In this document: positions 1 through 64,000 of the stretch, one piece after another
How positions within the stretch are numbered: position 1 is the first letter of the stretch
Layout: each line of letters begins with the position of its first letter
Made by a program: the position numbers and the translations under genes
Notes under the pieces: model-generated
Seen by the model: only the letters and a program-made list of their open reading frames with translations
Told to the model about the DNA's origin: nothing
Database searches by the model: none
NCBI RefSeq assembly: GCF_010119615.1
Contig: NZ_QOVG01000001.1
Location: forward strand, 310,001 to 374,000
Direction: 5' to 3'
Length of the DNA: 64,000 nt
DNA from: Pseudoxanthomonas gei
GTDB lineage: Bacteria > Pseudomonadota > Gammaproteobacteria > Xanthomonadales > Xanthomonadaceae

Positions 1-1
1 G

Positions 2-31
2 TCCCAGCTTCGCGACCTGCACGGACTCTGA
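2..31 (+). CDS. possible 3' end of an upstream gene (partial)
   Basis: One frame reads the last nine codons SQLRDLHGL followed by TGA and then, after about 20 bases, a strong terminator. This fits the tail of a gene that starts before the window. Nine residues are too few to name the product, and a chance reading frame cannot be excluded. Confidence 0.3.
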   Translation, partial: SQLRDLHGL

Positions 32-52
32 CGGGTTTTCACCAGGCAATCG

Positions 53-81
53 AAAACGGGGCCGACTGGCCCCGTTTTTTT
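53..81 (+). terminator. intrinsic terminator, probably bidirectional
   Basis: An 8-bp GC stem (ACGGGGCC, loop GACT, GGCCCCGT) is followed on the + strand by seven T and preceded by four A. It would end the gene entering from the left and, less strongly, the minus-strand gene that stops at 104. Confidence 0.9.
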
Positions 82-103
82 GGGTTGTGATTGCAACCGG
101 TGA

Positions 104-1681
104 TCAACTGTCGGTCGGTATCGGATTCCGTTTCACCGGGATGTCCGGCGGCGGCCGCGCCGTCGCCGGCTGGTCGTTGAGATTGGGATCGAACAGGCTG
201 CAGGCGCCGCCGGCCTGCAGCACCGACACCACGCACTTCACCTTCTTCGAGGTGCCGGGAATGGGGATGTCGACCTCGCGGATCGCACGGCGCACCCATT
301 CGGCCAGCAGGCTCTCGTTGGTGGGGCGCCAGTATTTGTCGAACATGGTCGGTTCGTAGGGAAAGTCCGGGCGCTCCAGCCATTTGCTGGCCCGGTCCGC
401 ATCGGCGCGCTGCGCCTGCTTGGAACCCGGCGCACCTGGCTTGCTGGCATTGCCCGTGGCATTGCCGGGAAGGCGCACGCTGCCGTCGCTGTTGAACAGC
501 CCCGGTTTGTCACCGCGGCCACTGCCATCGGCAGCACCGGCGACGTTGCGGGTGGATGCGCCCCAGTCATCGCCACGTACCGGGCCGGGCGCCGCGCCAG
601 GTCGCGCGCTGGCAGCACCCGAACCCGCGGAACGGGCATCGGCTTGCGTTCCTTGCTGCGACGGCGCCGGGTTGGCTGCACTCGACGTGCTGGCGGCGTT
701 GGCGTTGGCAGCGCTGGTGTTGCTGGCCGCCGCCGCGGCGCGACTCGGCGCTGCAATCTCGGCCTGGCGCACGCTGGGCGTGGCGGTCCGCACCTCGGCC
801 GCGGCGATGTCACGTGCAGGCACCTGCACCGCGCGGATCTGCGGCAGGGGGGCGGCGACTTCGCGCTGGCGGACTTCGGGCGTTACTTGTGAAGCCTGTG
901 GCACGGCCAGTTCGGGTTGCGGCACCCGCAACTGGGTAGGCGGCAGCAGGACCACCGTGACTTCGCGGGTAGGAACGCCCAGTTCTCGCGGCCTGATCTG
1001 CGGAGGTGCGACCTGCGGGATGCGGGCGGTGGTGGGCGGAAGCACGAAATCGCTGGTCGGTTCCGCCACTTCGGTCACCTGCAGGTTCTGCTGTTCGGTC
1101 ACCGGCGCGGGCTGTTCGACCTCGGCCTGTGGCACCGACGACACCTGTTCGCTGGCTGCGGAACTGGGTGACTCGGCGACCGACGTTGCGGCCGGGGAGG
1201 CGGACGCCTGTTCGGATGCAGGCGTTGCCGGCGGTCCGCCGCCGACTTCCTCCGGAGTGCCCTCGCCCATGAATTCCACCTGCACCCGGCTGCTGTCTTC
1301 CTCAACGGCCGGCGGCGCCACGTTGACCAGTGCGAACAGCACCAGCAGCAACGCAAACAACAGATGCATGAGCAGGCTGACCATGCCGGCGAACCAGCGC
1401 AGGCCACGTTCCTCGCGCGGCGGCGGGCCCCAGTCCTGGTAGAACAACGAGCGGAATGCCTGCCACCGGTTGAGCGGCATGGAATTTGGGGTAACGGTGC
1501 TGGGCCGGTCCGCGAAGCGCTGGACGATGCCCTCGGCCAGCTCGCGCTCGATGATGCCCAGACGCTCCCGCAACCCCTTCAGCCACAGGGCCCAGCCATA
1601 CGGCATGCCGGTATGGCGCTCGACCACGGGCGCAGGCTTGCCGGCAAGCAGCGCGGCGATGATGTCGGCGGCTTTCGTCAC
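104..1681 (-). CDS. proline-rich single-pass membrane protein, function unknown
   Basis: A 525-residue protein with three parts: an N-terminal cytoplasmic segment of about 95 residues, one hydrophobic helix at about residues 97-120, and a long Pro/Ala/Glu/Val-rich, presumably extended, stretch to about residue 430. The C-terminal segment is compact, with motifs such as WLERPDFPYEPTMFDKYW and one Cys pair. The layout resembles TonB-like periplasm-spanning proteins, but no TonB C-terminal domain is recognisable. It starts 13 bp after the nfuA stop on the same strand, so the two are probably co-transcribed. The role is unknown; a cell-envelope function is inferred from the architecture only. Confidence 0.8.
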   Translation of the reverse strand: MTKAADIIAALLAGKPAPVVERHTGMPYGWALWLKGLRERLGIIERELAEGIVQRFADRPSTVTPNSMPLNRWQAFRSLFYQDWGPPPREERGLRWFAGMVSLLMHLLFALLLVLFALVNVAPPAVEEDSSRVQVEFMGEGTPEEVGGGPPATPASEQASASPAATSVAESPSSAASEQVSSVPQAEVEQPAPVTEQQNLQVTEVAEPTSDFVLPPTTARIPQVAPPQIRPRELGVPTREVTVVLLPPTQLRVPQPELAVPQASQVTPEVRQREVAAPLPQIRAVQVPARDIAAAEVRTATPSVRQAEIAAPSRAAAAASNTSAANANAASTSSAANPAPSQQGTQADARSAGSGAASARPGAAPGPVRGDDWGASTRNVAGAADGSGRGDKPGLFNSDGSVRLPGNATGNASKPGAPGSKQAQRADADRASKWLERPDFPYEPTMFDKYWRPTNESLLAEWVRRAIREVDIPIPGTSKKVKCVVSVLQAGGACSLFDPNLNDQPATARPPPDIPVKRNPIPTDS

Positions 1682-1694
1682 CCGGGGTGCGGAA

Positions 1695-2291
1695 TCAGGC
1701 CGCGGTGTCGCGCGGAATATAGGGCGCGTCGCCCGTGTCGTGGTCGGTCACGTCACGCACCGCGGTGACGCCGGGAACGCGGGCCATCAAGGTCTTCTCG
1801 ATGCCCTGCTTGAGGGTCACGTCGGCCATGCCGCAGCCGTTGCAGCCGCCACCAAAACGCAGCAGCACCACGCCTTCGGCGCTGACCTGCTCCACGGCCA
1901 CGCGACCCTTGTGCTGGGCCAGCTGCGGGTTGACCTCGTTCTCGACGACCCAGCGCACGCGCTCGACCAGCGAAGCGGATTCGGCCGGCGCCTGGCCCTT
2001 GATCTTGGGTGCCTTGATGGTCAGCTGGCTGCCGGTGGCCTGGGTTACATAATCGATCTCCGCACCGTCCAGCCACGCTACGCTGTTGGCATCGACGTAG
2101 ACGGTGAACCCATCGCAGTCGACGGCCCACTCATCGCCCGCCAGGTCACGGGGCTCGGCGAATTCAAGACGCGCATCGGCGCGCGCGGTGCCAGGATCCA
2201 CCGCACTGAGCCTCACGCCCAGGCCGGGTAGCGCCTCGCGTTCGATCAACTTGCGGAAATGGGTCTGGGCGGTGTCTGAGAGATGGATCAT
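1695..2291 (-). CDS. nfuA: Fe-S cluster biogenesis protein NfuA
   Basis: 198 residues, the normal NfuA length. Residues 1-95 form a degenerate A-type scaffold domain (HesB/IscA-like without its cysteines). Residues 105-185 form the Nfu domain carrying the cluster-binding CxxC motif (C150-N-G-C153, within [15 protein letters not shown]). NfuA binds a 4Fe-4S cluster at a dimer interface and hands it to apo-proteins, especially under oxidative stress or low iron. First gene of a likely two-gene unit with the membrane protein downstream. The divergent phhB lies about 95 bp away. Confidence 0.96.
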
Positions 2292-2385
2292 GGCGGTATT
2301 CTAGCGATCAGCCTGTTAGACGTTCATTCGAGCACATAACGGCGGGGGTGGTACGTTCAGCCTGCCGCCGACCAAGGAAAACACC

Positions 2386-2727
2386 ATGTCCGACCTCATT
2401 CCCCTGGCCCAGGCGCACTGCCTGTCCCTCAAGGGCAGCGAGCACAAACTCACCCAGGCCCGGGTCGCGGAGCTGATCCTTGAGGTGCCTGGCTGGGATC
2501 TTGTCGAGGAAGGCCGCGCGATCTGCAGGACGTACCGTTTCGACAATTACTACCAGACCATGGCCTTCGTGAACGCCCTTGCCTACATTGCCCATGCCGA
2601 GGACCACCATCCCGACCTGGGCGTCCATTACGACCGTGCGGTAGTGCGTTACTCCACCCACGACGTTGGCGGACTGAGCGAAAATGATTTCATCTGCGCG
2701 GCCAAGGCCGACCTGCTGGCTGCATGA
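2386..2727 (+). CDS. phhB: 4a-hydroxytetrahydrobiopterin dehydratase (pterin-4a-carbinolamine dehydratase)
   Basis: 113 residues, matching the PCD/DCoH family. The signature is visible in the second half: [20 protein letters not shown] followed by [14 protein letters not shown]. It dehydrates 4a-hydroxytetrahydropterin, recycling the cofactor used by phenylalanine hydroxylase, or acting on related pterins. No phhA lies alongside, so the partner must be elsewhere or the role is a more general pterin one. The ATG follows an A-rich AAAACACC leader. A small lipoprotein gene follows after about 34 bp and may be co-transcribed. Confidence 0.93.
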
Positions 2728-2761
2728 GCGCAGCCGCCTCCACTTCGCCATCCGGAGACCC

Positions 2762-3193
2762 ATGAGCATGGACAAACTTGCCAGCCACTTCAGCCTGTCA
2801 CGTCCGGCGGCGGTCGCGCTCAGTGCACTGGTGCTTGTGACGGCCTGCGGAAAAAGCGAGCCGGAGGCTGCCTACATTCCCTCCACCATGGTGGCTGCCG
2901 TGCAGACACCCAAGCCCGAATATCCCATGGAGTTGCTCTGCGCAGGGATTGGCGGGGTCAGCACCCTGAAAGTGCTGGTGGGAGTGGAAGGCAAGCCGGT
3001 GGAAGTCGTCCTGATCGGCAGCAGCGGCCAATCCGCGCTGGATGCCGCCGCGGAGAAGGTGGTTCCCACCTGGATATTCGAGGCCGCCACGCGTAACGGC
3101 CAACCGGTCTCGCAATCCATCCAGGTGCCCGTGAAGTTCACTCCGCCGGCAGAAAGGCCCAATGAGTGCTTCAAGCTGGACGAACGGCGCTAG
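2762..3193 (+). CDS. small lipoprotein with TonB C-terminal-like domain
   Basis: 143 residues from the ATG at 2762. A more upstream start is possible in frame but would bury the signal sequence. The N-terminus is a lipoprotein signal ending in VTAC at Cys29. The rest (YPMELLCAGIGGVSTLKVLVG, a VVLIGSSG turn, then VPTWIFEAATRNGQPV) has the pattern of the TonB/TolA C-terminal fold. No transmembrane anchor or long Pro-rich spacer is present, so it is unlikely to be an energy-coupling TonB. A periplasmic, lipid-anchored accessory role is inferred. Confidence 0.8.
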   Translation: MSMDKLASHFSLSRPAAVALSALVLVTACGKSEPEAAYIPSTMVAAVQTPKPEYPMELLCAGIGGVSTLKVLVGVEGKPVEVVLIGSSGQSALDAAAEKVVPTWIFEAATRNGQPVSQSIQVPVKFTPPAERPNECFKLDERR

Positions 3194-3206
3194 ACCTGCT
3201 GTATCT

Positions 3207-3283
3207 GTAGAGCCGAGCAAGCTCGGCCGCCTTCAACAAGGTCGCCGGGAAAGTAAAGCTGGGCAGCCGGCAAGCTCGGCTAA
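3207..3283. repeat. GTAG-headed REP-like hairpin element
   Basis: Starts GTAGAGCCGAGCAAGCTCGGC, a hairpin (GAGCCGAGC / GCTCGGC) with the GTAG head typical of Stenotrophomonas-type REP elements. A second related arm (GCCGGCAAGCTCGGCTA) sits 45 bp downstream in inverted orientation. It fills the gap between the convergent lipoprotein and rluC genes. Confidence 0.6.
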
Positions 3284-3291
3284 AAAAAACG

Positions 3292-4272
3292 TCAGGCCAG
3301 TCGATCCAGCGCGGATGCAAGGTCATCGGCCAATGGGGCGTTGAGCAAGTACGGCGCCTTGCCGCTGTCCAGGGCGAACTCCAGCGAGGCCGCATGCAGG
3401 AACAGGCGCTTCAGTCCCACCTGTTCGCGCAGGCGCTTGTTGACCTCCGCATCGCCGTATTTGTCGTCACCGGCCACCGCATGGCCGATGTGTTGCGCAT
3501 GCACGCGGATCTGGTGGGTGCGGCCGGTTTCGATACGGACTTCGCAATAGGAATGGCCGCCCCGACGTTCCAGCACCTTGAAGTGGCTCACTGACTCCTT
3601 GCCGATCGCATTGACCTGCACATGGCGCTCGCCACCCTGGCGCAGGCCCACATGCAGCGGTGCATCGACGCTCATCACGCCGTCCGGCATCCGGCCGACC
3701 AGCAGGGTCAGGTAACGCTTGCGGATGCCCGTGCCGCCTTCCTCACGCATCAGCGCCTGCAGTTCGGTCAGCGCCGAACGCTTCTTGGCCACGATCAGCA
3801 GGCCCGACGTGTCGCGGTCAAGGCGGTGCACCAGTTCCAGACTCATGTTGGGACGCAGGGCCCTCAGGGTCTCGATGGCCCCGTGGCTGATGCCGCTGCC
3901 CCCATGACTGGCGACGCCGGTCGGCTTGTTCAGCACCAGCAGGCGCGCATCCTCGAACACGATCGCCGCCTCCAGCCGCTGCAGGAACCCCAGCGGCGGC
4001 GCTGCCTTTTCTTCCGGATCACTGAGACTGACCGGCGGAATCCTGACCTCGTCGCCCGCCTCCAGCTTGCGATCGGCCTTGGCCCGGCCACCATTGATCC
4101 TGACCTGGCCACTGCGCACCAGCTTGTAGACCAGGCTGCGAGGCGCCCCCTTGAGTTGTCCCAGCAGGAAATTGTCGAGGCGTTGGCCCTCACGGTCTTC
4201 AGGCACCTTGATGGTGCGAACGGCGGTCTTGGTGGCCCCATCGGGCCTGCTTGCGGGGGGCTGTTCGGTCAT
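3292..4272 (-). CDS. rluC: 23S rRNA pseudouridine synthase RluC
   Basis: 326 residues. An N-terminal S4 RNA-binding domain (about 28-88, QRLDNFLLGQLKGAPRSLVY) is followed by the RluA-type catalytic domain. The signature HRLDRDTSGLLIVAKK carries the catalytic Asp152. RluC modifies U955, U2504 and U2580 (E. coli numbering) of 23S rRNA. The assignment over RluA/RluD rests on the S4 domain together with the head-to-head position next to rne, the classical gammaproteobacterial arrangement. Confidence 0.95.
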   Translation of the reverse strand: MTEQPPASRPDGATKTAVRTIKVPEDREGQRLDNFLLGQLKGAPRSLVYKLVRSGQVRINGGRAKADRKLEAGDEVRIPPVSLSDPEEKAAPPLGFLQRLEAAIVFEDARLLVLNKPTGVASHGGSGISHGAIETLRALRPNMSLELVHRLDRDTSGLLIVAKKRSALTELQALMREEGGTGIRKRYLTLLVGRMPDGVMSVDAPLHVGLRQGGERHVQVNAIGKESVSHFKVLERRGGHSYCEVRIETGRTHQIRVHAQHIGHAVAGDDKYGDAEVNKRLREQVGLKRLFLHAASLEFALDSGKAPYLLNAPLADDLASALDRLA

Positions 4273-4687
4273 GCGGCTTTATCTGATACACTCGGGGAGC
4301 GAGATAAGGGTTTGATTTCGCAGGAAGTTAACCAGCATCTTCGTGATGCTGCGGGCCAGAAGCCCAGCTTCCCGCGATTCCGGCAAGATGCGTAACCACT
4401 GCCCTCGGGGCAGCCAATGTTACCGCGGCTGGTCGGCGAATCCGGACATCGCCCGGCGTGTCACACGTCGGTAGCTGAACATGTCCCGTGAGGCGCAAGG
4501 GTTTCCCGAGCAGCCTCCGGCCCGCAACATATTTTATTGAACCAAAGCGCTCCCGCGGCCTGCCGTGGTGTTGCAGCGCTGGAAACCAACCCCTGCCTCA
4601 TCGCGCCTGCGCGAGGGGCGGTGATCAGTGTCCAGATTGCGAAACCCACGGTGTTCCGCGCGGTAGCAGCGCGCGAGGAACGCACAC
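4273..4687. promoter_or_regulatory. rluC/rne divergent promoter region and long rne leader
   Basis: 415 bp without a gene between the divergent rluC and rne. In enterobacteria the rne mRNA has a long structured 5' leader through which RNase E controls its own message; a leader of comparable size fits here. Visible hairpins include AGCATC-TTCGT-GATGCT (about 4334-4350) and a GCGGG...CCCGC stem just after it. The rne start is preceded by GAGGAA, a good ribosome site. Promoter elements could not be fixed by eye. Confidence 0.55.
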
Positions 4688-7600
4688 ATGAAACGCATGC
4701 TGATCAATGCGACGCAGGAAGAAGAACTGCGCGTCGCCATCGTTGACGGACAGAACCTGTACGACATCGATATCGAACAACCGTCCAAAGAACAGAAAAA
4801 GTCCAATATCTACAAGGGCCGTATCACCCGGCTCGAGCCTTCCCTGGAAGCGGCCTTCGTCGAATATGGCGGCGAACGCCATGGCTTCCTGCCGCTGAAG
4901 GAAATCTCCCGCGACTATTTCCAGGCAGGCGTCGACCACAACAAGGCCGGCCTGAAGGAACTCCTGCGCGAAGGCCAGGAAGTCGTCGTGCAGGTCGACA
5001 AGGACGAGCGCGGCAACAAGGGCGCCGCCCTGACCACGTTCATCTCGCTGGCCGGCCGCTACATGGTGCTGATGCCGAACTCGCCCACCGCCGGCGGCGT
5101 CTCGCGCCGGATCGAAGGCGATGACCGCGCCGAGCTGAAGAAGGCCATGGACGCGCTGGCCATTCCCGAAGACATGGGCGTGATCATCCGCACCGCCGGC
5201 GTCGGCCGCGATGCCGAAGAACTGCAATGGGACCTGGACTACCTGCTGCAGGTCTGGCGCTCGGTCGCCGAGGCCGCGCTGAGCAAGCCCGCGCCGTTCC
5301 TGATCTACCAGGAGTCGCGCCTGATCGTGCGCGCCCTGCGCGACTACCTGCGTTCGGATGTCGGCGAGATCCTCGTCGATACGCCTGAACTCTATGAAAC
5401 CGCCAAGGAATTCATGGAGCAGGTGATGCCGCACAACCTGCGCAAGCTCAAGCACTACACCGACGATATCCCGCTGTTCAACCGCTTCCAGATCGAGTCA
5501 CAGATCGAAGGCGCCTACGAGCGCAACGTGCGCCTGCCATCCGGCGGCTCGATCGTGGTGGACCAGACCGAAGCGCTGACCGCGATCGACGTGAACTCCT
5601 CGCGCTCGACCAAGGGCAGCGACATCGAGGACACCGCCTTCCAGACCAACATGGAAGCGGCCGACGAAGTGGCCCGCCAGCTGCGCCTGCGCGACCTGGG
5701 CGGCCTGGTGGTCATCGACTTCATCGACATGTCCAGCAGCAAGCACCAGCGTGATGTCGAAAACCGCCTGCAGAACGCGCTCAAGTACGACCGCGCGCGC
5801 GTGCAGATCGGCCGCATCTCGCGCTTCGGCCTGATGGAAATGAGCCGCCAGCGCCTGCGTCCCTCACTGGGCGAATCCAGCCAGATCGTCTGCCCGCAAT
5901 GCGAAGGCCACGGCCGCATGCGCAGCATCGAGTCGCTGTCGCTTTCGATCATCCGCGTAGCCGAAGAGCATGCGATGAAGGAGAACACCGGGCAGGTGCT
6001 GGTCCAGGCCCCGGTGGAAATCGCCAACTTCCTGCTCAATGAAAAGCGTGGCGCGCTGCGCGAGATCGAGAAGCGCCACGACGCGCCGATCATCATCGTC
6101 GCCGACGAAGCCCTGCACACGCCCCACTACGAAGTGACCCGCGTGCGCGAGAACGAACTGGGTGAAGAGACGGCCAGGCCCAGCTACCAGCGCAATACCC
6201 CGCGCAAGCTGCCGGTGCATGCACTGACCAAGGCGCAGCTCAACATCCCCGCGCCTGCCGTGACCCACGTGAAGCACAGCCAGCCGGCGCCGATTCGCGA
6301 AGAACGCGAGGAAGTCGCGGTACCCGCAGCGGTCGTGACCGCAGTAGCACCGGTTGTGGCGGCTCCCGCGGCAACAGGCGTGGTCGGCTGGTTGAAGCGC
6401 GTATTCGGAGGCTCCGCTGCAGAAGACGGAAGCCAATCCCTCGCCGAGCAGACACGCCAGCGCAACGATCGCCAGCGCACCGACCGTGGCAATGATCGCA
6501 ACAGCGGCCAGCGCCGTGATGGTCGCGATGGCGGCCGCGGCGGGCAGTCGCAAGGCCAGGGCCGTGGCGGCAGCGCCGGCCAGCGCCGCGACGAGCGCGG
6601 CCCGAAGCCGCAGAACGCCGCGCCGGCCACCGCACAGGCAGGACAGCAGCAGAAAGCGCGCACCGAGCCGCAAGCGCCCAAGCAGGCGCAGCAGCCCAGG
6701 CAGCAGAACCAGCCCAGGCAGCCGAAGCCGCAGAACGAAAGCGGCCAGAACGCCAGCGGGCGGCCGCCGCGCCAGCCACGCAATGGCGAAGCGCAGAGGC
6801 AACCCAGGCAAGAGGGCACGGAAGCTGTCGAGCTCAATTCCGTTCCCGCCCTGGGCGCGGTCACGACCGCAGCGATCGTTGTGCCGGCCGATAAGCCGGC
6901 AAGCGACATCACCACGCGCGAAACCGCTGAATCTTTTGCCCAGCCCGAAAGCCAACCGGGAGATGTGCTGGTGGCAGCTGCCAATGACTCGAACGAAACC
7001 GATACCGCCGAAGCCGAAGCGGGCGACGGCACCGGTCGTCGCCGTCGTGGCCGCAGGGGTGGCCGACGCAGGCGCCGCGGCGCAGGTGAAGCAGGCGCAG
7101 GCCTGGAAGGCGATGGTGCGGACGATTTCAACGACGGCGAGCAGCCACAGGCAATCGTTGGCAATGGCTCGCAGCCGGAATTCGATTTCGATGACGAGTC
7201 GCCGACCATGGCCCCGGCCGTCCAGAAGGTTGCAGTGCAGTCGGCTGTTGCCACCGCGGTAACCGCGCCGGTCGAGGCTGAGCAGCCCCGCCCCGCCGCG
7301 CCGATCCGGCCCGTGCCGGCGGTCGTAGCGGAGCCTGAGGCAGCATCGGTTGCCGTGTCCGGTGCTGCTCCCGTCACCATGGAACCAGAGCTGCCAGTCC
7401 AGGCGCAGCAATTGGTTTCAGCACCTGCCGATCTGCTGGTGGAAGCGCATCGCGCGGACGCCGAAGTGCTGGCGCAGGACATCCTGAAAAGCGATACGGT
7501 TGAAAGCTTCAACGTTGTCGACACCGCGCCGGCCCCTGCCGAAGCCGCCGTGGTCGCAACGCAGCCCGTCGCGGAACAGGTCGCGGAAGCAACCGCAGCG

Positions 7601-7864
7601 CCGCCAAGGAAAGCAGTGGAACCGGCGAAGCCTGCACCTGCCCGGCCTGCTGTCGGCAATACCGGCTCGCTTTTCTTCACCGCCGATGCCGACACGCCTT
7701 CCTCGGTGACCCGTCATCTGTTCGAACCGATGCCGCCCATCGTGCAGGCTGCCTCCATGCCGGATGCAGAGGCCGAAGAGCCCAAGCCGGACCCGGCGCT
7801 GCTTGCGGGCAACGACGAGCCGATCGAAGAAGGCAAGAACCAGGGCGGCGAACGCGGCGCCTGA
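4688..7864 (+). CDS. rne: ribonuclease E
   Basis: 1058 residues, close to E. coli RNase E. The N-terminal catalytic half has an S1 domain (about 38-118), a DNase I-like subdomain with the two metal-binding aspartates (D301 in [11 protein letters not shown]344 in [11 protein letters not shown]) and the zinc-link CPQC (C402, C405). The C-terminal half (about 500-1058) is low-complexity: Gln/Arg/Pro-rich, with an RNA-binding arginine block near residue 785 ([15 protein letters not shown]), then Ala/Glu/Pro-rich sequence. This is the usual scaffold for the RNA degradosome. It makes the initiating cuts in mRNA decay and in rRNA/tRNA processing, at the inner membrane. Confidence 0.97.
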
Positions 7865-7874
7865 TGCTGCCGCT

Positions 7875-7902
7875 CCGCGCGTCCGTCAGATCGGACGCGC
7901 GG
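7875..7902. terminator. hairpin between convergent rne and response regulator genes
   Basis: An 11-bp perfect stem (CCGCGCGTCCG, loop TCAGAT, CGGACGCGCGG) overlaps the 3' end of the minus-strand regulator gene and lies 10 bp after the rne stop. It has no T-run, so it may act as an mRNA 3'-end stabiliser or weak terminator rather than a canonical one. Confidence 0.5.
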
Positions 7903-8530
7903 GGTCCAGCAATCCGTACTGCGTGGCCAGACGCGCCAGTGCGATGCTGTCGTAGATGCCCACCTTCCGGAACAGCTTGGATTTGTGGGTATTGATGGTC
8001 TTGGCACTCAAGCTCAGGCGTCTGGCGATTTCCTCCTGGCGAAGGCCCTGGATGAGCAACATCGCTACTTCCACCTCGCGTTGGGTCAGGTCATCGAAAG
8101 GTGAAACCGTGCCATCGATGTTGGCAAGGGCCATGTACTGGGCCACATTGCTGCCCAGATAGCGGCCGCCACGCGCGACCTCACGTACTGCCCGCAACAA
8201 CTCGCTGGCATCCCCCGCCTTGCCCAGGTAACCGGACGCCCCGGCTTCCAGCAACCGCTTGGGCATGGGTCCATCTTCCAGTACCGACACGATGATCACC
8301 CTGGCCTCAAGATCGCTGCGTGTGATCCGCTCGGTGATCTCCAGGCCACTCATGCCCGGCAGGTGCAGGTCGCACAACACCACGTCCGGCTGCAGCTCCC
8401 TCACTTCGCGCAAGGCGTCGCCGCCATTGTCGGTGTCGCCCACGATTTGAATATCAAACTCGTCAGCCAGGATCATTTTCATCCCGGTGCGGACCAGTGC
8501 ATGGTCTTCGATCAGGTATACGCGGATCAT
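7886..8530 (-). CDS. gacA: GacA/UvrY-type LuxR-family response regulator
   Basis: 214 residues. The receiver domain has phospho-acceptor D54 (VVLCDLHLPG), conserved VSV and K104 (YLGKAGD). A LuxR-type helix-turn-helix follows at about 148-195 (LTQREVEVAMLLIQGLRQEE, then SAKTINTHKSKLFRKVG). The SPFDDLTQRE linker and the GLLDPA tail match GacA/UvrY/VarA rather than NarL. Such regulators act with a BarA/GacS hybrid kinase to drive Rsm/Csr small RNAs; the partner is not in this window and uvrC is not adjacent as it is in many species. The assignment to GacA is by pattern, not by alignment. Confidence 0.85.
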   Translation of the reverse strand: MIRVYLIEDHALVRTGMKMILADEFDIQIVGDTDNGGDALREVRELQPDVVLCDLHLPGMSGLEITERITRSDLEARVIIVSVLEDGPMPKRLLEAGASGYLGKAGDASELLRAVREVARGGRYLGSNVAQYMALANIDGTVSPFDDLTQREVEVAMLLIQGLRQEEIARRLSLSAKTINTHKSKLFRKVGIYDSIALARLATQYGLLDPARPI

Positions 8531-8854
8531 CCTTGATTCCCCTTATGCCACTCCAAGCGCCGAGCCTAGCCTCCCTGGCAAGGCCTAGGCAAGTCAATCG
8601 GCGTGTTTTCAAGGGTTTTTTGCGGCAAAGGGGGCTGGTTGCAGCTACTACTGGTGGCAAGACTCCAGAGGTAACCAAAACCCATACAGCACGTGCACTA
8701 TTCGACTGCGTCCCAGCACAAAGCCTATTACGCCTGCCGGCTGGATACAGGCAGCACGCCAAGCCTTGCGACATGCGAGCGGAGATATGCGAATGGGCAG
8801 CGGCTGGTGGAAAGACCGCTGGCTCGCGCGTCGACGACGATGAGCGAACTGGAA
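8531..8854. other. intergenic region, no gene seen
   Basis: 324 bp between the divergently placed response regulator and the tRNA-Ser gene. It should hold the regulator's promoter and the tRNA 3' trailer. An open reading frame across it reads into the antisense of the tRNA and is not credible. No repeat or strong hairpin was recognised. Confidence 0.6.
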
Positions 8855-8944
8855 TGGCGGAGAGAGTGGGATTCGAACCCACGGTAGGCTCACACCTACG
8901 GCAGTTTTCAAGACTGCTGCCTTAAACCACTCGGCCATCTCTCC
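8855..8944 (-). tRNA. tRNA-Ser (anticodon UGA)
   Basis: The minus strand folds as a class II tRNA. The acceptor stem is GGAGAGA/TCTCTCC, with discriminator G and an encoded CCA. The anticodon arm is GCAGT-CTTGAAA-ACTGC with anticodon TGA. The long variable arm expected for serine and the T-arm GTTCGAATC are present. It reads UCA and related serine codons. Confidence 0.97.
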
Positions 8945-9011
8945 GTTACTGCGGAGCACGCGGGCCAGCGACTGGCCGCGCCATATTTTCCCATGAACGG
9001 CGTGGTCGTGA

Positions 9012-9998
9012 CTACGATGCCTTGCGGACCTTTGCCTGTGCTGCTGGCGCGGCCTGCTCAGGCTCTTCGCACTTGCCGCCACAATCCAGCCGCGAACCTT
9101 CGATCTGCGCGGGAAGGTGCTCGGCGAGAAAATCGATGAACACCCGCACCGCCGGCAACATGCCGCGGCGGGAAGCAAAAACCGCGTGGCAGATGCCCTG
9201 GGGCAGCGTCCATTCCGGCAGCACAACCTCCAGCTCGCCCTTGCGCACGAGTTCCGCGCATACGGTTTCTGGCAGCAGGGTGATGCCGAAGCCACCGCGC
9301 GCCATCGACTGCAGCAGCGGGAAATCAAATCCGGACAGGCGTGGCTGGATATCCACGCGCCGCACTTCGCCATCGGGCCCATGCAGTTCCCAGCGCTGGC
9401 GTGCCTCGTCCTCGCTGGTGCTGAGGGTCACGTGCTCGGCCAACTCTTCGGGGCTCTTGGGGCGTCCGGCGCGGGACAGGTACTGCGGGCTGGCAACCAT
9501 CAGCTGGCGGATCTGGCCGAAGCTGCGCATCACCAGGCTACCGTCGTCATCGAGCTTGGACCGCACCCGCAGGGCCACGTCGTAGCCTTCGTTTATCAGG
9601 TCCACGCGACGGTTGCTGATATGCAGCTGCAGTCGGACTTTCGGATATTTGTCGAGGAAGGCCGGCAGTATCTTCGGCAGCTGGGTCTGCGCCACTTCAA
9701 CCGGAACGCTGACCCGGACCACGCCGCGCGGTTCTGCACTGAGGCGATCCACCACCTCCCGCGCGGCCTGCGCCTCGGCAAGCATGGTCTGGGCATGACG
9801 GTGCACGCTCATTCCCACGTCGGTCACCGCAAAGCGCCGGGTGGAACGCTGCAGCAGGCGCACGCCCATGTCGGTTTCCAGCTGGCTGATACGCCGGCTG
9901 AGACGCGACTTGGGAATGCCCAGCGCGCGCTCCGCCGCAGCGAAGCCGCCGTGGTCCACCACCATGGCGAAGTAATAGAGGTCGTTGAGATCCTGCAT
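9012..9998 (-). CDS. LysR-family transcriptional regulator, divergent from azoR
   Basis: 328 residues from the start MQDLNDLYYFAMVVDHGGFA; an in-frame ATG eight codons upstream is less likely for the family. N-terminal winged helix-turn-helix (about 1-62, AERALGIPKSRLSRRISQLE), linker helix, then a periplasmic-binding-type effector domain. The C-terminus carries an unusual Cys pair region (LDCGGKCEEPEQAAP). It is transcribed away from azoR with 114 bp between the starts, so it probably controls that gene in response to a quinone, azo or electrophilic effector. Confidence 0.9.
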   Translation of the reverse strand: MQDLNDLYYFAMVVDHGGFAAAERALGIPKSRLSRRISQLETDMGVRLLQRSTRRFAVTDVGMSVHRHAQTMLAEAQAAREVVDRLSAEPRGVVRVSVPVEVAQTQLPKILPAFLDKYPKVRLQLHISNRRVDLINEGYDVALRVRSKLDDDGSLVMRSFGQIRQLMVASPQYLSRAGRPKSPEELAEHVTLSTSEDEARQRWELHGPDGEVRRVDIQPRLSGFDFPLLQSMARGGFGITLLPETVCAELVRKGELEVVLPEWTLPQGICHAVFASRRGMLPAVRVFIDFLAEHLPAQIEGSRLDCGGKCEEPEQAAPAAQAKVRKAS

Positions 9999-10001
9999 AC
10001 T

Positions 10002-10056
10002 TTTATTCCATATGTAGAACAATTAATGGCATTCAAGCATCTTTATTCCATGGAAG
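10002..10056. promoter_or_regulatory. candidate LysR operator: 40-bp-spaced direct repeat plus palindrome
   Basis: TTTATTCCAT occurs at 10002-10011 and again at 10042-10051, exactly 40 bp apart. The first copy sits in TTC-CATATGTA-GAA and the second in the perfect palindrome TTCCATGGAA. The region lies between the LysR and azoR starts, where two LysR dimers would bind on one DNA face. This is inferred from position and symmetry. Confidence 0.55.
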
Positions 10057-10112
10057 CAACAGTCTAACTTGGCCTCCAACGCGGATAACCCGCCTCGCCA
10101 GATGGACATTCC

Positions 10113-10691
10113 ATGAAACTCCTGCATCTCGACTCCAGCGCCCTGGGCACTGCTTCCGTAACCCGCGAGCTGAGCGCCGCCATCGTAGCCCGTTGGCAGG
10201 ACAAACTCCCGCGCCTGGAAGTGGAATACCGCGACCTGGATACCAACCCCCTGCCCCACCTGACCGGCCAGTCGCTGGCCCAGTCCGATCCGGCGGAAAA
10301 GGCCGATGCGGCCCGCGTGCTGGAGCAGTTCCTGGCCGCCGACGTGCTGGTGATCGGTGCGCCGATGTACAACTTCTCCGTGCCTTCCACCCTGAAGGCG
10401 TGGATTGACCGCATCGCGGTGGCAGGCAAGACCTTCCGCTATACGGAAAACGGGCCGGAAGGCCTGGCCAAGGGCAAGCACCTCATCATCGCCAGCGGCC
10501 GGGGCGGACTGCATACCGGTGCACCTACCGATTTCCAGGAAGCCTACCTGCGCCAGGTATTCGGGTTCCTGGGCGTCACCGACATCGACTTCGTGCGCGC
10601 CGAGGGGGTGGCGTACTCACCGCAGCACCGCACTGACGCGATCGCAGCCGCCTTGGCCTCAATTCCCGAGCCAACGCGTTTGGCTGCATGA
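10113..10691 (+). CDS. azoR: FMN-dependent NADH-azoreductase
   Basis: 192 residues with a flavodoxin-like fold. The N-terminus is MKLLHLDSSALG, with the phosphate-binding SSALGTASVT loop. The FMN-contact motif PMYNFSVPSTLKAWID follows near residue 95, and SGRGG near 131. AzoR enzymes reduce quinones and azo bonds with NADH through bound FMN and are usually part of thiol or quinone stress responses. The divergent LysR gene and shared intergenic repeats suggest effector-dependent control. A run of terminators follows the stop codon. Confidence 0.94.
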   Translation: MKLLHLDSSALGTASVTRELSAAIVARWQDKLPRLEVEYRDLDTNPLPHLTGQSLAQSDPAEKADAARVLEQFLAADVLVIGAPMYNFSVPSTLKAWIDRIAVAGKTFRYTENGPEGLAKGKHLIIASGRGGLHTGAPTDFQEAYLRQVFGFLGVTDIDFVRAEGVAYSPQHRTDAIAAALASIPEPTRLAA

Positions 10692-10718
10692 CAGCAGCAA
10701 AAATGCAGTTCCCCATTG

Positions 10719-10806
10719 GGCCCGCCACGCGGGCCTTTTTTTAGAATTGAGCGGGCCAACGGGTCCTTTTTTTCAGGACCGGGCCCGCCAGGCGGACCTT
10801 TCTTTC
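10719..10806 (+). terminator. three tandem terminator-like modules after azoR
   Basis: Module 1 is a clear intrinsic terminator (GGCCCGC-CAC-GCGGGCC then seven T, 10719-10742). Two degenerate copies of the same unit follow, ending GGGTCC plus seven T and GGCGGACC plus TTTCTTT. All read on the + strand, between azoR and the convergent serS. Confidence 0.75.
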
Positions 10807-12168
<1,362 letters not shown>

Positions 12169-12200
12169 TCAGAATCACAGGGAATCGACCCGGACCTGTC

Positions 12201-12866
12201 ATGCCTGCTTCCAACCCGCCAGACCACGACTACACCTTCCGCCTGCCACGCAGCGCCTTGCGCATCGCCGGCTTCGCCTTCGGCATAGGCCTGTTGCTGT
12301 TCGTGGTCGTGTGGTGGATGGGCCGCGACCAGGCCTTCTACAAGGTCGAGCCCACCGCAACAGGCAAGCCCACCGGACAACTCGAAGCACTGCCGGAGCC
12401 CTTGGCCGGCAGCGCGGGTGCCAGCGACATGCCCGATGCAGGGCCAACGGCAACCGAACGCCCACAGCTGGTCGAGGCAGCGCCCTCGCAGGAAATGCCG
12501 GCATCCATCGATGAAGAGCTGCCGGCACCGACGCAGGCTCCGGCGACAGCCGAATCCGATGCGCCAGGCGCTACCCCGCTGGCTGCCGGCGACCAGCCGG
12601 TGCCCTTGCGCGGGGCGATGCCTGCACCCAGATACCCAGCGGGTGCCCTGAGGCGCGGAGAGAGCGGCACGGTCATGGTGCGTGTGGAAGTCGATGCCTC
12701 CGGCATGCCGGCGGGGGTGGCGTTGGTCCAGCGCAGCGGCTCACGGGACCTGGATCGCGCGGCCATGGAAGCGGTACGCGGCTGGCGCTTCCAGCCTGCA
12801 CAGCGGGATGGCAAGGCGGTGGCCGGCAGCCTGGTGATTCCGGTTGATTTCAGGGCCGACGAATAG
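12201..12866 (+). CDS. TonB-family protein (energy-transducer-like)
   Basis: 221 residues starting MPASNPPDHDYTF; upstream in-frame codons overlap the serS promoter and are disregarded. One transmembrane helix (about 22-40) is followed by an acidic Pro/Ala-rich spacer of about 90 residues and a TonB C-terminal domain (about 135-221) containing RYPAGALRRGESGTVMVRVE and GWRFQPAQRDGKAV. No exbB/exbD genes are adjacent, and the spacer is short and lacks the Lys-Pro/Glu-Pro pattern of classical TonB. It may therefore be one of several specialised TonB-like proteins of this family. A paralogue follows. Confidence 0.85.
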   Translation: MPASNPPDHDYTFRLPRSALRIAGFAFGIGLLLFVVVWWMGRDQAFYKVEPTATGKPTGQLEALPEPLAGSAGASDMPDAGPTATERPQLVEAAPSQEMPASIDEELPAPTQAPATAESDAPGATPLAAGDQPVPLRGAMPAPRYPAGALRRGESGTVMVRVEVDASGMPAGVALVQRSGSRDLDRAAMEAVRGWRFQPAQRDGKAVAGSLVIPVDFRADE

Positions 12867-12986
12867 CGCCTTGATCCGCGCATAAGGCGTGGACAAGGCG
12901 TGGCCTTCACGTCGCCATGACGCCGACGCAACGATCCCGCATGCAAGACTCGTCCCTGTTCATCCACTTGTTCAGGGAGATCAACC

Positions 12987-13556
12987 ATGTCAACACCGAA
13001 TCCTAATGAGCCTGGCTACAACCGAGTCGATCCCGACGCGCCGGTGGTTGCACCGCCGCGAAGCAGCACCGCGCTGGTCTGGATCCTGCTGCTCGTCGCG
13101 CTGGTGTCCCTGGGACTGTGGTGGTACAGCAGGCAAACATCGGTCGTGCCCCCGCCGGCGCCCGCGGCCACCGAAACGCCCGTGATAGCGGACGATACCG
13201 CCAGCGCACCTGCGGTCCGTGCCGACAGGCCTGCCGCGGTCAAACCGCAAGCAAAGCCGAAGCCGACGCCCGCCGTCACCCGCGATCCTTCCCCGCTTGC
13301 GAGCAACCAACAGCCGAAGTATCCGGGCCAGGCCTTGCGCTCGGGCGTCGAGGGCAGCGTCAGCGTGCGGATCGAAGTCGACGCTACCGGTACCCCTACC
13401 GATGTGAAGGTGGTGGAACGCAGCGGCGAACGCAGCCGCGACCTGGATCGCGCGGTGCTCGATGCGGCGCGCAAATGGCGTTTCGAACCGGCAATGAAGA
13501 ATGGCAAGGCCGTGGCCGGCGCCGTGATCCTGCCGGTCGAATTCAAGAGCGAGTAA
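12987..13556 (+). CDS. TonB-family protein, paralogue of the preceding gene
   Basis: 189 residues. A cytoplasmic tail of about 30 residues, a transmembrane helix (about 29-48, ALVWILLLVALVSLGLWWY), a Pro/Ala-rich spacer and a TonB C-terminal domain (about 105-189: KYPGQALRSGVEGSVSVRIE, KWRFEPAMKNGKAVAGAV). The two neighbours share these blocks almost word for word, which points to tandem duplication. AGGGAGA lies just before the ATG. Its 3' end overlaps the convergent aroA by 14 bp. Confidence 0.85.
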   Translation: MSTPNPNEPGYNRVDPDAPVVAPPRSSTALVWILLLVALVSLGLWWYSRQTSVVPPPAPAATETPVIADDTASAPAVRADRPAAVKPQAKPKPTPAVTRDPSPLASNQQPKYPGQALRSGVEGSVSVRIEVDATGTPTDVKVVERSGERSRDLDRAVLDAARKWRFEPAMKNGKAVAGAVILPVEFKSE

Positions 13557-14856
13557 AGGCTCCGAAACCGACGCGCCTGGCAAGCGCGTCGTACCCCGGG
13601 AACGAGGTAGCGACGTTGGCTACGTCGCCTACCCGCACCGGGCCCGATGCAACCTGGGCAGCCACGCTGAATGCCATGGCGATGCGATGGTCGCCGTGGC
13701 TCTCCACCGATCCGGCGCCAATATTGCCGCCATGGAGGGAGGCGCCATCGGCCGTCTCCTCAACGTCGATGCCCAAGGTCCGCAGGCCCGCCGACATGGA
13801 TGCCAGTCGATCCGATTCCTTGACCCGCAACTCGGCCGCGCCGCGCACCACCGTGACGCCCTCGGCCGCCGCCGCCGCCACGAACAAGGCCGGGAACTCG
13901 TCGATCATGTCCGGCACGATTTCGACCGGGACCTCGATGCCATGCAGGGGTGCGTGGCGCACCACCAGGTCGGCGACCGGCTCACCACCATGCTCGCTGC
14001 GGTTCTCCTCGGTGATGTCCGCGCCCATCGCACGTAACGCGACCAGCAATCCTGTCCGACGTGGATTCAATCCCACTGCATGCAGGCGCAATTCGGATCC
14101 GGGGACGATGCTGGCCGCCACCAGGAAGAAGGCCGCCGAGGAAAAATCGGCGGGCACCGCGATATCTGTCGCGCGCAGGCGCTGGCCGCCCTGCAGGCGT
14201 GCGTAGCCCGGCGAGAACTCAATATCCACGCCCAATGCCGACAGCATCCGCTCGGTGTAGTCGCGCGTGGGATGCGGTTCGCGAACCACGGTTTCCCCGC
14301 GCGCATACAGGCCGGCCAGGAGGATCGCTGATTTCACCTGGGCGCTGGCCACTTCCAGCGTGTAGTCCATTCCCCGCAGCATCTGCCGCCCCTGGATCCG
14401 CAGCGGCGGCATGCCACCCGGGGCCGACTCGATGCTCGCACCCATCCGCGACAGCGGATCGATCACCCGGCGCATCGGACGCCTGGACAACGATGCGTCC
14501 CCTACCAGCACCGTGTCGAACGGCTGCGCGCACAGCAGGCCCGCCAGCAGGCGCATGCCGGTGCCGGCGTTGCCGCAGTCCAGCGGACCCTGCGGCGCGC
14601 GCAGCCCATCCACGCCCACGCCATGGACGATGCGTTGCGACGGCGACGGCGTTTCGAAGCGCACGCCCAGCTGCGAAAAGATCCCTGCCGTGGCGCGGGT
14701 ATCCTCGCCTTCCAGGAAGCCGTCAATGCGGGAAACCCCGTCAGCCAATGCGGCGAACATGACCGCGCGATGCGAAACCGATTTGTCGCCGGGAATCCCG
14801 GCCTCGCCCCGAAGCGCCGTGCCGGGGGAAACGATCCAGTCCTGCTGCCCGCCCAT
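13543..14856 (-). CDS. aroA: 3-phosphoshikimate 1-carboxyvinyltransferase (EPSP synthase)
   Basis: 437 residues, standard for AroA. The N-terminal PGDKSVSHRAVM lysine motif, GNAGTGMRLLAG (phosphoenolpyruvate site) and RVKESDRLASM are all present. It transfers enolpyruvyl from PEP to shikimate-3-phosphate in the chorismate pathway. Last gene of serC-pheA-aroA; only 3 bp separate it from pheA, so translation is probably coupled. Confidence 0.97.
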   Translation of the reverse strand: MGGQQDWIVSPGTALRGEAGIPGDKSVSHRAVMFAALADGVSRIDGFLEGEDTRATAGIFSQLGVRFETPSPSQRIVHGVGVDGLRAPQGPLDCGNAGTGMRLLAGLLCAQPFDTVLVGDASLSRRPMRRVIDPLSRMGASIESAPGGMPPLRIQGRQMLRGMDYTLEVASAQVKSAILLAGLYARGETVVREPHPTRDYTERMLSALGVDIEFSPGYARLQGGQRLRATDIAVPADFSSAAFFLVAASIVPGSELRLHAVGLNPRRTGLLVALRAMGADITEENRSEHGGEPVADLVVRHAPLHGIEVPVEIVPDMIDEFPALFVAAAAAEGVTVVRGAAELRVKESDRLASMSAGLRTLGIDVEETADGASLHGGNIGAGSVESHGDHRIAMAFSVAAQVASGPVRVGDVANVATSFPGYDALARRVGFGAFTRS

Positions 14857-14859
14857 TGC

Positions 14860-16020
14860 TCAGGGCACCGCCACGGGATAGGAACCCAGGATCTTGATCT
14901 GGGCAGAATGCGCCTTCAGTTCGGCCAGCGCTTTCTTCATCGATTCGTCCTCGATGTGGCCGGCCAGGTCGATGAAGAACCCGTATTCCCACTTGGCGTT
15001 GTGCGAGGGTCGCGATTCGATGCGGTTCATGCTGATGCCGTGCCTTGCAAACGGGCTCAGCACATCGAACAGCGCGCCCGGTTTGTCGTGGATGAAGACC
15101 AGCACCGAGGTGCGGTCATGGCCGGAGGTCGGGAAGATGCTGCGCCCGATCACCAGGAAGCGGGTGGTGTTGTCCGCGTCATCCTGGATCGAGGACATGA
15201 TGACTTTCTTGAGGCCGTAGACATGGCCCGCGCTTTCGCCCGCGATGGCCGCCGCGTCATCGGAATTGCGCGCGCGGCGCGCGCCTTCGGCATTGCTGGA
15301 AACCGGGATCTTCTCGACCTTCGGCAGGTGGGAGCGCAGCCACGACGAGGTCTGCGCGAATGATTGCGGGTGCGAGTAGATGCGTTCTATGTCCTCGATG
15401 CGACCGGTGCGCGACAGCAGGTACTGGTGCACGCGCAGCTCGACTTCGCCACAGATCTTGAGGTTGGAAGTGAGGAACATGTCCAGGGTCACCTGGATGG
15501 TGCCCTGCCCCGAGTTTTCCACCGGGACCACGCCGAAGTCGGCATTGCCGGACTCCACTTCCTGGAACACTTCCTCGATGCTCGCCAGCGGAAGGCCATG
15601 CGCGGAGCGACCGAAGTGCTTCATCACCGCCTGCTGGCTGAAGGTGCCTTCGGGACCCAGGAAGCCGACCTTGAGCGGCTCCTGCTGGGCCAGGCAAGCC
15701 GACATGATCTCGCGGAACACGTGCACCAGCACTTCATCGCTGAGTGGACCTTCATTGCGGTCCACGACCATGCGCAGCACCTGTGCCTCGCGTTCGGGAC
15801 GGTAGTAGTCGACCGCGGCGGCGAGCTTGCCCTTGGCCTTGCCCACCTGCAGTGCATAGGCGGCACGGTCGGCGATCAGGCCCTGGATCTGACGGTCGAT
15901 GCCGTCGATGTGGGCGCGCACGTCCGAGAGCACAGGAGCCGCCGCCACGGCGGCTTTTGGGATCTTCCGGGCGGTGGGCTTTGCAGCTTTCTTCGCCGGC
16001 TTCGTGGATTTGTCGACCAT
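14860..16020 (-). CDS. pheA: bifunctional chorismate mutase / prephenate dehydratase (P-protein)
   Basis: 386 residues. A Lys/Ala-rich N-terminal extension of about 28 residues precedes the AroQ chorismate mutase domain (about 30-115, VRAHIDGIDRQIQGLIADRA). The prephenate dehydratase domain follows from about 118 (VGFLGPEGTFSQQAV; TTRFLVIGR holds the catalytic Thr), then an ACT regulatory domain (about 300-380) with the ESRPS phenylalanine-binding motif. It makes phenylpyruvate from chorismate and is normally feedback-inhibited by phenylalanine. The basic extension is longer than in many homologues. Confidence 0.96.
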   Translation of the reverse strand: MVDKSTKPAKKAAKPTARKIPKAAVAAAPVLSDVRAHIDGIDRQIQGLIADRAAYALQVGKAKGKLAAAVDYYRPEREAQVLRMVVDRNEGPLSDEVLVHVFREIMSACLAQQEPLKVGFLGPEGTFSQQAVMKHFGRSAHGLPLASIEEVFQEVESGNADFGVVPVENSGQGTIQVTLDMFLTSNLKICGEVELRVHQYLLSRTGRIEDIERIYSHPQSFAQTSSWLRSHLPKVEKIPVSSNAEGARRARNSDDAAAIAGESAGHVYGLKKVIMSSIQDDADNTTRFLVIGRSIFPTSGHDRTSVLVFIHDKPGALFDVLSPFARHGISMNRIESRPSHNAKWEYGFFIDLAGHIEDESMKKALAELKAHSAQIKILGSYPVAVP

Positions 16021-16149
16021 GGATTCTCTCTTTGTACGGCGGTTGACGGCTGCAATTCATGCAGGAGCAATGCGAATCGCGATGAAGCTCCCGGGACATG
16101 GCGACGGGCGTCGCTCCTTCATGCCCCGGTCATTGGAGTCAGGACATTT

Positions 16150-17235
16150 CTACCCGTTGCGCTGCTGGAAGTCGCGCATGAAGTCGACCAATGCCTGCGC
16201 CGCCTGCACCGGCAGCGCGTTGTAGAGCGAAGCACGCAGGCCGCCCACCGCCTTGTGGCCCTTCAGCGCCAGCAGGCCGGCTGCCTTCGATTCGGCGACG
16301 AAGCGTGCCGTCAAGGTTTCGTCGGGAAGAAAGTAGGGAATGTTCATGCGCGAACGCGCCTGCGGAACCACGTCGTTGCGATAGAAGCCGCCTGAGGAAT
16401 CGATGGCCTCATAGACCAGCCTGGATTTGGTCGCGTTGCGGCGGGCGAATTCATCGACGCCGCCCTCGGCCAGCATCCACTTGAACACCAGCCCTGCCAG
16501 GTACCAGTTCCAGGTGGGTGGCGTATTGAGCATGGAATCGCGCGCGGCGTGCGAGCGGTAGTCGAAGATGTCGGCTCGCGGCTGGCCGCTCCGTTCCAGC
16601 AGGTCGCGGCGGATGATGACCACGGCCACCCCGACCGGCCCCAGGTTCTTTTGTGCCCCTGCGTAGATCACGCCGTATTTCGACACATCGACCGGCTCGG
16701 AGGCGATGCTGGAACTGAAGTCCGCAAACAGCGGGACATCCCCCACCACGGGGGCGTCGCGGAACTCAACGCCATGGATGGTTTCATTGGCGGTGATATG
16801 CACGTAGGCCGCATCGGGCGTCAGCGTCCAGCTGTCCCTCGCCGGAATATCGTGGAAACCACCAGGCTCCCCGTTAGCCGCGATATGGACGTGCACGTAC
16901 GGGCTTACCTGCTTGATCGCAGTCTTGCCCCAGTGACCGGTGACCACGTAATCGACCGCCTGGCCCGGGGCGGCGAAGTTCAGGGCCAGCAGCGCCTGTT
17001 GGGTGGTGGCGCCACCGGACAGGAACAGCACTGCGTAATCGTCCGGGATCCCGATCAGGCTGCGCAGGTCGGCTTCGGCCTGGGCGGCAACGGCGATGAA
17101 ATCCGCGCTGCGGTGGCTGATCTCCACGATCGAAGCACCGACGCCGTTCCAGTCCAGCATTTCCGCCTGGGCCTGGAGCAGGACCGATTCGGGCAGGGTG
17201 GCGGGACCGGCACTGAAATTGAAAAGGCGCGTCAT
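16150..17235 (-). CDS. serC: phosphoserine aminotransferase
   Basis: 361 residues. Starts [18 protein letters not shown], the family N-terminus. The PLP-binding lysine lies in [13 protein letters not shown], and the C-terminal [11 protein letters not shown] block is present. SerC converts 3-phosphohydroxypyruvate to phosphoserine and also serves pyridoxal phosphate synthesis. First gene of the serC-pheA-aroA unit; a 129-bp gap to pheA could contain an internal promoter. Confidence 0.97.
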
Positions 17236-17417
17236 GGGAGGCCTGCAAACGGGGAGCCTAGTATGCCGCAGCGCAGCAGCGCGGCAACCGGTCGCGATGC
17301 GGCTGACTGCATCCCTGCACTGGTTTCAAACGTAACTTGTGCTGTGCTGAAGACCGGCTGCGGGAACCCTTGGCTGCCCGCCTGGTTCTATAGTTGTCGC
17401 CACCCCGAGGAACGACC

Positions 17418-18386
<969 letters not shown>

Positions 18387-18486
18387 ATACGGGCCCGTAG
18401 CAAGCGCCTCCGCCCTGCGCGGGCCGGTTTGCTCTGCACCCGCAGTGCCGTTACCACAATCCATCCAGCTCCAACGACGGAACCCC

Positions 18487-19122
18487 ATGGCACGAACTTC
18501 GAGCGGCCTCATCGCGGCAAAAACATTGGTGCATCTGCTGGCCCTGCTGCCCGCCAGCATCCTGGCCTGCCAGTTCTACGATGTCTGGAAGCACGGCAGC
18601 GACGCGCTGGGCGCCGACCCGATCGCGGCAATCGAGCATCGCACCGGCCTGTGGGCGCTACGGTTGTTGATGATCACACTGGCCATCACTCCGCTGCGCC
18701 AGCTCAGCGGCCAGCCGGTCCTGGTCCGGTTCAGGCGCATGCTCGGCCTGTATGCCTTCTTCTACGCCTGCCTGCATTTCGCGGCTTACCTGGGTCTGGA
18801 TCTGCGTGGGTACTGGGCCCAGATCTTCGAGGAGATCGTGAAACGGCCCTATATCACCGTCGGCTTCAGCGCGTGGCTGCTGCTGCTGCCACTGGCCGTC
18901 ACCTCGACCAAGGGCTGGATCAGGCGCCTGGGCCGCAACTGGGCACGCCTGCACAAGCTGGTCTACGCCATCGGCATACTGGCCGTACTTCACTTCTGGT
19001 GGCTGGTGAAGTCGGACATCCGCGAACCGGCGCTGTATGCGGCGATCCTCGCAGTGCTGCTCGGCTGGCGTGCCTGGAAAGCCTTCAGCGTGCGCCGAAC
19101 AGCAGCAACGCGCTCAGCGTAG
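18487..19122 (+). CDS. msrQ: heme-binding membrane subunit MsrQ
   Basis: 211 residues with about six predicted transmembrane helices and a ferric-reductase-like core. Histidines are in the expected places (VHLLALLP, FYACLHFAAYLG, HKLVYAIG, VLHFWW). It passes electrons from the respiratory chain to periplasmic MsrP. Start chosen at ATG 18487; an in-frame ATG 14 codons upstream would add a polar tail. Its last 38 bp overlap the convergent FHA-protein gene. Confidence 0.94.
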   Translation: MARTSSGLIAAKTLVHLLALLPASILACQFYDVWKHGSDALGADPIAAIEHRTGLWALRLLMITLAITPLRQLSGQPVLVRFRRMLGLYAFFYACLHFAAYLGLDLRGYWAQIFEEIVKRPYITVGFSAWLLLLPLAVTSTKGWIRRLGRNWARLHKLVYAIGILAVLHFWWLVKSDIREPALYAAILAVLLGWRAWKAFSVRRTAATRSA

Positions 19123-19906
19123 CGCCCAGGAACAGGGCAGCCAGCAACAGCCAGGGCCAACGCCGGATCGAATGCCTGCCCTTGGCTGGCTCCGACTCGC
19201 CGCGGCCGTCGGCAATTCTATCCTCGGTGAATTCCCGCGCGTCGCCTGCCGCTTCCTGCCAGGGCACTTCAAGCACGAAGCGATGCTGGCTGTCGAAGGC
19301 GACCTGGTCACCTGCCGCGAGCAAGGCATCGCGCACGGCGGTGCCGTTCACCATGCTGCCGGTGGCCGATCCCAGGTCGCGCAGCAGGACGCGGTCGCCG
19401 CGGCGTTCCAGCTGGGCATGGCGCTCGGCGAAAACCGGGTCGTCGATGCGGATGGCCGATGCCGCCGAACGGCCCACCAGGCACGGCTCGAGAAGCGTAA
19501 AGCTGCGACCATGGTATTTGCCACCCACTCCACGCAGGACGATGCGCGGATCGGTCGCATCGCCTGGCTCGCCCTTCGGCAGCACGTCCACGCCGTGATG
19601 GGATGCCTGCACGAGTATTTCAGCGCCATCAAGGTAAACGGTGTCGCCCGCACGCAGCATGGCCATGCGCTGCACGGGCCGGCCGTTGACATGGATGCCG
19701 CGGCTGCCGGTAGGCACCTGCAGCCAGAGGCCGCGACGGTCCATGCAGAACTGGGCAAGCAGCGCGCCTTGCGCACCGTCGCCGACACCCAGCAGGCCGC
19801 TGGCCTCACGCACCACGCGGTGCACGCCCGTGACCAGCACGCGATCGGGTTGCTGCCTGTTGCCGAAATGTAGTCTTAGGTTTTCCACGCGGCGCGAGAC
19901 TAGCAT
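19085..19906 (-). CDS. FHA-domain membrane protein
   Basis: 273 residues from ATG at 19906. The N-terminal part (about 10-95) looks like a degenerate FHA fold (GIHVNGRPVQRMAMLRAGDT). A clear FHA domain occupies about 120-200 (CLVGRSAASAIRIDD, ERHAQLERRG, LRDLGSATGSMVNGT). A C-terminal helix of about 20 hydrophobic residues (RWPWLLLAALFLGATLSALL) anchors it, so the FHA domains face the cytosol. FHA domains bind phosphothreonine; no kinase or phosphatase gene is next to it. The start leaves little room from the divergent PHA-system gene (68 bp). Confidence 0.85.
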   Translation of the reverse strand: MLVSRRVENLRLHFGNRQQPDRVLVTGVHRVVREASGLLGVGDGAQGALLAQFCMDRRGLWLQVPTGSRGIHVNGRPVQRMAMLRAGDTVYLDGAEILVQASHHGVDVLPKGEPGDATDPRIVLRGVGGKYHGRSFTLLEPCLVGRSAASAIRIDDPVFAERHAQLERRGDRVLLRDLGSATGSMVNGTAVRDALLAAGDQVAFDSQHRFVLEVPWQEAAGDAREFTEDRIADGRGESEPAKGRHSIRRWPWLLLAALFLGATLSALLLFGAR

Positions 19907-19974
19907 GTCGCGCTGCGGCTTGGACTCGCGGCCCGGCATCCGCACAATAGAGCCAGTACAGAAGGAACCCCTGC

Positions 19975-20250
19975 ATGCCCAGTATCGATATCCGCCACCC
20001 GCATACCAAAACGCCGGCCCAGGCACGCAAGGCCGTCGACGGCGTAGCCAAGAAGCTGTCCGAACGCTTCGAATTCCATCATGAGTGGGAAGGCGACACC
20101 CTGCACTTCAAGCGTTCCGGCGTGGACGGCAAGATCAAACTCTCGCCCAAGAGCCTGCATGTCACGGCGCAGCTCGGCTTCATGCTGTCATTCCTCAAGG
20201 ATTCCATCGAGTCTGAAATAAAGAGGGTGCTGGGCGAAAAGTTCGACTGA
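19975..20250 (+). CDS. polyhydroxyalkanoic acid system family protein
   Basis: 91 residues. MPSIDIRHPHTKTPAQARKA, a KLSERFEFHHEWEGD block and VDGKIKLSPKSLHV match the small family found in polyhydroxyalkanoate (PHA) operons. The C-terminus is an amphipathic helix (LKDSIESEIKRVLGEKF). Its biochemical role is not established. The neighbours (FFLEELY-type protein, patatin-like hydrolase, phasin) support a role in granule or lipid-inclusion handling. Confidence 0.85.
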   Translation: MPSIDIRHPHTKTPAQARKAVDGVAKKLSERFEFHHEWEGDTLHFKRSGVDGKIKLSPKSLHVTAQLGFMLSFLKDSIESEIKRVLGEKFD

Positions 20251-20280
20251 GCGCGTCTGCATTTCCCCGGCAGCCGCTGG

Positions 20281-21036
20281 CTAGCGGAAGGGGTCGGGAT
20301 CACCTGCGAACAGGCGCCTTGCGACCACGCGTTCCGACTTCTCGATATCGGCCACGAAGGCCTTGCCGTCGCCGAGCGCTGAAAAAGCTTCGAAGCCACG
20401 CTCCAGGAAACCCTGCAATTCCCCAAGACCGCTGGCCTTGGCCGGGCCGCGCGACAACCGCAACAGCAGGGCCACGCCAGGCGTGCGCACCGCGTTGGCC
20501 AGGCCCACGCCCACCCCGGCTATCAGGTCGATCTGGTGCTGGCGCAGGCGCTCATGGCCCACAAGGCGGTAGGCCTTGGCATACAGGGCGTCATCCAGTC
20601 GCTTGCGCGTGGGTGCAATGCGCTGCAGTTCCGTCGCCATGCGCAGGTCCAGCGCATGGGTCAGGGCACCGAGCTCGATGCCGTCGGCAACCGTGCCCAG
20701 CACTGCCGCTGGCAGCAACCGCTGCATCATCGGCAACACCTTGGCCACGTTGGCATCGCGCTTGCTGAAATCGCGGTCGCCATAGACGTCGGTGACGAAG
20801 AATACCGCCGCTGCACGACGCTGCGGATCGTGCAGGAAATGCTCGAAACTGCGTTCCAGGCGCCTGGTCTGCCAACTGCGCAGCAGAGGCAGCCAACGCA
20901 ACTGGTTGCGGGGTTCCAGCTTGGGGTCGTGCAGCGCCTGATGGGAAGCCAGCCGGCGCCCCAGCCTTTCGATGTGTGGATTTGCACGCGCCATGCGCTC
21001 AATGATCGTGTGCGGGGCCTGCATCCGCAAGCGCAA
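20281..21036 (-). CDS. FFLEELY-motif-type protein
   Basis: 251 residues; the true start may be the Met at residue 15. Largely helical. The block AAVFFVTDVYGDRDFSKRD is the equivalent of the FFLEELYG...DFSRRD motif that names the family in xanthomonads. The motif letters here are diverged (FFVTDVY). Function unknown; homologues sit beside patatin and phasin genes. It converges with the PHA-system gene and diverges from the patatin gene. Confidence 0.75.
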   Translation of the reverse strand: MRLRMQAPHTIIERMARANPHIERLGRRLASHQALHDPKLEPRNQLRWLPLLRSWQTRRLERSFEHFLHDPQRRAAAVFFVTDVYGDRDFSKRDANVAKVLPMMQRLLPAAVLGTVADGIELGALTHALDLRMATELQRIAPTRKRLDDALYAKAYRLVGHERLRQHQIDLIAGVGVGLANAVRTPGVALLLRLSRGPAKASGLGELQGFLERGFEAFSALGDGKAFVADIEKSERVVARRLFAGDPDPFR

Positions 21037-21118
21037 TTGCGCAATTCGCGGACTCGCCGGATGACCTTACGGGGCCTCCTGCTTCTCGGCTACACTCTGG
21101 GCAGTTTTTCGCAACCGG

Positions 21119-22390
21119 ATGCACATGCTTTCACTACACAGTGCCCGCAAACGCGGCTCCCGGGGTCGTGTCGGCCTCGCCATCGCGGGCGGTGGCCCGA
21201 TCGGCGGGATGTACGAACTGGGCGCATTGCGCGCCATGGACGAGGCCCTGGATGGACTGGACCTGACCCGCATGGATTGTTACGTCGGCGTCAGTTCCGG
21301 CGCCTTCCTTGCAGCCGGCCTTGCCAACCGCATGAGCACCGCCGAGATGTGCCGCATCTTCATCACCGGCACCAGCGACGACGCTGAATTCCGCCCCGAC
21401 ATTTTCCTCAAACCCAACCTGTCTGAATACCTCAGCCGGGCCGCCACCTTGCCTGGCCTCTACGCGGACTGGGCGCGCCGCCTGTTACTCAATCCCCGCA
21501 AGGCGACTCGACTTTCAGACCTCATCCTGCGGTTCGGTGGCCTGGTGCCGACGGGTCTGTTCGACAGCGCGGGCGTGGAGGGTTTCCTGCGTGATATCTT
21601 CACCCGCCGGGGCCGCAGCAACGACTTCCGTACGCTGGGCGCCGACCTGTTCGTAGTGGCGGTGGACCTGGATACCGGCGAAGCCGTGCGCTTCGGCGAG
21701 AAGGGCTGGGACGGCGTACCCATCTCGCAGGCCGTGCAGGCAAGCTCTGCGCTGCCCGGCCTGTATTCGCCGGTGGAAATCAATGGCCGCCACTTCCTGG
21801 ACGGCGCCCTGCGGCGCACCATGCATGCCTCGACGGTGCTCGAGCGCGGCATCGACCTGATGATAGGCATAAACCCGCTGGTGCCATTCGATGCCAGCCA
21901 AGCCGCGCCGCAGGCCGGGGAAGAGGAACGTATTGGATTGGTCGGCGGTGGCCTGCCCGCCGTCCTGTCGCAGACGCTGCGCACCCTGTTGCAATCGCGC
22001 ATGCAGATCGGCATGGAGAAGTATCCGCACCAGTACCCCAACATCGACCAGCTGGTATTCGAGCCGAACGCCGAAGACAGCGAGCTGTTCTTCACCAACC
22101 TGTTCAGCTTTTCCGCACGCCACCGCGTCTGCGAGCTCGCCTACCGCAACACGATGGCCGACCTGCGCAAGCGTGCCGATGTACTGGGCCCGATGCTGGC
22201 CGCCCATGGCATCGCGATGCGCAAGGAAATCGTCAACGACCGCCACCGGTCATTGCTGGATGGCCTGGACGTGGTGCCGCGCATGACCGAAACCACGGCG
22301 CGACTGCGACGGGCCCTGGATGACGTGGACAGGGTCGTGGCCAAGCGCCGCGCTGCACCCGGGACGCGCCGGTTGCGCTCCAGCGCCTGA
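21119..22390 (+). CDS. patatin-like phospholipase
   Basis: 423 residues. Oxyanion loop AGGGPIGGMYELGAL, nucleophile elbow GVSSG with Ser59, and catalytic Asp228 in HFLDGALRRT give the complete Ser-Asp dyad of patatins. No signal peptide, so it is cytosolic. In this gene neighbourhood such enzymes are suspected to act as lipases or depolymerases on storage granules; substrate not determinable here. The phasin gene follows after 90 bp, probably in the same unit. Confidence 0.9.
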   Translation: MHMLSLHSARKRGSRGRVGLAIAGGGPIGGMYELGALRAMDEALDGLDLTRMDCYVGVSSGAFLAAGLANRMSTAEMCRIFITGTSDDAEFRPDIFLKPNLSEYLSRAATLPGLYADWARRLLLNPRKATRLSDLILRFGGLVPTGLFDSAGVEGFLRDIFTRRGRSNDFRTLGADLFVVAVDLDTGEAVRFGEKGWDGVPISQAVQASSALPGLYSPVEINGRHFLDGALRRTMHASTVLERGIDLMIGINPLVPFDASQAAPQAGEEERIGLVGGGLPAVLSQTLRTLLQSRMQIGMEKYPHQYPNIDQLVFEPNAEDSELFFTNLFSFSARHRVCELAYRNTMADLRKRADVLGPMLAAHGIAMRKEIVNDRHRSLLDGLDVVPRMTETTARLRRALDDVDRVVAKRRAAPGTRRLRSSA

Positions 22391-22480
22391 GCCTGGCGCA
22401 CGGCCACCCTCGCAGGTGGTGTGAAAGCTCTAGACAAGCCAGTGATTCTGCGGCTTCCTCATTCTTTGTCGACGGATATC

Positions 22481-23023
22481 ATGGCCAAGCTCAAGAAAAC
22501 CGCGCGCAAGACCGCCTCGGCGAAAAATCCGAATTTGCAGGACCAGGCCGAGCGCCTGTCGAAGAACCTCGGCGAATCGGCGCAACAGGTATGGCTTGCC
22601 GGCGTCGGCGCATTCGGTCGCGCCCAGGCCGAAGGCACCAAGCTGTTCGAATCCCTGGTCAAGGAAGGCCTGTCCCTGGAGCAGATCACCCGCAAGGTAG
22701 CCGGCGGCAAGGTTGAAGCAGTACGCGATGTTGTCGAGAACAAGGTCGGACAGGCGCGCGGACGCGCCTCGGACACCTGGGATCGCCTGGAAAAGGTCTT
22801 TGAAGAACGCGTACAGCGCGCCCTGCGCCGCCTTGAAGTGCCCAGCCGCGAAGATCTCAGCGCGCTGATCGACCGCGTTGACTCCCTCAACGGTGAACTG
22901 CGCAAGCTCGGTGGCCAGGCTGCGCCGCGCAAGCCAGTGAAGAAGGCCCCGGCTGCTCCGCGCAAGGCGCCTGCCAAAAAGGCCGCGCCGGTAAAGAAAG
23001 CTGCGCGGAAATCAGACAAATAA
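22481..23023 (+). CDS. phasin family protein (granule-associated)
   Basis: 180 residues from ATG 22481. The basic N-terminus (AKLKKTARKTASAKNPN) is followed by the phasin core (about 25-140): QVWLAGVGAFGRAQAEGTKL, VKEGLSLEQITRKVAGGK, then a helical stretch. The Lys/Ala/Pro tail (PVKKAPAAPRKAPAKKAAP) resembles the DNA-binding tail of PhaF-type phasins. Phasins coat PHA granules or other lipid inclusions; the basic tail could tie them to the nucleoid. Confidence 0.9.
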   Translation: MAKLKKTARKTASAKNPNLQDQAERLSKNLGESAQQVWLAGVGAFGRAQAEGTKLFESLVKEGLSLEQITRKVAGGKVEAVRDVVENKVGQARGRASDTWDRLEKVFEERVQRALRRLEVPSREDLSALIDRVDSLNGELRKLGGQAAPRKPVKKAPAAPRKAPAKKAAPVKKAARKSDK

Positions 23024-23100
23024 GCAGCGCTCAACAGTGGTACTCAGTGTTGCCAATTTTTTTGTTGCACGGCAGCATCTGAAGCGTAACAATCATTATT

Positions 23101-23168
23101 AGCCCGCCAGTTCCATCGAAGCACGTATGCTCCCCTCCCCTTACGACTTCGAACTGGCGGGCTTTTTT
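23101..23168 (+). terminator. long-stem terminator after the phasin gene
   Basis: A perfect 13-bp stem (AGCCCGCCAGTTC / GAACTGGCGGGCT) encloses a 37-base loop with a smaller CGAAG/CTTCG stem inside, and runs into six T. It works as an intrinsic terminator; the size of the enclosed segment leaves room for a stable small RNA 3' end. Confidence 0.8.
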
Positions 23169-23282
23169 GTGCCAGCGATCCGCCCACCCCGACTTGAATC
23201 CCACGGAATGTGTGGCGTAGACATGGCATTGATACGCAACGCGTAGAATGGCGGCGCACTTCCCATACTCGCAAAGGTCTAC

Positions 23283-24251
23283 ATGCCCGCCTGGTTGTTC
23301 GGAATAGCCCTCACCTTGCTGGTGGGTACGGCCACCACCGCCTATCTCTGGCTGATCCGCCGCCGCGACGATGAAACTGCCGCTGGGCTGCTTGCCCTGG
23401 CCGGCATGCGCTGGCGGGATTTTTCCCGGCTGGTGCTGGAAGCGATGGAAATGCGCGGCCTGGCGCGGCTCCCCTCCACGCACGAGGAAAAACAGGAGCA
23501 CAGCTCCAGCTTCATGCTCGCGGGCAAGGGCGAACAGCTGCTCCTTGCATGCAAGCATGGCTCGGCCTATCGCATCGGCACGGCCGCGGTGGACGAATTC
23601 GCCTCCGAGATTCGACTGCGCGGCGCCCATGGCGGAATCCTGGTCACCGAAGGTGTGCTGGACAAGGGCGGCGTTGAAAAAGCGGCCAAGCACAACATCG
23701 AGGTCATCGACGGCCCGCTGCTGTGGCCCGCCGTCAAACCCCTGGTCGAAGGCAACCTGCAACGCCGCATCGTAGGTACTGCATCAGCACGCGCGCGCCG
23801 CCACATCGGCATCGCCTGGCTGGGTGCGTTGACCCTGGGCCTGGCTTCGGCCCTGGTATTCCCGGCCGTCCTCAAGCCGGCGGGGACGCGGGGCGAAGCG
23901 GTGGTGGCTGCCGACAGCACAGCGCAGGCGCCTCCGGCCGCCCCGACATTGGTCATTCCGCCTGTGCAGCCCCCCGCAGTCGTCGCGGCGCCGGTCGTGT
24001 CAGCGGCCGATACGGAAAAGCACCGCGCCGAAGTGTCGCGAAAGCTGAGCATCACCCCAGGTATTGGCCGTGGCATGTGGATTTCCCGCTCCACGCTTTC
24101 CGTGGACCGCGAGATTGCCGAAAAGGATGCCTGGCCGCTGGTCTGCCGCCATCTGCAGTCGTATCCGGATCTTGTCATGACCCGGGTACAGATGAACCCG
24201 CCGCAGGGCAGCACCGACCCGGTGCACTGGCGCCAATGCGAAGCGCTCTGA
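23283..24251 (+). CDS. membrane protein with Mrr-like restriction endonuclease domain
   Basis: 322 residues. Transmembrane helix at about 2-24, then an Mrr-type domain (about 35-155) with the core strand QLLLACKHGSAYRI and a following GGILVTEGVL strand. A second helix lies near 180-200, then a Pro-rich periplasmic segment. The acidic residue before the CK strand that normally binds metal is not obvious (SSSFMLAGKGE), so nuclease activity is doubtful. The far C-terminus carries two cysteines. Proteins of this layout are common in xanthomonads; role unknown. Confidence 0.75.
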   Translation: MPAWLFGIALTLLVGTATTAYLWLIRRRDDETAAGLLALAGMRWRDFSRLVLEAMEMRGLARLPSTHEEKQEHSSSFMLAGKGEQLLLACKHGSAYRIGTAAVDEFASEIRLRGAHGGILVTEGVLDKGGVEKAAKHNIEVIDGPLLWPAVKPLVEGNLQRRIVGTASARARRHIGIAWLGALTLGLASALVFPAVLKPAGTRGEAVVAADSTAQAPPAAPTLVIPPVQPPAVVAAPVVSAADTEKHRAEVSRKLSITPGIGRGMWISRSTLSVDREIAEKDAWPLVCRHLQSYPDLVMTRVQMNPPQGSTDPVHWRQCEAL

Positions 24252-24302
24252 AACAGCGCTTCGGCTAGACCCGGCTACTCCAGCAGGTCCGGCACGCGGC
24301 TG

Positions 24303-26291
24303 TTACCAATGCACGCCGCGCATCAGCGAGGCGAACGCGATCTGTTCCTGGCTGGGGGCCGCTTCCTTGAGCGCCTTGCGGTCGCCCTTGGCCGCGGCTG
24401 AATCAGGGAACAGTTCGAACGCGGTGCTCATGATGACTTCGTAGGCTTTCGGCGCGAACGCATGGATCAGCGCCGAGAAGATGCCCAGGCGCGTGGCGAT
24501 GCGGCTCGGCTTCTCGATGATGGCCTTGACCAGCAGGTCGGCCGCCTCCTCCGGCGACAAGGTGGGCACGCTGTCATACATCTTGGTGGGCGCGATCATC
24601 GGCGTCTTCACCAGCGGCATGTTGATGGTGGTGAAGCTGATGCCCTTGCCGGAGAGCTCGCCCTGCGCGCAGCGGCTGAATGCGTCCAGCGCGGCCTTGG
24701 AAGCCACGTATGCCGAGAAGCGCGGCGAGCTGGCCAGCACGCCGATGGAGCTGATGTTGATGATGTGGCCCTTGCGGCGCTGGGTCATGGTGGGCATGAA
24801 ACCCATGATCAGGCGCACGCTGCCGAAGTAGTTCAGCTGCATGGTGCGCTCGAAATCATGGAAGCGGTCATAGCTGGCCTCGATGGAGCGGCGGATCGAA
24901 CGCCCGGCATTGTTGATCAGGATGTCGACGTGGCCGTGTTCCTCCAGCACCAGCTTCACCAGCCGGTCGCAGTCGGCCATGTCGGCAAGGTCGGCGGTGT
25001 AGGCGAACACCTTGCCGCCGGCCTTCTTCATCTCGTCGCGCGCCTTGAACAGTTCCTCTTCGCCGCGCGCCACGATCACCGTGATTGCCCCTGCTTCGGC
25101 CACGCGCTGCGCGGTGGACAGGCCGATGCCCGAGGAGCCACCGGTGATCACCACCACCTTGTTGCGTACCTTGCCCTTCAGGGTGCGGTCGATGAACAGG
25201 TCCGGATCAAGGTGCCGTTCCCAGTAATCCCAGAGCCGCCAGGCATAGGTGTCCAGCTTGGGCACCACGATCCCCGTACCCTTCAATGCCCGCTCGGTCT
25301 CGCGGCTGTCGAAGCGGGTGGGATAGGTGATGAACTTCAGGACTTCCTTGGGGATCTTGAAGTCGCGCAGCAGCATGCCGATGAAGCGCTTGATCGGGGG
25401 CAGGTTGCCCACTGCACCGCGGATGCTGCTGGGCACGAAGGCGAACATGCGCGCGTCCAGGCGCATGGTCATCTCGGGCGCATGGCCGGCCCGGCAGAAA
25501 ATGTTCAACACCTCGCCGACACGCAAGGGCTCGGGGTCGGTCAGGTGGAAGGTCTGCCCGTCCAGCTTCGGCTTATGCGCAATGTGGTCCATGGCATCGG
25601 CGACGAAATCCACCGGCACAATGTTGATGCGCCCGCCTTCGATACCCAGCACCGGCATCCATGCCGGCAGGACTTCGCGCAGCTTCTTGATCAGGGTGAA
25701 GAAGTAATACGGGCCATCGATCTTGTCCATTTCGCCGGTCTGCGAGTGGCCGACCACCATGCCCGGACGGTAGATGCGCCACTTCAGGCGCTTCTCGTTG
25801 CGGACCAGGCCTTCCGAATCGTGCTTGGTGCGCAGGTAGGGATCGTCAAGGCCTTCGGCTTCTTCGAACATGTCCTCGCGGAAGATGCCCGGGTACAGGC
25901 CGGCCGCTGCAATGGAGCTGGTGTGATGGAAGGTGCCCGCCTTGATTGTCGCGGCCAGGTCCAGCGCATGCTGGGTGCCATCGATATTGGCGGCACGCTG
26001 CGATTCGGCGCTCGCGGCCAGGTCGTAGATGGCGGCGAGGTGGAAGAAGTGCTTGACCTTGCCCGACAGGGTGCGCAGTTGCGCGGGGGTCAGCCCGCAT
26101 TTCGCCTTGGTCATGTCGCCGTGCACCACGCTGACGCGCTTGAGGTCCCAGCCGGCCTTCTTGGCGATCGCGTCGAATTTTTTCTGCGAGTCCTTGCGGA
26201 CCAGCACGTATACCGTTCCACTGCGCTTGAGCAGATTGGTGACCAGGTAGCGGCCAATGAAACCCGTGGCGCCGGTGACGAAATAACTCAT
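24303..26291 (-). CDS. two-domain fatty acyl-CoA/ACP reductase-like SDR protein
   Basis: 662 residues from ATG 26291. Residues 1-370 are an extended SDR domain (YFVTGATGFIGRYLVTNLL; RPGMVVGHSQTGEMDKIDGP; YLRTKHDSEGL). Residues about 375-662 are a classical SDR domain (VITGGSSGIGLSTA, NNAGRSIRRS, YVASKAALDAFSRC) ending MRGVHW. Length, order and many blocks recall the Marinobacter fatty acyl-CoA reductase that takes acyl-CoA through aldehyde to fatty alcohol. That similarity is from memory, not an alignment. Divergent from acyl-CoA-binding protein and TetR genes, which supports acyl-CoA chemistry. Confidence 0.85.
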   Translation of the reverse strand: MSYFVTGATGFIGRYLVTNLLKRSGTVYVLVRKDSQKKFDAIAKKAGWDLKRVSVVHGDMTKAKCGLTPAQLRTLSGKVKHFFHLAAIYDLAASAESQRAANIDGTQHALDLAATIKAGTFHHTSSIAAAGLYPGIFREDMFEEAEGLDDPYLRTKHDSEGLVRNEKRLKWRIYRPGMVVGHSQTGEMDKIDGPYYFFTLIKKLREVLPAWMPVLGIEGGRINIVPVDFVADAMDHIAHKPKLDGQTFHLTDPEPLRVGEVLNIFCRAGHAPEMTMRLDARMFAFVPSSIRGAVGNLPPIKRFIGMLLRDFKIPKEVLKFITYPTRFDSRETERALKGTGIVVPKLDTYAWRLWDYWERHLDPDLFIDRTLKGKVRNKVVVITGGSSGIGLSTAQRVAEAGAITVIVARGEEELFKARDEMKKAGGKVFAYTADLADMADCDRLVKLVLEEHGHVDILINNAGRSIRRSIEASYDRFHDFERTMQLNYFGSVRLIMGFMPTMTQRRKGHIINISSIGVLASSPRFSAYVASKAALDAFSRCAQGELSGKGISFTTINMPLVKTPMIAPTKMYDSVPTLSPEEAADLLVKAIIEKPSRIATRLGIFSALIHAFAPKAYEVIMSTAFELFPDSAAAKGDRKALKEAAPSQEQIAFASLMRGVHW

Positions 26292-26452
26292 GTGCAGTCT
26301 GTCCTGGTATGTGGGGACGGCCCCTCCGCCGTGCCCCTGCGCCCTACGTTGCCAGAGATGGCACGCTTCGACAATGCCGCCCTGGCCTGGCCGCCATTGA
26401 CCCATCCAGCCCCGCATGGTGTGATGCGCGCGATCACCCGGAGGGATCTTAC

Positions 26453-26710
26453 ATGGCAGATCTGAAAAGCAGCTTCGAACAGGCATCCAAGGCGGTACAG
26501 GCCCTGCCGGAGCGGCCTGACAACGACACCCTGCTGCGGCTTTATGCACTCTACAAGCAAGGCTCCGAAGGTGACGTCGTCGGTGACAAACCGGGTTTCT
26601 TCGACTTCGTCGGCACTGCCAAGTACGAAGCCTGGGCCAAGCTCAGGGGCACCTCGCAGGAGGATGCGCAGAAAAAGTACGTCGACCTGGTGAAGAAGCT
26701 GACCGCCTGA
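26453..26710 (+). CDS. acyl-CoA-binding protein
   Basis: 85 residues, the full ACBP length. Four-helix family landmarks are present: LKSSFEQASKAVQAL, LRLYALYKQGSEGDV, and FFDFVGTAKYEAWAKLRGTS with the conserved Tyr/Lys/Trp ligand contacts. It binds long-chain acyl-CoA esters in the cytosol. Preceded by GGAGG at about 26440. A TetR gene follows after 39 bp and the acyl reductase diverges upstream, so it may deliver acyl-CoA to that enzyme. Confidence 0.93.
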   Translation: MADLKSSFEQASKAVQALPERPDNDTLLRLYALYKQGSEGDVVGDKPGFFDFVGTAKYEAWAKLRGTSQEDAQKKYVDLVKKLTA

Positions 26711-26749
26711 CCATGGGCTGCCCTACCCGGCCCGGCCGACCCTGACCTG

Positions 26750-27376
26750 GTGGCACGCGACACACGCCAACGCATCCTCGATGCCTCGCTTGCGATGTTC
26801 AACACGCAGGGCGAGCCGCATGTCACCACCAACCATATAGCCGACGAGCTGGAAATCAGCCCGGGCAACCTGTACTACCACTTCCGCAACAAGGACGACA
26901 TCATCGAGCAGCTGTTCGCGCGCTATGAAGAGCGCATGGACGCCGCGCTGGAGACGCCCTCCGGCCGCCTGCCGGGGCTGGAAGACATCTGGTTGCAGCT
27001 GCACCTGGTGTTCGAATGCATCTGGGACTACCGATTCCTGTATCGCGACCTGGTCGAGATCCTCAGCCGCAACCGCCGCATCCGCATGCGCTTCGCCCGC
27101 ATCCTCAAGCGCGCCGACGACAGCGCCCATACGGTGATGCGCGGCATGTCGCAGGCGGGCATCATGCGCGCCTCGGCAGCGGAGCTGGCGGGCACCGCGA
27201 CCAACGTACTGGTCATCGCCACGTTCTGGCTCAACTACGCCGCTGCGCGTGGGGACAAGGACGAGCAGGTCGCCATTCGCCATGGCATCGTCCAGGTGAT
27301 GATGCTGCTGGCCCCGTTCCTGCGCGATGCAGAGCGCGTGCACCTGAATACCCTGACGCAGGCTTACCTGGACTGA
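26750..27376 (+). CDS. TetR-family transcriptional regulator
   Basis: 208 residues from a GTG start. N-terminal helix-turn-helix (about 1-50: RQRILDASLAMFNTQGE, ADELEISPGNLYYHFRNKDD), then an all-helical ligand domain. By position it is likely to respond to an acyl-CoA or fatty acid and control the ACBP and reductase genes. An unknown gene starts 6 bp after its stop, so they are co-transcribed. Confidence 0.9.
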   Translation: MARDTRQRILDASLAMFNTQGEPHVTTNHIADELEISPGNLYYHFRNKDDIIEQLFARYEERMDAALETPSGRLPGLEDIWLQLHLVFECIWDYRFLYRDLVEILSRNRRIRMRFARILKRADDSAHTVMRGMSQAGIMRASAAELAGTATNVLVIATFWLNYAAARGDKDEQVAIRHGIVQVMMLLAPFLRDAERVHLNTLTQAYLD

Positions 27377-27382
27377 CTGCGG

Positions 27383-28312
27383 GTGGTCGTCGCTACCCGC
27401 CAGGTTCGCACCCTGCACCTGCAAGTGGCGCCGAAGACACCCGCCATGGCGCACATCAGCGCCGCCAGCGGCATGGTGGTGATCGGGAACTGGCTCTACG
27501 TGGTGGCCGACGATGAACTGCATCTGGGCGTGTTCGACCTGGCAAGCCCAAACGCGGGCCGCCTGGTGCGCCTGCTCGAGGGCGTCCTGCCCGACGGCCA
27601 CGCCGAGCGGAAAGCGGCAAAGCCCGATTTCGAAGTGCTGGTGCGGCTGCCCGCGTTTCCCGCACACCCGCACGGCGCCCTGCTGGCCCTGGGGTCGGGT
27701 TCAAGACCCAACCGGCGCAGCGCGGCGTGCCTGCCATTGGACGCGTCGGGCCGCATAGCAGGCAAGCCACGTGCAGTGGACCTGTCGCCATTCTATGTTC
27801 CGCTGGAAGGCACCTTTCCCGATCTGAATATTGAAGGCGCGGTGGTCGTGGAAGACCAGCTGGTACTGCTGCAGCGCGGCGGCAAGTCGCGGCCACCAGG
27901 CGGCCTGGCCTACTTTCCCCTGTCACGATTCTTCGATGCGATAAATGCAGATGGGCCCATCGCAGGGGGGACGGTTCCCAGCCAGGTTCGCCATGTCGAC
28001 CTCGGCAGCATCGAGGGGGCTACACTCGCATTCACCGACGGCGCGGCATTGCCTGACGGGCGGCTAGTATTCACCGCAGTCGCCGAAAACACCTTGGACA
28101 GTTACCTCGACGGACCCTGCCTTGCCGCCGTGGTTGGCATCCTCGACCGGCACGGCCACGTCCAATCCATGCAGCGGCTCGAGCCGACCGCAAAAGTGGA
28201 AGGTGTCCACGCCGTGCTGGCGCAGGATCACCTGGAACTGATGCTTGTCACCGACGCGGACGATGCGGCTATACCGGCCAACCTGCTGACGGTACAGATG
28301 CCGCTGCAATGA
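27383..28312 (+). CDS. hypothetical protein, probable beta-propeller fold (DUF6929-like)
   Basis: 309 residues from GTG 27383, 6 bp after the TetR stop. It is rich in short beta-strand repeats: GNWLYVVADDELHLGVFDL, PHGALLALGSGSRPNRRSA, LNIEGAVVVEDQLVLLQRG, VEGVHAVLAQDHLELMLVTD. The pattern suggests a propeller of four to six blades. No signal peptide is visible with this start. Function unknown; a family number is suggested only from memory of similar sequences. Confidence 0.7.
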   Translation: MVVATRQVRTLHLQVAPKTPAMAHISAASGMVVIGNWLYVVADDELHLGVFDLASPNAGRLVRLLEGVLPDGHAERKAAKPDFEVLVRLPAFPAHPHGALLALGSGSRPNRRSAACLPLDASGRIAGKPRAVDLSPFYVPLEGTFPDLNIEGAVVVEDQLVLLQRGGKSRPPGGLAYFPLSRFFDAINADGPIAGGTVPSQVRHVDLGSIEGATLAFTDGAALPDGRLVFTAVAENTLDSYLDGPCLAAVVGILDRHGHVQSMQRLEPTAKVEGVHAVLAQDHLELMLVTDADDAAIPANLLTVQMPLQ

Positions 28313-28337
28313 GCGAACGGGCTTCGCGAAAATACGA

Positions 28338-28366
28338 ACGCCCCGCATTGCGGGGCGTCCTCATAC
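28338..28366 (-). terminator. terminator for the minus-strand phasin gene
   Basis: A 9-bp perfect stem (ACGCCCCGC, loop ATT, GCGGGGCGT). On the minus strand it is followed by TTCGTATTTT, a weak U-tract. It sits between the two converging genes and may serve both. Confidence 0.65.
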
Positions 28367-28384
28367 CGACACCAGCGACGGGAA

Positions 28385-28804
28385 TCAGGCGCGGGACGTG
28401 CGTACCGCGCGCTTGGCAGCCGGCTTGCGGCCCGGCGTGACGCGAGTGCGCTTGGCGACGACCTTCTTCGCCGGCTTGCGGCCGCGCGTGGCCTGCTTCG
28501 ACTTGGGCTTGAGCCCCAGCTTGACGAGCACCGGCGCCAGGCGTGCCTCGACCTCGGCGCTGAACTGGCTGGCCCTGGCCTCGCCCTGCTCACGCACGCT
28601 GGAAAGGCTGCCGAGCAAGTTGACCTGCGCTTCCTCCGCCAGCTTGCCTGCCTGCTTCTTGAAGGACTCGACCTTGGCGGCAGTGTCATGGGTCGCGTTC
28701 AGGGCTTCTCGACGCGCGACGGCGACTACGCCCAGGCCGGCCAGCCACAGGTGACGCAGGGTGGTGTCCTGCACTTTGGATCTGGGTTTCTTCTTGGCAG
28801 CCAT
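28385..28804 (-). CDS. second phasin-like protein with basic tail
   Basis: 139 residues from ATG 28804. The phasin-like opening LRHLWLAGLGVVAVARREA is followed by an amphipathic helical core (about 30-85) and a Lys/Arg/Ala-rich tail (TRGRKPAKKVVAKRTRV, GRKPAAKRAVRTSRA). It resembles the 22.5-kb phasin in plan but is shorter. The histone-like tail could bind nucleic acid. It supports the idea that this stretch concerns inclusion bodies. Confidence 0.8.
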   Translation of the reverse strand: MAAKKKPRSKVQDTTLRHLWLAGLGVVAVARREALNATHDTAAKVESFKKQAGKLAEEAQVNLLGSLSSVREQGEARASQFSAEVEARLAPVLVKLGLKPKSKQATRGRKPAKKVVAKRTRVTPGRKPAAKRAVRTSRA

Positions 28805-29039
28805 GGGGGAGCTCCGGAATGCCGGCCCCGATGGCCGGCTTATGGGGTGGAGTCTGCCCAGCCGCCATGGAGCAAACACACTACGCTGCCCCGCGCCAGG
28901 ACCAGGCCGCGGCGGCCCTTTTTTCCGTTTGTACCTAGGAACATGGCGGGCAAGGCCCGCTCCTGCGCGGCCGGACAACACTTGCCAGCCCCACATGGTC
29001 CGGCCATGCTCGGCTCAATTCCTTGGAGGGGATCCGTAC

Positions 29040-29894
29040 ATGGCAGGAAAATCATCGAAGTGGGCCGCATTCCCGCACGACGCCAAGGCTTACGCCTACA
29101 GCGGCGACGCCTTGAAAAAAGCATGGCCTGCTCTGCATGCGGGTGACACCGAACCCTATCCAGATGTCAAGCGCGCGCAGGCGCTTATCGACGCTGCAGG
29201 CAAGGCGGCCAAGGGCCTGGATGCAGCGACACTGGCGGCCCGGCTGCAGGATGCATGGCGCTCGTTCCACCACGGCGATTTCCAGGCTGCGTTTGAGAGC
29301 GGCGAAGCGCTGGGAGTGCTGGGCGCCTCGGTCGCCGTCAAGGCGCTGGGCATCCACGCCACCTACCTGGTCGATGATGAAGCCGAGAAACTCCGGCGTT
29401 TCGAGCAGGCCGCGAAATTGGCCGAGGCTGCGGCCAAGGCCCTGCCAGACGAAGCCAACAGCCACTATCGCCATGCTTTCGCCCTGGGCCGTTACAGCCA
29501 GGGCCTGAGCATCGCCAAGGCCCTGAAACAGGGCATTGCCGGCAAGGTGCGTGATTCGCTCGATACGGCGCTGGAACTGGCGCCCAAACATGCCGAAGCC
29601 CACACCGCACTGGCGCTTTACCACGCCGAGATCATCGGCAAGATCGGCGCCATGATCGGCGGGCTTACCTATGGCGCCAAAGCCGCCGAGGCCGAGTCGC
29701 ACATCAGGACCGCGCTGAAGCTGACGCCGGATTCACCCATTGCCCATGTGGAGCACGGCAACATCCTGCTGCTGCTGTATGGCGACAAGAAGGAAGACGA
29801 CGCCGCGAACGCTTTCGAGAAAGCCGGCAAGCTCAAGCCGCGTGATGCGATGGAAGCGCTGGATTCGGAACATGGCAAATCGCAACTGGAATAA
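29040..29894 (+). CDS. TPR-like helical repeat protein
   Basis: 284 residues from ATG 29040, with GGAGGGGA 10 bp upstream. Helix pairs repeat through the protein (ALDAATLAARLQDAW-type, GEALGVLGASVAVKALGIHA, AAKALPDEANSHYRHAFALG, LELAPKHAEAHTALALYHA, LKLTPDSPIAHVEHGN). These match tetratricopeptide-like units. No signal peptide, so it is probably cytosolic. Partner unknown. The next gene overlaps it by 23 bp. Confidence 0.8.
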   Translation: MAGKSSKWAAFPHDAKAYAYSGDALKKAWPALHAGDTEPYPDVKRAQALIDAAGKAAKGLDAATLAARLQDAWRSFHHGDFQAAFESGEALGVLGASVAVKALGIHATYLVDDEAEKLRRFEQAAKLAEAAAKALPDEANSHYRHAFALGRYSQGLSIAKALKQGIAGKVRDSLDTALELAPKHAEAHTALALYHAEIIGKIGAMIGGLTYGAKAAEAESHIRTALKLTPDSPIAHVEHGNILLLLYGDKKEDDAANAFEKAGKLKPRDAMEALDSEHGKSQLE

Positions 29895-30516
29895 GACCGC
29901 GTTGCTGGCGCTGCTCGGGCTGGCGTGGGCGCCGGGCTGCGCGGCGACCGCACAGACACCGCTGCGCGCTCAGGCCACCGCGCCGCCCACGCCCATGCCC
30001 ATGCCCGTTCCCGTTCCCGTTCCGGTGCTCCCGCCCGCAAGCGTAGGCGCCGATGCACTGGCCGACGCGCTGGCCTGCCGCATTGACGCGGCCCGCTACC
30101 CGGGCCTGATGCGGGAGATTCGCGAGGAACGCAAGGACGACTTCAAGCAGCCGTATCGCCAATACAGCGAGCCGATGATGGACGTCTACACGTTGCGCGA
30201 GCCGCTCCAGGCGTGGGGCAGCCAGAGCGACACCATCGTGATCGCGCCCAACCGGGTAATGCTGGGAGTCAAGGGAACGCTCGACGCGGTGACCGGGAGG
30301 CTAGAACATTCGCTGGAGGAATCCAGCGCATCGCCGTTGTCGGGCGCGCTGGACGACCAGCATGCACTGGTGATCTTCGAAGCAAACCAGCCGGGCCTGG
30401 AAGGACTGGTGCTGCTGGGATGCGAGTACCGCATGCAGGATATCTCACTGCTTGAGGATCCCGATGACGCGTGGCGCATGAAACCGTCCCCTGCCATCGC
30501 CCCGGCAATTCCCTGA
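29872..30516 (+). CDS. exported protein with Pro-Met/Pro-Val repeat, function unknown
   Basis: 214 residues from ATG 29872, overlapping the TPR gene by 23 bp. Signal sequence (KTALLALLGLAWAPGCAA), possibly a lipobox. Then a short repeat tract PTPMPMPVPVPVPVLPP, encoded by two CCCATG and three CCCGTT hexamers, and a conserved-looking folded domain with two cysteines (ACRIDAARYPGL, LLGCEYRM). No known family recognised. Confidence 0.75.
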   Translation: MANRNWNKTALLALLGLAWAPGCAATAQTPLRAQATAPPTPMPMPVPVPVPVLPPASVGADALADALACRIDAARYPGLMREIREERKDDFKQPYRQYSEPMMDVYTLREPLQAWGSQSDTIVIAPNRVMLGVKGTLDAVTGRLEHSLEESSASPLSGALDDQHALVIFEANQPGLEGLVLLGCEYRMQDISLLEDPDDAWRMKPSPAIAPAIP

Positions 30517-30526
30517 GCTGGCCATC

Positions 30527-31048
30527 GTGGCCGTCGCCGCCCCCTCCACGCTCCCGCCAGAATCGTTCCTGCAGCCTTACCTGCAGCAGGGCGCCTACGT
30601 GGACTGTTATTCGACCCAGCTCCCGGGACTTGTCACGCAAACGCGCTTCGTGGAAGCGTTCTACATGACGCGTCTGTTCAAGCTGGAGCGGGCCATATTG
30701 GCATGGGTCGTCAAGCGACCGTCCACCGATGCACAAGCCACCCAACTGGCGCATGGCAGCACCGACTCATTCGCCGCCTGGAACGTGGAGCGGCAATCCG
30801 AAAACCAGGTGCTGCTCTGCGACCTGCATGGACGCACGCGCTCGTGGCTGATGGCGGTTGCGGAGGAAGCAGGCGGCACTGCCTGCACGCGACTCTACTT
30901 CGGCTCTGCGGTTGTTCCCGCTGCTTCCGGCAGATCAGGCAGGAAGAGGATGGGAACCTCGTTTCGCCTGCTGCTTGGATTCCACAGGATCTATTCGAGA
31001 GCATTGCTGGGCGCTGCGCGCGCACGGCTGCTCTCAGACGCAGCCTGA
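30527..31048 (+). CDS. DUF2867-like protein
   Basis: 173 residues from a GTG start 11 bp after the preceding stop. Motifs FYMTRLFKLERAILAWVVKR, FAAWNVERQSENQVLLCD and TRSWLMAVAEE..TRLYFGSAVVP match the small alpha/beta DUF2867 type. These may be stand-alone or fused to SDR proteins, with a fold suggestive of small-molecule binding. Part of the TPR-exported protein-DUF2867 run. Function unknown. Confidence 0.72.
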   Translation: MAVAAPSTLPPESFLQPYLQQGAYVDCYSTQLPGLVTQTRFVEAFYMTRLFKLERAILAWVVKRPSTDAQATQLAHGSTDSFAAWNVERQSENQVLLCDLHGRTRSWLMAVAEEAGGTACTRLYFGSAVVPAASGRSGRKRMGTSFRLLLGFHRIYSRALLGAARARLLSDAA

Positions 31049-31079
31049 CCGCCATTGCCGGCCAGGCCGCGCTTCCTGA

Positions 31080-31784
31080 TTACACCGGCGGCAGGTCGAA
31101 GACCAGCACCTCGGCATCGTGACCACCGGAAATATCGATGTCCGGCTCATCCCGGTAGAGCAAGGCATCGCCCGCGGACAGGGCGCGCCCGTTGACCACT
31201 ACCTGGCCGCGTGCAACGTGGACATAGGCCAGCCGGCCCGTGGAAACTTGAAGACTGGCTTTCTCCTCGCCGTCGAACAATCCCGCATACATGCGCGCGT
31301 CCTGATGGATGCCCACCGAACCTTCCGCTCCATCCGGACTGATGACCAGCCGCAGCCGACCGCGCTTTTCGGCAGCCGGAAACTGCTTCTGCGCATAGGA
31401 AGGCGCCACGCCCTGCTCGGCCGGGATGATCCATATCTGCAGGAAATGGGTGGTGCCGGTTTCGCTGTAGTTGAATTCGGAATGCTGCACGCCGGTGCCG
31501 GCGCTCATGCGCTGCACATCACCCGGCACGATGCTGGAACTGGTGCCCATGGAATCCTTGTGGCCCAACGCGCCGTCCAGCACGTAGCTGATGATCTCCA
31601 TGTCGCGGTGGCCGTGCTCGCCGAAGCCGCGGCCCGCGGCCACGCGGTCCTCGTTGATCACCCGCAGCGGACCCCAATGCACATGGTCGTCGTCGCGGTA
31701 GCCAGCGAAGGAAAAGCTGTGCCAGGAATCCAGCCAGCCATGGTCGGCATGGCCACGTTCGCCAGCAGGTCTCAGGGTGATCAT
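31080..31784 (-). CDS. pirin family protein (YhhW-like)
   Basis: 234 residues. Bicupin with the metal-binding N-terminal histidines in FGEHGHRDMEIISYV, opening TLRPAGERGHADHGWL. Pirins of this bacterial type can act as quercetin 2,3-dioxygenases or redox sensors; the physiological role is usually unknown. An AT-rich segment at about 31861-31885 upstream is the likely promoter area. Confidence 0.92.
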   Translation of the reverse strand: MITLRPAGERGHADHGWLDSWHSFSFAGYRDDDHVHWGPLRVINEDRVAAGRGFGEHGHRDMEIISYVLDGALGHKDSMGTSSSIVPGDVQRMSAGTGVQHSEFNYSETGTTHFLQIWIIPAEQGVAPSYAQKQFPAAEKRGRLRLVISPDGAEGSVGIHQDARMYAGLFDGEEKASLQVSTGRLAYVHVARGQVVVNGRALSAGDALLYRDEPDIDISGGHDAEVLVFDLPPV

Positions 31785-31915
31785 GTTGCGCTCCTCAATC
31801 TGGGAGCCGACAGGATGAGGGCACCACGCATGATGCGAAAGGTGCCCGAAACCTACTGATTGTTCTGAATATAGAAATATTGGCCCCGGATCCGTGGGCC
31901 TGTTCCACTGGCGAC

Positions 31916-33358
31916 TTACCTGACGGCAGTGCTTTCCTTCGGCACGTACTGCGGCCAGCCGCCTGCCAGCGCCTTGTACAGCGAGACCACGGCCAGCGTG
32001 TTGCGCACCCTGCCCTGGGCGAACGCATCCTCTGCCTGCAGGCTTGCGCGCTCGCTCTCCAGAACGTCCAGCACGTCGATGGCGCCGTTGTCGTAGCGCA
32101 GGCGCGCAATCGCGGTGGCCCGGGCGCCGGCGGCGGCGGCGCGTTCCAGGAACGCGTTCTCCTCGGCGCTGCGCGACACGCGTACCAGTGCGTTTTCGGT
32201 TTCCTCCAGCGCCAGCAGTACCGTCTGTTCGTAGGCGGCAAGGTCGGCGGCAGTGGCCGCATTGGCCGCGGCGATTCGCGAACGCACCCGGCCGACATTG
32301 AGGAAGGATCCGTCGATGCCGAAGGCGATCAGCCGGGTCTCGCTGTCGCGCTCGAACAAAGCCCCCGCGTCCAGTGCCTGGCTGCCGATCAGGCCGCCGA
32401 GGGTGAAGCGCGGGAACAGGTCGGCCGTCGCGACGCCGACACGCGCGGTGGCCGCGCCCAGCCTGCGTTCTGCGGCCGTGACGTCGGGACGCCGGCGCAG
32501 CAGTTCGGCGGGCGTGCCGGTGGCTATCGTTTCGGGCAGCGAGGGCAACGGCGTAATCGCATCCAGGCCGGCCAGCACGCTCTCGGGCGTCTGCCCGGCC
32601 AGCACCGCGATGCGATGGGTGGACACGGCGATGGCCGACTGCAACGCAGGCACGCGCGAACGCGTGCTTTCCAGCTGGGTGCTGGCCCGGTCCACTTCGA
32701 AGGCGCTGCCGATTCCCGCTGAACGCCGCAGGTCGATCAGGCGCAGGGTCTGGGCCTGGTTGTCGGCATTCTGTTGGGCGATTCGCAATTGTTCCTGCAG
32801 GCCGCGCAGGCCGAAGTAGGTTTCGGCCAGGTCACCGACCAGGACCACCTGCACCGCCGCCAGGTCCGCCGCACTGGCTTCGGTGTCGGCGTGCTGCGCT
32901 TCCACGCTCCGGCGGATGCGACCGAAGAAGTCCAGTTCCCACAACGCGCTGAAACCTGCGCTGTACTGGTCGCTGTCGCGACCTGCACGACCCACGCCCG
33001 GCAACTGGTCGCTGCTGCTGCGCGAATCGCTGGCCTCGGCGCTGGCGCCGAGCGTCGGCAGGCGATCGTACTTTGCATTGCGCAGCAGCGCATTGGCCTG
33101 CTCGTAACGGGCCAGGGCAATGCGCAGGTCATGGTTGGAAACCAGCGCCTGGTCGACCAGTCGTTCCAGCACCGGATCGCCGAAGCTGCGCCAGAACTCC
33201 AGGTCCACCGCGGGCGCCGTTTCCCCGGCCAATTGCGGCGATTGGCCATTGGAAAACTGGTCCACCGCCGGCAAGGTCGGCCGCACGTAGTCGGGACCGA
33301 CCGTGCATGCCGCCAGCAGGATGCTGGCGACTGCAATCGTCAATGTGCGCATCACCAT
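31916..33358 (-). CDS. outer-membrane efflux channel, SmeX/OprN-like
   Basis: 480 residues. Lipoprotein signal (SILLAACTVGPDYVRP, Cys18) and two repeated TolC-type halves with conserved QLDLRRSAGIGSAFEVD-like and RLRYDNGAIDVLDVLESERA blocks. It forms the outer-membrane duct of an RND pump. It starts 7 bp inside the preceding SDR gene and is the last gene of the operon. The order SDR, adaptor, RND, SDR(s), channel matches smeU1VWU2X. Confidence 0.92.
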   Translation of the reverse strand: MVMRTLTIAVASILLAACTVGPDYVRPTLPAVDQFSNGQSPQLAGETAPAVDLEFWRSFGDPVLERLVDQALVSNHDLRIALARYEQANALLRNAKYDRLPTLGASAEASDSRSSSDQLPGVGRAGRDSDQYSAGFSALWELDFFGRIRRSVEAQHADTEASAADLAAVQVVLVGDLAETYFGLRGLQEQLRIAQQNADNQAQTLRLIDLRRSAGIGSAFEVDRASTQLESTRSRVPALQSAIAVSTHRIAVLAGQTPESVLAGLDAITPLPSLPETIATGTPAELLRRRPDVTAAERRLGAATARVGVATADLFPRFTLGGLIGSQALDAGALFERDSETRLIAFGIDGSFLNVGRVRSRIAAANAATAADLAAYEQTVLLALEETENALVRVSRSAEENAFLERAAAAGARATAIARLRYDNGAIDVLDVLESERASLQAEDAFAQGRVRNTLAVVSLYKALAGGWPQYVPKESTAVR

Positions 33359-34083
33359 GGCAGCACCTCGCCCAGGTGGGTGAACGAGCCGGTCGGGCCG
33401 GCATCATCCAGCAATGCCATTTCCACGCTGCTCTTCGCGCCGGTGATGATGTCGAGGTCGCCATTGCTGTTCATGTCGGTCTTCACCGAACCCGGATGGA
33501 TCGCGTTGACCTTGATGGCGGTGTCGCGCAACTCGTAGGCAAGGTGCACGGTCCAGCCATTCAACGCAGTCTTGGACACGTTGTAGGCCGGCACCTTGTA
33601 GTCGTAGATCGGCGACGCGGCATCGCTGTGCAAGGCCAGCGAGCCCAGCCCGCTCGAGACGTTGACAATGCGCCCGGCCGACGATTTGCGCAGCAGAGGC
33701 AGCATGGCCTGGGTGGTGGCGACCACGCCGAACAGGTTCGTGTCGAACGTGGTGCGCCAGGTTTCCAGCGATTGCCCGGACACCGGCTTGGCAAGATCAT
33801 CGATGAAGACTCCCGCATTGTTCACCAGGATGTCGAGATGGCCGTGCTTCTGCGCGATCTCTTCGGCAGCCCTTGCAATGCTGGCACTGTCAGTCACGTC
33901 GAGCGCGATCGCTTCCACTGGCAGCCCTTCATCCTGAAGGGTTTTCGCGGCGGCGCCGGCCCGGGCGGCGTCACGCCCGGCCAGCAGCGTACGCACGCCG
34001 GCGGTGGCGAGTTGGCGGACGGTTTCCAGGCCGATGCCGCGGGTTGCGCCGGTAACCAGCGCGATTTTCAGGTTGTCGCTCAT
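33352..34083 (-). CDS. short-chain dehydrogenase, second copy of SmeU2-like gene
   Basis: 243 residues from ATG 34083, with GGAG upstream; the in-frame ATG at 34095 overlaps that site. Classical SDR: cofactor loop TGATRGIGLETV, NNAG, catalytic Ser and YxxxK (AYNVSKTALNGW). The C-terminal LDDAGPTGSFTHLGEVLPW is nearly the same as in the neighbouring SDR, so the pair is a tandem duplication. Substrate unknown; being inside an efflux operon suggests modification of a pump substrate or inducer. Confidence 0.9.
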   Translation of the reverse strand: MSDNLKIALVTGATRGIGLETVRQLATAGVRTLLAGRDAARAGAAAKTLQDEGLPVEAIALDVTDSASIARAAEEIAQKHGHLDILVNNAGVFIDDLAKPVSGQSLETWRTTFDTNLFGVVATTQAMLPLLRKSSAGRIVNVSSGLGSLALHSDAASPIYDYKVPAYNVSKTALNGWTVHLAYELRDTAIKVNAIHPGSVKTDMNSNGDLDIITGAKSSVEMALLDDAGPTGSFTHLGEVLPW

Positions 34084-34152
34084 GCTGTGCTCCATTGATG
34101 CGCGCCTTGCGCGCAGGATTTTGCTGCCCGGATCAAGCCGGCAGGCGGTTCT

Positions 34153-34887
34153 TCACCACGGAAGTATGTTGTCGAGGTGGCGGTACGAGCCATTCGGGCC
34201 GGCATCGTCGATCAGCGCCATGGCCACGCTTGTTTTTGCTCCATCCGCAACATCGATCTCGCCTTCGCCCGCGTTCATGTCGGTCTTCACGTAGCCCGGA
34301 TGGATGGTGTTGACCTTGATCTTGCTGTCCTTGAGTTCGTAGGCCAGCTGCACGGTCCAGGCGTTCACCGCGCTCTTGGAAACGTTGTAGGCGGGAACCT
34401 TGAAATCGTAGATCGGCGAAGCCGGATCGCTGTGCAGCGCGACCGATCCCAGCACGCTGGAAACATTGACGATGCGCGCGGACGGCGACTTGTGCAGCAG
34501 CGGCAGGAACGACTGGGTGACGGCGACCAGGCCGAACAGGTTGGTGTCGAAGGTCTCGCGCCAGGCCTGCAAGGTCTGTTCCGAGACCTTCCTGCCCTGC
34601 TCGTCGCGCAGGATCCCGGCGTTGTTGACCAGGATGTCGAGGCGCCCGAATTTCTTCGTCACTTTTTCGACAGCGGCGCCGATGCTGGCGGCATCGGTGA
34701 CGTCGAGGACGATTGCTTCCACCGACAAGCCTTCGGCCTGCAGCTTCAGCGCCGCTTCGACGGCCTTGGCCTGGTCGCGTCCGGCCAGCAGCGTGTGGAC
34801 GCCGGCTTGGGCCAGCTGGCGGACGGTTTCGAAACCGATGCCGCGGGTGGCGCCGGTGACCAGCGCGGTCTTGGATGTATTGCTCAT
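34153..34887 (-). CDS. short-chain dehydrogenase, SmeU2-like
   Basis: 244 residues from ATG 34887. TGATRGIGFETVRQLAQAGV, NNAGILRDEQG, SSVLGSVALHS, and YNVSKSAVNAW give the full SDR set. Paralogue of the gene 69 bp downstream, with the two differing mainly in surface regions. It lies 119 bp after the RND gene in the same operon. In Stenotrophomonas the corresponding position has one SDR gene (smeU2). Confidence 0.9.
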   Translation of the reverse strand: MSNTSKTALVTGATRGIGFETVRQLAQAGVHTLLAGRDQAKAVEAALKLQAEGLSVEAIVLDVTDAASIGAAVEKVTKKFGRLDILVNNAGILRDEQGRKVSEQTLQAWRETFDTNLFGLVAVTQSFLPLLHKSPSARIVNVSSVLGSVALHSDPASPIYDFKVPAYNVSKSAVNAWTVQLAYELKDSKIKVNTIHPGYVKTDMNAGEGEIDVADGAKTSVAMALIDDAGPNGSYRHLDNILPW

Positions 34888-35006
34888 GTGATGCTCCGAT
34901 TCTTGGTGGGGGGTTATCAGTACCGGGGCGACGGGTTGGCGCCGCCCGTGCAATCTATGGATCGAGTCGCGGCGCCAGGTCGCGCCATCGGGTCCTTGCC
35001 TTGGCC

Positions 35007-38000
35007 TCAAGCCTGCACCGCGTGCGACGGCGGGATGCCGGGCTCGCCATGCTGGACCAGCGGGCGGCCGGCCAGTTTGCGCAGCGCGACGTAGAACACC
35101 GGGGTCAGGAACAGGCCGAACAGGGTCACGCCCAACATACCCGCAAAGACGGTAATGCCGGTGACCGAGCGGACTTCCGCGCCGGCACCATGCGACAGCA
35201 CCAGCGGCACCGTGCCGGCGATGAAGGCAACCGAGGTCATCACGATGGGACGCAGGCGCAGGCGGCAGGCTTCCAGGGCGGATTCAACGATGCCCTTGCC
35301 CTGCATTTCCAGCTCGCGGGCGAACTCGACGATCAGGATCGCGTTCTTGCATGCCAGCCCCATCAGCACCACCAGGCCCACCTGCACGAACACGTTGTTG
35401 TCGCCGCCGGTCAGCCACACGCCCAGCAAGGCGGACAGCAGGGTCATCGGCACGATCAGGATCACCGCCAGCGGCAGCGTCCAGCTTTCGTACAGCGCGG
35501 CCAGCACCAGGAAGGCCAGCAGCACCGCCAACGGGAACACCACCAATGCAGCCTTGCCTTGGGTGGCTTCCTGGTAGCTCAGGTCGCTCCAGTCGATGCC
35601 CATGCCGGGCGGCAACGCGGTTGCGGCGATCTCCTTGACCTTGGCCATGGCCTCGGCCGAGGACAGCATGCGTGGATCGGCTTCACCCAGGATGTCGGCG
35701 GCCGGATAGCCGTTGAAACGGATCACCGGGTCCGGACCGTAGGTGCGGCTGATCTTGACCATGCTGCCGATCGGCACCATTTCGCCATTGACGTTGCGGG
35801 TCTTCAGGTTGCCGATATCCTCGACGTCGTCGCGGAAGGAACCGTCGGCCTGGGCGATGACCTGCCAGGTGCGGCCGAACATGTTGAAGTCGTTGACGTA
35901 GGCCGAGCCCAGGTAGGTCTGCAGCGTGTCGAACAACTCCGTCAACGGCACGCCCTGCGCCTTGGCCTTGACCCGGTCCACGTCGGCATCTAGTTGCGGC
36001 ACGTTGGCCTGGTAGCTGCTGATCGGGAAGCCCATGCCCGGCGTCTGCGAGGCCGCGCCCTGGAATGCATTCACCGCATTCTGCAGCGCGCCATAACCCT
36101 GGTTGCCGCGGTCCTCGATGAACAGCGAATAGCCCGAACCATTGCCCAGCCCCTGGATGGGCGGCGGCATCAGCGCGAAAGCGAAGCCTTCCTGGATCCC
36201 GGCGATCTTCTGGTTGAGTTCGTCACTGATCTGCTTGGCGCTGTTCTTGCGCTGGTTGAACGGCTTCAGGGTGAAGAACGCCACGCCGCTGTTGGGCGTG
36301 TTGGTGAACTGCAACGGGTTCAGGCCGGGGAAGGCGATCTCGCTGTCCACGCCTTCGATGCCCTTGGCGATGGCCGCGACCTTCTTCAGGGCGGCATCGG
36401 TGCGCTCGATGGACGCGCCCTCCGGCATTTTCACGCCGGCGATCAGGTACAGCTTGTCCTGCAGTGGAATGAAGCCAGTCGGCACGGCCTTGAACATCAC
36501 GCCCGCCGCGATCAGCAACACGAAGTAGACCGCGAACACCGCGCCACGGCGGCCCAGCGCCCGCGACACCGCGCCCTCATAGCGCTCGGAACCACGCTTG
36601 AAGAAGCGGTTGAAGGGACGGAACAGCCAGCCGAACAGGCGGTCGATCAATCGTGTCGGTGCATCCTTCTCGGCGTCGTGCGGTTTCAGCAGCAGCGCGG
36701 CCAGCGCCGGCGACAGGGTCAGCGAGTTGATCGCGGAGATCACCGTGGAAATGGCAATGGTGACCGCGAACTGCTTGTAGAACTGGCCGGTCACGCCCGA
36801 CAGGAAGGCCATCGGCACGAACACCGCGCACAGCACCAGGGCAATGGCGATGATCGGCCCGGAAACTTCCTTCATGGCCTGGTGCGCGGCTGCAAGAGGC
36901 GTAAGCCCCTCCTCGATATTGCGCTCCACGTTCTCAACTACCACGATGGCGTCGTCGACCACGATGCCGATCGCCAGCACCAGTCCGAACAGGGTCAGCG
37001 TGTTGATCGAAAAGCCCAGCAGGTAGAGCACGGCGAAGGTGCCGACAATGGACACGGGCACCGCGATCAACGGAATGATCGACGCGCGCCAGGTCTGCAG
37101 GAACAGGATCACCACCAGCACCACCAGCAAGGTGGCCTCCAGCAGCGTGGTCACCACCGCCTTGATCGAATCACGCACGAAGATGGTGGTGTCGTAGACC
37201 GACTTGATCTCCACGCCCGGCGGAAGGGTCTTGGAGATCTCGTCCATCTTGGCGACCACCGCGTCGCGGATTTCCAGTGCATTGGCGCCCGGCGCCTGGA
37301 AGATGCCGATCGCCGATGCGTTCATGCCATCCAGGCGCGCGCGCAGCGTGTAGTCGCCGGCGGCCAGTTCGATGCGGGCCACGTCGGCAAGCCGCACGAT
37401 CTCGCCATCGGCACCCGCCTTCAGCACGATGTTTCCGAATTCCTCGGTGCTCTGCAGACGCCCCTTGGCATTGATCGGCAGCAGGAAGTCGCTGCCGTTG
37501 GGCATGGGCTCGGCACCCAGCTGGCCGGCGGACACCTGCACGTTCTGTTCGCGCACCGCGCGCAGCACGTCGCTGGCGGTCAGGCCGCGCGCGGCCACCT
37601 TGTCCGGATCCAGCCACAGGCGCATGGCATAGTCGCCACCACCAAAGGCCTGCGCCTCGCCGACGCCGGGAATACGCGCCATTTCGTCCTTGACGTGCAG
37701 GCGAGCGTAGTTGCGCAGGTACAGCGAATCGTATTTTCCGTCGGTGGATACCAGGTGCACCACCATCAGGAAAACCGGCGACTGTTTCTGCGTGGTCACG
37801 CCCTGCCGGCGCACGTCCTCGGGCAGTCGCGCCAGCGCCTGGCTGACCCGGTTCTGCACGCGCACGGCAGCCTCGTCGGCGTCAACGCCCTGCTTGAAGG
37901 TGACGGTCATCTGCAGCACGCCGTCCGAGCCGGCAACGGACTTGACGTACATCATGTCCTCGACGCCGTTGATCGCTTCTTCCAGCGGCGTGGCCACCGT

Positions 38001-38183
38001 CTCGGCAATCACCTTGGGGTTTGCGCCCGGATATACGGTGCGCACCACCACCGATGGCGGCACCACTTCGGGATATTCGCCGATGGGAAGCAGCGGAATC
38101 GAGATCAGGCCAGCGGCGAAGATGACGATGGACAGCACCGCGGCGAAGATCGGCCGGTCGATGAAGAATCGGGAAAAGTCCAT
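35007..38183 (-). CDS. RND multidrug efflux permease, SmeW/MexF-like
   Basis: 1058 residues from ATG 38183 (MDFSRFFIDRPIFAAVLSIV). Twelve transmembrane helices with two large periplasmic loops; the proton-relay helix has GLVLAIGIVVDDAIVVVENV with the paired aspartates. FIDRP and EEAINGVEDMMYVKS are HAE1 family marks. It belongs to the MexF/OqxB branch by its N-terminus and loop spacing. Works with the adaptor and channel genes of the same operon to expel drugs from the inner membrane/periplasm. Confidence 0.93.
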   Translation of the reverse strand: MDFSRFFIDRPIFAAVLSIVIFAAGLISIPLLPIGEYPEVVPPSVVVRTVYPGANPKVIAETVATPLEEAINGVEDMMYVKSVAGSDGVLQMTVTFKQGVDADEAAVRVQNRVSQALARLPEDVRRQGVTTQKQSPVFLMVVHLVSTDGKYDSLYLRNYARLHVKDEMARIPGVGEAQAFGGGDYAMRLWLDPDKVAARGLTASDVLRAVREQNVQVSAGQLGAEPMPNGSDFLLPINAKGRLQSTEEFGNIVLKAGADGEIVRLADVARIELAAGDYTLRARLDGMNASAIGIFQAPGANALEIRDAVVAKMDEISKTLPPGVEIKSVYDTTIFVRDSIKAVVTTLLEATLLVVLVVILFLQTWRASIIPLIAVPVSIVGTFAVLYLLGFSINTLTLFGLVLAIGIVVDDAIVVVENVERNIEEGLTPLAAAHQAMKEVSGPIIAIALVLCAVFVPMAFLSGVTGQFYKQFAVTIAISTVISAINSLTLSPALAALLLKPHDAEKDAPTRLIDRLFGWLFRPFNRFFKRGSERYEGAVSRALGRRGAVFAVYFVLLIAAGVMFKAVPTGFIPLQDKLYLIAGVKMPEGASIERTDAALKKVAAIAKGIEGVDSEIAFPGLNPLQFTNTPNSGVAFFTLKPFNQRKNSAKQISDELNQKIAGIQEGFAFALMPPPIQGLGNGSGYSLFIEDRGNQGYGALQNAVNAFQGAASQTPGMGFPISSYQANVPQLDADVDRVKAKAQGVPLTELFDTLQTYLGSAYVNDFNMFGRTWQVIAQADGSFRDDVEDIGNLKTRNVNGEMVPIGSMVKISRTYGPDPVIRFNGYPAADILGEADPRMLSSAEAMAKVKEIAATALPPGMGIDWSDLSYQEATQGKAALVVFPLAVLLAFLVLAALYESWTLPLAVILIVPMTLLSALLGVWLTGGDNNVFVQVGLVVLMGLACKNAILIVEFARELEMQGKGIVESALEACRLRLRPIVMTSVAFIAGTVPLVLSHGAGAEVRSVTGITVFAGMLGVTLFGLFLTPVFYVALRKLAGRPLVQHGEPGIPPSHAVQA

Positions 38184-38239
38184 GGGTGGATTTCCTGTAG
38201 CTGATGAATCTGGAAAAAAGAAATCCGTCCCCTCGAAAT

Positions 38240-38370
38240 CAGGGAGGTGATCCCTTCCCCTGCGAAGGGGGGAAGGTGCCCGAAGGACGGATGGGGTCGG
38301 CTCCTGCCGTCGGAAGTGAGCGCCAAGAGCACCCCTCCCCATCCCTCCCCTGCTTCGCAAGGGAGGGGGC
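38240..38370. repeat. interspersed repeat inside the efflux operon
   Basis: About 130 bp of low-complexity C/G-rich DNA between the adaptor and RND genes. It carries CTTCCCCTGCGAAGGGG at one end and CCCTCCC..GGGAGGG (38343-38367, with CTTCGCAAG in the loop) at the other. It looks like a mobile or repetitive intergenic element. It could form strong mRNA hairpins and lower expression of downstream genes relative to the adaptor. Confidence 0.6.
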
Positions 38371-38381
38371 TTTGCATGCTG

Positions 38382-39584
38382 CTATTTCATGGCCACCGCA
38401 GGCATCACTTCCGGCGCACCCATGACCACCGTCTTGTCGGCCACCGGCATGCCCGGGAAGAACACCTTCTGCACGCCGCTGACGATCACCTTGTCGCCGG
38501 GCTTGAGTCCGGTTTCCACGATGCGCAATCCGTCGGCGGTACGGCCCAGGGTCACGTCGCGGCGTTGCGCCTGGTGCTTGGCATCAACCACGTAGACGTA
38601 CTTGCGGTCCTGGTCGGTAAGCACGGCCTTGTCGTCCACCAGCATCGCGTTCACCTGGCCACTGCCCAGCACGCGTACGCGCGCAAACAGGCCGGGTGTG
38701 AAGCTGCGATCGCTGTTGTCGAGCAGCGCCCGGGCGCGGATGGTGCCGGTGGCCGGGTCGACCTGGTTATCGAGGAAATCGACCACGCCGGTGTGCGGGA
38801 ACCCTTCCTCGCCCACCAACCCCACCTGCACTGGCACCCCAGCACCGTTCTCGCTCGGCCGCTCGCCCTTGCGGGCCAGCTCCGCGTAATGCAGGAAAGT
38901 GCGCTCGTCGGTGTCGAAATGCACATGCACCTTGTCCAGCGATACCAGCGTGGTCAGCACGCTGGCGGCATCGCCGGCGCTGACCAGGTTGCCGGCGGTG
39001 ACCAGCGCGCGGCCGGCACGGCCGCTGATGGGTGCGCGTACCTGGGTGAATTCCAGGTTGAGGCGCGCGGCATCCACGGCGGCCTGGGCGCCGGCGACAC
39101 CGGCCTGGGCCTCGGCGGCGGCGGACCGGCGTTGCTCATAGGTCTCGGTGGAAATCGCCTGCAGCTCTGACAGCTTCTTTGCGCGCGCCGCCTCGCTGCG
39201 GCCCAGCTCGGCCTGGCTGCGGGCGCGCGCCAGCTCGGCCTGGGCACGTGCCAGCTCGGCCCGGTAGCTGCGCGAATCGATGGTGAAAAGCACGTCGCCC
39301 TTGCGGACTTCCTGACCCTCCTGGTAGTTCACGCGGTCGATGTAGCCGGAGACGCGCGGGCGCAGGTCGACGGTTTCCACCGCCTCCACCCGGCCGCTGA
39401 AGTCGTCCCACTGGCTGATCTGCTTGACCAGCACCGGTGCCGCACTGACGGCGGGCGGCGGCGGCTGGCCATTCTCGGCGGCCTGGCCGCTGCAAGCTGC
39501 GATCACCGCAACGGACAGGGCCAGCAGCACGCCAAGCGAGGTTGTGCGCAATGCGCGATTATCGATAAGGGATTGGATGTTCAT
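38382..39584 (-). CDS. RND periplasmic adaptor, SmeV/MexE-like
   Basis: 400 residues from ATG 39584. Lipoprotein signal (LSVAVIAACSGQ), lipoyl half-motifs (VETVDLRPRVSGYIDRVNYQ and QVRAPISGRAGRALV) flanking an alpha-hairpin of about 90 residues, then beta-barrel and membrane-proximal domains. It bridges the RND pump and outer-membrane channel. Its ATG overlaps the stop of the upstream SDR gene (ATGA), so translation is coupled. Confidence 0.93.
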   Translation of the reverse strand: MNIQSLIDNRALRTTSLGVLLALSVAVIAACSGQAAENGQPPPPAVSAAPVLVKQISQWDDFSGRVEAVETVDLRPRVSGYIDRVNYQEGQEVRKGDVLFTIDSRSYRAELARAQAELARARSQAELGRSEAARAKKLSELQAISTETYEQRRSAAAEAQAGVAGAQAAVDAARLNLEFTQVRAPISGRAGRALVTAGNLVSAGDAASVLTTLVSLDKVHVHFDTDERTFLHYAELARKGERPSENGAGVPVQVGLVGEEGFPHTGVVDFLDNQVDPATGTIRARALLDNSDRSFTPGLFARVRVLGSGQVNAMLVDDKAVLTDQDRKYVYVVDAKHQAQRRDVTLGRTADGLRIVETGLKPGDKVIVSGVQKVFFPGMPVADKTVVMGAPEVMPAVAMK

Positions 39585-40354
39585 GAGTTCGTCTCGCGGG
39601 TGGCCAAGGGGAAGGAGAATTCGGAAAACAACGCGCGTGGCGGCGTCAGGGCGCGGCCGGCATCGAAAGGCACGACCGCACGGGTGCGCTCGGTGCGGGT
39701 GAGCAGCGAAACGGCATGCCGGCCCACCGCCATGGCGCTGGGCCATTCGGCGCACGCATTGCGCGCGTTGTCCGGGGTGGTCAGCGGCTTGTCGACCGCC
39801 AGCATCTGCACGCGCACGCCCAGGGCCTGCGCTTCCTCATGCAGCACGTTGGTCAGCATGCGCAGCGCCGCGGCGGTGATCGAAGCATGGCCGTAGCCGG
39901 CCCAGCCGCATTCCGCGTGCGGGCCGCCGATCAGCACGTAATGCGACATGCCTTCCTGCTCGCCCAGCAGGGGAATCAGGTGGCGGGCGGCGGCCAGGTG
40001 TGGCAGCAGGTCGTATTCGAGCTTGTTGCGAAGGAAGTCGGTCGGCTTGTCCAGCAGGCGGCCGCTCTCGAGCGGCGTGGCAAGACTGGCGAATACCGCG
40101 CGCAGGGGCCGCTGGCGCTGGCGCAGGATCGCGACCAGTTTTGCGGCGTCCTCGTCGTTGCTGATGCAGCCCGGGGTCATAATTTCCAGCGCGGGCTCGT
40201 CGGCAAAGTGGGCCGCCAGTGATTGCATGCGAGGGCCGTCGCGACCCACGGCCAGCACAGGACTTCCGGCTTCGAGCAACGCGCCGACGACGCCTGACCC
40301 CACGGTTCCCGCCGCGCCCAGCACCAGGACTTCCGGATTCAATATCCCACTCAT
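39581..40354 (-). CDS. NAD(P)-binding SDR-like protein, first gene of the efflux operon (SmeU1-like)
   Basis: 257 residues. Rossmann loop VLVLGAAGTVGSGVVGALLE, core strands LRAVFASLATPLESG and SHYVLIGGPHAE. The expected YxxxK is replaced by a YGHASITAAAL stretch, so it is an atypical SDR. First in the operon; upstream is a region with two palindromes and the divergent LysR gene. By position it equals smeU1. Substrate unknown. Confidence 0.85.
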   Translation of the reverse strand: MSGILNPEVLVLGAAGTVGSGVVGALLEAGSPVLAVGRDGPRMQSLAAHFADEPALEIMTPGCISNDEDAAKLVAILRQRQRPLRAVFASLATPLESGRLLDKPTDFLRNKLEYDLLPHLAAARHLIPLLGEQEGMSHYVLIGGPHAECGWAGYGHASITAAALRMLTNVLHEEAQALGVRVQMLAVDKPLTTPDNARNACAEWPSAMAVGRHAVSLLTRTERTRAVVPFDAGRALTPPRALFSEFSFPLATRETNS

Positions 40355-40374
40355 GGGACTTTTACTCCCGCGGA

Positions 40375-40387
40375 CGGGATAATCCCG
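40375..40387. promoter_or_regulatory. palindrome CGGGATAATCCCG upstream of the efflux operon
   Basis: A 13-base near-perfect palindrome centred 27 bp from the first gene's ATG, in the LysR/operon intergenic region. Such a site fits a LysR-type regulator's downstream (activation/repression) box. Inferred from symmetry and position. Confidence 0.5.
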
Positions 40388-40651
40388 ATAGTCGCTATAG
40401 TCCCGCGCCCCTTCCGGCCCAGGCGCAGGGCGCCACCGGCCTGGCTGCGATGGGGTGAGGTAAACTCGCGGAAAGCCACGCCGGACAAGCGATCAGTCAG
40501 TGCCTTCATCTCGGAAAGCGTTACCTGTTCGTTGATTTCCAGGTCGGGCTGGGCGCGGAAGAGTCGGGAAAACAGCATGGCTTCAGTCGGGTCTGGCGGG
40601 AAGTGACGCCAAGATAGACCTGCAATCAGGACTTGATTAGTCCGGATTTAG

Positions 40652-40666
40652 GGGAATAATAATCCC
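40652..40666. promoter_or_regulatory. palindrome GGGAATAATAATCCC near the LysR gene
   Basis: A 15-base interrupted palindrome about 43 bp before the LysR ATG, sharing GGGAnnnn..ATCCC with the site near the operon start. Together they could be the two binding sites of the regulator, giving autorepression and operon control. Confidence 0.5.
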
Positions 40667-40708
40667 GCCAGCGGTCCAATACTTTCCCCACACCCCGGGA
40701 GCATCCCA

Positions 40709-41731
40709 ATGACCCACGATCTCAACGACACCCTCATCTTCGTCAAGGTGGTCGAGCACGGCAGCTTCATCGCTGCCGCCAATTCGCTGCGGCTTCCCAA
40801 GACCACGGTCAGCCGCAAGGTGCAGGAGCTGGAAACCCGCCTGGGCGCCCAGCTCCTGCATCGCACCACCCGCAAGCTGGGGCTGACCGAAGCGGGCAAC
40901 GTGTACTACGAACATTGCCAGCGCATCTCGCGCGAATTGACCGAAGCCGAAAGCGCGGTCAGCCAGTTGCATGCCGGCCCGCGTGGCTGGTTGAAGTTCA
41001 CCGCGCCCTACTCCATCGGCATCGACAAGATCGCGCCGTTGCTGGGCGAGTTCCATGCGCGCTATCCCGAGGTGCGCGTTGAGATGATCCTCAGCAATGA
41101 GCCGCTGGATCTGATTGGCGGTGAGATCGACGTTGCCCTGCGCATCGGCAACCTGCCCGACTCCAACTTGGTAGCTCGACGCCTGGGCACCCTGCGCACG
41201 CAGGTGTATGCCGCCACCAGCTACGTGGCCAAGCACGGCGAGCCGCTGCACCCGGGCGACCTTCAACACCATCGGGTCCTGGCGATGCCAAAGCACCGCC
41301 AGGGCAACAGCTACCAGTGGAGCTTGAACGACGGGGTCAGCGACCAGTTGTTCCCGGTCAATCCGATCCTGGTGGCCAATGACCCCGCAGCACTCAAGGG
41401 CGCGCTGCTGTGCGGCGAAGGCGTGGTGATCGCCCCTGACGTGATGGTCAAGCCATTCGTGGAAAAGGGCCTCGTGCAGCGCGTGCTGGCCGGCTGGATC
41501 GGTGGTGAATACGAACTCAACGCTGTGTTCCCGCGCGGCCACACGCAATCGCCGAAGGTGCGTGCGTTCGTGGATTTCCTGTTGGAGCGGCTGAACCTGG
41601 AGATCGATTACATGAGCGTGCACTGCCCGCTCATGCAGGAGCAATTCCGCAGTGCGCAGGTTGCCGAGGACGCCGATGCCGAAGCAACCGCTGCCGTCGG
41701 CCTGCGCATCCTGGAAGCCGCGATTCCCTGA
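40709..41731 (+). CDS. LysR-family regulator, SmeRv-like
   Basis: 340 residues from ATG 40709. Helix-turn-helix at about 20-60 (AANSLRLPKTTVSRKVQELE), then the effector-binding domain (about 95-300). A C-terminal tail includes CPLMQEQ. It is divergent from the SmeU1VWU2X-like operon, the same place as smeRv, a regulator that controls that pump. Effector unknown. Confidence 0.9.
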   Translation: MTHDLNDTLIFVKVVEHGSFIAAANSLRLPKTTVSRKVQELETRLGAQLLHRTTRKLGLTEAGNVYYEHCQRISRELTEAESAVSQLHAGPRGWLKFTAPYSIGIDKIAPLLGEFHARYPEVRVEMILSNEPLDLIGGEIDVALRIGNLPDSNLVARRLGTLRTQVYAATSYVAKHGEPLHPGDLQHHRVLAMPKHRQGNSYQWSLNDGVSDQLFPVNPILVANDPAALKGALLCGEGVVIAPDVMVKPFVEKGLVQRVLAGWIGGEYELNAVFPRGHTQSPKVRAFVDFLLERLNLEIDYMSVHCPLMQEQFRSAQVAEDADAEATAAVGLRILEAAIP

Positions 41732-41953
41732 GCCGGACTTGTCGGCCTGGTGGGCAGCGTGCATTGACGCGCTCCCACCACGCCCCACACGCCGACGGCG
41801 GCATGAGGGCGCACAAGGTGCATTGGAACCCGTTTAATACCTTGATGCTGTCACAGTTCGAGAGCTGCCCGCAGTGGCGGTAATGCGCCTGACTTAGACT
41901 TGCGCACAGTCCACTTTTTCAAAGATGGACACTCGATCGGACGTCGTACTGGA

Positions 41954-45484
<3,531 letters not shown>

Positions 45485-45527
45485 TGGCTTCCACCCCACC
45501 GATCCACCCTATTGAAGGAAAACCATC

Positions 45528-46769
45528 ATGAAGATCATGGTGCTGGATGACGACCAGGTGATGCTGCGCATATTGCCCATACAGCTGCGCAACTTCGGCC
45601 TGCGGGCCAAGGGCTTCACCGATATCGAGACCTTCGCCGACGCGGCGATTGCCCTGGAACACCTGTACGACCAGCCCGGCCAGTTCCAGCTGATCTTCTG
45701 CGACCTGCAAATGCCGGGCATGGACGGCGTGGAGTTCGTCGGCCACCTGGCCGAAGCCGGGTATACCGGCAGGCTGGTATTGCTGACCGGCGAAGACGAC
45801 AAGATCCTCAGCGCCGTACGCGACCTGGCCATTTCACGCGGGCTCACGGTGATTGGCGCCCTGAACAAGCCGATCTTCCCCGATGCGCTGCAGGCCGTGC
45901 TGGCTTCGATAGACGATGTCGAGCAGGTGCAGGCCGCGCCCGTGCCACGGCGCACCCTGCATGACGCGGTACTGGACCACCTGCCCGCTGGTGAGGTGGA
46001 AGCCTGGTACCAGCCGCAGGTTTCGTTGCGAACCGGCCAGGTGCTGGGCTTCGAGGCACTGGCCCGCTGGACCGACGAGGAGTTCGGCCTGGTGTCGCCG
46101 GCCAACCTGCCTGCGGAGCTCGCCACGGCGGTTGAGATCGAACGCTTCACCGGGCAGGTCCTGCACCAGGCCCTGCTCCAGCTCGCGCGCTGGGCGGCGG
46201 ATGGCCGGCCGTGGAGCGTTTCGGTGAACGTGGCCGCGCGCATATTTTCCGACGCCGGCTTCCCCGACCGGGTCAGGGACCTGGCCCAGGAACTGGGCGC
46301 GCCCCTCGACCGGCTGACCCTGGAAGTGACCGAGAACGAAGTATTCACCCAGTCCAGCGTGCAGCTGGAAACGGCCAGCCGCCTGCGCCTGAAGAAGGTC
46401 GGCCTGTCGGTGGACGACTTCGGCACCGGTTATTCCTCGCTGGCCACCCTGCGCGATTTCCCTTTCAGCGAACTCAAGATCGACCGCAGCTTCGTCACCG
46501 GCGCTTCCAGCAATCCGCGCCTGGCCACGATGCTGGAAGCCAACCTGAAAATGGCTTCGGAGCTGAAGGTTCGCACGGTGGCCGAAGGCATCGAAAGCGT
46601 GGAGGAACTGCGGCTGGTCCAGGGTTTCGGTTGCGATGCCGGCCAGGGCTACCTGTTCTCGCCGGCGCTGCCGGGCGAGGCGATCGACGAATGGGCCTCT
46701 TCCTGGGATCCATTGCGCCCCGAGTTCAGGGCCGTGGGCTGGCAGGCTTCGGCGTCACCCCGCCTTTAA
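45528..46769 (+). CDS. response regulator with EAL domain, c-di-GMP phosphodiesterase
   Basis: 413 residues. Receiver (1-125) with Asp59 (FCDLQMPGMDG) and Lys114 (ALNKP). The EAL domain (about 145-395) keeps the motifs: FEALAR with E176, LEVTENEV, DDFGTGYSSL, LKIDRSFV, VAEGIES. Expected to hydrolyse c-di-GMP to pGpG and to be switched by phosphorylation. Its place 43 bp after the hybrid kinase, which ends in an HPt domain, suggests a phosphorelay to this protein controlling motility or biofilm. Confidence 0.92.
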   Translation: MKIMVLDDDQVMLRILPIQLRNFGLRAKGFTDIETFADAAIALEHLYDQPGQFQLIFCDLQMPGMDGVEFVGHLAEAGYTGRLVLLTGEDDKILSAVRDLAISRGLTVIGALNKPIFPDALQAVLASIDDVEQVQAAPVPRRTLHDAVLDHLPAGEVEAWYQPQVSLRTGQVLGFEALARWTDEEFGLVSPANLPAELATAVEIERFTGQVLHQALLQLARWAADGRPWSVSVNVAARIFSDAGFPDRVRDLAQELGAPLDRLTLEVTENEVFTQSSVQLETASRLRLKKVGLSVDDFGTGYSSLATLRDFPFSELKIDRSFVTGASSNPRLATMLEANLKMASELKVRTVAEGIESVEELRLVQGFGCDAGQGYLFSPALPGEAIDEWASSWDPLRPEFRAVGWQASASPRL

Positions 46770-46994
46770 GCGAAGCGGCTGGGACGCGCCCTGCAGCCGG
46801 CTGCACGATGCTGGCGGCATGCGCAAGCGCCTCGCGCGCGCATGACCGCCGAATGCGGGCGGGCCGCGCCTGCTCCGGTCAGCCCGCGTATTGCGTGAAG
46901 CCCGTCTGACACGGGAATGACATACGCCTGCAGCATGCTGGTCTTGCGACGGTCACGCGGCACTCGCGTTGCACCGCCGCCCGGGAGAACAACC

Positions 46995-47480
46995 ATGCTC
47001 AAGAAACTGCTGTTATGCCTGCTGCTGTGCCCTGCCCCGTTGCTGGCTGAAGCGCAGGACTACGTGGACCTGGAACAACGCCTCAGCGCCGCGCAGCTGC
47101 ATGCCACCGGCCTGGACAACCTGTCGCCAGCGCAGCTCGCGTTGTTGAACCAGCTGTTGCGCGGGCAGGCAGCCGATGCGCCGGAAACAGGCAATGGACC
47201 GCCCCGCCAGGAATACGCGTCGGGCCGCGGCGCCTCGTCCCTGGTCGGCTACAACGACCAGCCCGTGCGCAGCCGGGTCAAAGGCCCCGTCAGCGGATGG
47301 CAACCGGGTACCGAGTTCGCCCTCGAAAACGGCCAGGTGTGGAAGGTGCTCAAAGGCAGCATGACATTGCGCAAGCCATTCGAATCGCCCGAGATCGTGG
47401 TCGTGCCGGGCATCGCGGGCCGCTGGTTCCTGCAGGTCGACGAAGACCTGCCGAAGGCACGCGTGTATCGGATCGACTGA
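46995..47480 (+). CDS. small secreted protein, function unknown
   Basis: 161 residues. Signal peptide (MLKKLLLCLLLCPAPLLAEA), then a helical LSAAQL/LSPAQLALLNQLLRG segment and a C-terminal beta-rich domain (KGPVSGWQPGTEFALENGQV, WKVLKGSMTLRKPFESPEIV). Such proteins occur in xanthomonads without assigned function. A tandem GGCAACA repeat begins right after its stop. Confidence 0.8.
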   Translation: MLKKLLLCLLLCPAPLLAEAQDYVDLEQRLSAAQLHATGLDNLSPAQLALLNQLLRGQAADAPETGNGPPRQEYASGRGASSLVGYNDQPVRSRVKGPVSGWQPGTEFALENGQVWKVLKGSMTLRKPFESPEIVVVPGIAGRWFLQVDEDLPKARVYRID

Positions 47481-47483
47481 GCG

Positions 47484-47525
47484 GGCAACAGGCAACAGGC
47501 AACAGGCAACACGCAACAGGCAACA
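47484..47525 (+). repeat. six tandem copies of a 7-base unit (GGCAACA)
   Basis: Units at 47484, 47491, 47498, 47505, 47512 (one base changed, CGCAACA) and 47519. It starts 3 bases after the secreted-protein stop and is non-coding. Heptamer arrays like this can change length by slippage. Confidence 0.95.
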
Positions 47526-47578
47526 GTGCCACGGCGACACAAGCCGCTCGCCAGCATGGCTGCCGCGTCGGCCAGGCT

Positions 47579-47818
47579 TCACTCCGCCGCGACTATCAAC
47601 ACCAGGTCATCGGGATCGTTGGCGTTGGTCCACACCACTGCATAGCGTTGCGATTGCTGCGCGAACGCCCAGTTGCGGAATTCACCGATTACAGATTCGG
47701 GCGTGCAATCGCTGCGGCTGGCGAACTCGGCCAGGGTCATGCTGCAGCATCGCCTGTCGCCCAACCCGGTGGTCCAATAACCAGCCTCCAGGCCGGCCAG
47801 CCACCGGAAATCGGTCAC
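47579..47818 (-). CDS. small hypothetical protein co-transcribed with XRE regulator
   Basis: 79 residues, starting in the ATGA overlap with the XRE gene stop (4 bp). Contains LAEFASRSDCTPESVIGEFR and a hydrophobic, acidic tail (DPDDLVLIVAAE). No family recognised. The coupling suggests the two products act together, possibly as a regulator/effector pair. Confidence 0.65.
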   Translation of the reverse strand: MTDFRWLAGLEAGYWTTGLGDRRCCSMTLAEFASRSDCTPESVIGEFRNWAFAQQSQRYAVVWTNANDPDDLVLIVAAE

Positions 47819-48144
47819 GTCTGGGTGAAATCCAGGATATGCGCCGCGAGTTCCTCGGTGTCGGCGAACAGGTAGGCCAGTGGCACCTGGAGCACCGTCG
47901 CCAGGTCGGCGGCGGTCTGTATATCGCTCTTGGAAGTCTGCTGTTCGTAGCGGTTGACGCGTACGCCACCGGTGGCCTTGCCCAGGCCGAGAAGCCCGCC
48001 GAGCTGTCGCTGAGACAATCCACGCATTTCGCGTGCCTGCTTCAGGCGTTGCGAAAAGATGAGTGACGCATTCGGTTTTGTGTGCAATTCGCGGGTTCGG
48101 AAACCTTGACCGTCCGAATCATGCCCATCCTGAAAAGGTGTCAC
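47815..48144 (-). CDS. XRE-family transcriptional regulator
   Basis: 109 residues with the GTG at 48144; a TTG at 48087 giving LHTKPNASLIF is an alternative start. Helix-turn-helix in QRLKQAREMRGLSQRQLGG and VNRYEQQTSKSDIQTAADLA, then a short tail. A TATAGT on the minus strand at 48148-48153 could be its -10 box if the TTG is used. Likely a self-regulating cytosolic repressor. Confidence 0.82.
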   Translation of the reverse strand: MTPFQDGHDSDGQGFRTRELHTKPNASLIFSQRLKQAREMRGLSQRQLGGLLGLGKATGGVRVNRYEQQTSKSDIQTAADLATVLQVPLAYLFADTEELAAHILDFTQT

Positions 48145-48206
48145 CAGACTATACGCACTTCGTAGTGGGATTCCCTACCTCCGGTCAGTGGGTCATAAAG
48201 CGGTTC

Positions 48207-48455
48207 ATGGAACGCTTTTACTACTACGTAATGGCAAATGGCCCGAACTGGGAAGTGCGTTCATCGGGGCAATTCGACCTGCAATTGCATGAAACGCAGC
48301 AACTCGCATGCCTTGCCGCTGCAACGGCGGCAAGACTGAAATTCGCAGACAGCGGCATCCTGACCGGCGTGCGCATACAGGCCAGCAACCACACATGGCG
48401 GCAACTGGATCTGCTTGAATCAGGTGAATTGCGCGAACAACCCGCGTCAATGTGA
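48207..48455 (+). CDS. DUF2188-like small protein
   Basis: 82 residues from ATG 48207. Pattern FYYYVMANGPNWEVRSSGQF, ACLAAATAARLKFADSG, GVRIQASNHTWR matches the DUF2188 type (short domain that reads ANG-x-W-V-R and an AxxAAxxAA helix). The frame is open further upstream, but that stretch overlaps the start of the divergent XRE gene. Function unknown. Confidence 0.6.
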   Translation: MERFYYYVMANGPNWEVRSSGQFDLQLHETQQLACLAAATAARLKFADSGILTGVRIQASNHTWRQLDLLESGELREQPASM

Positions 48456-48671
48456 GCCTGCTGAAGAATAAGGGCGCCGCAAGGCATCCGGCCCGTGGCT
48501 GCCATTGGCCTGGCTGCCGGCAGCGTATCGCCTGCAAGGGGCCATGAGCCTTCACCACCTGGGCTATTCAGGCACTCCCGTTTTCCGGGGCGTGCCAGCC
48601 ACCGTCTTTGCATGGACAATGCGCGGGCGCCACGCCCCGTGTCGCGAGCCAACATGGAACGATCACCACGC

Positions 48672-49265
48672 ATGCGAACCTTCGTACTCAGGGCACGGGC
48701 GGCCCCTACCGAGAGCCACAAACTGCTGGCGTCAATCGGCCACGATGCCCACTCGGAAATCCTGGCGCATACGCTGATGAACGCGATCTTCGTCGCCCAG
48801 TCGCATCGCCCCGACGTGATCGTCTACCTGGTACTGGAAAGCACGCAGGATTTCTCGCGCACGATCCGTTTCGAGGTCAACGCCATGCATGAGATCGGCG
48901 GCTTCGACGAGCGCGCGTTGCTGGGCAAGGTCGCCAAGGCGCTGGACGCCTCGCGCGGCATGGGCAAGGAGGAAACGCGCCCGGTGGAATCGGGCGTAAC
49001 CGTGCAGACCGTGGCCTTCGAGCGACTGGTGCAGACGCTGGCCGAGGACCACCCGCTGTTCCTGATGGATCCCAAGGGCACGCCGATCGGCGAGCAGGCG
49101 TTCGCAGGCAATCCCTGCTTCCTGCTCACCGACCACATCCCCATGCCGAAGAAAATCGTCCCCAGCCTGGAACGCATGGGCGCGAAGAAGATCACCCTGG
49201 GACCGACGATGCTGTTCGCCTCGCAATGCGTGGTGTTGATCCATCACGCGCTGGACCAGCGCTGA
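48672..49265 (+). CDS. TrmY-type tRNA (pseudouridine-54-N1) methyltransferase
   Basis: 197 residues. SPOUT-family sequence: MRTFVLRARAAPTESHKLLA, HRPDVIVYLVLESTQDFSR, NPCFLLTDHIPMPKK and LGPTMLFASQCVVLIHHALD. These are the landmarks of archaeal TrmY, which methylates N1 of pseudouridine-54 in tRNA. Bacterial copies are uncommon and their target is uncertain, since Psi54 is made in few bacteria. No companion pseudouridine synthase lies nearby. Start at ATG 48672; the preceding bases also encode upstream in-frame codons but without family similarity. Confidence 0.85.
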   Translation: MRTFVLRARAAPTESHKLLASIGHDAHSEILAHTLMNAIFVAQSHRPDVIVYLVLESTQDFSRTIRFEVNAMHEIGGFDERALLGKVAKALDASRGMGKEETRPVESGVTVQTVAFERLVQTLAEDHPLFLMDPKGTPIGEQAFAGNPCFLLTDHIPMPKKIVPSLERMGAKKITLGPTMLFASQCVVLIHHALDQR

Positions 49266-49284
49266 CACGGGGCGCTTGGATTCC

Positions 49285-49313
49285 GCAGAGCGGGTCTTGA
49301 CCCGCTTCCGGCA
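49285..49313 (+). repeat. REP element, variant of the GTAGGGCGGGTC family
   Basis: GCAGAGCGGGTCTTGACCCG followed by CTTCCGGCA. It shares the AGCGGGTC-TTGACCCGC hairpin of the family but the GTAG head is mutated to GCAG. One half of an inverted pair with 49371-49396. Confidence 0.7.
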
Positions 49314-49370
49314 GCAACCGGCAAAGCCAAAGGCGCTCAGGCGCACTGGTCACCGATTACGCGCATGCAC

Positions 49371-49396
49371 GCAAGGCGGGTCAAGACCTGTCCTGC
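49371..49396 (-). repeat. REP element, degenerate inverted copy
   Basis: GCAAGGCGGGTCAAGACCTGTCCTGC on the + strand, the reverse orientation of the 49285 element. A second short GTTGACCAGCTTCGCTG tract follows at about 49415. The 218-bp gap holds only these repeats. Confidence 0.6.
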
Positions 49397-49483
49397 GCAC
49401 TTGCTGGACCCGGGTTGACCAGCTTCGCTGCTGGAAACAGCCTGGCTCTCCGCCCAGGCTGCCTGCTTATCTCCTGCGCCGCG

Positions 49484-51475
49484 TTACTTCACCTCATCGA
49501 ACAGATACTCGTGCTGGCCATCGCGCACGACCAGCTTGCGCGTGCCGTCCTTGTCGGCGCGGACGAACAGGAAGCCCAGCGCCACCGGGTCGATGGTGAC
49601 GAAGCCCAGGCTGCCGTCGGGTTGCGGCATGGTCGCCACTTCCGAACTGAAGGCGCCGACATCGAAGGACACCTTGTCGTCCTTGCGCGTCACCAGCAAT
49701 TCGCCCAGCGCATCGTTGTGGTAACGCGAGGCCAGCCCGGCCAGCGCCTGCTTGTCGCCCGGCACCTGCAGCAGCTTGCGGAAGGCATCGAAGCCTTCGC
49801 GATTGGCCTTGGAAGCGGCCTTCGCGGTGGCCTCGGCCTGCGCCTCGCCGTCGAACATCAGTTCCATGAGCCGGCGCTTCAGCGGACCGCGCAGGTTCAC
49901 GCCTTCATCGGCGTTGGTCAGGATCACCGCGCCGACCTTCTGCTCGGGCCACCACATCATGTTGGAATGGAAACCGCCCATGTCGCCGCCGTGGTCGACC
50001 ACGGTGACGCCATCGCTCTTGTCGACCGCCAGGGCCATCGCGTACTGGCGGTCCACGCCGGTCGCGATCTGCGGCTCGCGGCGCTGCAGCAGCGCGGCCT
50101 CGCCGATGTAGCGGCTGCCGTCGGGCAACAGGCCGTGGTCGATCTCCATCTGCACGTATTTCAGCAGGTCGTTGACCGAACTCCAGGCCGCGCCGGCCGG
50201 ACGCGATGAAACGATGGTGTCGTTCAGGCCCATGCCCATCACTTCGACCTTGTGGTCGATGTCATAGCCGTGCGGCGCGGCATAGTCGCCGGTCTGCGCT
50301 TTTGCATAGTCGAACGTGGTGTTGCGCATGCCCAGTGGATCGAACACCAGCGCCTGCATGGCCCGGTCGTAGCCGGCGCCCAGCTCGGTGCCCGGATAGG
50401 CCACCTGGCCGCCAATGAAGCCGGCAGCGGCCGCCATCGGGTTGGAGTACTGGAACAGTTCGCCGAAGCCGCTGGTCGGTTGCATGGTGCCCAGCGTGGC
50501 CATCACCGTCGCCGGCGTCTGCTTCTCGCCCTCGAACAGCCATTCGAAATCCTGGCGCGGCACGCCTGTGCAGGCGCAGACCAGATGCTTGACCAGCACC
50601 TTCCCGGTGGTGGCCGCATCGCCCAGCTTGAATGCCGGATAGACGCTTGCCGCCGGCGCGCTCCAGTCCAGTTTGCCGGCGTCCACCAGCTTGGCCAGCA
50701 TCAGCGTGGTCAGCGCCTTGGTGTTGGAGGCGATCATGAAGCGGGTGTCGCCTTCGACCTTGTCGGGCTTGCCCAGCTCACGCACGCCGAAGCCCTGCGA
50801 CATCACCACCTTGCCGTCCTGGACGATGCCGATGGCCACGCCCGGCACCTCGAACTCCTCGCGCATCTCTTCGACGAAAGCGGCAACCTGCTGCAGGCGG
50901 GCCTGGTCAAGCTTGTGCGCAGTGCGACCGGCGAAGCTTTCGCGCGTATAACCGCCCGGCTGCAGGCGCTGCGACAGCTTGCCGAACTGCGAGCCACGCT
51001 TCTCGGCAATGGCCTGGTCCACGTCGATCACCATCGCGGTCCATTCCTTGCCCTTGCGCAGGGCGCGCGCGCCGACTGCGCGCTTGTCGTTGGCGGCCAC
51101 GTCGTAATCGTAGAAGCGGCGTGCGTCCCAGCCATCCTTGGGCGCGGCATCGCTGGCCACCAGGAATTTCGGGGTCATGCCCAGCACGGTCCAGGCCTCG
51201 GCCACCGCCGCGTCGGCCGTGGCTGCCTTCGCATCGACGATGGCCACGCGCGAGCCATCGGCCTCGGGCGGCATCACCAGCACCGCGTTGCCCTGCACGC
51301 GCTGGGTCCAGCCACCGGGCAGGATGAAGGTGGTGCCACGCGGCGTCTTCGAAGGCGTGTCGGCCGCGGCGTCGGCAGGCGCTGCTGCTGCCTCTCCGGC
51401 GGCATGGGCAGGCAAGACGGCGAAGGGTGAAGCGAGCAGCAGGGCCAGCACCAGCGGATGGACGGAGGGACGCAT
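49484..51475 (-). CDS. serine hydrolase, class C beta-lactamase-like, exported
   Basis: 663 residues from ATG 51475. Signal peptide (VHPLVLALLLASPFAVLPAHAA), an N-terminal domain of about 190 residues, then a beta-lactamase/peptidase fold: Ser250-x-x-Lys253 (MIASNTKALTTL), YSN (YSNPMAAAAGF), HGG (VDHGGDMGGFHS). A C-terminal domain of about 140 residues follows. Substrate not clear: carboxypeptidase, esterase or peptide hydrolase. Periplasmic or secreted. Confidence 0.88.
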   Translation of the reverse strand: MRPSVHPLVLALLLASPFAVLPAHAAGEAAAAPADAAADTPSKTPRGTTFILPGGWTQRVQGNAVLVMPPEADGSRVAIVDAKAATADAAVAEAWTVLGMTPKFLVASDAAPKDGWDARRFYDYDVAANDKRAVGARALRKGKEWTAMVIDVDQAIAEKRGSQFGKLSQRLQPGGYTRESFAGRTAHKLDQARLQQVAAFVEEMREEFEVPGVAIGIVQDGKVVMSQGFGVRELGKPDKVEGDTRFMIASNTKALTTLMLAKLVDAGKLDWSAPAASVYPAFKLGDAATTGKVLVKHLVCACTGVPRQDFEWLFEGEKQTPATVMATLGTMQPTSGFGELFQYSNPMAAAAGFIGGQVAYPGTELGAGYDRAMQALVFDPLGMRNTTFDYAKAQTGDYAAPHGYDIDHKVEVMGMGLNDTIVSSRPAGAAWSSVNDLLKYVQMEIDHGLLPDGSRYIGEAALLQRREPQIATGVDRQYAMALAVDKSDGVTVVDHGGDMGGFHSNMMWWPEQKVGAVILTNADEGVNLRGPLKRRLMELMFDGEAQAEATAKAASKANREGFDAFRKLLQVPGDKQALAGLASRYHNDALGELLVTRKDDKVSFDVGAFSSEVATMPQPDGSLGFVTIDPVALGFLFVRADKDGTRKLVVRDGQHEYLFDEVK

Positions 51476-51769
51476 GCGGAATCTCCAGTGGAAGGACGGC
51501 GCAGGATGCGCAGAACTCCTGCCAGGTACGCAAGTGCTGGGCGTCACAGGCCAGCCGCGGGCCCAACGCACTGCGCCGGCATATGGCTGGTTTGCAGGAC
51601 AGGCGCAGTTCGACGCAGGTCAACCGGCATGATCGGCCACGCCGGCTGGCGTCGCGCGCCTGCTACGTCTAAGCCGGAACCTGCCTGGATTGTTGCACTG
51701 CGCTGTCGATTTCCCGCGCACCCGTACGTCGACAGGGCAACACACACTCCAGCGCAAGGAGAAGCCTCA

Positions 51770-52387
51770 ATGAGAAAACTCATCGTCGCCGCAATGACCA
51801 GCCTCGACGGCGTGATCCAGGCACCGGGCGGCCCCGACGAGGACACCGGTGGCGGCTTCGCCCATGGCGGCTGGGCTTGGCCCTATGCCGACGACAGCGA
51901 AGACGCGATGGGTGGTGCGTTCAAGCGCCCCTTCGAGCTGCTGCTGGGTCGCCGCACCTACGACATCTTCGCCGGCTACTGGCCGCACGTGCCCAAGGGT
52001 GCCCCGCACCAGGACATCGCCGACCTGTTCAACGGCGTGGCCAAGCACGTGGCTACCCATCATCCGGACACGCTGGCCTGGCACAACAGCCATGCGCTGG
52101 GCGCCGACCCCGGCGCCGCGCTGCGCGAACTCAAGCGTGGCGAAGGCGCCGACCTGCTGACCCAGGGCAGCAGCGAACTGGTGCACCAGCTGCTGGCCAC
52201 CGACCTGGTCGACGAACTGCGCCTGCTCATCTACCCCATCCTGCTGGGCCGCGGCAAACGCCTGTTCGATGACCGCGCGCAGGCGTCGGCATTCCGGCTG
52301 CAGGAATCCAGGACCGCCTCCACCGGCGTGCTGATCACCCGCTACGTCCGCGATGGCGAGGTGCGAACGGGATCATTCGAATCGTAG
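51770..52387 (+). CDS. dihydrofolate reductase family protein (RibD C-terminal type)
   Basis: 205 residues. MRKLIVAAMTSLDGVIQAPG, LLLGRRTYDIFAGYWP, QGSSELVHQLLATDLVDELR, YPILLGRGKRLF: the RibD_C/YyaP-type NADPH reductase fold. Substrate unknown; a stand-alone member not in a riboflavin operon. AAGGAGAAGC lies just before the start. It ends within the RAYT-frame region, and a REP element begins at its stop codon. Confidence 0.9.
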   Translation: MRKLIVAAMTSLDGVIQAPGGPDEDTGGGFAHGGWAWPYADDSEDAMGGAFKRPFELLLGRRTYDIFAGYWPHVPKGAPHQDIADLFNGVAKHVATHHPDTLAWHNSHALGADPGAALRELKRGEGADLLTQGSSELVHQLLATDLVDELRLLIYPILLGRGKRLFDDRAQASAFRLQESRTASTGVLITRYVRDGEVRTGSFES

Positions 52388-52413
52388 GGCGGGTCTTGAC
52401 CCGCCTTCCGGCA
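52384..52413 (+). repeat. REP element (GTAG head)
   Basis: GTAGGGCGGGTCTTGACCCG then CCTTCCGGCA; hairpin GGCGGGTC/GACCCGCC. It overlaps the last codons of the reductase gene. It pairs with the inverted copy at 52464-52493. Confidence 0.9.
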
Positions 52414-52463
52414 CCCCGCGTCAAAGCGTAGGAGCGCCCGCGAAACCCCTGCATTGCTTGCCG

Positions 52464-52493
52464 CCGCAGAAGGCGGGTCAAGACCCGCCCTAC
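52464..52493 (-). repeat. REP element, inverted copy
   Basis: Minus-strand copy of the same 30-base element (TTCTGCGGC tail differs). With the copy at 52384 it makes a head-to-head pair (BIME-like) separated by 50 bp. Confidence 0.88.
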
Positions 52494-52543
52494 GCCATCC
52501 CATCTGGCCTGGCCGCGACAAAGGCCTGTTTGATAGCCATAGA

Positions 52544-53114
52544 CTACGTTCGCGATGGCGACGTACGGAACGGATTATTTGACTCGTAGGGCGGGTCTTG
52601 ACCCGCCTTCCGGCAATCCCCTGCCCAGTCGGCCGGAAGCAGCCCCGCTGCCACATGGCGATGGAATGAGGAATGCGGCCAATCCGCCACCCGGACGACA
52701 TGGCCATGCTTTTTTGCGGATTGGCATGCACGTAGTCCACGCACTGCCGCAGATGCGATTCATCGCGCATCAGGCGCTCCCAGTAGCGGCGCTGCCAGAT
52801 GCCGCGCTCGGACTTCTCCTGGCGTCGCTCCGAAAGGCGTTCGCCTGAATCAATCGAGCGGGAAAAATAGCTCTTGATATGCCGCCAACGGGCTCCGTTG
52901 TCGGCGTCACCTTCAGGCAGCCGCCACACGCAATGCAGGTGGTCGGGCAGGACTACCCAGGCCAACAGGAAACAAGGCCTTGCGGCGCGGGCGACACGGA
53001 AGGATTCGCGCAGCAAGCCAATGTGATCCACAAGCAGTGTGCGCCTGCGTTCCAGCGGTTGACTGTAAAGGCATAGGTCCCTCCCGGCACCCGCACGCTT
53101 CGGTAATTCGGCAT
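52544..53114 (-). pseudogene. REP-associated tyrosine transposase (RAYT), two frameshifts
   Basis: The family sequence is spread over three frames. Frame 1 gives MPNYRSVRVPGGTYAFTVN from ATG 53114. After a one-base loss near 53057 frame 2 gives LVDHIGLL.., AWVVLPDHLHCVWRLPEGD (the HUH His-x-His), RRYWERLMRDESHLRQCVDY and HANPQ. At an A6 tract on the minus strand (52710-52715) the match jumps to frame 3: HGHVVRVADWPHSSFHR and PADWAGD. An intact RAYT would nick REP elements, four of which lie around it. The two shifts make it a pseudogene, unless one of them is a sequencing error. Confidence 0.85.
52586..52615 (+). repeat. REP element
   Basis: Exact copy of the 52384 element, starting at GTAG and ending CCGGCA. 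It lies over the 3' end of the broken RAYT gene, and a short duplication of the reductase end (TACGTCCGCGATGGCGA-like text) precedes it. Confidence 0.88.
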
Positions 53115-53280
53115 GCAGGGAAGATCCTCCCTGCGCCGTCTGCGCACCATCGGCCAATGCCGCGCATCACCATCGGAATATTGCTGACCGGTACCGCCCA
53201 CGCAGCGCACGTCCTGGCTGGACTTTTCCATCAAGGCACAGGGATCCAGCGCGAGCGATCCCGGAATGGCGGGCCGCCAC

Positions 53281-53306
53281 GGAAGGCGGGCCAAGACCCG
53301 CCCTAC
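53281..53306 (-). repeat. REP element, inverted copy with one substitution
   Basis: GGAAGGCGGGCCAAGACCCG then CCCTAC on the + strand, the reverse orientation with GGGC in place of GGGT. Located just upstream of the broken RAYT start. Confidence 0.75.
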
Positions 53307-53344
53307 ATTGGCTCGCTCATCGTGCGACGCCCAAACCGCACGCA

Positions 53345-53602
53345 TCACCCCATCGCCGCGCCGTAAAATCTTGCGGCCTGTGCGTTGAAATAGAAAATGC
53401 CCAGCCGGAAGCCCGCGTCCTGGAGCGCATCCTGCATCTCCACGCACAGGAATGCAGCGCCGACCGTGGAGCGAATGGCAAGCAGGCCCCGATCCCAGAT
53501 CGCTTGCCGCTCTGCCACGGGACAGTTCACGCACTCCACCCAAAGCAGGTCCACCAGCTTCTGCAGCGAGCGTTCCAGTTGGGATCCGGTGCTACTCGGC
53601 AT
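53345..53602 (-). CDS. small hypothetical protein
   Basis: 85 residues from ATG 53602. LERSLQKLVDLLWVECVNCP, AERQAIWDRGLLAIRSTVGA, AGFRLGIFYFNAQAARFYG: no family recognised. A CxxC-like pair (ECVNCP) is visible. Follows the 53632-53958 gene with a 29-bp gap, so co-transcription is likely. Confidence 0.5.
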   Translation of the reverse strand: MPSSTGSQLERSLQKLVDLLWVECVNCPVAERQAIWDRGLLAIRSTVGAAFLCVEMQDALQDAGFRLGIFYFNAQAARFYGAAMG

Positions 53603-53631
53603 GGCCGCTTCCTCCGGCAGGCGACGGGCGC

Positions 53632-53958
53632 TCAGCCCGTTGCGACACCCATCCGTTTCCAGGTGGCCCTTACGATGGCCATGGCGTCGGCCCACTGCAG
53701 CTGGTCGCGCTCGTGCAGGCTGGTGTAGCGCCGTCGCAACATCGGCACCAGTTCCGGCAGTTGCTCGTGGTGGTGGATGAGGTAGGTGTCGTAGCCGAAC
53801 TTGAAAGTAGGCACGTAAGTATCGAAAGGCAGGTGGGCATGGAAGAACCTGCGATGCGGATAGCAGCTTTTCCAGTAGACGAGTTCGGCGGCTATATCCA
53901 ACACCATCCCCGGCGCCAGGCGATGGACACGCTCTTCTGAGAACAGCGGATACGACAT
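53632..53958 (-). CDS. hypothetical protein
   Basis: 108 residues, rich in aromatic residues and histidine (LVYWKSCYPHRRFFHAHLPF, KFGYDTYLIHHHEQLPELVP, RRRYTSLHERDQLQWADAMA). No known domain. First gene of a possible two-gene unit with the smaller protein downstream. Confidence 0.6.
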   Translation of the reverse strand: MSYPLFSEERVHRLAPGMVLDIAAELVYWKSCYPHRRFFHAHLPFDTYVPTFKFGYDTYLIHHHEQLPELVPMLRRRYTSLHERDQLQWADAMAIVRATWKRMGVATG

Positions 53959-54523
53959 TTGGCGAGGCCAATGGCGCCGCCCTGATTGCAGCGGCTATGC
54001 CTCTTGTACTCCTAATTGGCGCACGTGCCGCTCTGATTTACTTGCTGCGTGCATGGGACCGACCAACGGCCATCGGAATGCGTAAAAGCCCCATTTTTGA
54101 GGCAAAAACACTACAGCTGCTGAAGTGGTACGCATGCAGGCGGGAGTTTTCGCGGTGTGCATGCGCGCATTTGCAAGCGTCCACTTTCCCGATTGCGGAA
54201 ACCGACATGCACGACGAAACAGGAGTGGCATGGACGCGATCGCCTCGTTGCCGTGGCCGATAGGCGTGGTGCTGGGACTCATCGCCTACTGCTGCATCCG
54301 CCAGCCCAACCGGCGGAGCGGCCAAGGGTTTTTCCTGGCTGCTCGCAATTCCCGAAATGCCGCGGCACAGCTGCAGCGTGATGCCAACGCAACTGGCGTT
54401 AACAGGCAATGGCGAGCCCAAGGCTCGTCAACCTGCAGTCCAAAGCGCCCCGGGTTGACCAGCTGTTGAAGCCGCTGTTCCTGCCCGGCCTGCGTCGTTA
54501 CGCCGGCATCGGCACGGCCCGCA
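53959..54523. other. 565 bp without a convincing gene; possible remnant
   Basis: Only a short + frame from ATG 54230 (MDAIASLPWPIGVVLGLIAY then CCIRQPNRRSG) stands out. It reads like the membrane-anchor start of an xanthomonad restriction-endonuclease-like membrane protein and then loses its way. It is most likely a broken gene fragment. A GC-rich tail before the SDR gene has no clear terminator. Confidence 0.4.
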
Positions 54524-55297
54524 TCAATCCTTGACCAGTCCCCCGTCTACCACCAGGTTCTGGCCGGTGATCGCGCGGGCCCAGGGTGAGGCGAAGAACA
54601 ACACCGCATCGGCGAACTCTTCCGGCGTGGTCACGCGCCGCAGCGGGGTGGCCTGGGCAATCAGGTCGAAGACCGCTTCCGGCGTGGCGGCGCTGGCGTC
54701 GGTGGTCCGCAGCAGGCCGCCGGAGACCATGTTGACGGTGATGCCGTCGGGCCCCAGGTCGGCGGCCATGGTGCGCGTCAACGACATCAGCGCGGCTTTC
54801 GAAGCGGTGTAGTCGTGGTACGGCACCACCGGGTTCTGCACCAGGTTGGTCCCGATGTTGATGACCCGCCCGTTGCCCTGGGTGCGCATGCCGGGGACGG
54901 CTGCCTTCAGGGTGTTGAGTGCGGCGCGCACGCTTCCTTCGAACTGGCGCTCGAAGCGCTCCCAGGCGATGATCTCGCCCTGCGGGCGTGCATCGCCATC
55001 GAATGCGAAATCGACCAGCGCATTGTTGACCACGGTGGTCACCGCACTGCCGAAGTGGGCCTGCGCGGTGGCGACCATGGCAGCCACCGCGTCGGGGTCG
55101 GTCACGTCCGCCTGTACAGCAAGCGCGCGTCCGGCCGCCTGTTGCTCGATGGCGAGTGCGGCCTCACGGCTGTTGCGGTAATTGACCACTACGCGCGCGC
55201 CCTCGCGCAGGAATGCACGGCTGATCGCAGCGCCCAGCCCACGCGCACCTCCGGTGACCAGTACCACCTGTTCGTTCAACGCCAGCGCATTCGACAT
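54524..55297 (-). CDS. SDR-family oxidoreductase (3-oxoacyl-ACP reductase-like)
   Basis: 257 residues from ATG 55297, with GGAG 8 bp upstream. LVTGGARGLGAAISRAFL, NNAL in place of NNAG, catalytic YHDYTASKAALMSLTRTMA, and a GQNLVVDGGLV terminus. The SDR fold is complete; substrate unknown. Single gene by context, with a GTAG-type repeat between it and the M20 peptidase. Confidence 0.9.
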   Translation of the reverse strand: MSNALALNEQVVLVTGGARGLGAAISRAFLREGARVVVNYRNSREAALAIEQQAAGRALAVQADVTDPDAVAAMVATAQAHFGSAVTTVVNNALVDFAFDGDARPQGEIIAWERFERQFEGSVRAALNTLKAAVPGMRTQGNGRVINIGTNLVQNPVVPYHDYTASKAALMSLTRTMAADLGPDGITVNMVSGGLLRTTDASAATPEAVFDLIAQATPLRRVTTPEEFADAVLFFASPWARAITGQNLVVDGGLVKD

Positions 55298-55370
55298 CCG
55301 GTTCTCCATTGAAGGCAAATCAGGTCCGCGGGCGCGCATGCGCGTGCCGGAGGAAGATGGATGGCGCCAG

Positions 55371-55405
55371 AGCACCCCCGGGTGCGCTTCGCTTACCCGG
55401 GCTAC
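55371..55405 (-). repeat. GTAG-headed repeat, second type
   Basis: On the minus strand it starts GTAGCCCGGGTAAGCGAAGC and ends with CACCCGGGGG. Stem CCCGGG(T)/(C)ACCCGGG. Lies between the SDR and M20 genes and could act as a weak terminator. Confidence 0.6.
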
Positions 55406-55433
55406 TCCGGGCTCGTGGCCCGCCTTGCGCGCG

Positions 55434-56855
55434 TTATTCCGCCAACACCTTGACCAGGTCGAACAGGTAGTCGCGCCCGGTATAGACCGAGCGCACTTCC
55501 AAGCGTTCGTCGAGCCCATGGACTCCGTTGCCATCGGGATCGCCCCACGGGCCCGGCACGCCATAGGTGGGAATCCCCACCGCCGACAGATACAGGCCAT
55601 CGGTGGCGCCAGTGGACATGGACGGGATCACCGGCACGCCGGGGAAGTACGTCGCGCTCAGCTTTTCCATCGGGCCGATGAGGGCCGGGTCCAGCGCGGG
55701 CGACTTGGCCAGTGGCTTGTCCTTGCGTGCCAGCTCGAAGGAGATGTCGGGATTGCCGACGACCTTGACCAATGCGTCCTTGATCTCCGCTGGCGTATGG
55801 CCCGGGAAGATGCGGCAGTTGACGTTCGCACCGGTTCGCTGCGGCAGCGCGTTGACCGCGTGGCCGCCGTCGATCATGGTCCCCACGCAGGTGGTGCGCA
55901 GCATGGAGTGGAAGGCCTTGTCGGTGTTGACCACCGCCGCCGCCCTGGCGTCGCCCGGATCCTTGGCCAGCGCCACCATCGCCGCCCCCAGCGGGTCCTT
56001 GCGCGCGGCACCGGCGCGCTCGAAGAACACGCGGGTGGTGTCGCTGAATTCGGCCGGGAACTCGTGGTCGCGGATCTTCAACAGCGCCTCGGACATGGCG
56101 TAGATGGCGTTGTCACGCACGGGCTGCGAGCTGTGTCCACCCGGATTGGTCGCGACCAGCCTGTAGTCCTGGTAGATCTTCTCGCCGACCTGGATCGACT
56201 GCGCGACGATGTGGCCCTTGCCGTCGGTGTCGCCGCCGCCACCCTCGTTGAGCGCGAAGGCCGCGTCGATCAGGTCGCGCTTGTGGTTGGCCAGGTACTG
56301 CGCGCCATTGAACGCGGTGTCGGTTTCCTCGCCGCAGGTGAGCGCGATCTTGACGGTCCGGGCCGGCTTGTAGCCGTCCTGCTTGAAGCGCACCAGGGTG
56401 TCGGCCCAGGTCGCGGCCATCATCTTGTCGTCGGAGATGCCGCGTGCGTAGTAGTAGCCGTTTTCCTCGATCAGCTTGTACGGGTCGCGCACCCAGTCGG
56501 CGCGATTGGCCGCCACCACGTCGATATGCGCCAGCAGCAACACCGGCTTGAGCGTGGCCGAGGTACCCGGATAGACGGCGACAATGCCGCCCTCCTTCGG
56601 GTGCTCGGGCACGGAGAACAGGGTGATCTGGTCGTCGGCAAACCCCGCCGCCTTGAGGCGCGTTGCGATCTGTGCGGCCGCCCTGGTGCAGTCACCGCTG
56701 GTGACCGAGGTGTCGGTTTCAACCAGTTCCTTGTAGAGCGCGAAGAACTGTTGCTGGTCGGGACGCAGTTCGCCCATCTTGCCGGTCGGCACCTGTGCCA
56801 TCCCCGGCCCCGCCACCAGCGCTGCCATGGCCAATGCAAGCATTTGTAATTTCAT
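55434..56855 (-). CDS. exported M20/M25/M40 zinc peptidase
   Basis: 473 residues. Signal peptide MKLQMLALAMAALVAGPGMA, metal ligands H110-x-D112 (LLLAHIDVVA), D142 (GISDDKMM), the Glu pair E176/E177 (CGEETDTAFNG), and a dimerisation domain. Such enzymes are di-zinc exo- or dipeptidases that act in the periplasm. GGAAAG before the start serves as ribosome site. Confidence 0.92.
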   Translation of the reverse strand: MKLQMLALAMAALVAGPGMAQVPTGKMGELRPDQQQFFALYKELVETDTSVTSGDCTRAAAQIATRLKAAGFADDQITLFSVPEHPKEGGIVAVYPGTSATLKPVLLLAHIDVVAANRADWVRDPYKLIEENGYYYARGISDDKMMAATWADTLVRFKQDGYKPARTVKIALTCGEETDTAFNGAQYLANHKRDLIDAAFALNEGGGGDTDGKGHIVAQSIQVGEKIYQDYRLVATNPGGHSSQPVRDNAIYAMSEALLKIRDHEFPAEFSDTTRVFFERAGAARKDPLGAAMVALAKDPGDARAAAVVNTDKAFHSMLRTTCVGTMIDGGHAVNALPQRTGANVNCRIFPGHTPAEIKDALVKVVGNPDISFELARKDKPLAKSPALDPALIGPMEKLSATYFPGVPVIPSMSTGATDGLYLSAVGIPTYGVPGPWGDPDGNGVHGLDERLEVRSVYTGRDYLFDLVKVLAE

Positions 56856-57177
56856 GGATCTTTCCTTTGAAGAAATGAAATACCAGCCTGCATTCGACGA
56901 TCCCGGCCGGGCGCACCACGTGTACCGATAGTAGCGCGCATGCAGAACCGCAGGGCAGGTCGTGTCGGGGCAATGTGCCAGGTGTGTTGCATCGCCGCCT
57001 CATTGGCAACGCAGGCAAGTCCGGGCGACGTTTGCATGCGGGTCGGGTCAACCACCACGTCGCGCGCCGCGGCAGGAGGAAATGAATGACCCGCCTTGCG
57101 TGCAATGCGATTGGCCGGTGCATGAGCGTGCGCGCGTTGAAAAACCATGACCGGCATTTCGCCGCTGGAGCGCACCC
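56856..57177. other. 322-bp divergent intergenic region
   Basis: Between the M20 peptidase gene and an unknown + strand gene. It must hold both promoters. No repeat, palindrome or RNA gene was recognised. Confidence 0.6.
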
Positions 57178-58143
57178 ATGGCTGAACGCATCCGCTTTCC
57201 CGGTAATGCCGGCAACCCCGCCATCACCGGCGAACTGCCGGTGAATCCTTTCGACCCCGAACAGCTGCGCCAGGTGCTGCTGCTCAACGAAGCGGTGCTG
57301 GTGTCGTTCTCCGCCTCGCCCAATCCGCGAGCGCCCTGGGACTGGTCCACGCTGTCCTGGAACATCACCATGCCCACCACGGTAATTCCCGGCGTGCATG
57401 TCGAAGTCACCCTGTTTGGCGAAGGTGAGCAGGTGGTGCAACCGCAAGGCAGTCGCCCTGCCAAGCCCTATGGCGACACCACCTACACACTGGTGCTGCG
57501 GACCCCGCTGGCCGCGCGGCAACTGGGAAAGGTGGACCTGGCGATCGACTTCGGCAGCTGCTTTGAACTGCCCCAGCGCATAGACGAGGTGCGCGAGATG
57601 ATCCAGGCCGAGGTCAAGCGGTCATTTCCAAGTACCGGCAAGGTCACACTGCGCGACCAGGGCATCGAGGTCGATTTCGGCATCAACAGCTTCGTCATCG
57701 ACATTCCGCTGACCACCGACGTACCCAACTGGTTCGACGCGGACATCGACCTGACGGTGGGCTTCCAGGTGTTCCCGGTCGATGGCCGCGTGGGTGCCAG
57801 CTACAGTTTCGCAAAGACCACGGTGTCGTTCGGTGCAGCGTCGGCCATTCTTTCCGGCGGTTGTTCGGTGGCGGTGGCCAAGGCATTGGAAGAGCAGTCG
57901 GATGGGTTCTTCGATGGCTTCATCGGCCCGGCCATCGCCCGCCAGATCCGCGAAAAAGTGCGGCTCGGCATGAATACCGCGCTTGCCGCCTTCAACAATG
58001 GCCGCACGCCACCCTACAAGGTGCACGACTTCACCCTGACGGAGTCCAACCTGCTGGTCCGCATCTGCCCGGTGAGCGCGCCACCCCAGCCCTCAGACCA
58101 CGGCGGCGTGGGCGGTGGCGAGGTTGAACCCGCGCACGCGTAG
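57178..58143 (+). CDS. hypothetical protein, possible accessory gene
   Basis: 321 residues. Beta-rich: LSWNITMPTTVIPGVHVEVT, GEQVVQPQGSRPAKPYGDTT, ITVDFG..NSFVIDIPLTTD, and a C-terminal VHDFTLTESNLLVRICPV. No signal peptide and no family recognised. Marks the left end of the accessory stretch; still high in G+C. Confidence 0.7.
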   Translation: MAERIRFPGNAGNPAITGELPVNPFDPEQLRQVLLLNEAVLVSFSASPNPRAPWDWSTLSWNITMPTTVIPGVHVEVTLFGEGEQVVQPQGSRPAKPYGDTTYTLVLRTPLAARQLGKVDLAIDFGSCFELPQRIDEVREMIQAEVKRSFPSTGKVTLRDQGIEVDFGINSFVIDIPLTTDVPNWFDADIDLTVGFQVFPVDGRVGASYSFAKTTVSFGAASAILSGGCSVAVAKALEEQSDGFFDGFIGPAIARQIREKVRLGMNTALAAFNNGRTPPYKVHDFTLTESNLLVRICPVSAPPQPSDHGGVGGGEVEPAHA

Positions 58144-58153
58144 TCCTGCGCAA

Positions 58154-58185
58154 GTAGCCCGGTGCGGTGCGTCTAGCCGGGCTAC
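58154..58185. repeat. GTAG hairpin (second type)
   Basis: GTAGCCCGG at 58154 and GCCGGGCTAC at 58176-58185 form an inverted pair with GTAG/CTAC ends, enclosing 13 bases. Located right after the unknown gene stop. Confidence 0.7.
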
Positions 58186-58203
58186 GCTGCCTACGCCGGG
58201 TAC

Positions 58204-58308
58204 GTAGGATGGGTCGAGCCGAAGGCGATACCCATCGGCACGCGGCACCAAACAACGATGGGTAGACCAGCTTCGCTGTTGAAAGCCTCTGCGCTCCACC
58301 CATCCTAC
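58204..58308 (+). repeat. 105-bp repeat with inverted GTAGGATGGG ends, copy 1
   Basis: Starts GTAGGATGGG and ends CCCATCCTAC. The internal AACGATGGGTAGACCAGCTT and CGCTGTTGAAAGC text is shared with copy 2 at 59261-59366. Together they bracket the 58337-59152 gene in direct orientation. Confidence 0.85.
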
Positions 58309-58336
58309 GGGGCTACGCTGACTTCAGCGGCGCGTG

Positions 58337-59152
58337 TTAGACGAACCCTTCTTCGATAAGCCTGACGCCTTCGCGCGCAACTTCATGTCGTTGACCCGAT
58401 CCTCCGAGAACCCGCGACCAGCTTTCGATGACAAGCCGCGTGTCATCTCCCTGCCCCTCACCCCAATAGCTGAAGCCACCGTACATGCCAGGCACGGGAA
58501 ACCATGTCGCGTCGGCCCGGGTTGGCAGAGGAAACGTCAGCCGGGGCAATGGCACTGCGGATTCCAACTTGAATTCATCGATGCGCCGACGGATCGTCTT
58601 GTGCAAGCCTGCCTGCAAACGACTGAGGTCTACCCGCTGGTCCTGCGCGTCAATTGCGGAAGCGGAAAACAAGGCATCGAAGACTTCAGCAATCGAGGCG
58701 AGTTTGCGGAATCGACTCTTTGGCACGTTTCGGAGGTCGGGGCGCGCCGCCTTGATTCCGCTTGCGTTCCCTTTGGTGTGCTTCGCAATCTTGAAATCGA
58801 GTATTGGAGGGAGCGGCTGACCGGCGTCGTTGCCAAAGAAAAGAAAGGGGCCCAACTCCAGTGTCTCGTTGTCGAACTGAATCCAGACGACGCAGCCGGA
58901 TGGTTTCTGCGCAAGCCCCAAGTGGATCTTCTGGCTGCTGGCTGCCGCCTCGCGGTGGGAGGTCTTCAGCTGGATGTGACGTACTACACCACTGCGCTCG
59001 ATGATGACATCGTAGCCACGGCTATCCACCTCTGGCTTAGCAACCTCCAGCGAGCACTCGCCCCTCAACCATGAGGTCCGCAGCAACTCCCCCACGAACA
59101 GATGCTCGACCAGCTTCTCGCGGAACGATGAAAACCTGAAGTGCTGATCCAT
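58337..59152 (-). CDS. PD-(D/E)xK nuclease-like protein
   Basis: 271 residues. The N-terminal 65 residues carry FREKLVEHLFVGELLRTSWL, then CSLEVAKPEVDSRGYDVIIE and HIQLKTSHRE. Asp48 with Gln61-Leu-Lys63 fits the metal-binding D and (D/E/Q)xK of the restriction-endonuclease fold. The middle (CVVWIQFDNETLELGPFLFF) and the tail (VESWSRVLGGSGQRHEVARE) are conserved-looking but unassigned. Cytosolic, so a DNA-acting accessory protein is inferred. Confidence 0.75.
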   Translation of the reverse strand: MDQHFRFSSFREKLVEHLFVGELLRTSWLRGECSLEVAKPEVDSRGYDVIIERSGVVRHIQLKTSHREAAASSQKIHLGLAQKPSGCVVWIQFDNETLELGPFLFFGNDAGQPLPPILDFKIAKHTKGNASGIKAARPDLRNVPKSRFRKLASIAEVFDALFSASAIDAQDQRVDLSRLQAGLHKTIRRRIDEFKLESAVPLPRLTFPLPTRADATWFPVPGMYGGFSYWGEGQGDDTRLVIESWSRVLGGSGQRHEVAREGVRLIEEGFV

Positions 59153-59260
59153 GGACTATTCCTTTGCTATTGAGCGTCTTGCGGATTGCAACTTGGAAAC
59201 AAGGTGGGCGGTCGCACAGATCGACAAGCTTCTCTCCATGCCAACCCAATCAAAAAGCAC

Positions 59261-59366
59261 GTCGGATGGGTGGAGAAGAACGCGATATCCATCAGCACGC
59301 GGCGCCCAAGCAACGATGGGTAGACCAGCTTCGCTGTTGAAAGCCGCTGCGCTCCACCCTTCCTAC
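59261..59366 (+). repeat. 105-bp repeat, copy 2
   Basis: Second copy, same orientation as 58204-58308. The end arms are GTCGGATGGG and CCCTTCCTAC (each one or two changes), but the inner CAACGATGGGTAGACCAGCT onward is almost identical. It ends next to the stop of the Mrr-like gene. Confidence 0.8.
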
Positions 59367-59371
59367 GGAGC

Positions 59372-60217
59372 TTAGCGCCCTTCCATCAGCGCTTCTTCGT
59401 ATCGCCTGTCGTTCTCTTCCAGGATGCGCATGGACTCGGCGTTCTTGCGCTGCCATTCGCGCAGCGCCGTGTCCTGCTGTTGCGCCGAGATCTCTGGCGG
59501 TTGAGGACGTTGCCGCTCCACGTTGATTACGACAGGCCTTTGCACTGGCGGGGGCATTGGGACAGAGGCTGGCTTCGGGCGAGTGACCACTGCGGGCGCG
59601 TTGACCGACTTTTCGATTGTCTTTCGAAAATAACCAGGCACGCACTGGACCAGGATGACGAGTGCAATGATCCCGACCCCAAGCCTTACGAGGGGCTCAA
59701 GCGAGGGCTTCTTATTGAGTTGACCGCTTACTGGCCTTCTCGCTGTCTTGTCCTGGCCCAGGCAGTCAGGTCGCCGGGTGCGATCCAGATCGGCTGGGCT
59801 TGTACTTGTTTCGGGCAGAGGACCGAGCATGGCGCGAAGCGCGTCGCCATCTATGAGCTGCACATGCCCTTCGCGTGCGGCAGCATCCTTCGCAGCCTGG
59901 GTGAACTCACCACTGGTGATGACTATGGCGCCAGTAGCATTCTGGTTGATCTTGAGACCAAGCAGTTCGTGCACGGCATTGTGTGGAACCTGCTTGGCAT
60001 TCCAGTGTTTGCACTGGATCAGTACGTATTCTCCGCCCCTGCGCAGCTTCAGGTCGACGCCGCCATCGAAGCGGCTACGGCTGGCGCCCGTTCCCACATG
60101 GTCGACACTCCAGCCTTGCCGCCGGTAGTGGTCAGCCAGCATCTTCTCCAGCTGCTTCCAGTCAACGCGCGTCAAGGCATCATCGCGGCGATTGCGTACG
60201 TTCTTCAGTCCGTTCAT
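59372..60217 (-). CDS. Mrr-like restriction endonuclease with membrane anchor
   Basis: 281 residues from ATG 60217. The Mrr catalytic domain (about 18-135) has YRRQGWSVDHVGTGASRS, Asp55 in GGVDLKL and Gln68-Cys-Lys70, the D...QxK site intact, and GLKINQNATGAIVITSGEFT. Transmembrane helix at about 176-197, then a Pro-rich and helical tail. Related membrane Mrr-like proteins are common in this family; a role against methylated DNA is possible. Confidence 0.88.
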   Translation of the reverse strand: MNGLKNVRNRRDDALTRVDWKQLEKMLADHYRRQGWSVDHVGTGASRSRFDGGVDLKLRRGGEYVLIQCKHWNAKQVPHNAVHELLGLKINQNATGAIVITSGEFTQAAKDAAAREGHVQLIDGDALRAMLGPLPETSTSPADLDRTRRPDCLGQDKTARRPVSGQLNKKPSLEPLVRLGVGIIALVILVQCVPGYFRKTIEKSVNAPAVVTRPKPASVPMPPPVQRPVVINVERQRPQPPEISAQQQDTALREWQRKNAESMRILEENDRRYEEALMEGR

Positions 60218-60255
60218 TCCGTCCCCACGGCGAATGATGGGAGTAGCGCATAACC

Positions 60256-60282
60256 GTAGGGCGGGTCTTGACCCGCCTTCCT
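60256..60282 (+). repeat. REP element
   Basis: GTAGGGCGGGTCTTGACCCG then CCTTCCT; head intact. With the inverted copy at 60339 it forms a BIME-like pair in the gap between the Mrr-like and PLD-like genes. Confidence 0.9.
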
Positions 60283-60338
60283 TGGTCGCAAGCGCACCAC
60301 GGGTGGCGCGCAATAGTTCCGGATGCGTTGATGAGATC

Positions 60339-60368
60339 TGCCGGAAGGCGGGTCAAGACCCGCCCTAC
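60339..60368 (-). repeat. REP element, inverted copy
   Basis: TGCCGGAAGGCGGGTCAAGA then CCCGCCCTAC on the + strand, the full reverse of the 60256 type. The two arms are 56 bp apart. Confidence 0.9.
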
Positions 60369-60377
60369 TAACACTCC

Positions 60378-61094
60378 TCAGACGGCAAACGTTTCGGGCC
60401 AGAGGAAATAGGCGCCGAAGCGGGGGCTCATGCGGAACTCGCCTCCGGCCTGCTTGCCTTTGTCGGTGAGGTGGGGTTTGCCGGACTTCAGTTCCAGGTG
60501 GCCGTTCTCCAGCAACTGGTCTGTCAGCGCGGCGGTCTTCAGCCCCAGCTTACGGGCCAGTTTGGAGGTGGTGAGCTTGCCGCCGGCATCGCCCTCCTCC
60601 GTGCCTGCTTCCTCCTGCTCCTCCGGCTTCTGTTCGGTTGCCGTGTCTACCCGCTCCATGGAAATACGGACTTCTTCGCTGATGCGGATGATGCGCGAGG
60701 CTTCTTCGTAGGCATCCCGGTACAGCTCGCTGTCTTCGGAACGACGGATGAGGATGCCCATCTCGTTGTTGTTGACCTGGCTGAACTCGTAGAGGTTTAG
60801 GCTGGTGATGATGCACAGCTCTTCGTTGAGGTAGCACTTGGCATGCAGATTCTTGCAGAAGCTGGTGCGGATGTAGGTCTGCTCGCGCAGCCAGCTGATC
60901 TCGGCCGGCTGCAGCTCGCTCTTGCCGTAGACCATGCGCACGTCGATCTTGAGGCGGTTCTTGTCGGCCAGGAGTTCTTTCACCCGGTCGTTGATCTTCA
61001 GATAGGGGCTGATCAGGATCAGCCGGTCCTTTGCGTCCTTGATCAGCTCTTCCAGAAAGTAGTTGGTGGCGCTGGTGTTGAGGAACTTGGCCAA
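60378..61094 (-). CDS. PLD-like protein with C-terminal winged-helix-like domain
   Basis: 238 residues. One HKD-like motif: His84-Ala-Lys86 ... Glu91 ... Ser98-x-Asn100 (NLHAKCYLNEELCIITSLN). The usual Asp is Glu91, so activity must be tested; single-motif enzymes act as dimers. Then an acidic linker (about 145-170) and a winged-helix-like end (TTSKLARKLGLKTAALTDQL, LENGHLELKSGKPHLTDKGK). It may be a DNA nuclease or a nucleic-acid-binding partner. Same strand and about 290 bp after HerA. Confidence 0.8.
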   Translation of the reverse strand: MAKFLNTSATNYFLEELIKDAKDRLILISPYLKINDRVKELLADKNRLKIDVRMVYGKSELQPAEISWLREQTYIRTSFCKNLHAKCYLNEELCIITSLNLYEFSQVNNNEMGILIRRSEDSELYRDAYEEASRIIRISEEVRISMERVDTATEQKPEEQEEAGTEEGDAGGKLTTSKLARKLGLKTAALTDQLLENGHLELKSGKPHLTDKGKQAGGEFRMSPRFGAYFLWPETFAV

Positions 61095-61156
61095 AAGATG
61101 TCCTTTCTTAATTTATTGGAGCAACGCTGCCTGCACAACCCATAGTGTCCAGGCGC

Positions 61157-61185
61157 TTCCGGAAGGCGGGTCAAGACCCGCTCTA
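61157..61185 (-). repeat. REP element, head mutated
   Basis: TTCCGGAAGGCGGGTCAAGACCCG then CTCTA (+ strand). The GTAG head is altered. It lies in the 287-bp gap between HerA and the PLD-like gene. A short direct repeat with CCTC(C/T)GT(A/G)ATTGAC follows at about 61297 and 61316. Confidence 0.7.
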
Positions 61186-61381
61186 AACACTTCAGGAGCC
61201 TCCGGAACTAACCCGCCTTACGAGCGATCAGGTCGCCTTCGGTTTCATCATGGCGCTTGACCTAGATAACAGTATCTACGCTGGTACAAACCCGCCCTCC
61301 GTAATTGACGTGCCCTCTGTGATTGACCCGCTTACGCGGCGGCCTTTGCGAGGTAAAAAGATCCTAAACATTCATTGCAGC

Positions 61382-63145
61382 CTATCCTGCCGCCCTAGTT
61401 TGACTGCGTAAACGTTCGACTGCCTGCCGTATAGCGTCTTCGCTAGGCGCTTGTGATCCCCACTCTCTCCAGAAGTCGCGGGTTGCGCTATCGGGCGCTA
61501 TAGCGGGCATATCTAGCTTGATACGGGACGGCAGTAGCACTGCGTCGCCGAGCATTAAAGCCTCACCAGTATCTAGCAAAGGTAAAATGCTCGTAAGGCC
61601 AGACAGCGAATCGGGCATCAGCCTCTTGATGACACCTTGATCGGTCTCGTTAGTCAATCGCAGCGATAGAAAATTGTTGCACTGACTCAGAATTGTTTTA
61701 CTTACGTCGGAAGGTCGCTGACTGACGACCAACAATGAAAAGCCGTACTTCCGCCCCTCTTTTGCAATTCTTTCAAAAGCTCCTAAGGCTTGTCGTTGAA
61801 CTGCATCAGCATCGTCACGAACCGGAAGATACAGATGTGCCTCATCACAAAGTAACGTCACTGGCGTGCGTCGCTCTTGGACCATCCAGAACTGAATATC
61901 GTAAAGCAACCTTGCGAGGGTCCCGGTAACAACAGGGAGAACATCTGAAGGCACTTCCGAGAAATCAATTATCTTTATTCCATGACCTCCGTTCGCACCG
62001 AGTAACCGAACAAGCTGACTTGCGAGCCAGTCATAGCTCAGAGCCTGCGCTGGAGGTGAAAACATAAAGCCATACCTGCGATCGCTAAGCTTCGTATCCA
62101 ATCGCGACAGAAACCGAGTTAGCTTGCCCTCCCACTCACCGACTTTCTCGCCTTTACCATCAGCACGCATTGCCTTGTCGGTATTGTCTTTCTCGAGAAG
62201 CTTAACCAAATCATCAATTGAATATGGAATTGGCGAATCGACCGTGAATGTTTTAGCCACTTCCAGCTGATTTTCAACCTTCAATGTTTGCTCTTTTAGA
62301 CTTCTCACGTGATGCGTAAATCGCGAGGCTTGGTTTGGTGCATTCTGATCACTTCGATCCACTATCATGGATAGCATCTCGTCGCGATTCAGAAGCCAAT
62401 AAGGCAGGAAGAGCACATCATCACTGGGTTTTTCTAAATCCCCAGGCCCCGCTATCCTCACCCGAGTTGCAAATCCTTTCTTTGCAGGATCTGCAAGTGG
62501 CGCGTACTCGCCATGCATGTCAAATACTAAAATATTTGGATATTTAAGTTTAGATGCTCGCTCGAGTATCAATGCCACCGCATAGCTCTTTCCCGAACCT
62601 GTACTTCCGAGAATGGCTGCATGTCGCTGGAAGAATTTATCACCACTAGCGATGGCATCTGCAGTCCTATCAGCGACAAATGAGCCCAGCTTCAATCTTT
62701 CGTTCTCGGGATATTCCGCCCCTAACGTGCTCATGAATCTCTGCAGATTTCCGGCCTCAATGACATAACACTCACGATCAATTTGAGGAAAGCTGTCAGC
62801 GCCTCGCTTGAATGTATTCTTTTTTTCGCCGTCAACAGTTCGGAACGTACCTACTAACGCACCTCGAACCAGATCGGTTGGTACGGCTTCGAGAAGAATA
62901 TCCTCCTCCCCGATAGGGAGTTCTGTCGGCAGGTCATCACGAAGACTCCTTGTTACCCGCTCAGTAATCGCAATCAAGAACTCTCGCTCAGTACTTCCTC
63001 GGATGGCGATTAAATTTCCAATCCCAATTCGCGTTAGGAGGACCGAGTTTGAAACATCGATCGTTACGCGACTAGTATCAACTGACACGACTTTTCCGAG
63101 CAAATCTTCCTTCTCGAACTGAAGCGCTGCGGGCACGTCATTCAT
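61382..63145 (-). CDS. HerA-type ATPase/translocase (anti-phage SIR2-HerA module)
   Basis: 587 residues. N-terminal HAS-barrel-like beta domain (about 12-100), then the P-loop at residues 180-187 (GSTGSGKS), FDMHGEYAPL, Walker B VTLLCDEAHLYLP and the C-terminal QCNNFLSLRL/ETDQGVIKRL parts of HerA/FtsK-type hexameric ATPases. Its ATG overlaps the stop of the SIR2 gene by four bases (63142-63145). The codons and base composition are more AT-rich than elsewhere. Co-encoded SIR2 and HerA form the Nezha-type defence complex. Confidence 0.93.
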   Translation of the reverse strand: MNDVPAALQFEKEDLLGKVVSVDTSRVTIDVSNSVLLTRIGIGNLIAIRGSTEREFLIAITERVTRSLRDDLPTELPIGEEDILLEAVPTDLVRGALVGTFRTVDGEKKNTFKRGADSFPQIDRECYVIEAGNLQRFMSTLGAEYPENERLKLGSFVADRTADAIASGDKFFQRHAAILGSTGSGKSYAVALILERASKLKYPNILVFDMHGEYAPLADPAKKGFATRVRIAGPGDLEKPSDDVLFLPYWLLNRDEMLSMIVDRSDQNAPNQASRFTHHVRSLKEQTLKVENQLEVAKTFTVDSPIPYSIDDLVKLLEKDNTDKAMRADGKGEKVGEWEGKLTRFLSRLDTKLSDRRYGFMFSPPAQALSYDWLASQLVRLLGANGGHGIKIIDFSEVPSDVLPVVTGTLARLLYDIQFWMVQERRTPVTLLCDEAHLYLPVRDDADAVQRQALGAFERIAKEGRKYGFSLLVVSQRPSDVSKTILSQCNNFLSLRLTNETDQGVIKRLMPDSLSGLTSILPLLDTGEALMLGDAVLLPSRIKLDMPAIAPDSATRDFWREWGSQAPSEDAIRQAVERLRSQTRAAG

Positions 63146-64000
63146 GGCTCAAAAACCTCCGTGACAAAATATTTAACATCCCATAATTTCAGTTTCGGCA
63201 AAAAAATATGGTTGCGATCAATTATTACTCGACTGCCTTCGACGCCATCTCTAAATTCACGATCAATGGCCATTACGTTCCCATACTTACTGGCGAGATC
63301 CTTAGCCGAATTTGATAGTTCGTACGTTAAAAGCAGCGTGGGCTTGCCGCCTCGTATCGCGGGAGACAAATGAGTCTCCAGATGATCATCATTGAATCCA
63401 TATCCGATGATCAGAAAGCGGCTCGCGCGATCTATGGCGTCATTTGCCCGTGCTCGATGCTGATCAAATGGGCTTTCATATCCATTGCGAAACTTGTTCT
63501 GTCCAGGCGTAATAATTAGTCTGGCAGCACTTTTCAGCTCGCCTTGATAACTTACGGGCACCCCGTTTCGCAAATACCAATCGAGGCTTCCATGGGGCTT
63601 GTAGACGAGCGCCCGAGTTTTGTACTGAAGTATTACTCTTGGTTTCTTATACGTCGCATTTCGACAAAAGCTTAAATGACTCTCCCGCTCATTAAGCGAT
63701 CCAGCAAATCGGCCCGAGAACATCGTATCCACTCCGAGGCCCGCCTCCTCAACCGCGACCTCAATTAGCCGATCATAGTTGGTAGTAATAATTGGCAGCC
63801 CGGAGAAGGGTTTCAGCATGTGTGCTAGCAGCGGAGTAAGGCGCAGAGTCCGCCTCCCTTCGAACACCTCCGAGATTACCGAGCGCTCAGCCTCCGCAAA
63901 AAATACACCTGTCTCGGCGGAGATAGCGGCTTCTAAACGTTGCGACGGTGCCTTCTGAAGCAGCGCCGCCTCTAGACCCTTCTCTTGTATAAGCGCAACT
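63142..64000 (-). CDS. SIR2-domain protein, 5' part outside the window (anti-phage SIR2-HerA module)
   Basis: The frame is open from 64000 to the stop at 63142 and enters from outside, so the N-terminus (start and first Rossmann motifs) is missing. Visible SIR2 marks are LPIITTNYDRLIEVAVEEAG and ALVYKPHGSLDWYL, with RFLIIGYGFNDDHLETHL near the end. SIR2 defence proteins hydrolyse NAD+ during phage infection. Partner is the overlapping HerA gene. Lower G+C than the rest. Confidence 0.9.
   Translation of the reverse strand, partial: VALIQEKGLEAALLQKAPSQRLEAAISAETGVFFAEAERSVISEVFEGRRTLRLTPLLAHMLKPFSGLPIITTNYDRLIEVAVEEAGLGVDTMFSGRFAGSLNERESHLSFCRNATYKKPRVILQYKTRALVYKPHGSLDWYLRNGVPVSYQGELKSAARLIITPGQNKFRNGYESPFDQHRARANDAIDRASRFLIIGYGFNDDHLETHLSPAIRGGKPTLLLTYELSNSAKDLASKYGNVMAIDREFRDGVEGSRVIIDRNHIFLPKLKLWDVKYFVTEVFEP

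What the first reader, a model, noticed from the sequence alone, without database searches (positions are those of the whole stretch)
60378..64000. SIR2-HerA defence module followed by a PLD/winged-helix protein: possible third component
SIR2 and HerA overlap by four bases, as expected for the known SIR2-HerA (Nezha) anti-phage system. Downstream on the same strand is a PLD-like protein with one HKD-type motif and a winged-helix-like tail, separated only by a REP-bearing 287-bp gap. If this gene travels with SIR2-HerA in other genomes it would be an undescribed accessory nuclease or regulator. The low G+C of the two defence genes indicates transfer.
Basis: partly seen in the sequence, partly recalled or inferred. 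Interest (0 to 1): 0.7.

Follow-up and report, generated by a model that had tools for sequence, protein, structure and literature searches.

The report
Nezha-type defence pair beside unrelated nuclease
A known kind of two-gene bacterial anti-virus system sits next to a gene for a likely DNA-cutting enzyme that does not appear to be part of it; in the relatives examined that gene lives without the system, on chromosomes, plasmids and filamentous phages, and is sometimes next to another nuclease gene.

Summary
The anatomy is real: SIR2 (63142 to past 64000) and HerA (61382-63145) overlap by 4 bp, and a PLD plus winged-helix-like gene (60378-61094) follows after a 287-bp gap with a REP. SIR2-HerA is a divergent member of the known Nezha kind. 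The PLD gene is not its third component as far as could be tested: SIR2/HerA lie in the fetched flanks of 0 of 80 PLD relatives, and PLD is beside 0 of 39 other HerA loci. Instead the PLD gene stands alone, sits on Vibrio filamentous phages or plasmids, or lies within 500 bp of a PD-(D/E)XK nuclease gene (Mrr, NERD or DUF2726: 19 of 80 loci against 5 of 637 control genes). In the window the next gene is also an Mrr nuclease (59372-60217). GC3 is 0.46-0.51 for HerA/SIR2 and 0.85 for PLD. Two same-genus genomes show this site without SIR2-HerA, but also without PLD, so joint arrival is not excluded. The lead worth following is the PLD/PD-(D/E)XK neighbourhood; the window's own Mrr belongs to a stand-alone branch, so here the pairing may be local.

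The parts
63142..64000 (-). SIR2-family NADase-like gene, 344 aa in full (continues about 176 bp beyond the window; L009:4143-5177)
   Evidence: SIR2_2; PADLOC SIR2 PDLC04082 E=1.2e-115 (window part); motifs GSG at 23, TTNYD at 131, HGS at 195
61382..63145 (-). HerA-type ATPase/helicase gene, 587 aa, its start overlaps the SIR2 stop by 4 bp
   Evidence: DUF87; PADLOC HerA PDLC04105 E=5.5e-234; Walker A GSTGSGKS at 180
61156..61185 (.). REP palindrome in the 287-bp HerA-PLD gap
   Evidence: family D4 (L009:2157-2186)
60378..61094 (-). PLD-like nuclease gene (single HKD-type motif) with a C-terminal winged-helix-like domain, 238 aa; phrog_9329
   Evidence: (Nuc 1byr TMt 0.67)
60256..60368 (.). 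Inverted REP pair (26-nt perfect arms, 61 bp between) between the PLD and Mrr genes; strong hairpin
   Evidence: z -7.4, 0 of 200 shuffles as good, region 60250-60378; I8
59372..60217 (-). Mrr-type PD-(D/E)XK nuclease gene with a central hydrophobic stretch (by eye); start taken at the internal ATG that relatives share (longest ORF runs to 60313)
   Evidence: Mrr_cat 87 bits; D83, D87, Q100, K102 identical in 11 of 11, numbered on the 313-aa form

Best explanation
Two independent units lie side by side. (1) SIR2-HerA is an acquired two-gene anti-phage module of the Nezha kind: a SIR2-like NAD-degrading enzyme in complex with a HerA ATPase, active on infection. That mechanism is inferred from the family and not shown here. 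(2) The PLD gene encodes a separate Nuc-like single-HKD nuclease, expected to work as a homodimer (recalled for Nuc), aimed at DNA by its C-terminal winged-helix-like domain. It is a mobile, mostly stand-alone gene that recurrently neighbours a PD-(D/E)XK nuclease gene (Mrr, NERD or DUF2726), most likely to attack incoming or competing DNA. In the window it sits upstream of a resident Mrr gene, and SIR2-HerA lies on its other side in a REP-rich variable site between a Pvc16-domain gene and mrr. Shown: gene order, distribution, composition, relatives without the insert. Inferred: enzymatic activities, defence role, order of arrival.
For: PLD relatives: SIR2/HerA in 0 of 80 loci with up to 10 kb flanks and 0 of 66 viral loci. 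Family sample of 297 genomes: 9 other near-full-length PLD copies, SIR2/HerA in the flanks of none. HerA side: PLD in 0 of 30 genome search HerA loci with about 1.5 kb flanks and 0 of 9 plasmid loci. GC3 0.46-0.51 for HerA/SIR2 against 0.845 for PLD; six of seven other neighbouring genes are 0.80-0.90. Same-genus G063 and G627 have mutase, DUF2058, Pvc16 and Mrr in the window's order without SIR2-HerA. Luteimonas sp. ANT-B3E and Lysobacter profundi have PLD-Mrr about 7 and 3-4 kb downstream of the same mutase gene without SIR2-HerA. Nuclease neighbour: 19 of 80 PLD genes against 5 of 637 control genes, Fisher p=2.7e-15. Published sufficiency of SIR2 herA in V. cholerae.
Against: G063 and G627 lack both SIR2-HerA and PLD at this site, so one joint insertion in the window is not excluded. 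All three genes are on one strand and no terminator-like site was found on the minus strand between HerA and PLD, so read-through is possible. The window Mrr falls in the stand-alone Mrr branch with G063/G206 (98/98), not with the PLD-linked Mrr clade of other Lysobacteraceae (7 rows, 95/82), so the window's PLD-Mrr adjacency is not simply an inherited pair. 61 of 80 PLD genes have no such nuclease neighbour. Of the 39 HerA loci only 13 have HerA at 42% identity or more, and only one at 60% or more over its length, so the window's closest SIR2-HerA kin are thinly sampled.
Confidence: 0.86

Rival explanations
1. PLD is an accessory third component (nuclease effector or regulator) of this particular SIR2-HerA subgroup, gained recently.
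For: Same strand, 287 bp downstream; both absent at the same site in G063 and G627; no terminator-like site found between them on the minus strand. Close relatives of this HerA are few: 2 plasmid records at 60-80% identity, one of which was read.
Against: That relative (Manganitrophus plasmid, HerA 63%) is followed by another ATP-binding protein, not PLD. 0 of 80 and 0 of 39 in the two directions. GC3 differs strongly. The window PLD groups with Lysobacteraceae PLDs, 7 of whose 8 others have Mrr neighbours.
Confidence: 0.06
2. Within the best explanation: PLD and the PD-(D/E)XK gene (Mrr, NERD or DUF2726) form a two-nuclease operon that acts together; the window pair is an instance with an exchanged Mrr partner.
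For: 19 of 80 against 5 of 637; 18 of those 19 on the same strand; 12 changes of the neighbour label at the least on the PLD tree; start offsets of -40 to +9 bp from the PLD stop in L071-L073, L075-L077, L085, L140 (longest-ORF starts); a NERD gene also follows PLD on a Pandoraea plasmid.
Against: 61 of 80 lack such a neighbour; only 1 of 66 viral loci has one within 500 bp (L209) and 1 of the 8 plasmid PLD regions read has one annotated next to PLD. In the window the two genes are 160 bp apart with a strong REP hairpin and the Mrr is from the stand-alone branch. Partner types are partly clustered on the tree (4 changes against a shuffled mean of 6.2), so some cases are inherited.
Confidence: 0.3
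3. Within the best explanation: PLD is simply a stand-alone mobile nuclease gene that accumulates beside other nucleases in variable sites, without functional pairing.
For: Most copies have other neighbours, including housekeeping genes; most phage copies have no such nuclease nearby.
Against: The enrichment lies within 500 bp and not in the remaining flanks of the same loci (about 49-fold per kb), which island membership alone would not give.
Confidence: 0.55

Closest known systems
[quoted passage not shown]
   Same: SIR2-like gene followed by HerA with DUF87; sequence matches to solved SIR2 and HerA chains
   Different: Distant from the solved members (SIR2 E=1.5e-7 at best, HerA 7e-70) and far below the NCBIfam antiphage cut-offs; its best PADLOC models are others than those of most hits
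Nuc-type single-HKD PLD nucleases (Salmonella Nuc 1byr, H. pylori NucT 6ehi)
   Same: PLD fold, TMt 0.65-0.67, one HKD-type motif per chain
   Different: Extra winged-helix-like tail, HxK(x)4E motif; no sequence match to any solved chain at E<=0.01; the top fold hit by E-value is the archaeal DNA-binding protein TrmBL2 (5bqt)
DISARM DrmC and Mokosh PLD proteins (MkoB, MkoC)
   Same: Weak PLD-domain matches
   Different: 32.7 bits against a cut-off of 133 for DrmC; the PADLOC scan of six window proteins showed no other DISARM or Mokosh gene
phrog_9329 (phage protein family, function unknown)
   Same: Full-length match, E=8.5e-108
   Different: Chromosomal copy in a bacterium
Mrr-type restriction nucleases
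   Same: Mrr_cat domain, D...D...QxK core; fold hits MspJI and AF1548
   Different: Hydrophobic stretch after the nuclease domain (by eye); no Mrr_N match

Membership tests
Nezha / SIR2-HerA | SIR2-like gene directly followed by a HerA gene | tested here: met
   4-bp overlap; domains
Nezha / SIR2-HerA | Catalytic N and H of SIR2 and Walker A of HerA present (motif roles recalled) | tested here: met
   TTNYD at 131, HGS at 195, GSTGSGKS at 180; the simple Walker B pattern I tried found nothing, the sequence LLCDEAH is present by eye
Nezha / SIR2-HerA | Reaches the NCBIfam antiphage SIR2 and HerA equivalog cut-offs | tested here: not met
   297.2 of 850 and 31.8 of 500 bits; so it is not of the subgroups those models define, while the two-gene layout and PADLOC models fit
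Nezha / SIR2-HerA | NADase activity and SIR2-HerA complex on infection | not testable with these tools
   bench only
Third component of Nezha | Gene travels with SIR2-HerA | tested here: not met
   0 of 80 PLD loci, 0 of 39 HerA loci
DISARM DrmC | Reaches the NF038319 cut-off | tested here: not met
   32.7 against 133 bits
Nuc-type PLD nuclease | PLD fold with conserved HKD-type catalytic residues | tested here: met
   the acidic residue is E, not D, and the model is weak at residues 101-107
Nuc-type PLD nuclease | DNase activity as a homodimer | not testable with these tools
   bench only
PLD / PD-(D/E)XK pair (proposed here) | PD-(D/E)XK gene within 500 bp of PLD | tested here: met
   Window Mrr 160 bp downstream; 19 of 80 relatives
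PLD / PD-(D/E)XK pair (proposed here) | Window Mrr belongs to the PLD-linked Mrr clade | tested here: not met
   Groups with stand-alone G063/G206 Mrr, 98/98

The most novel reading that the evidence does not exclude
The PLD-winged-helix protein and a partner PD-(D/E)XK nuclease (Mrr, NERD or DUF2726, interchangeable, often with a hydrophobic stretch) form an undescribed mobile two-nuclease module found across Proteobacteria and sometimes carried by phages and plasmids, used to destroy competing DNA. The window carries one, with an exchanged Mrr partner, beside a divergent Nezha module.
Probability: 0.28. Interest if true: 0.62.

Novelty: new member of a known kind. Interest (0 to 1): 0.33.

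Why it matters
It shows how adjacency in one genome can mislead: the apparent third Nezha gene behaves as an independent mobile nuclease gene in every relative examined. It also gives phrog_9329, a phage family of unknown function, a concrete prediction (Nuc-like PLD nuclease with a DNA-binding tail) and a statistically supported class of neighbours (PD-(D/E)XK nucleases), both of which can be tested in laboratory E. coli.

Tried and rejected
PLD as DrmC of DISARM: below the cut-off. PLD as a Nezha component: not borne out by distribution. Window PLD-Mrr as an inherited pair: not supported by the Mrr tree; the 29 stand-alone Mrr rows of that tree were picked as the best matches to the window Mrr, so they are not a random sample, but the nearest two come from genomes without a PLD match. 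Promoter/terminator scan of 59200-61500: 0 promoter-like sites (0.5 in shuffles) and 2 terminator-like sites, both on the plus strand (2.3 in shuffles); says nothing on co-transcription. Genome-level co-occurrence: in the 321-genome class sample 9 HerA and 3 PLD genomes besides the window's own, no overlap; in the family sample PLD matches in 13 other genomes, 4 of them partial, and HerA matches in 20 others, 2 shared (G060, G224), on different contigs; too few to use. SIR2-HerA followed by Mrr was seen once (G232), with SIR2 and HerA only 25-30% identical to the window's; not pursued. The V. cholerae island of PMC11559045 also has an unspecified endonuclease after Nezha in its gene list; it was dispensable there.

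Literature: among the listed titles and beginnings of abstracts (8 to 30 shown of up to 11,689 papers) I saw none on the PLD/Mrr-NERD pair; I read passages only, of PMC11559045, PMC10790759, PMC12839542 and PMC12458937. Most subscription papers are not held. PMC12458937 reports PLD and PD-(D/E)XK nucleases substituting for one another in YprA-helicase systems, a parallel but not this pair. PDC-S69 was named in no paper of that library.

Dropped rows and biases: one search kept the best 80 of 310 relatives, so more distant ones are untested, and several of the 80 loci end short of 10 kb. In one search I gave 66 of the 69 downstream ORFs (left out L079, L087, L148) plus the window Mrr, a plasmid gene (L065) and a 22-base stretch of L062 too short to scan, 56 of the 61 upstream ORFs (left out L085, L098, L106, L121, L127). 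These ORFs are mechanical and some are surely not genes. The neighbour HMMs were seeded with the window Mrr and with genes next to PLD, which favours near hits. Pfam was not: Mrr_cat 9+4 and NERD 4+3 of 68+56 neighbours (counting the window Mrr and L065), against neither family among the 25 of 162 families shown for 124 control genes (drawn from 582), i.e. at most one gene each. Against this, the control set held two Uma2 genes (putative restriction endonucleases, of the same superfamily as I recall), and one control gene (L084:1760-2800) is an Mrr hit. Related loci (7 of the Lysobacteraceae group, 2 Stutzerimonas) are not independent.
Full report
What is there. On the minus strand the order of transcription is SIR2 (344 aa, mostly inside the window), HerA (587 aa), PLD (238 aa), Mrr (281 aa from the ATG shared with relatives). 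SIR2 and HerA overlap by 4 bp. HerA and PLD are separated by 287 bp with one REP copy; PLD and Mrr by 160 bp with an inverted REP pair that folds far better than shuffles (z -7.4). The window is contig C11 310001-374000 of a 3.43-Mb assembly. The nearest named PLD relatives are Lysobacteraceae, so I take the host to be of that family (inference).

SIR2-HerA. Pfam and PADLOC agree on SIR2_2 and DUF87/HerA. GSG, TTNYD and HGS in SIR2 and Walker A in HerA are present (their roles are recalled). Solved SIR2 and HerA chains match by sequence, SIR2 weakly (E=1.5e-7 at best) and HerA strongly (7e-70 at best). The NCBIfam antiphage equivalogs are far from reached, so this is a divergent subgroup. On plasmids related SIR2-HerA pairs (HerA 42-64%) are two-gene units: in the nine regions read the next listed gene varies (two are called ATP-binding protein, of different length; others are a chemotaxis protein, a methyltransferase, a helicase, small or hypothetical genes) and PLD is in none. 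In V. cholerae a deletion that left only SIR2 herA of a whole island kept resistance to two phage isolates (PMC11559045, passages).

The PLD protein. One PLDc_2 domain with HAKCYLNE; H84, K86, E91, S98, N100 and E111 are identical in 99 of 99 sequences. The model (pLDDT 81.4, pTM 0.57, below 50 at residues 101-107 and 145-170) matches Nuc (1byr, TMt 0.67), NucT and other PLD enzymes; the top hit by E-value is the archaeal DNA-binding protein TrmBL2. No solved chain matches by sequence. It is phrog_9329. All 99 aligned members match PADLOC PDC-S69 (in the window protein through residues 173-236) and weakly some DrmC models.

Does it travel with SIR2-HerA? Not in what was examined. In a sample of 297 family genomes PLD matches occur in 14 (own included; 4 are partial) and HerA matches in 21 (own included); the 9 other near-full-length PLD genes have no SIR2 or HerA in the fetched flanks of up to about 9.7 kb. 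Of 310 relatives in the genome collection the best 80 were fetched: SIR2/HerA profile hits in 0 of 80. PLD is in 0 of 30 HerA loci of the genome search with about 1.5 kb flanks and 0 of 9 plasmid loci. Of these 39, 13 have HerA at 42% identity or more; the rest are distant HerA proteins.

Where it does live. All 7 phage records with a match are Vibrio phages; the two read are filamentous (Inoviridae; Tubulavirales), and 6 of the 7 annotate the gene 'DNA repair protein'. 66 viral-contig loci hold a relative, some partial or distant, 46 of them with an f237 ORF1/ORF2 homologue. 621 plasmid records match, 13 over at least 80% of the protein; the other 27 of the 40 listed cover the first half only.

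Its neighbours. Mrr, NERD or DUF2726 genes lie within 500 bp in 19 of 80 loci, 18 of the 19 on the same strand; elsewhere in the same loci 6 Mrr/NERD hits occur in 1202 kb, against 78 kb of near sequence. Other genes of those loci used as anchors: 5 of 637 (Fisher p=2.7e-15). Pfam, not seeded with these genes, gives Mrr_cat 9+4 and NERD 4+3 of 68+56 immediate neighbours against at most one each of 124 control genes, though two control genes are Uma2. The label needs at least 12 changes on the PLD tree, so it is not one ancestral event, although 7 rows are one Lysobacteraceae group and partner types are partly clustered (a quick tree with many open forks). 61 of 80 have no such neighbour; nor have most phage copies (3 of 66 viral loci have a hit at all, 1 of them within 500 bp); 1 of 8 plasmid PLD regions read has an annotated NERD gene next to PLD.

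The window's own pairing. The window PLD lies in a supported group of 9 (96) with 8 others, 7 of which have Mrr next to them. But the window Mrr groups with stand-alone Mrr genes of same-genus genomes G063 and G206 (98/98), outside the PLD-linked Mrr clade (95/82), and Mrr relatives are common (105 of 297 genomes at E<=1e-15). G063 and G627 have the methylmalonyl-CoA-mutase-like gene, DUF2058, Pvc16-domain gene and Mrr in the window's order with neither SIR2-HerA nor PLD between. Luteimonas sp. ANT-B3E and Lysobacter profundi have PLD-Mrr downstream of the same mutase gene (2 of 11 Lysobacteraceae or Rhodanobacteraceae PLD loci tested), without SIR2-HerA. GC3 is 0.46-0.51 for HerA/SIR2, 0.845 for PLD, 0.67 for Mrr, 0.69 for the PDDEXK_5-like gene and 0.80-0.90 for the six other neighbouring genes measured. 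The simplest reading is a variable REP-rich site with a resident Mrr, a PLD gene of family origin and a foreign SIR2-HerA module. A joint arrival of SIR2-HerA and PLD is not excluded by the empty sites.

Verdict. Observation confirmed, third-component reading not supported by distribution. The SIR2-HerA module is a divergent member of a known kind; the follow-up worth having is the PLD/PD-(D/E)XK neighbourhood.

Noticed in passing
window 58337-59152 (-): A 271-aa ORF with a sub-threshold PD-(D/E)XK endonuclease match (PDDEXK_5, 17.2 of 26.1 bits) follows the Mrr gene: possibly another nuclease in a row.
   Followed up: no
L259:4385-8574 (G232): A distant SIR2-HerA pair directly followed by an Mrr gene 64-67% identical to the core of the window Mrr: the only SIR2-HerA-Mrr arrangement seen.
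   Followed up: partly
L077:8947-11614: PLD gene flanked on both sides by Mrr-type genes of different branches.
   Followed up: no
L060:7888-8598 and five other Vibrio phage records: The phrog_9329 gene is annotated 'DNA repair protein' in 6 of 7 records; sequence and model of its relative here say Nuc-like PLD with a winged-helix-like tail.
   Followed up: partly
L209:7209-8681 (viral contig): An Mrr gene ends 27 bp before the PLD gene on a viral contig, so the pair may also be phage-borne.
   Followed up: no
L009:6030-6307 (contig C11 about 375029-375306, some 1 kb beyond the window end): Nine copies at 21-bp spacing, followed by several REP-like palindromes, between the SIR2 gene and the Pvc16-domain gene.
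   Followed up: no
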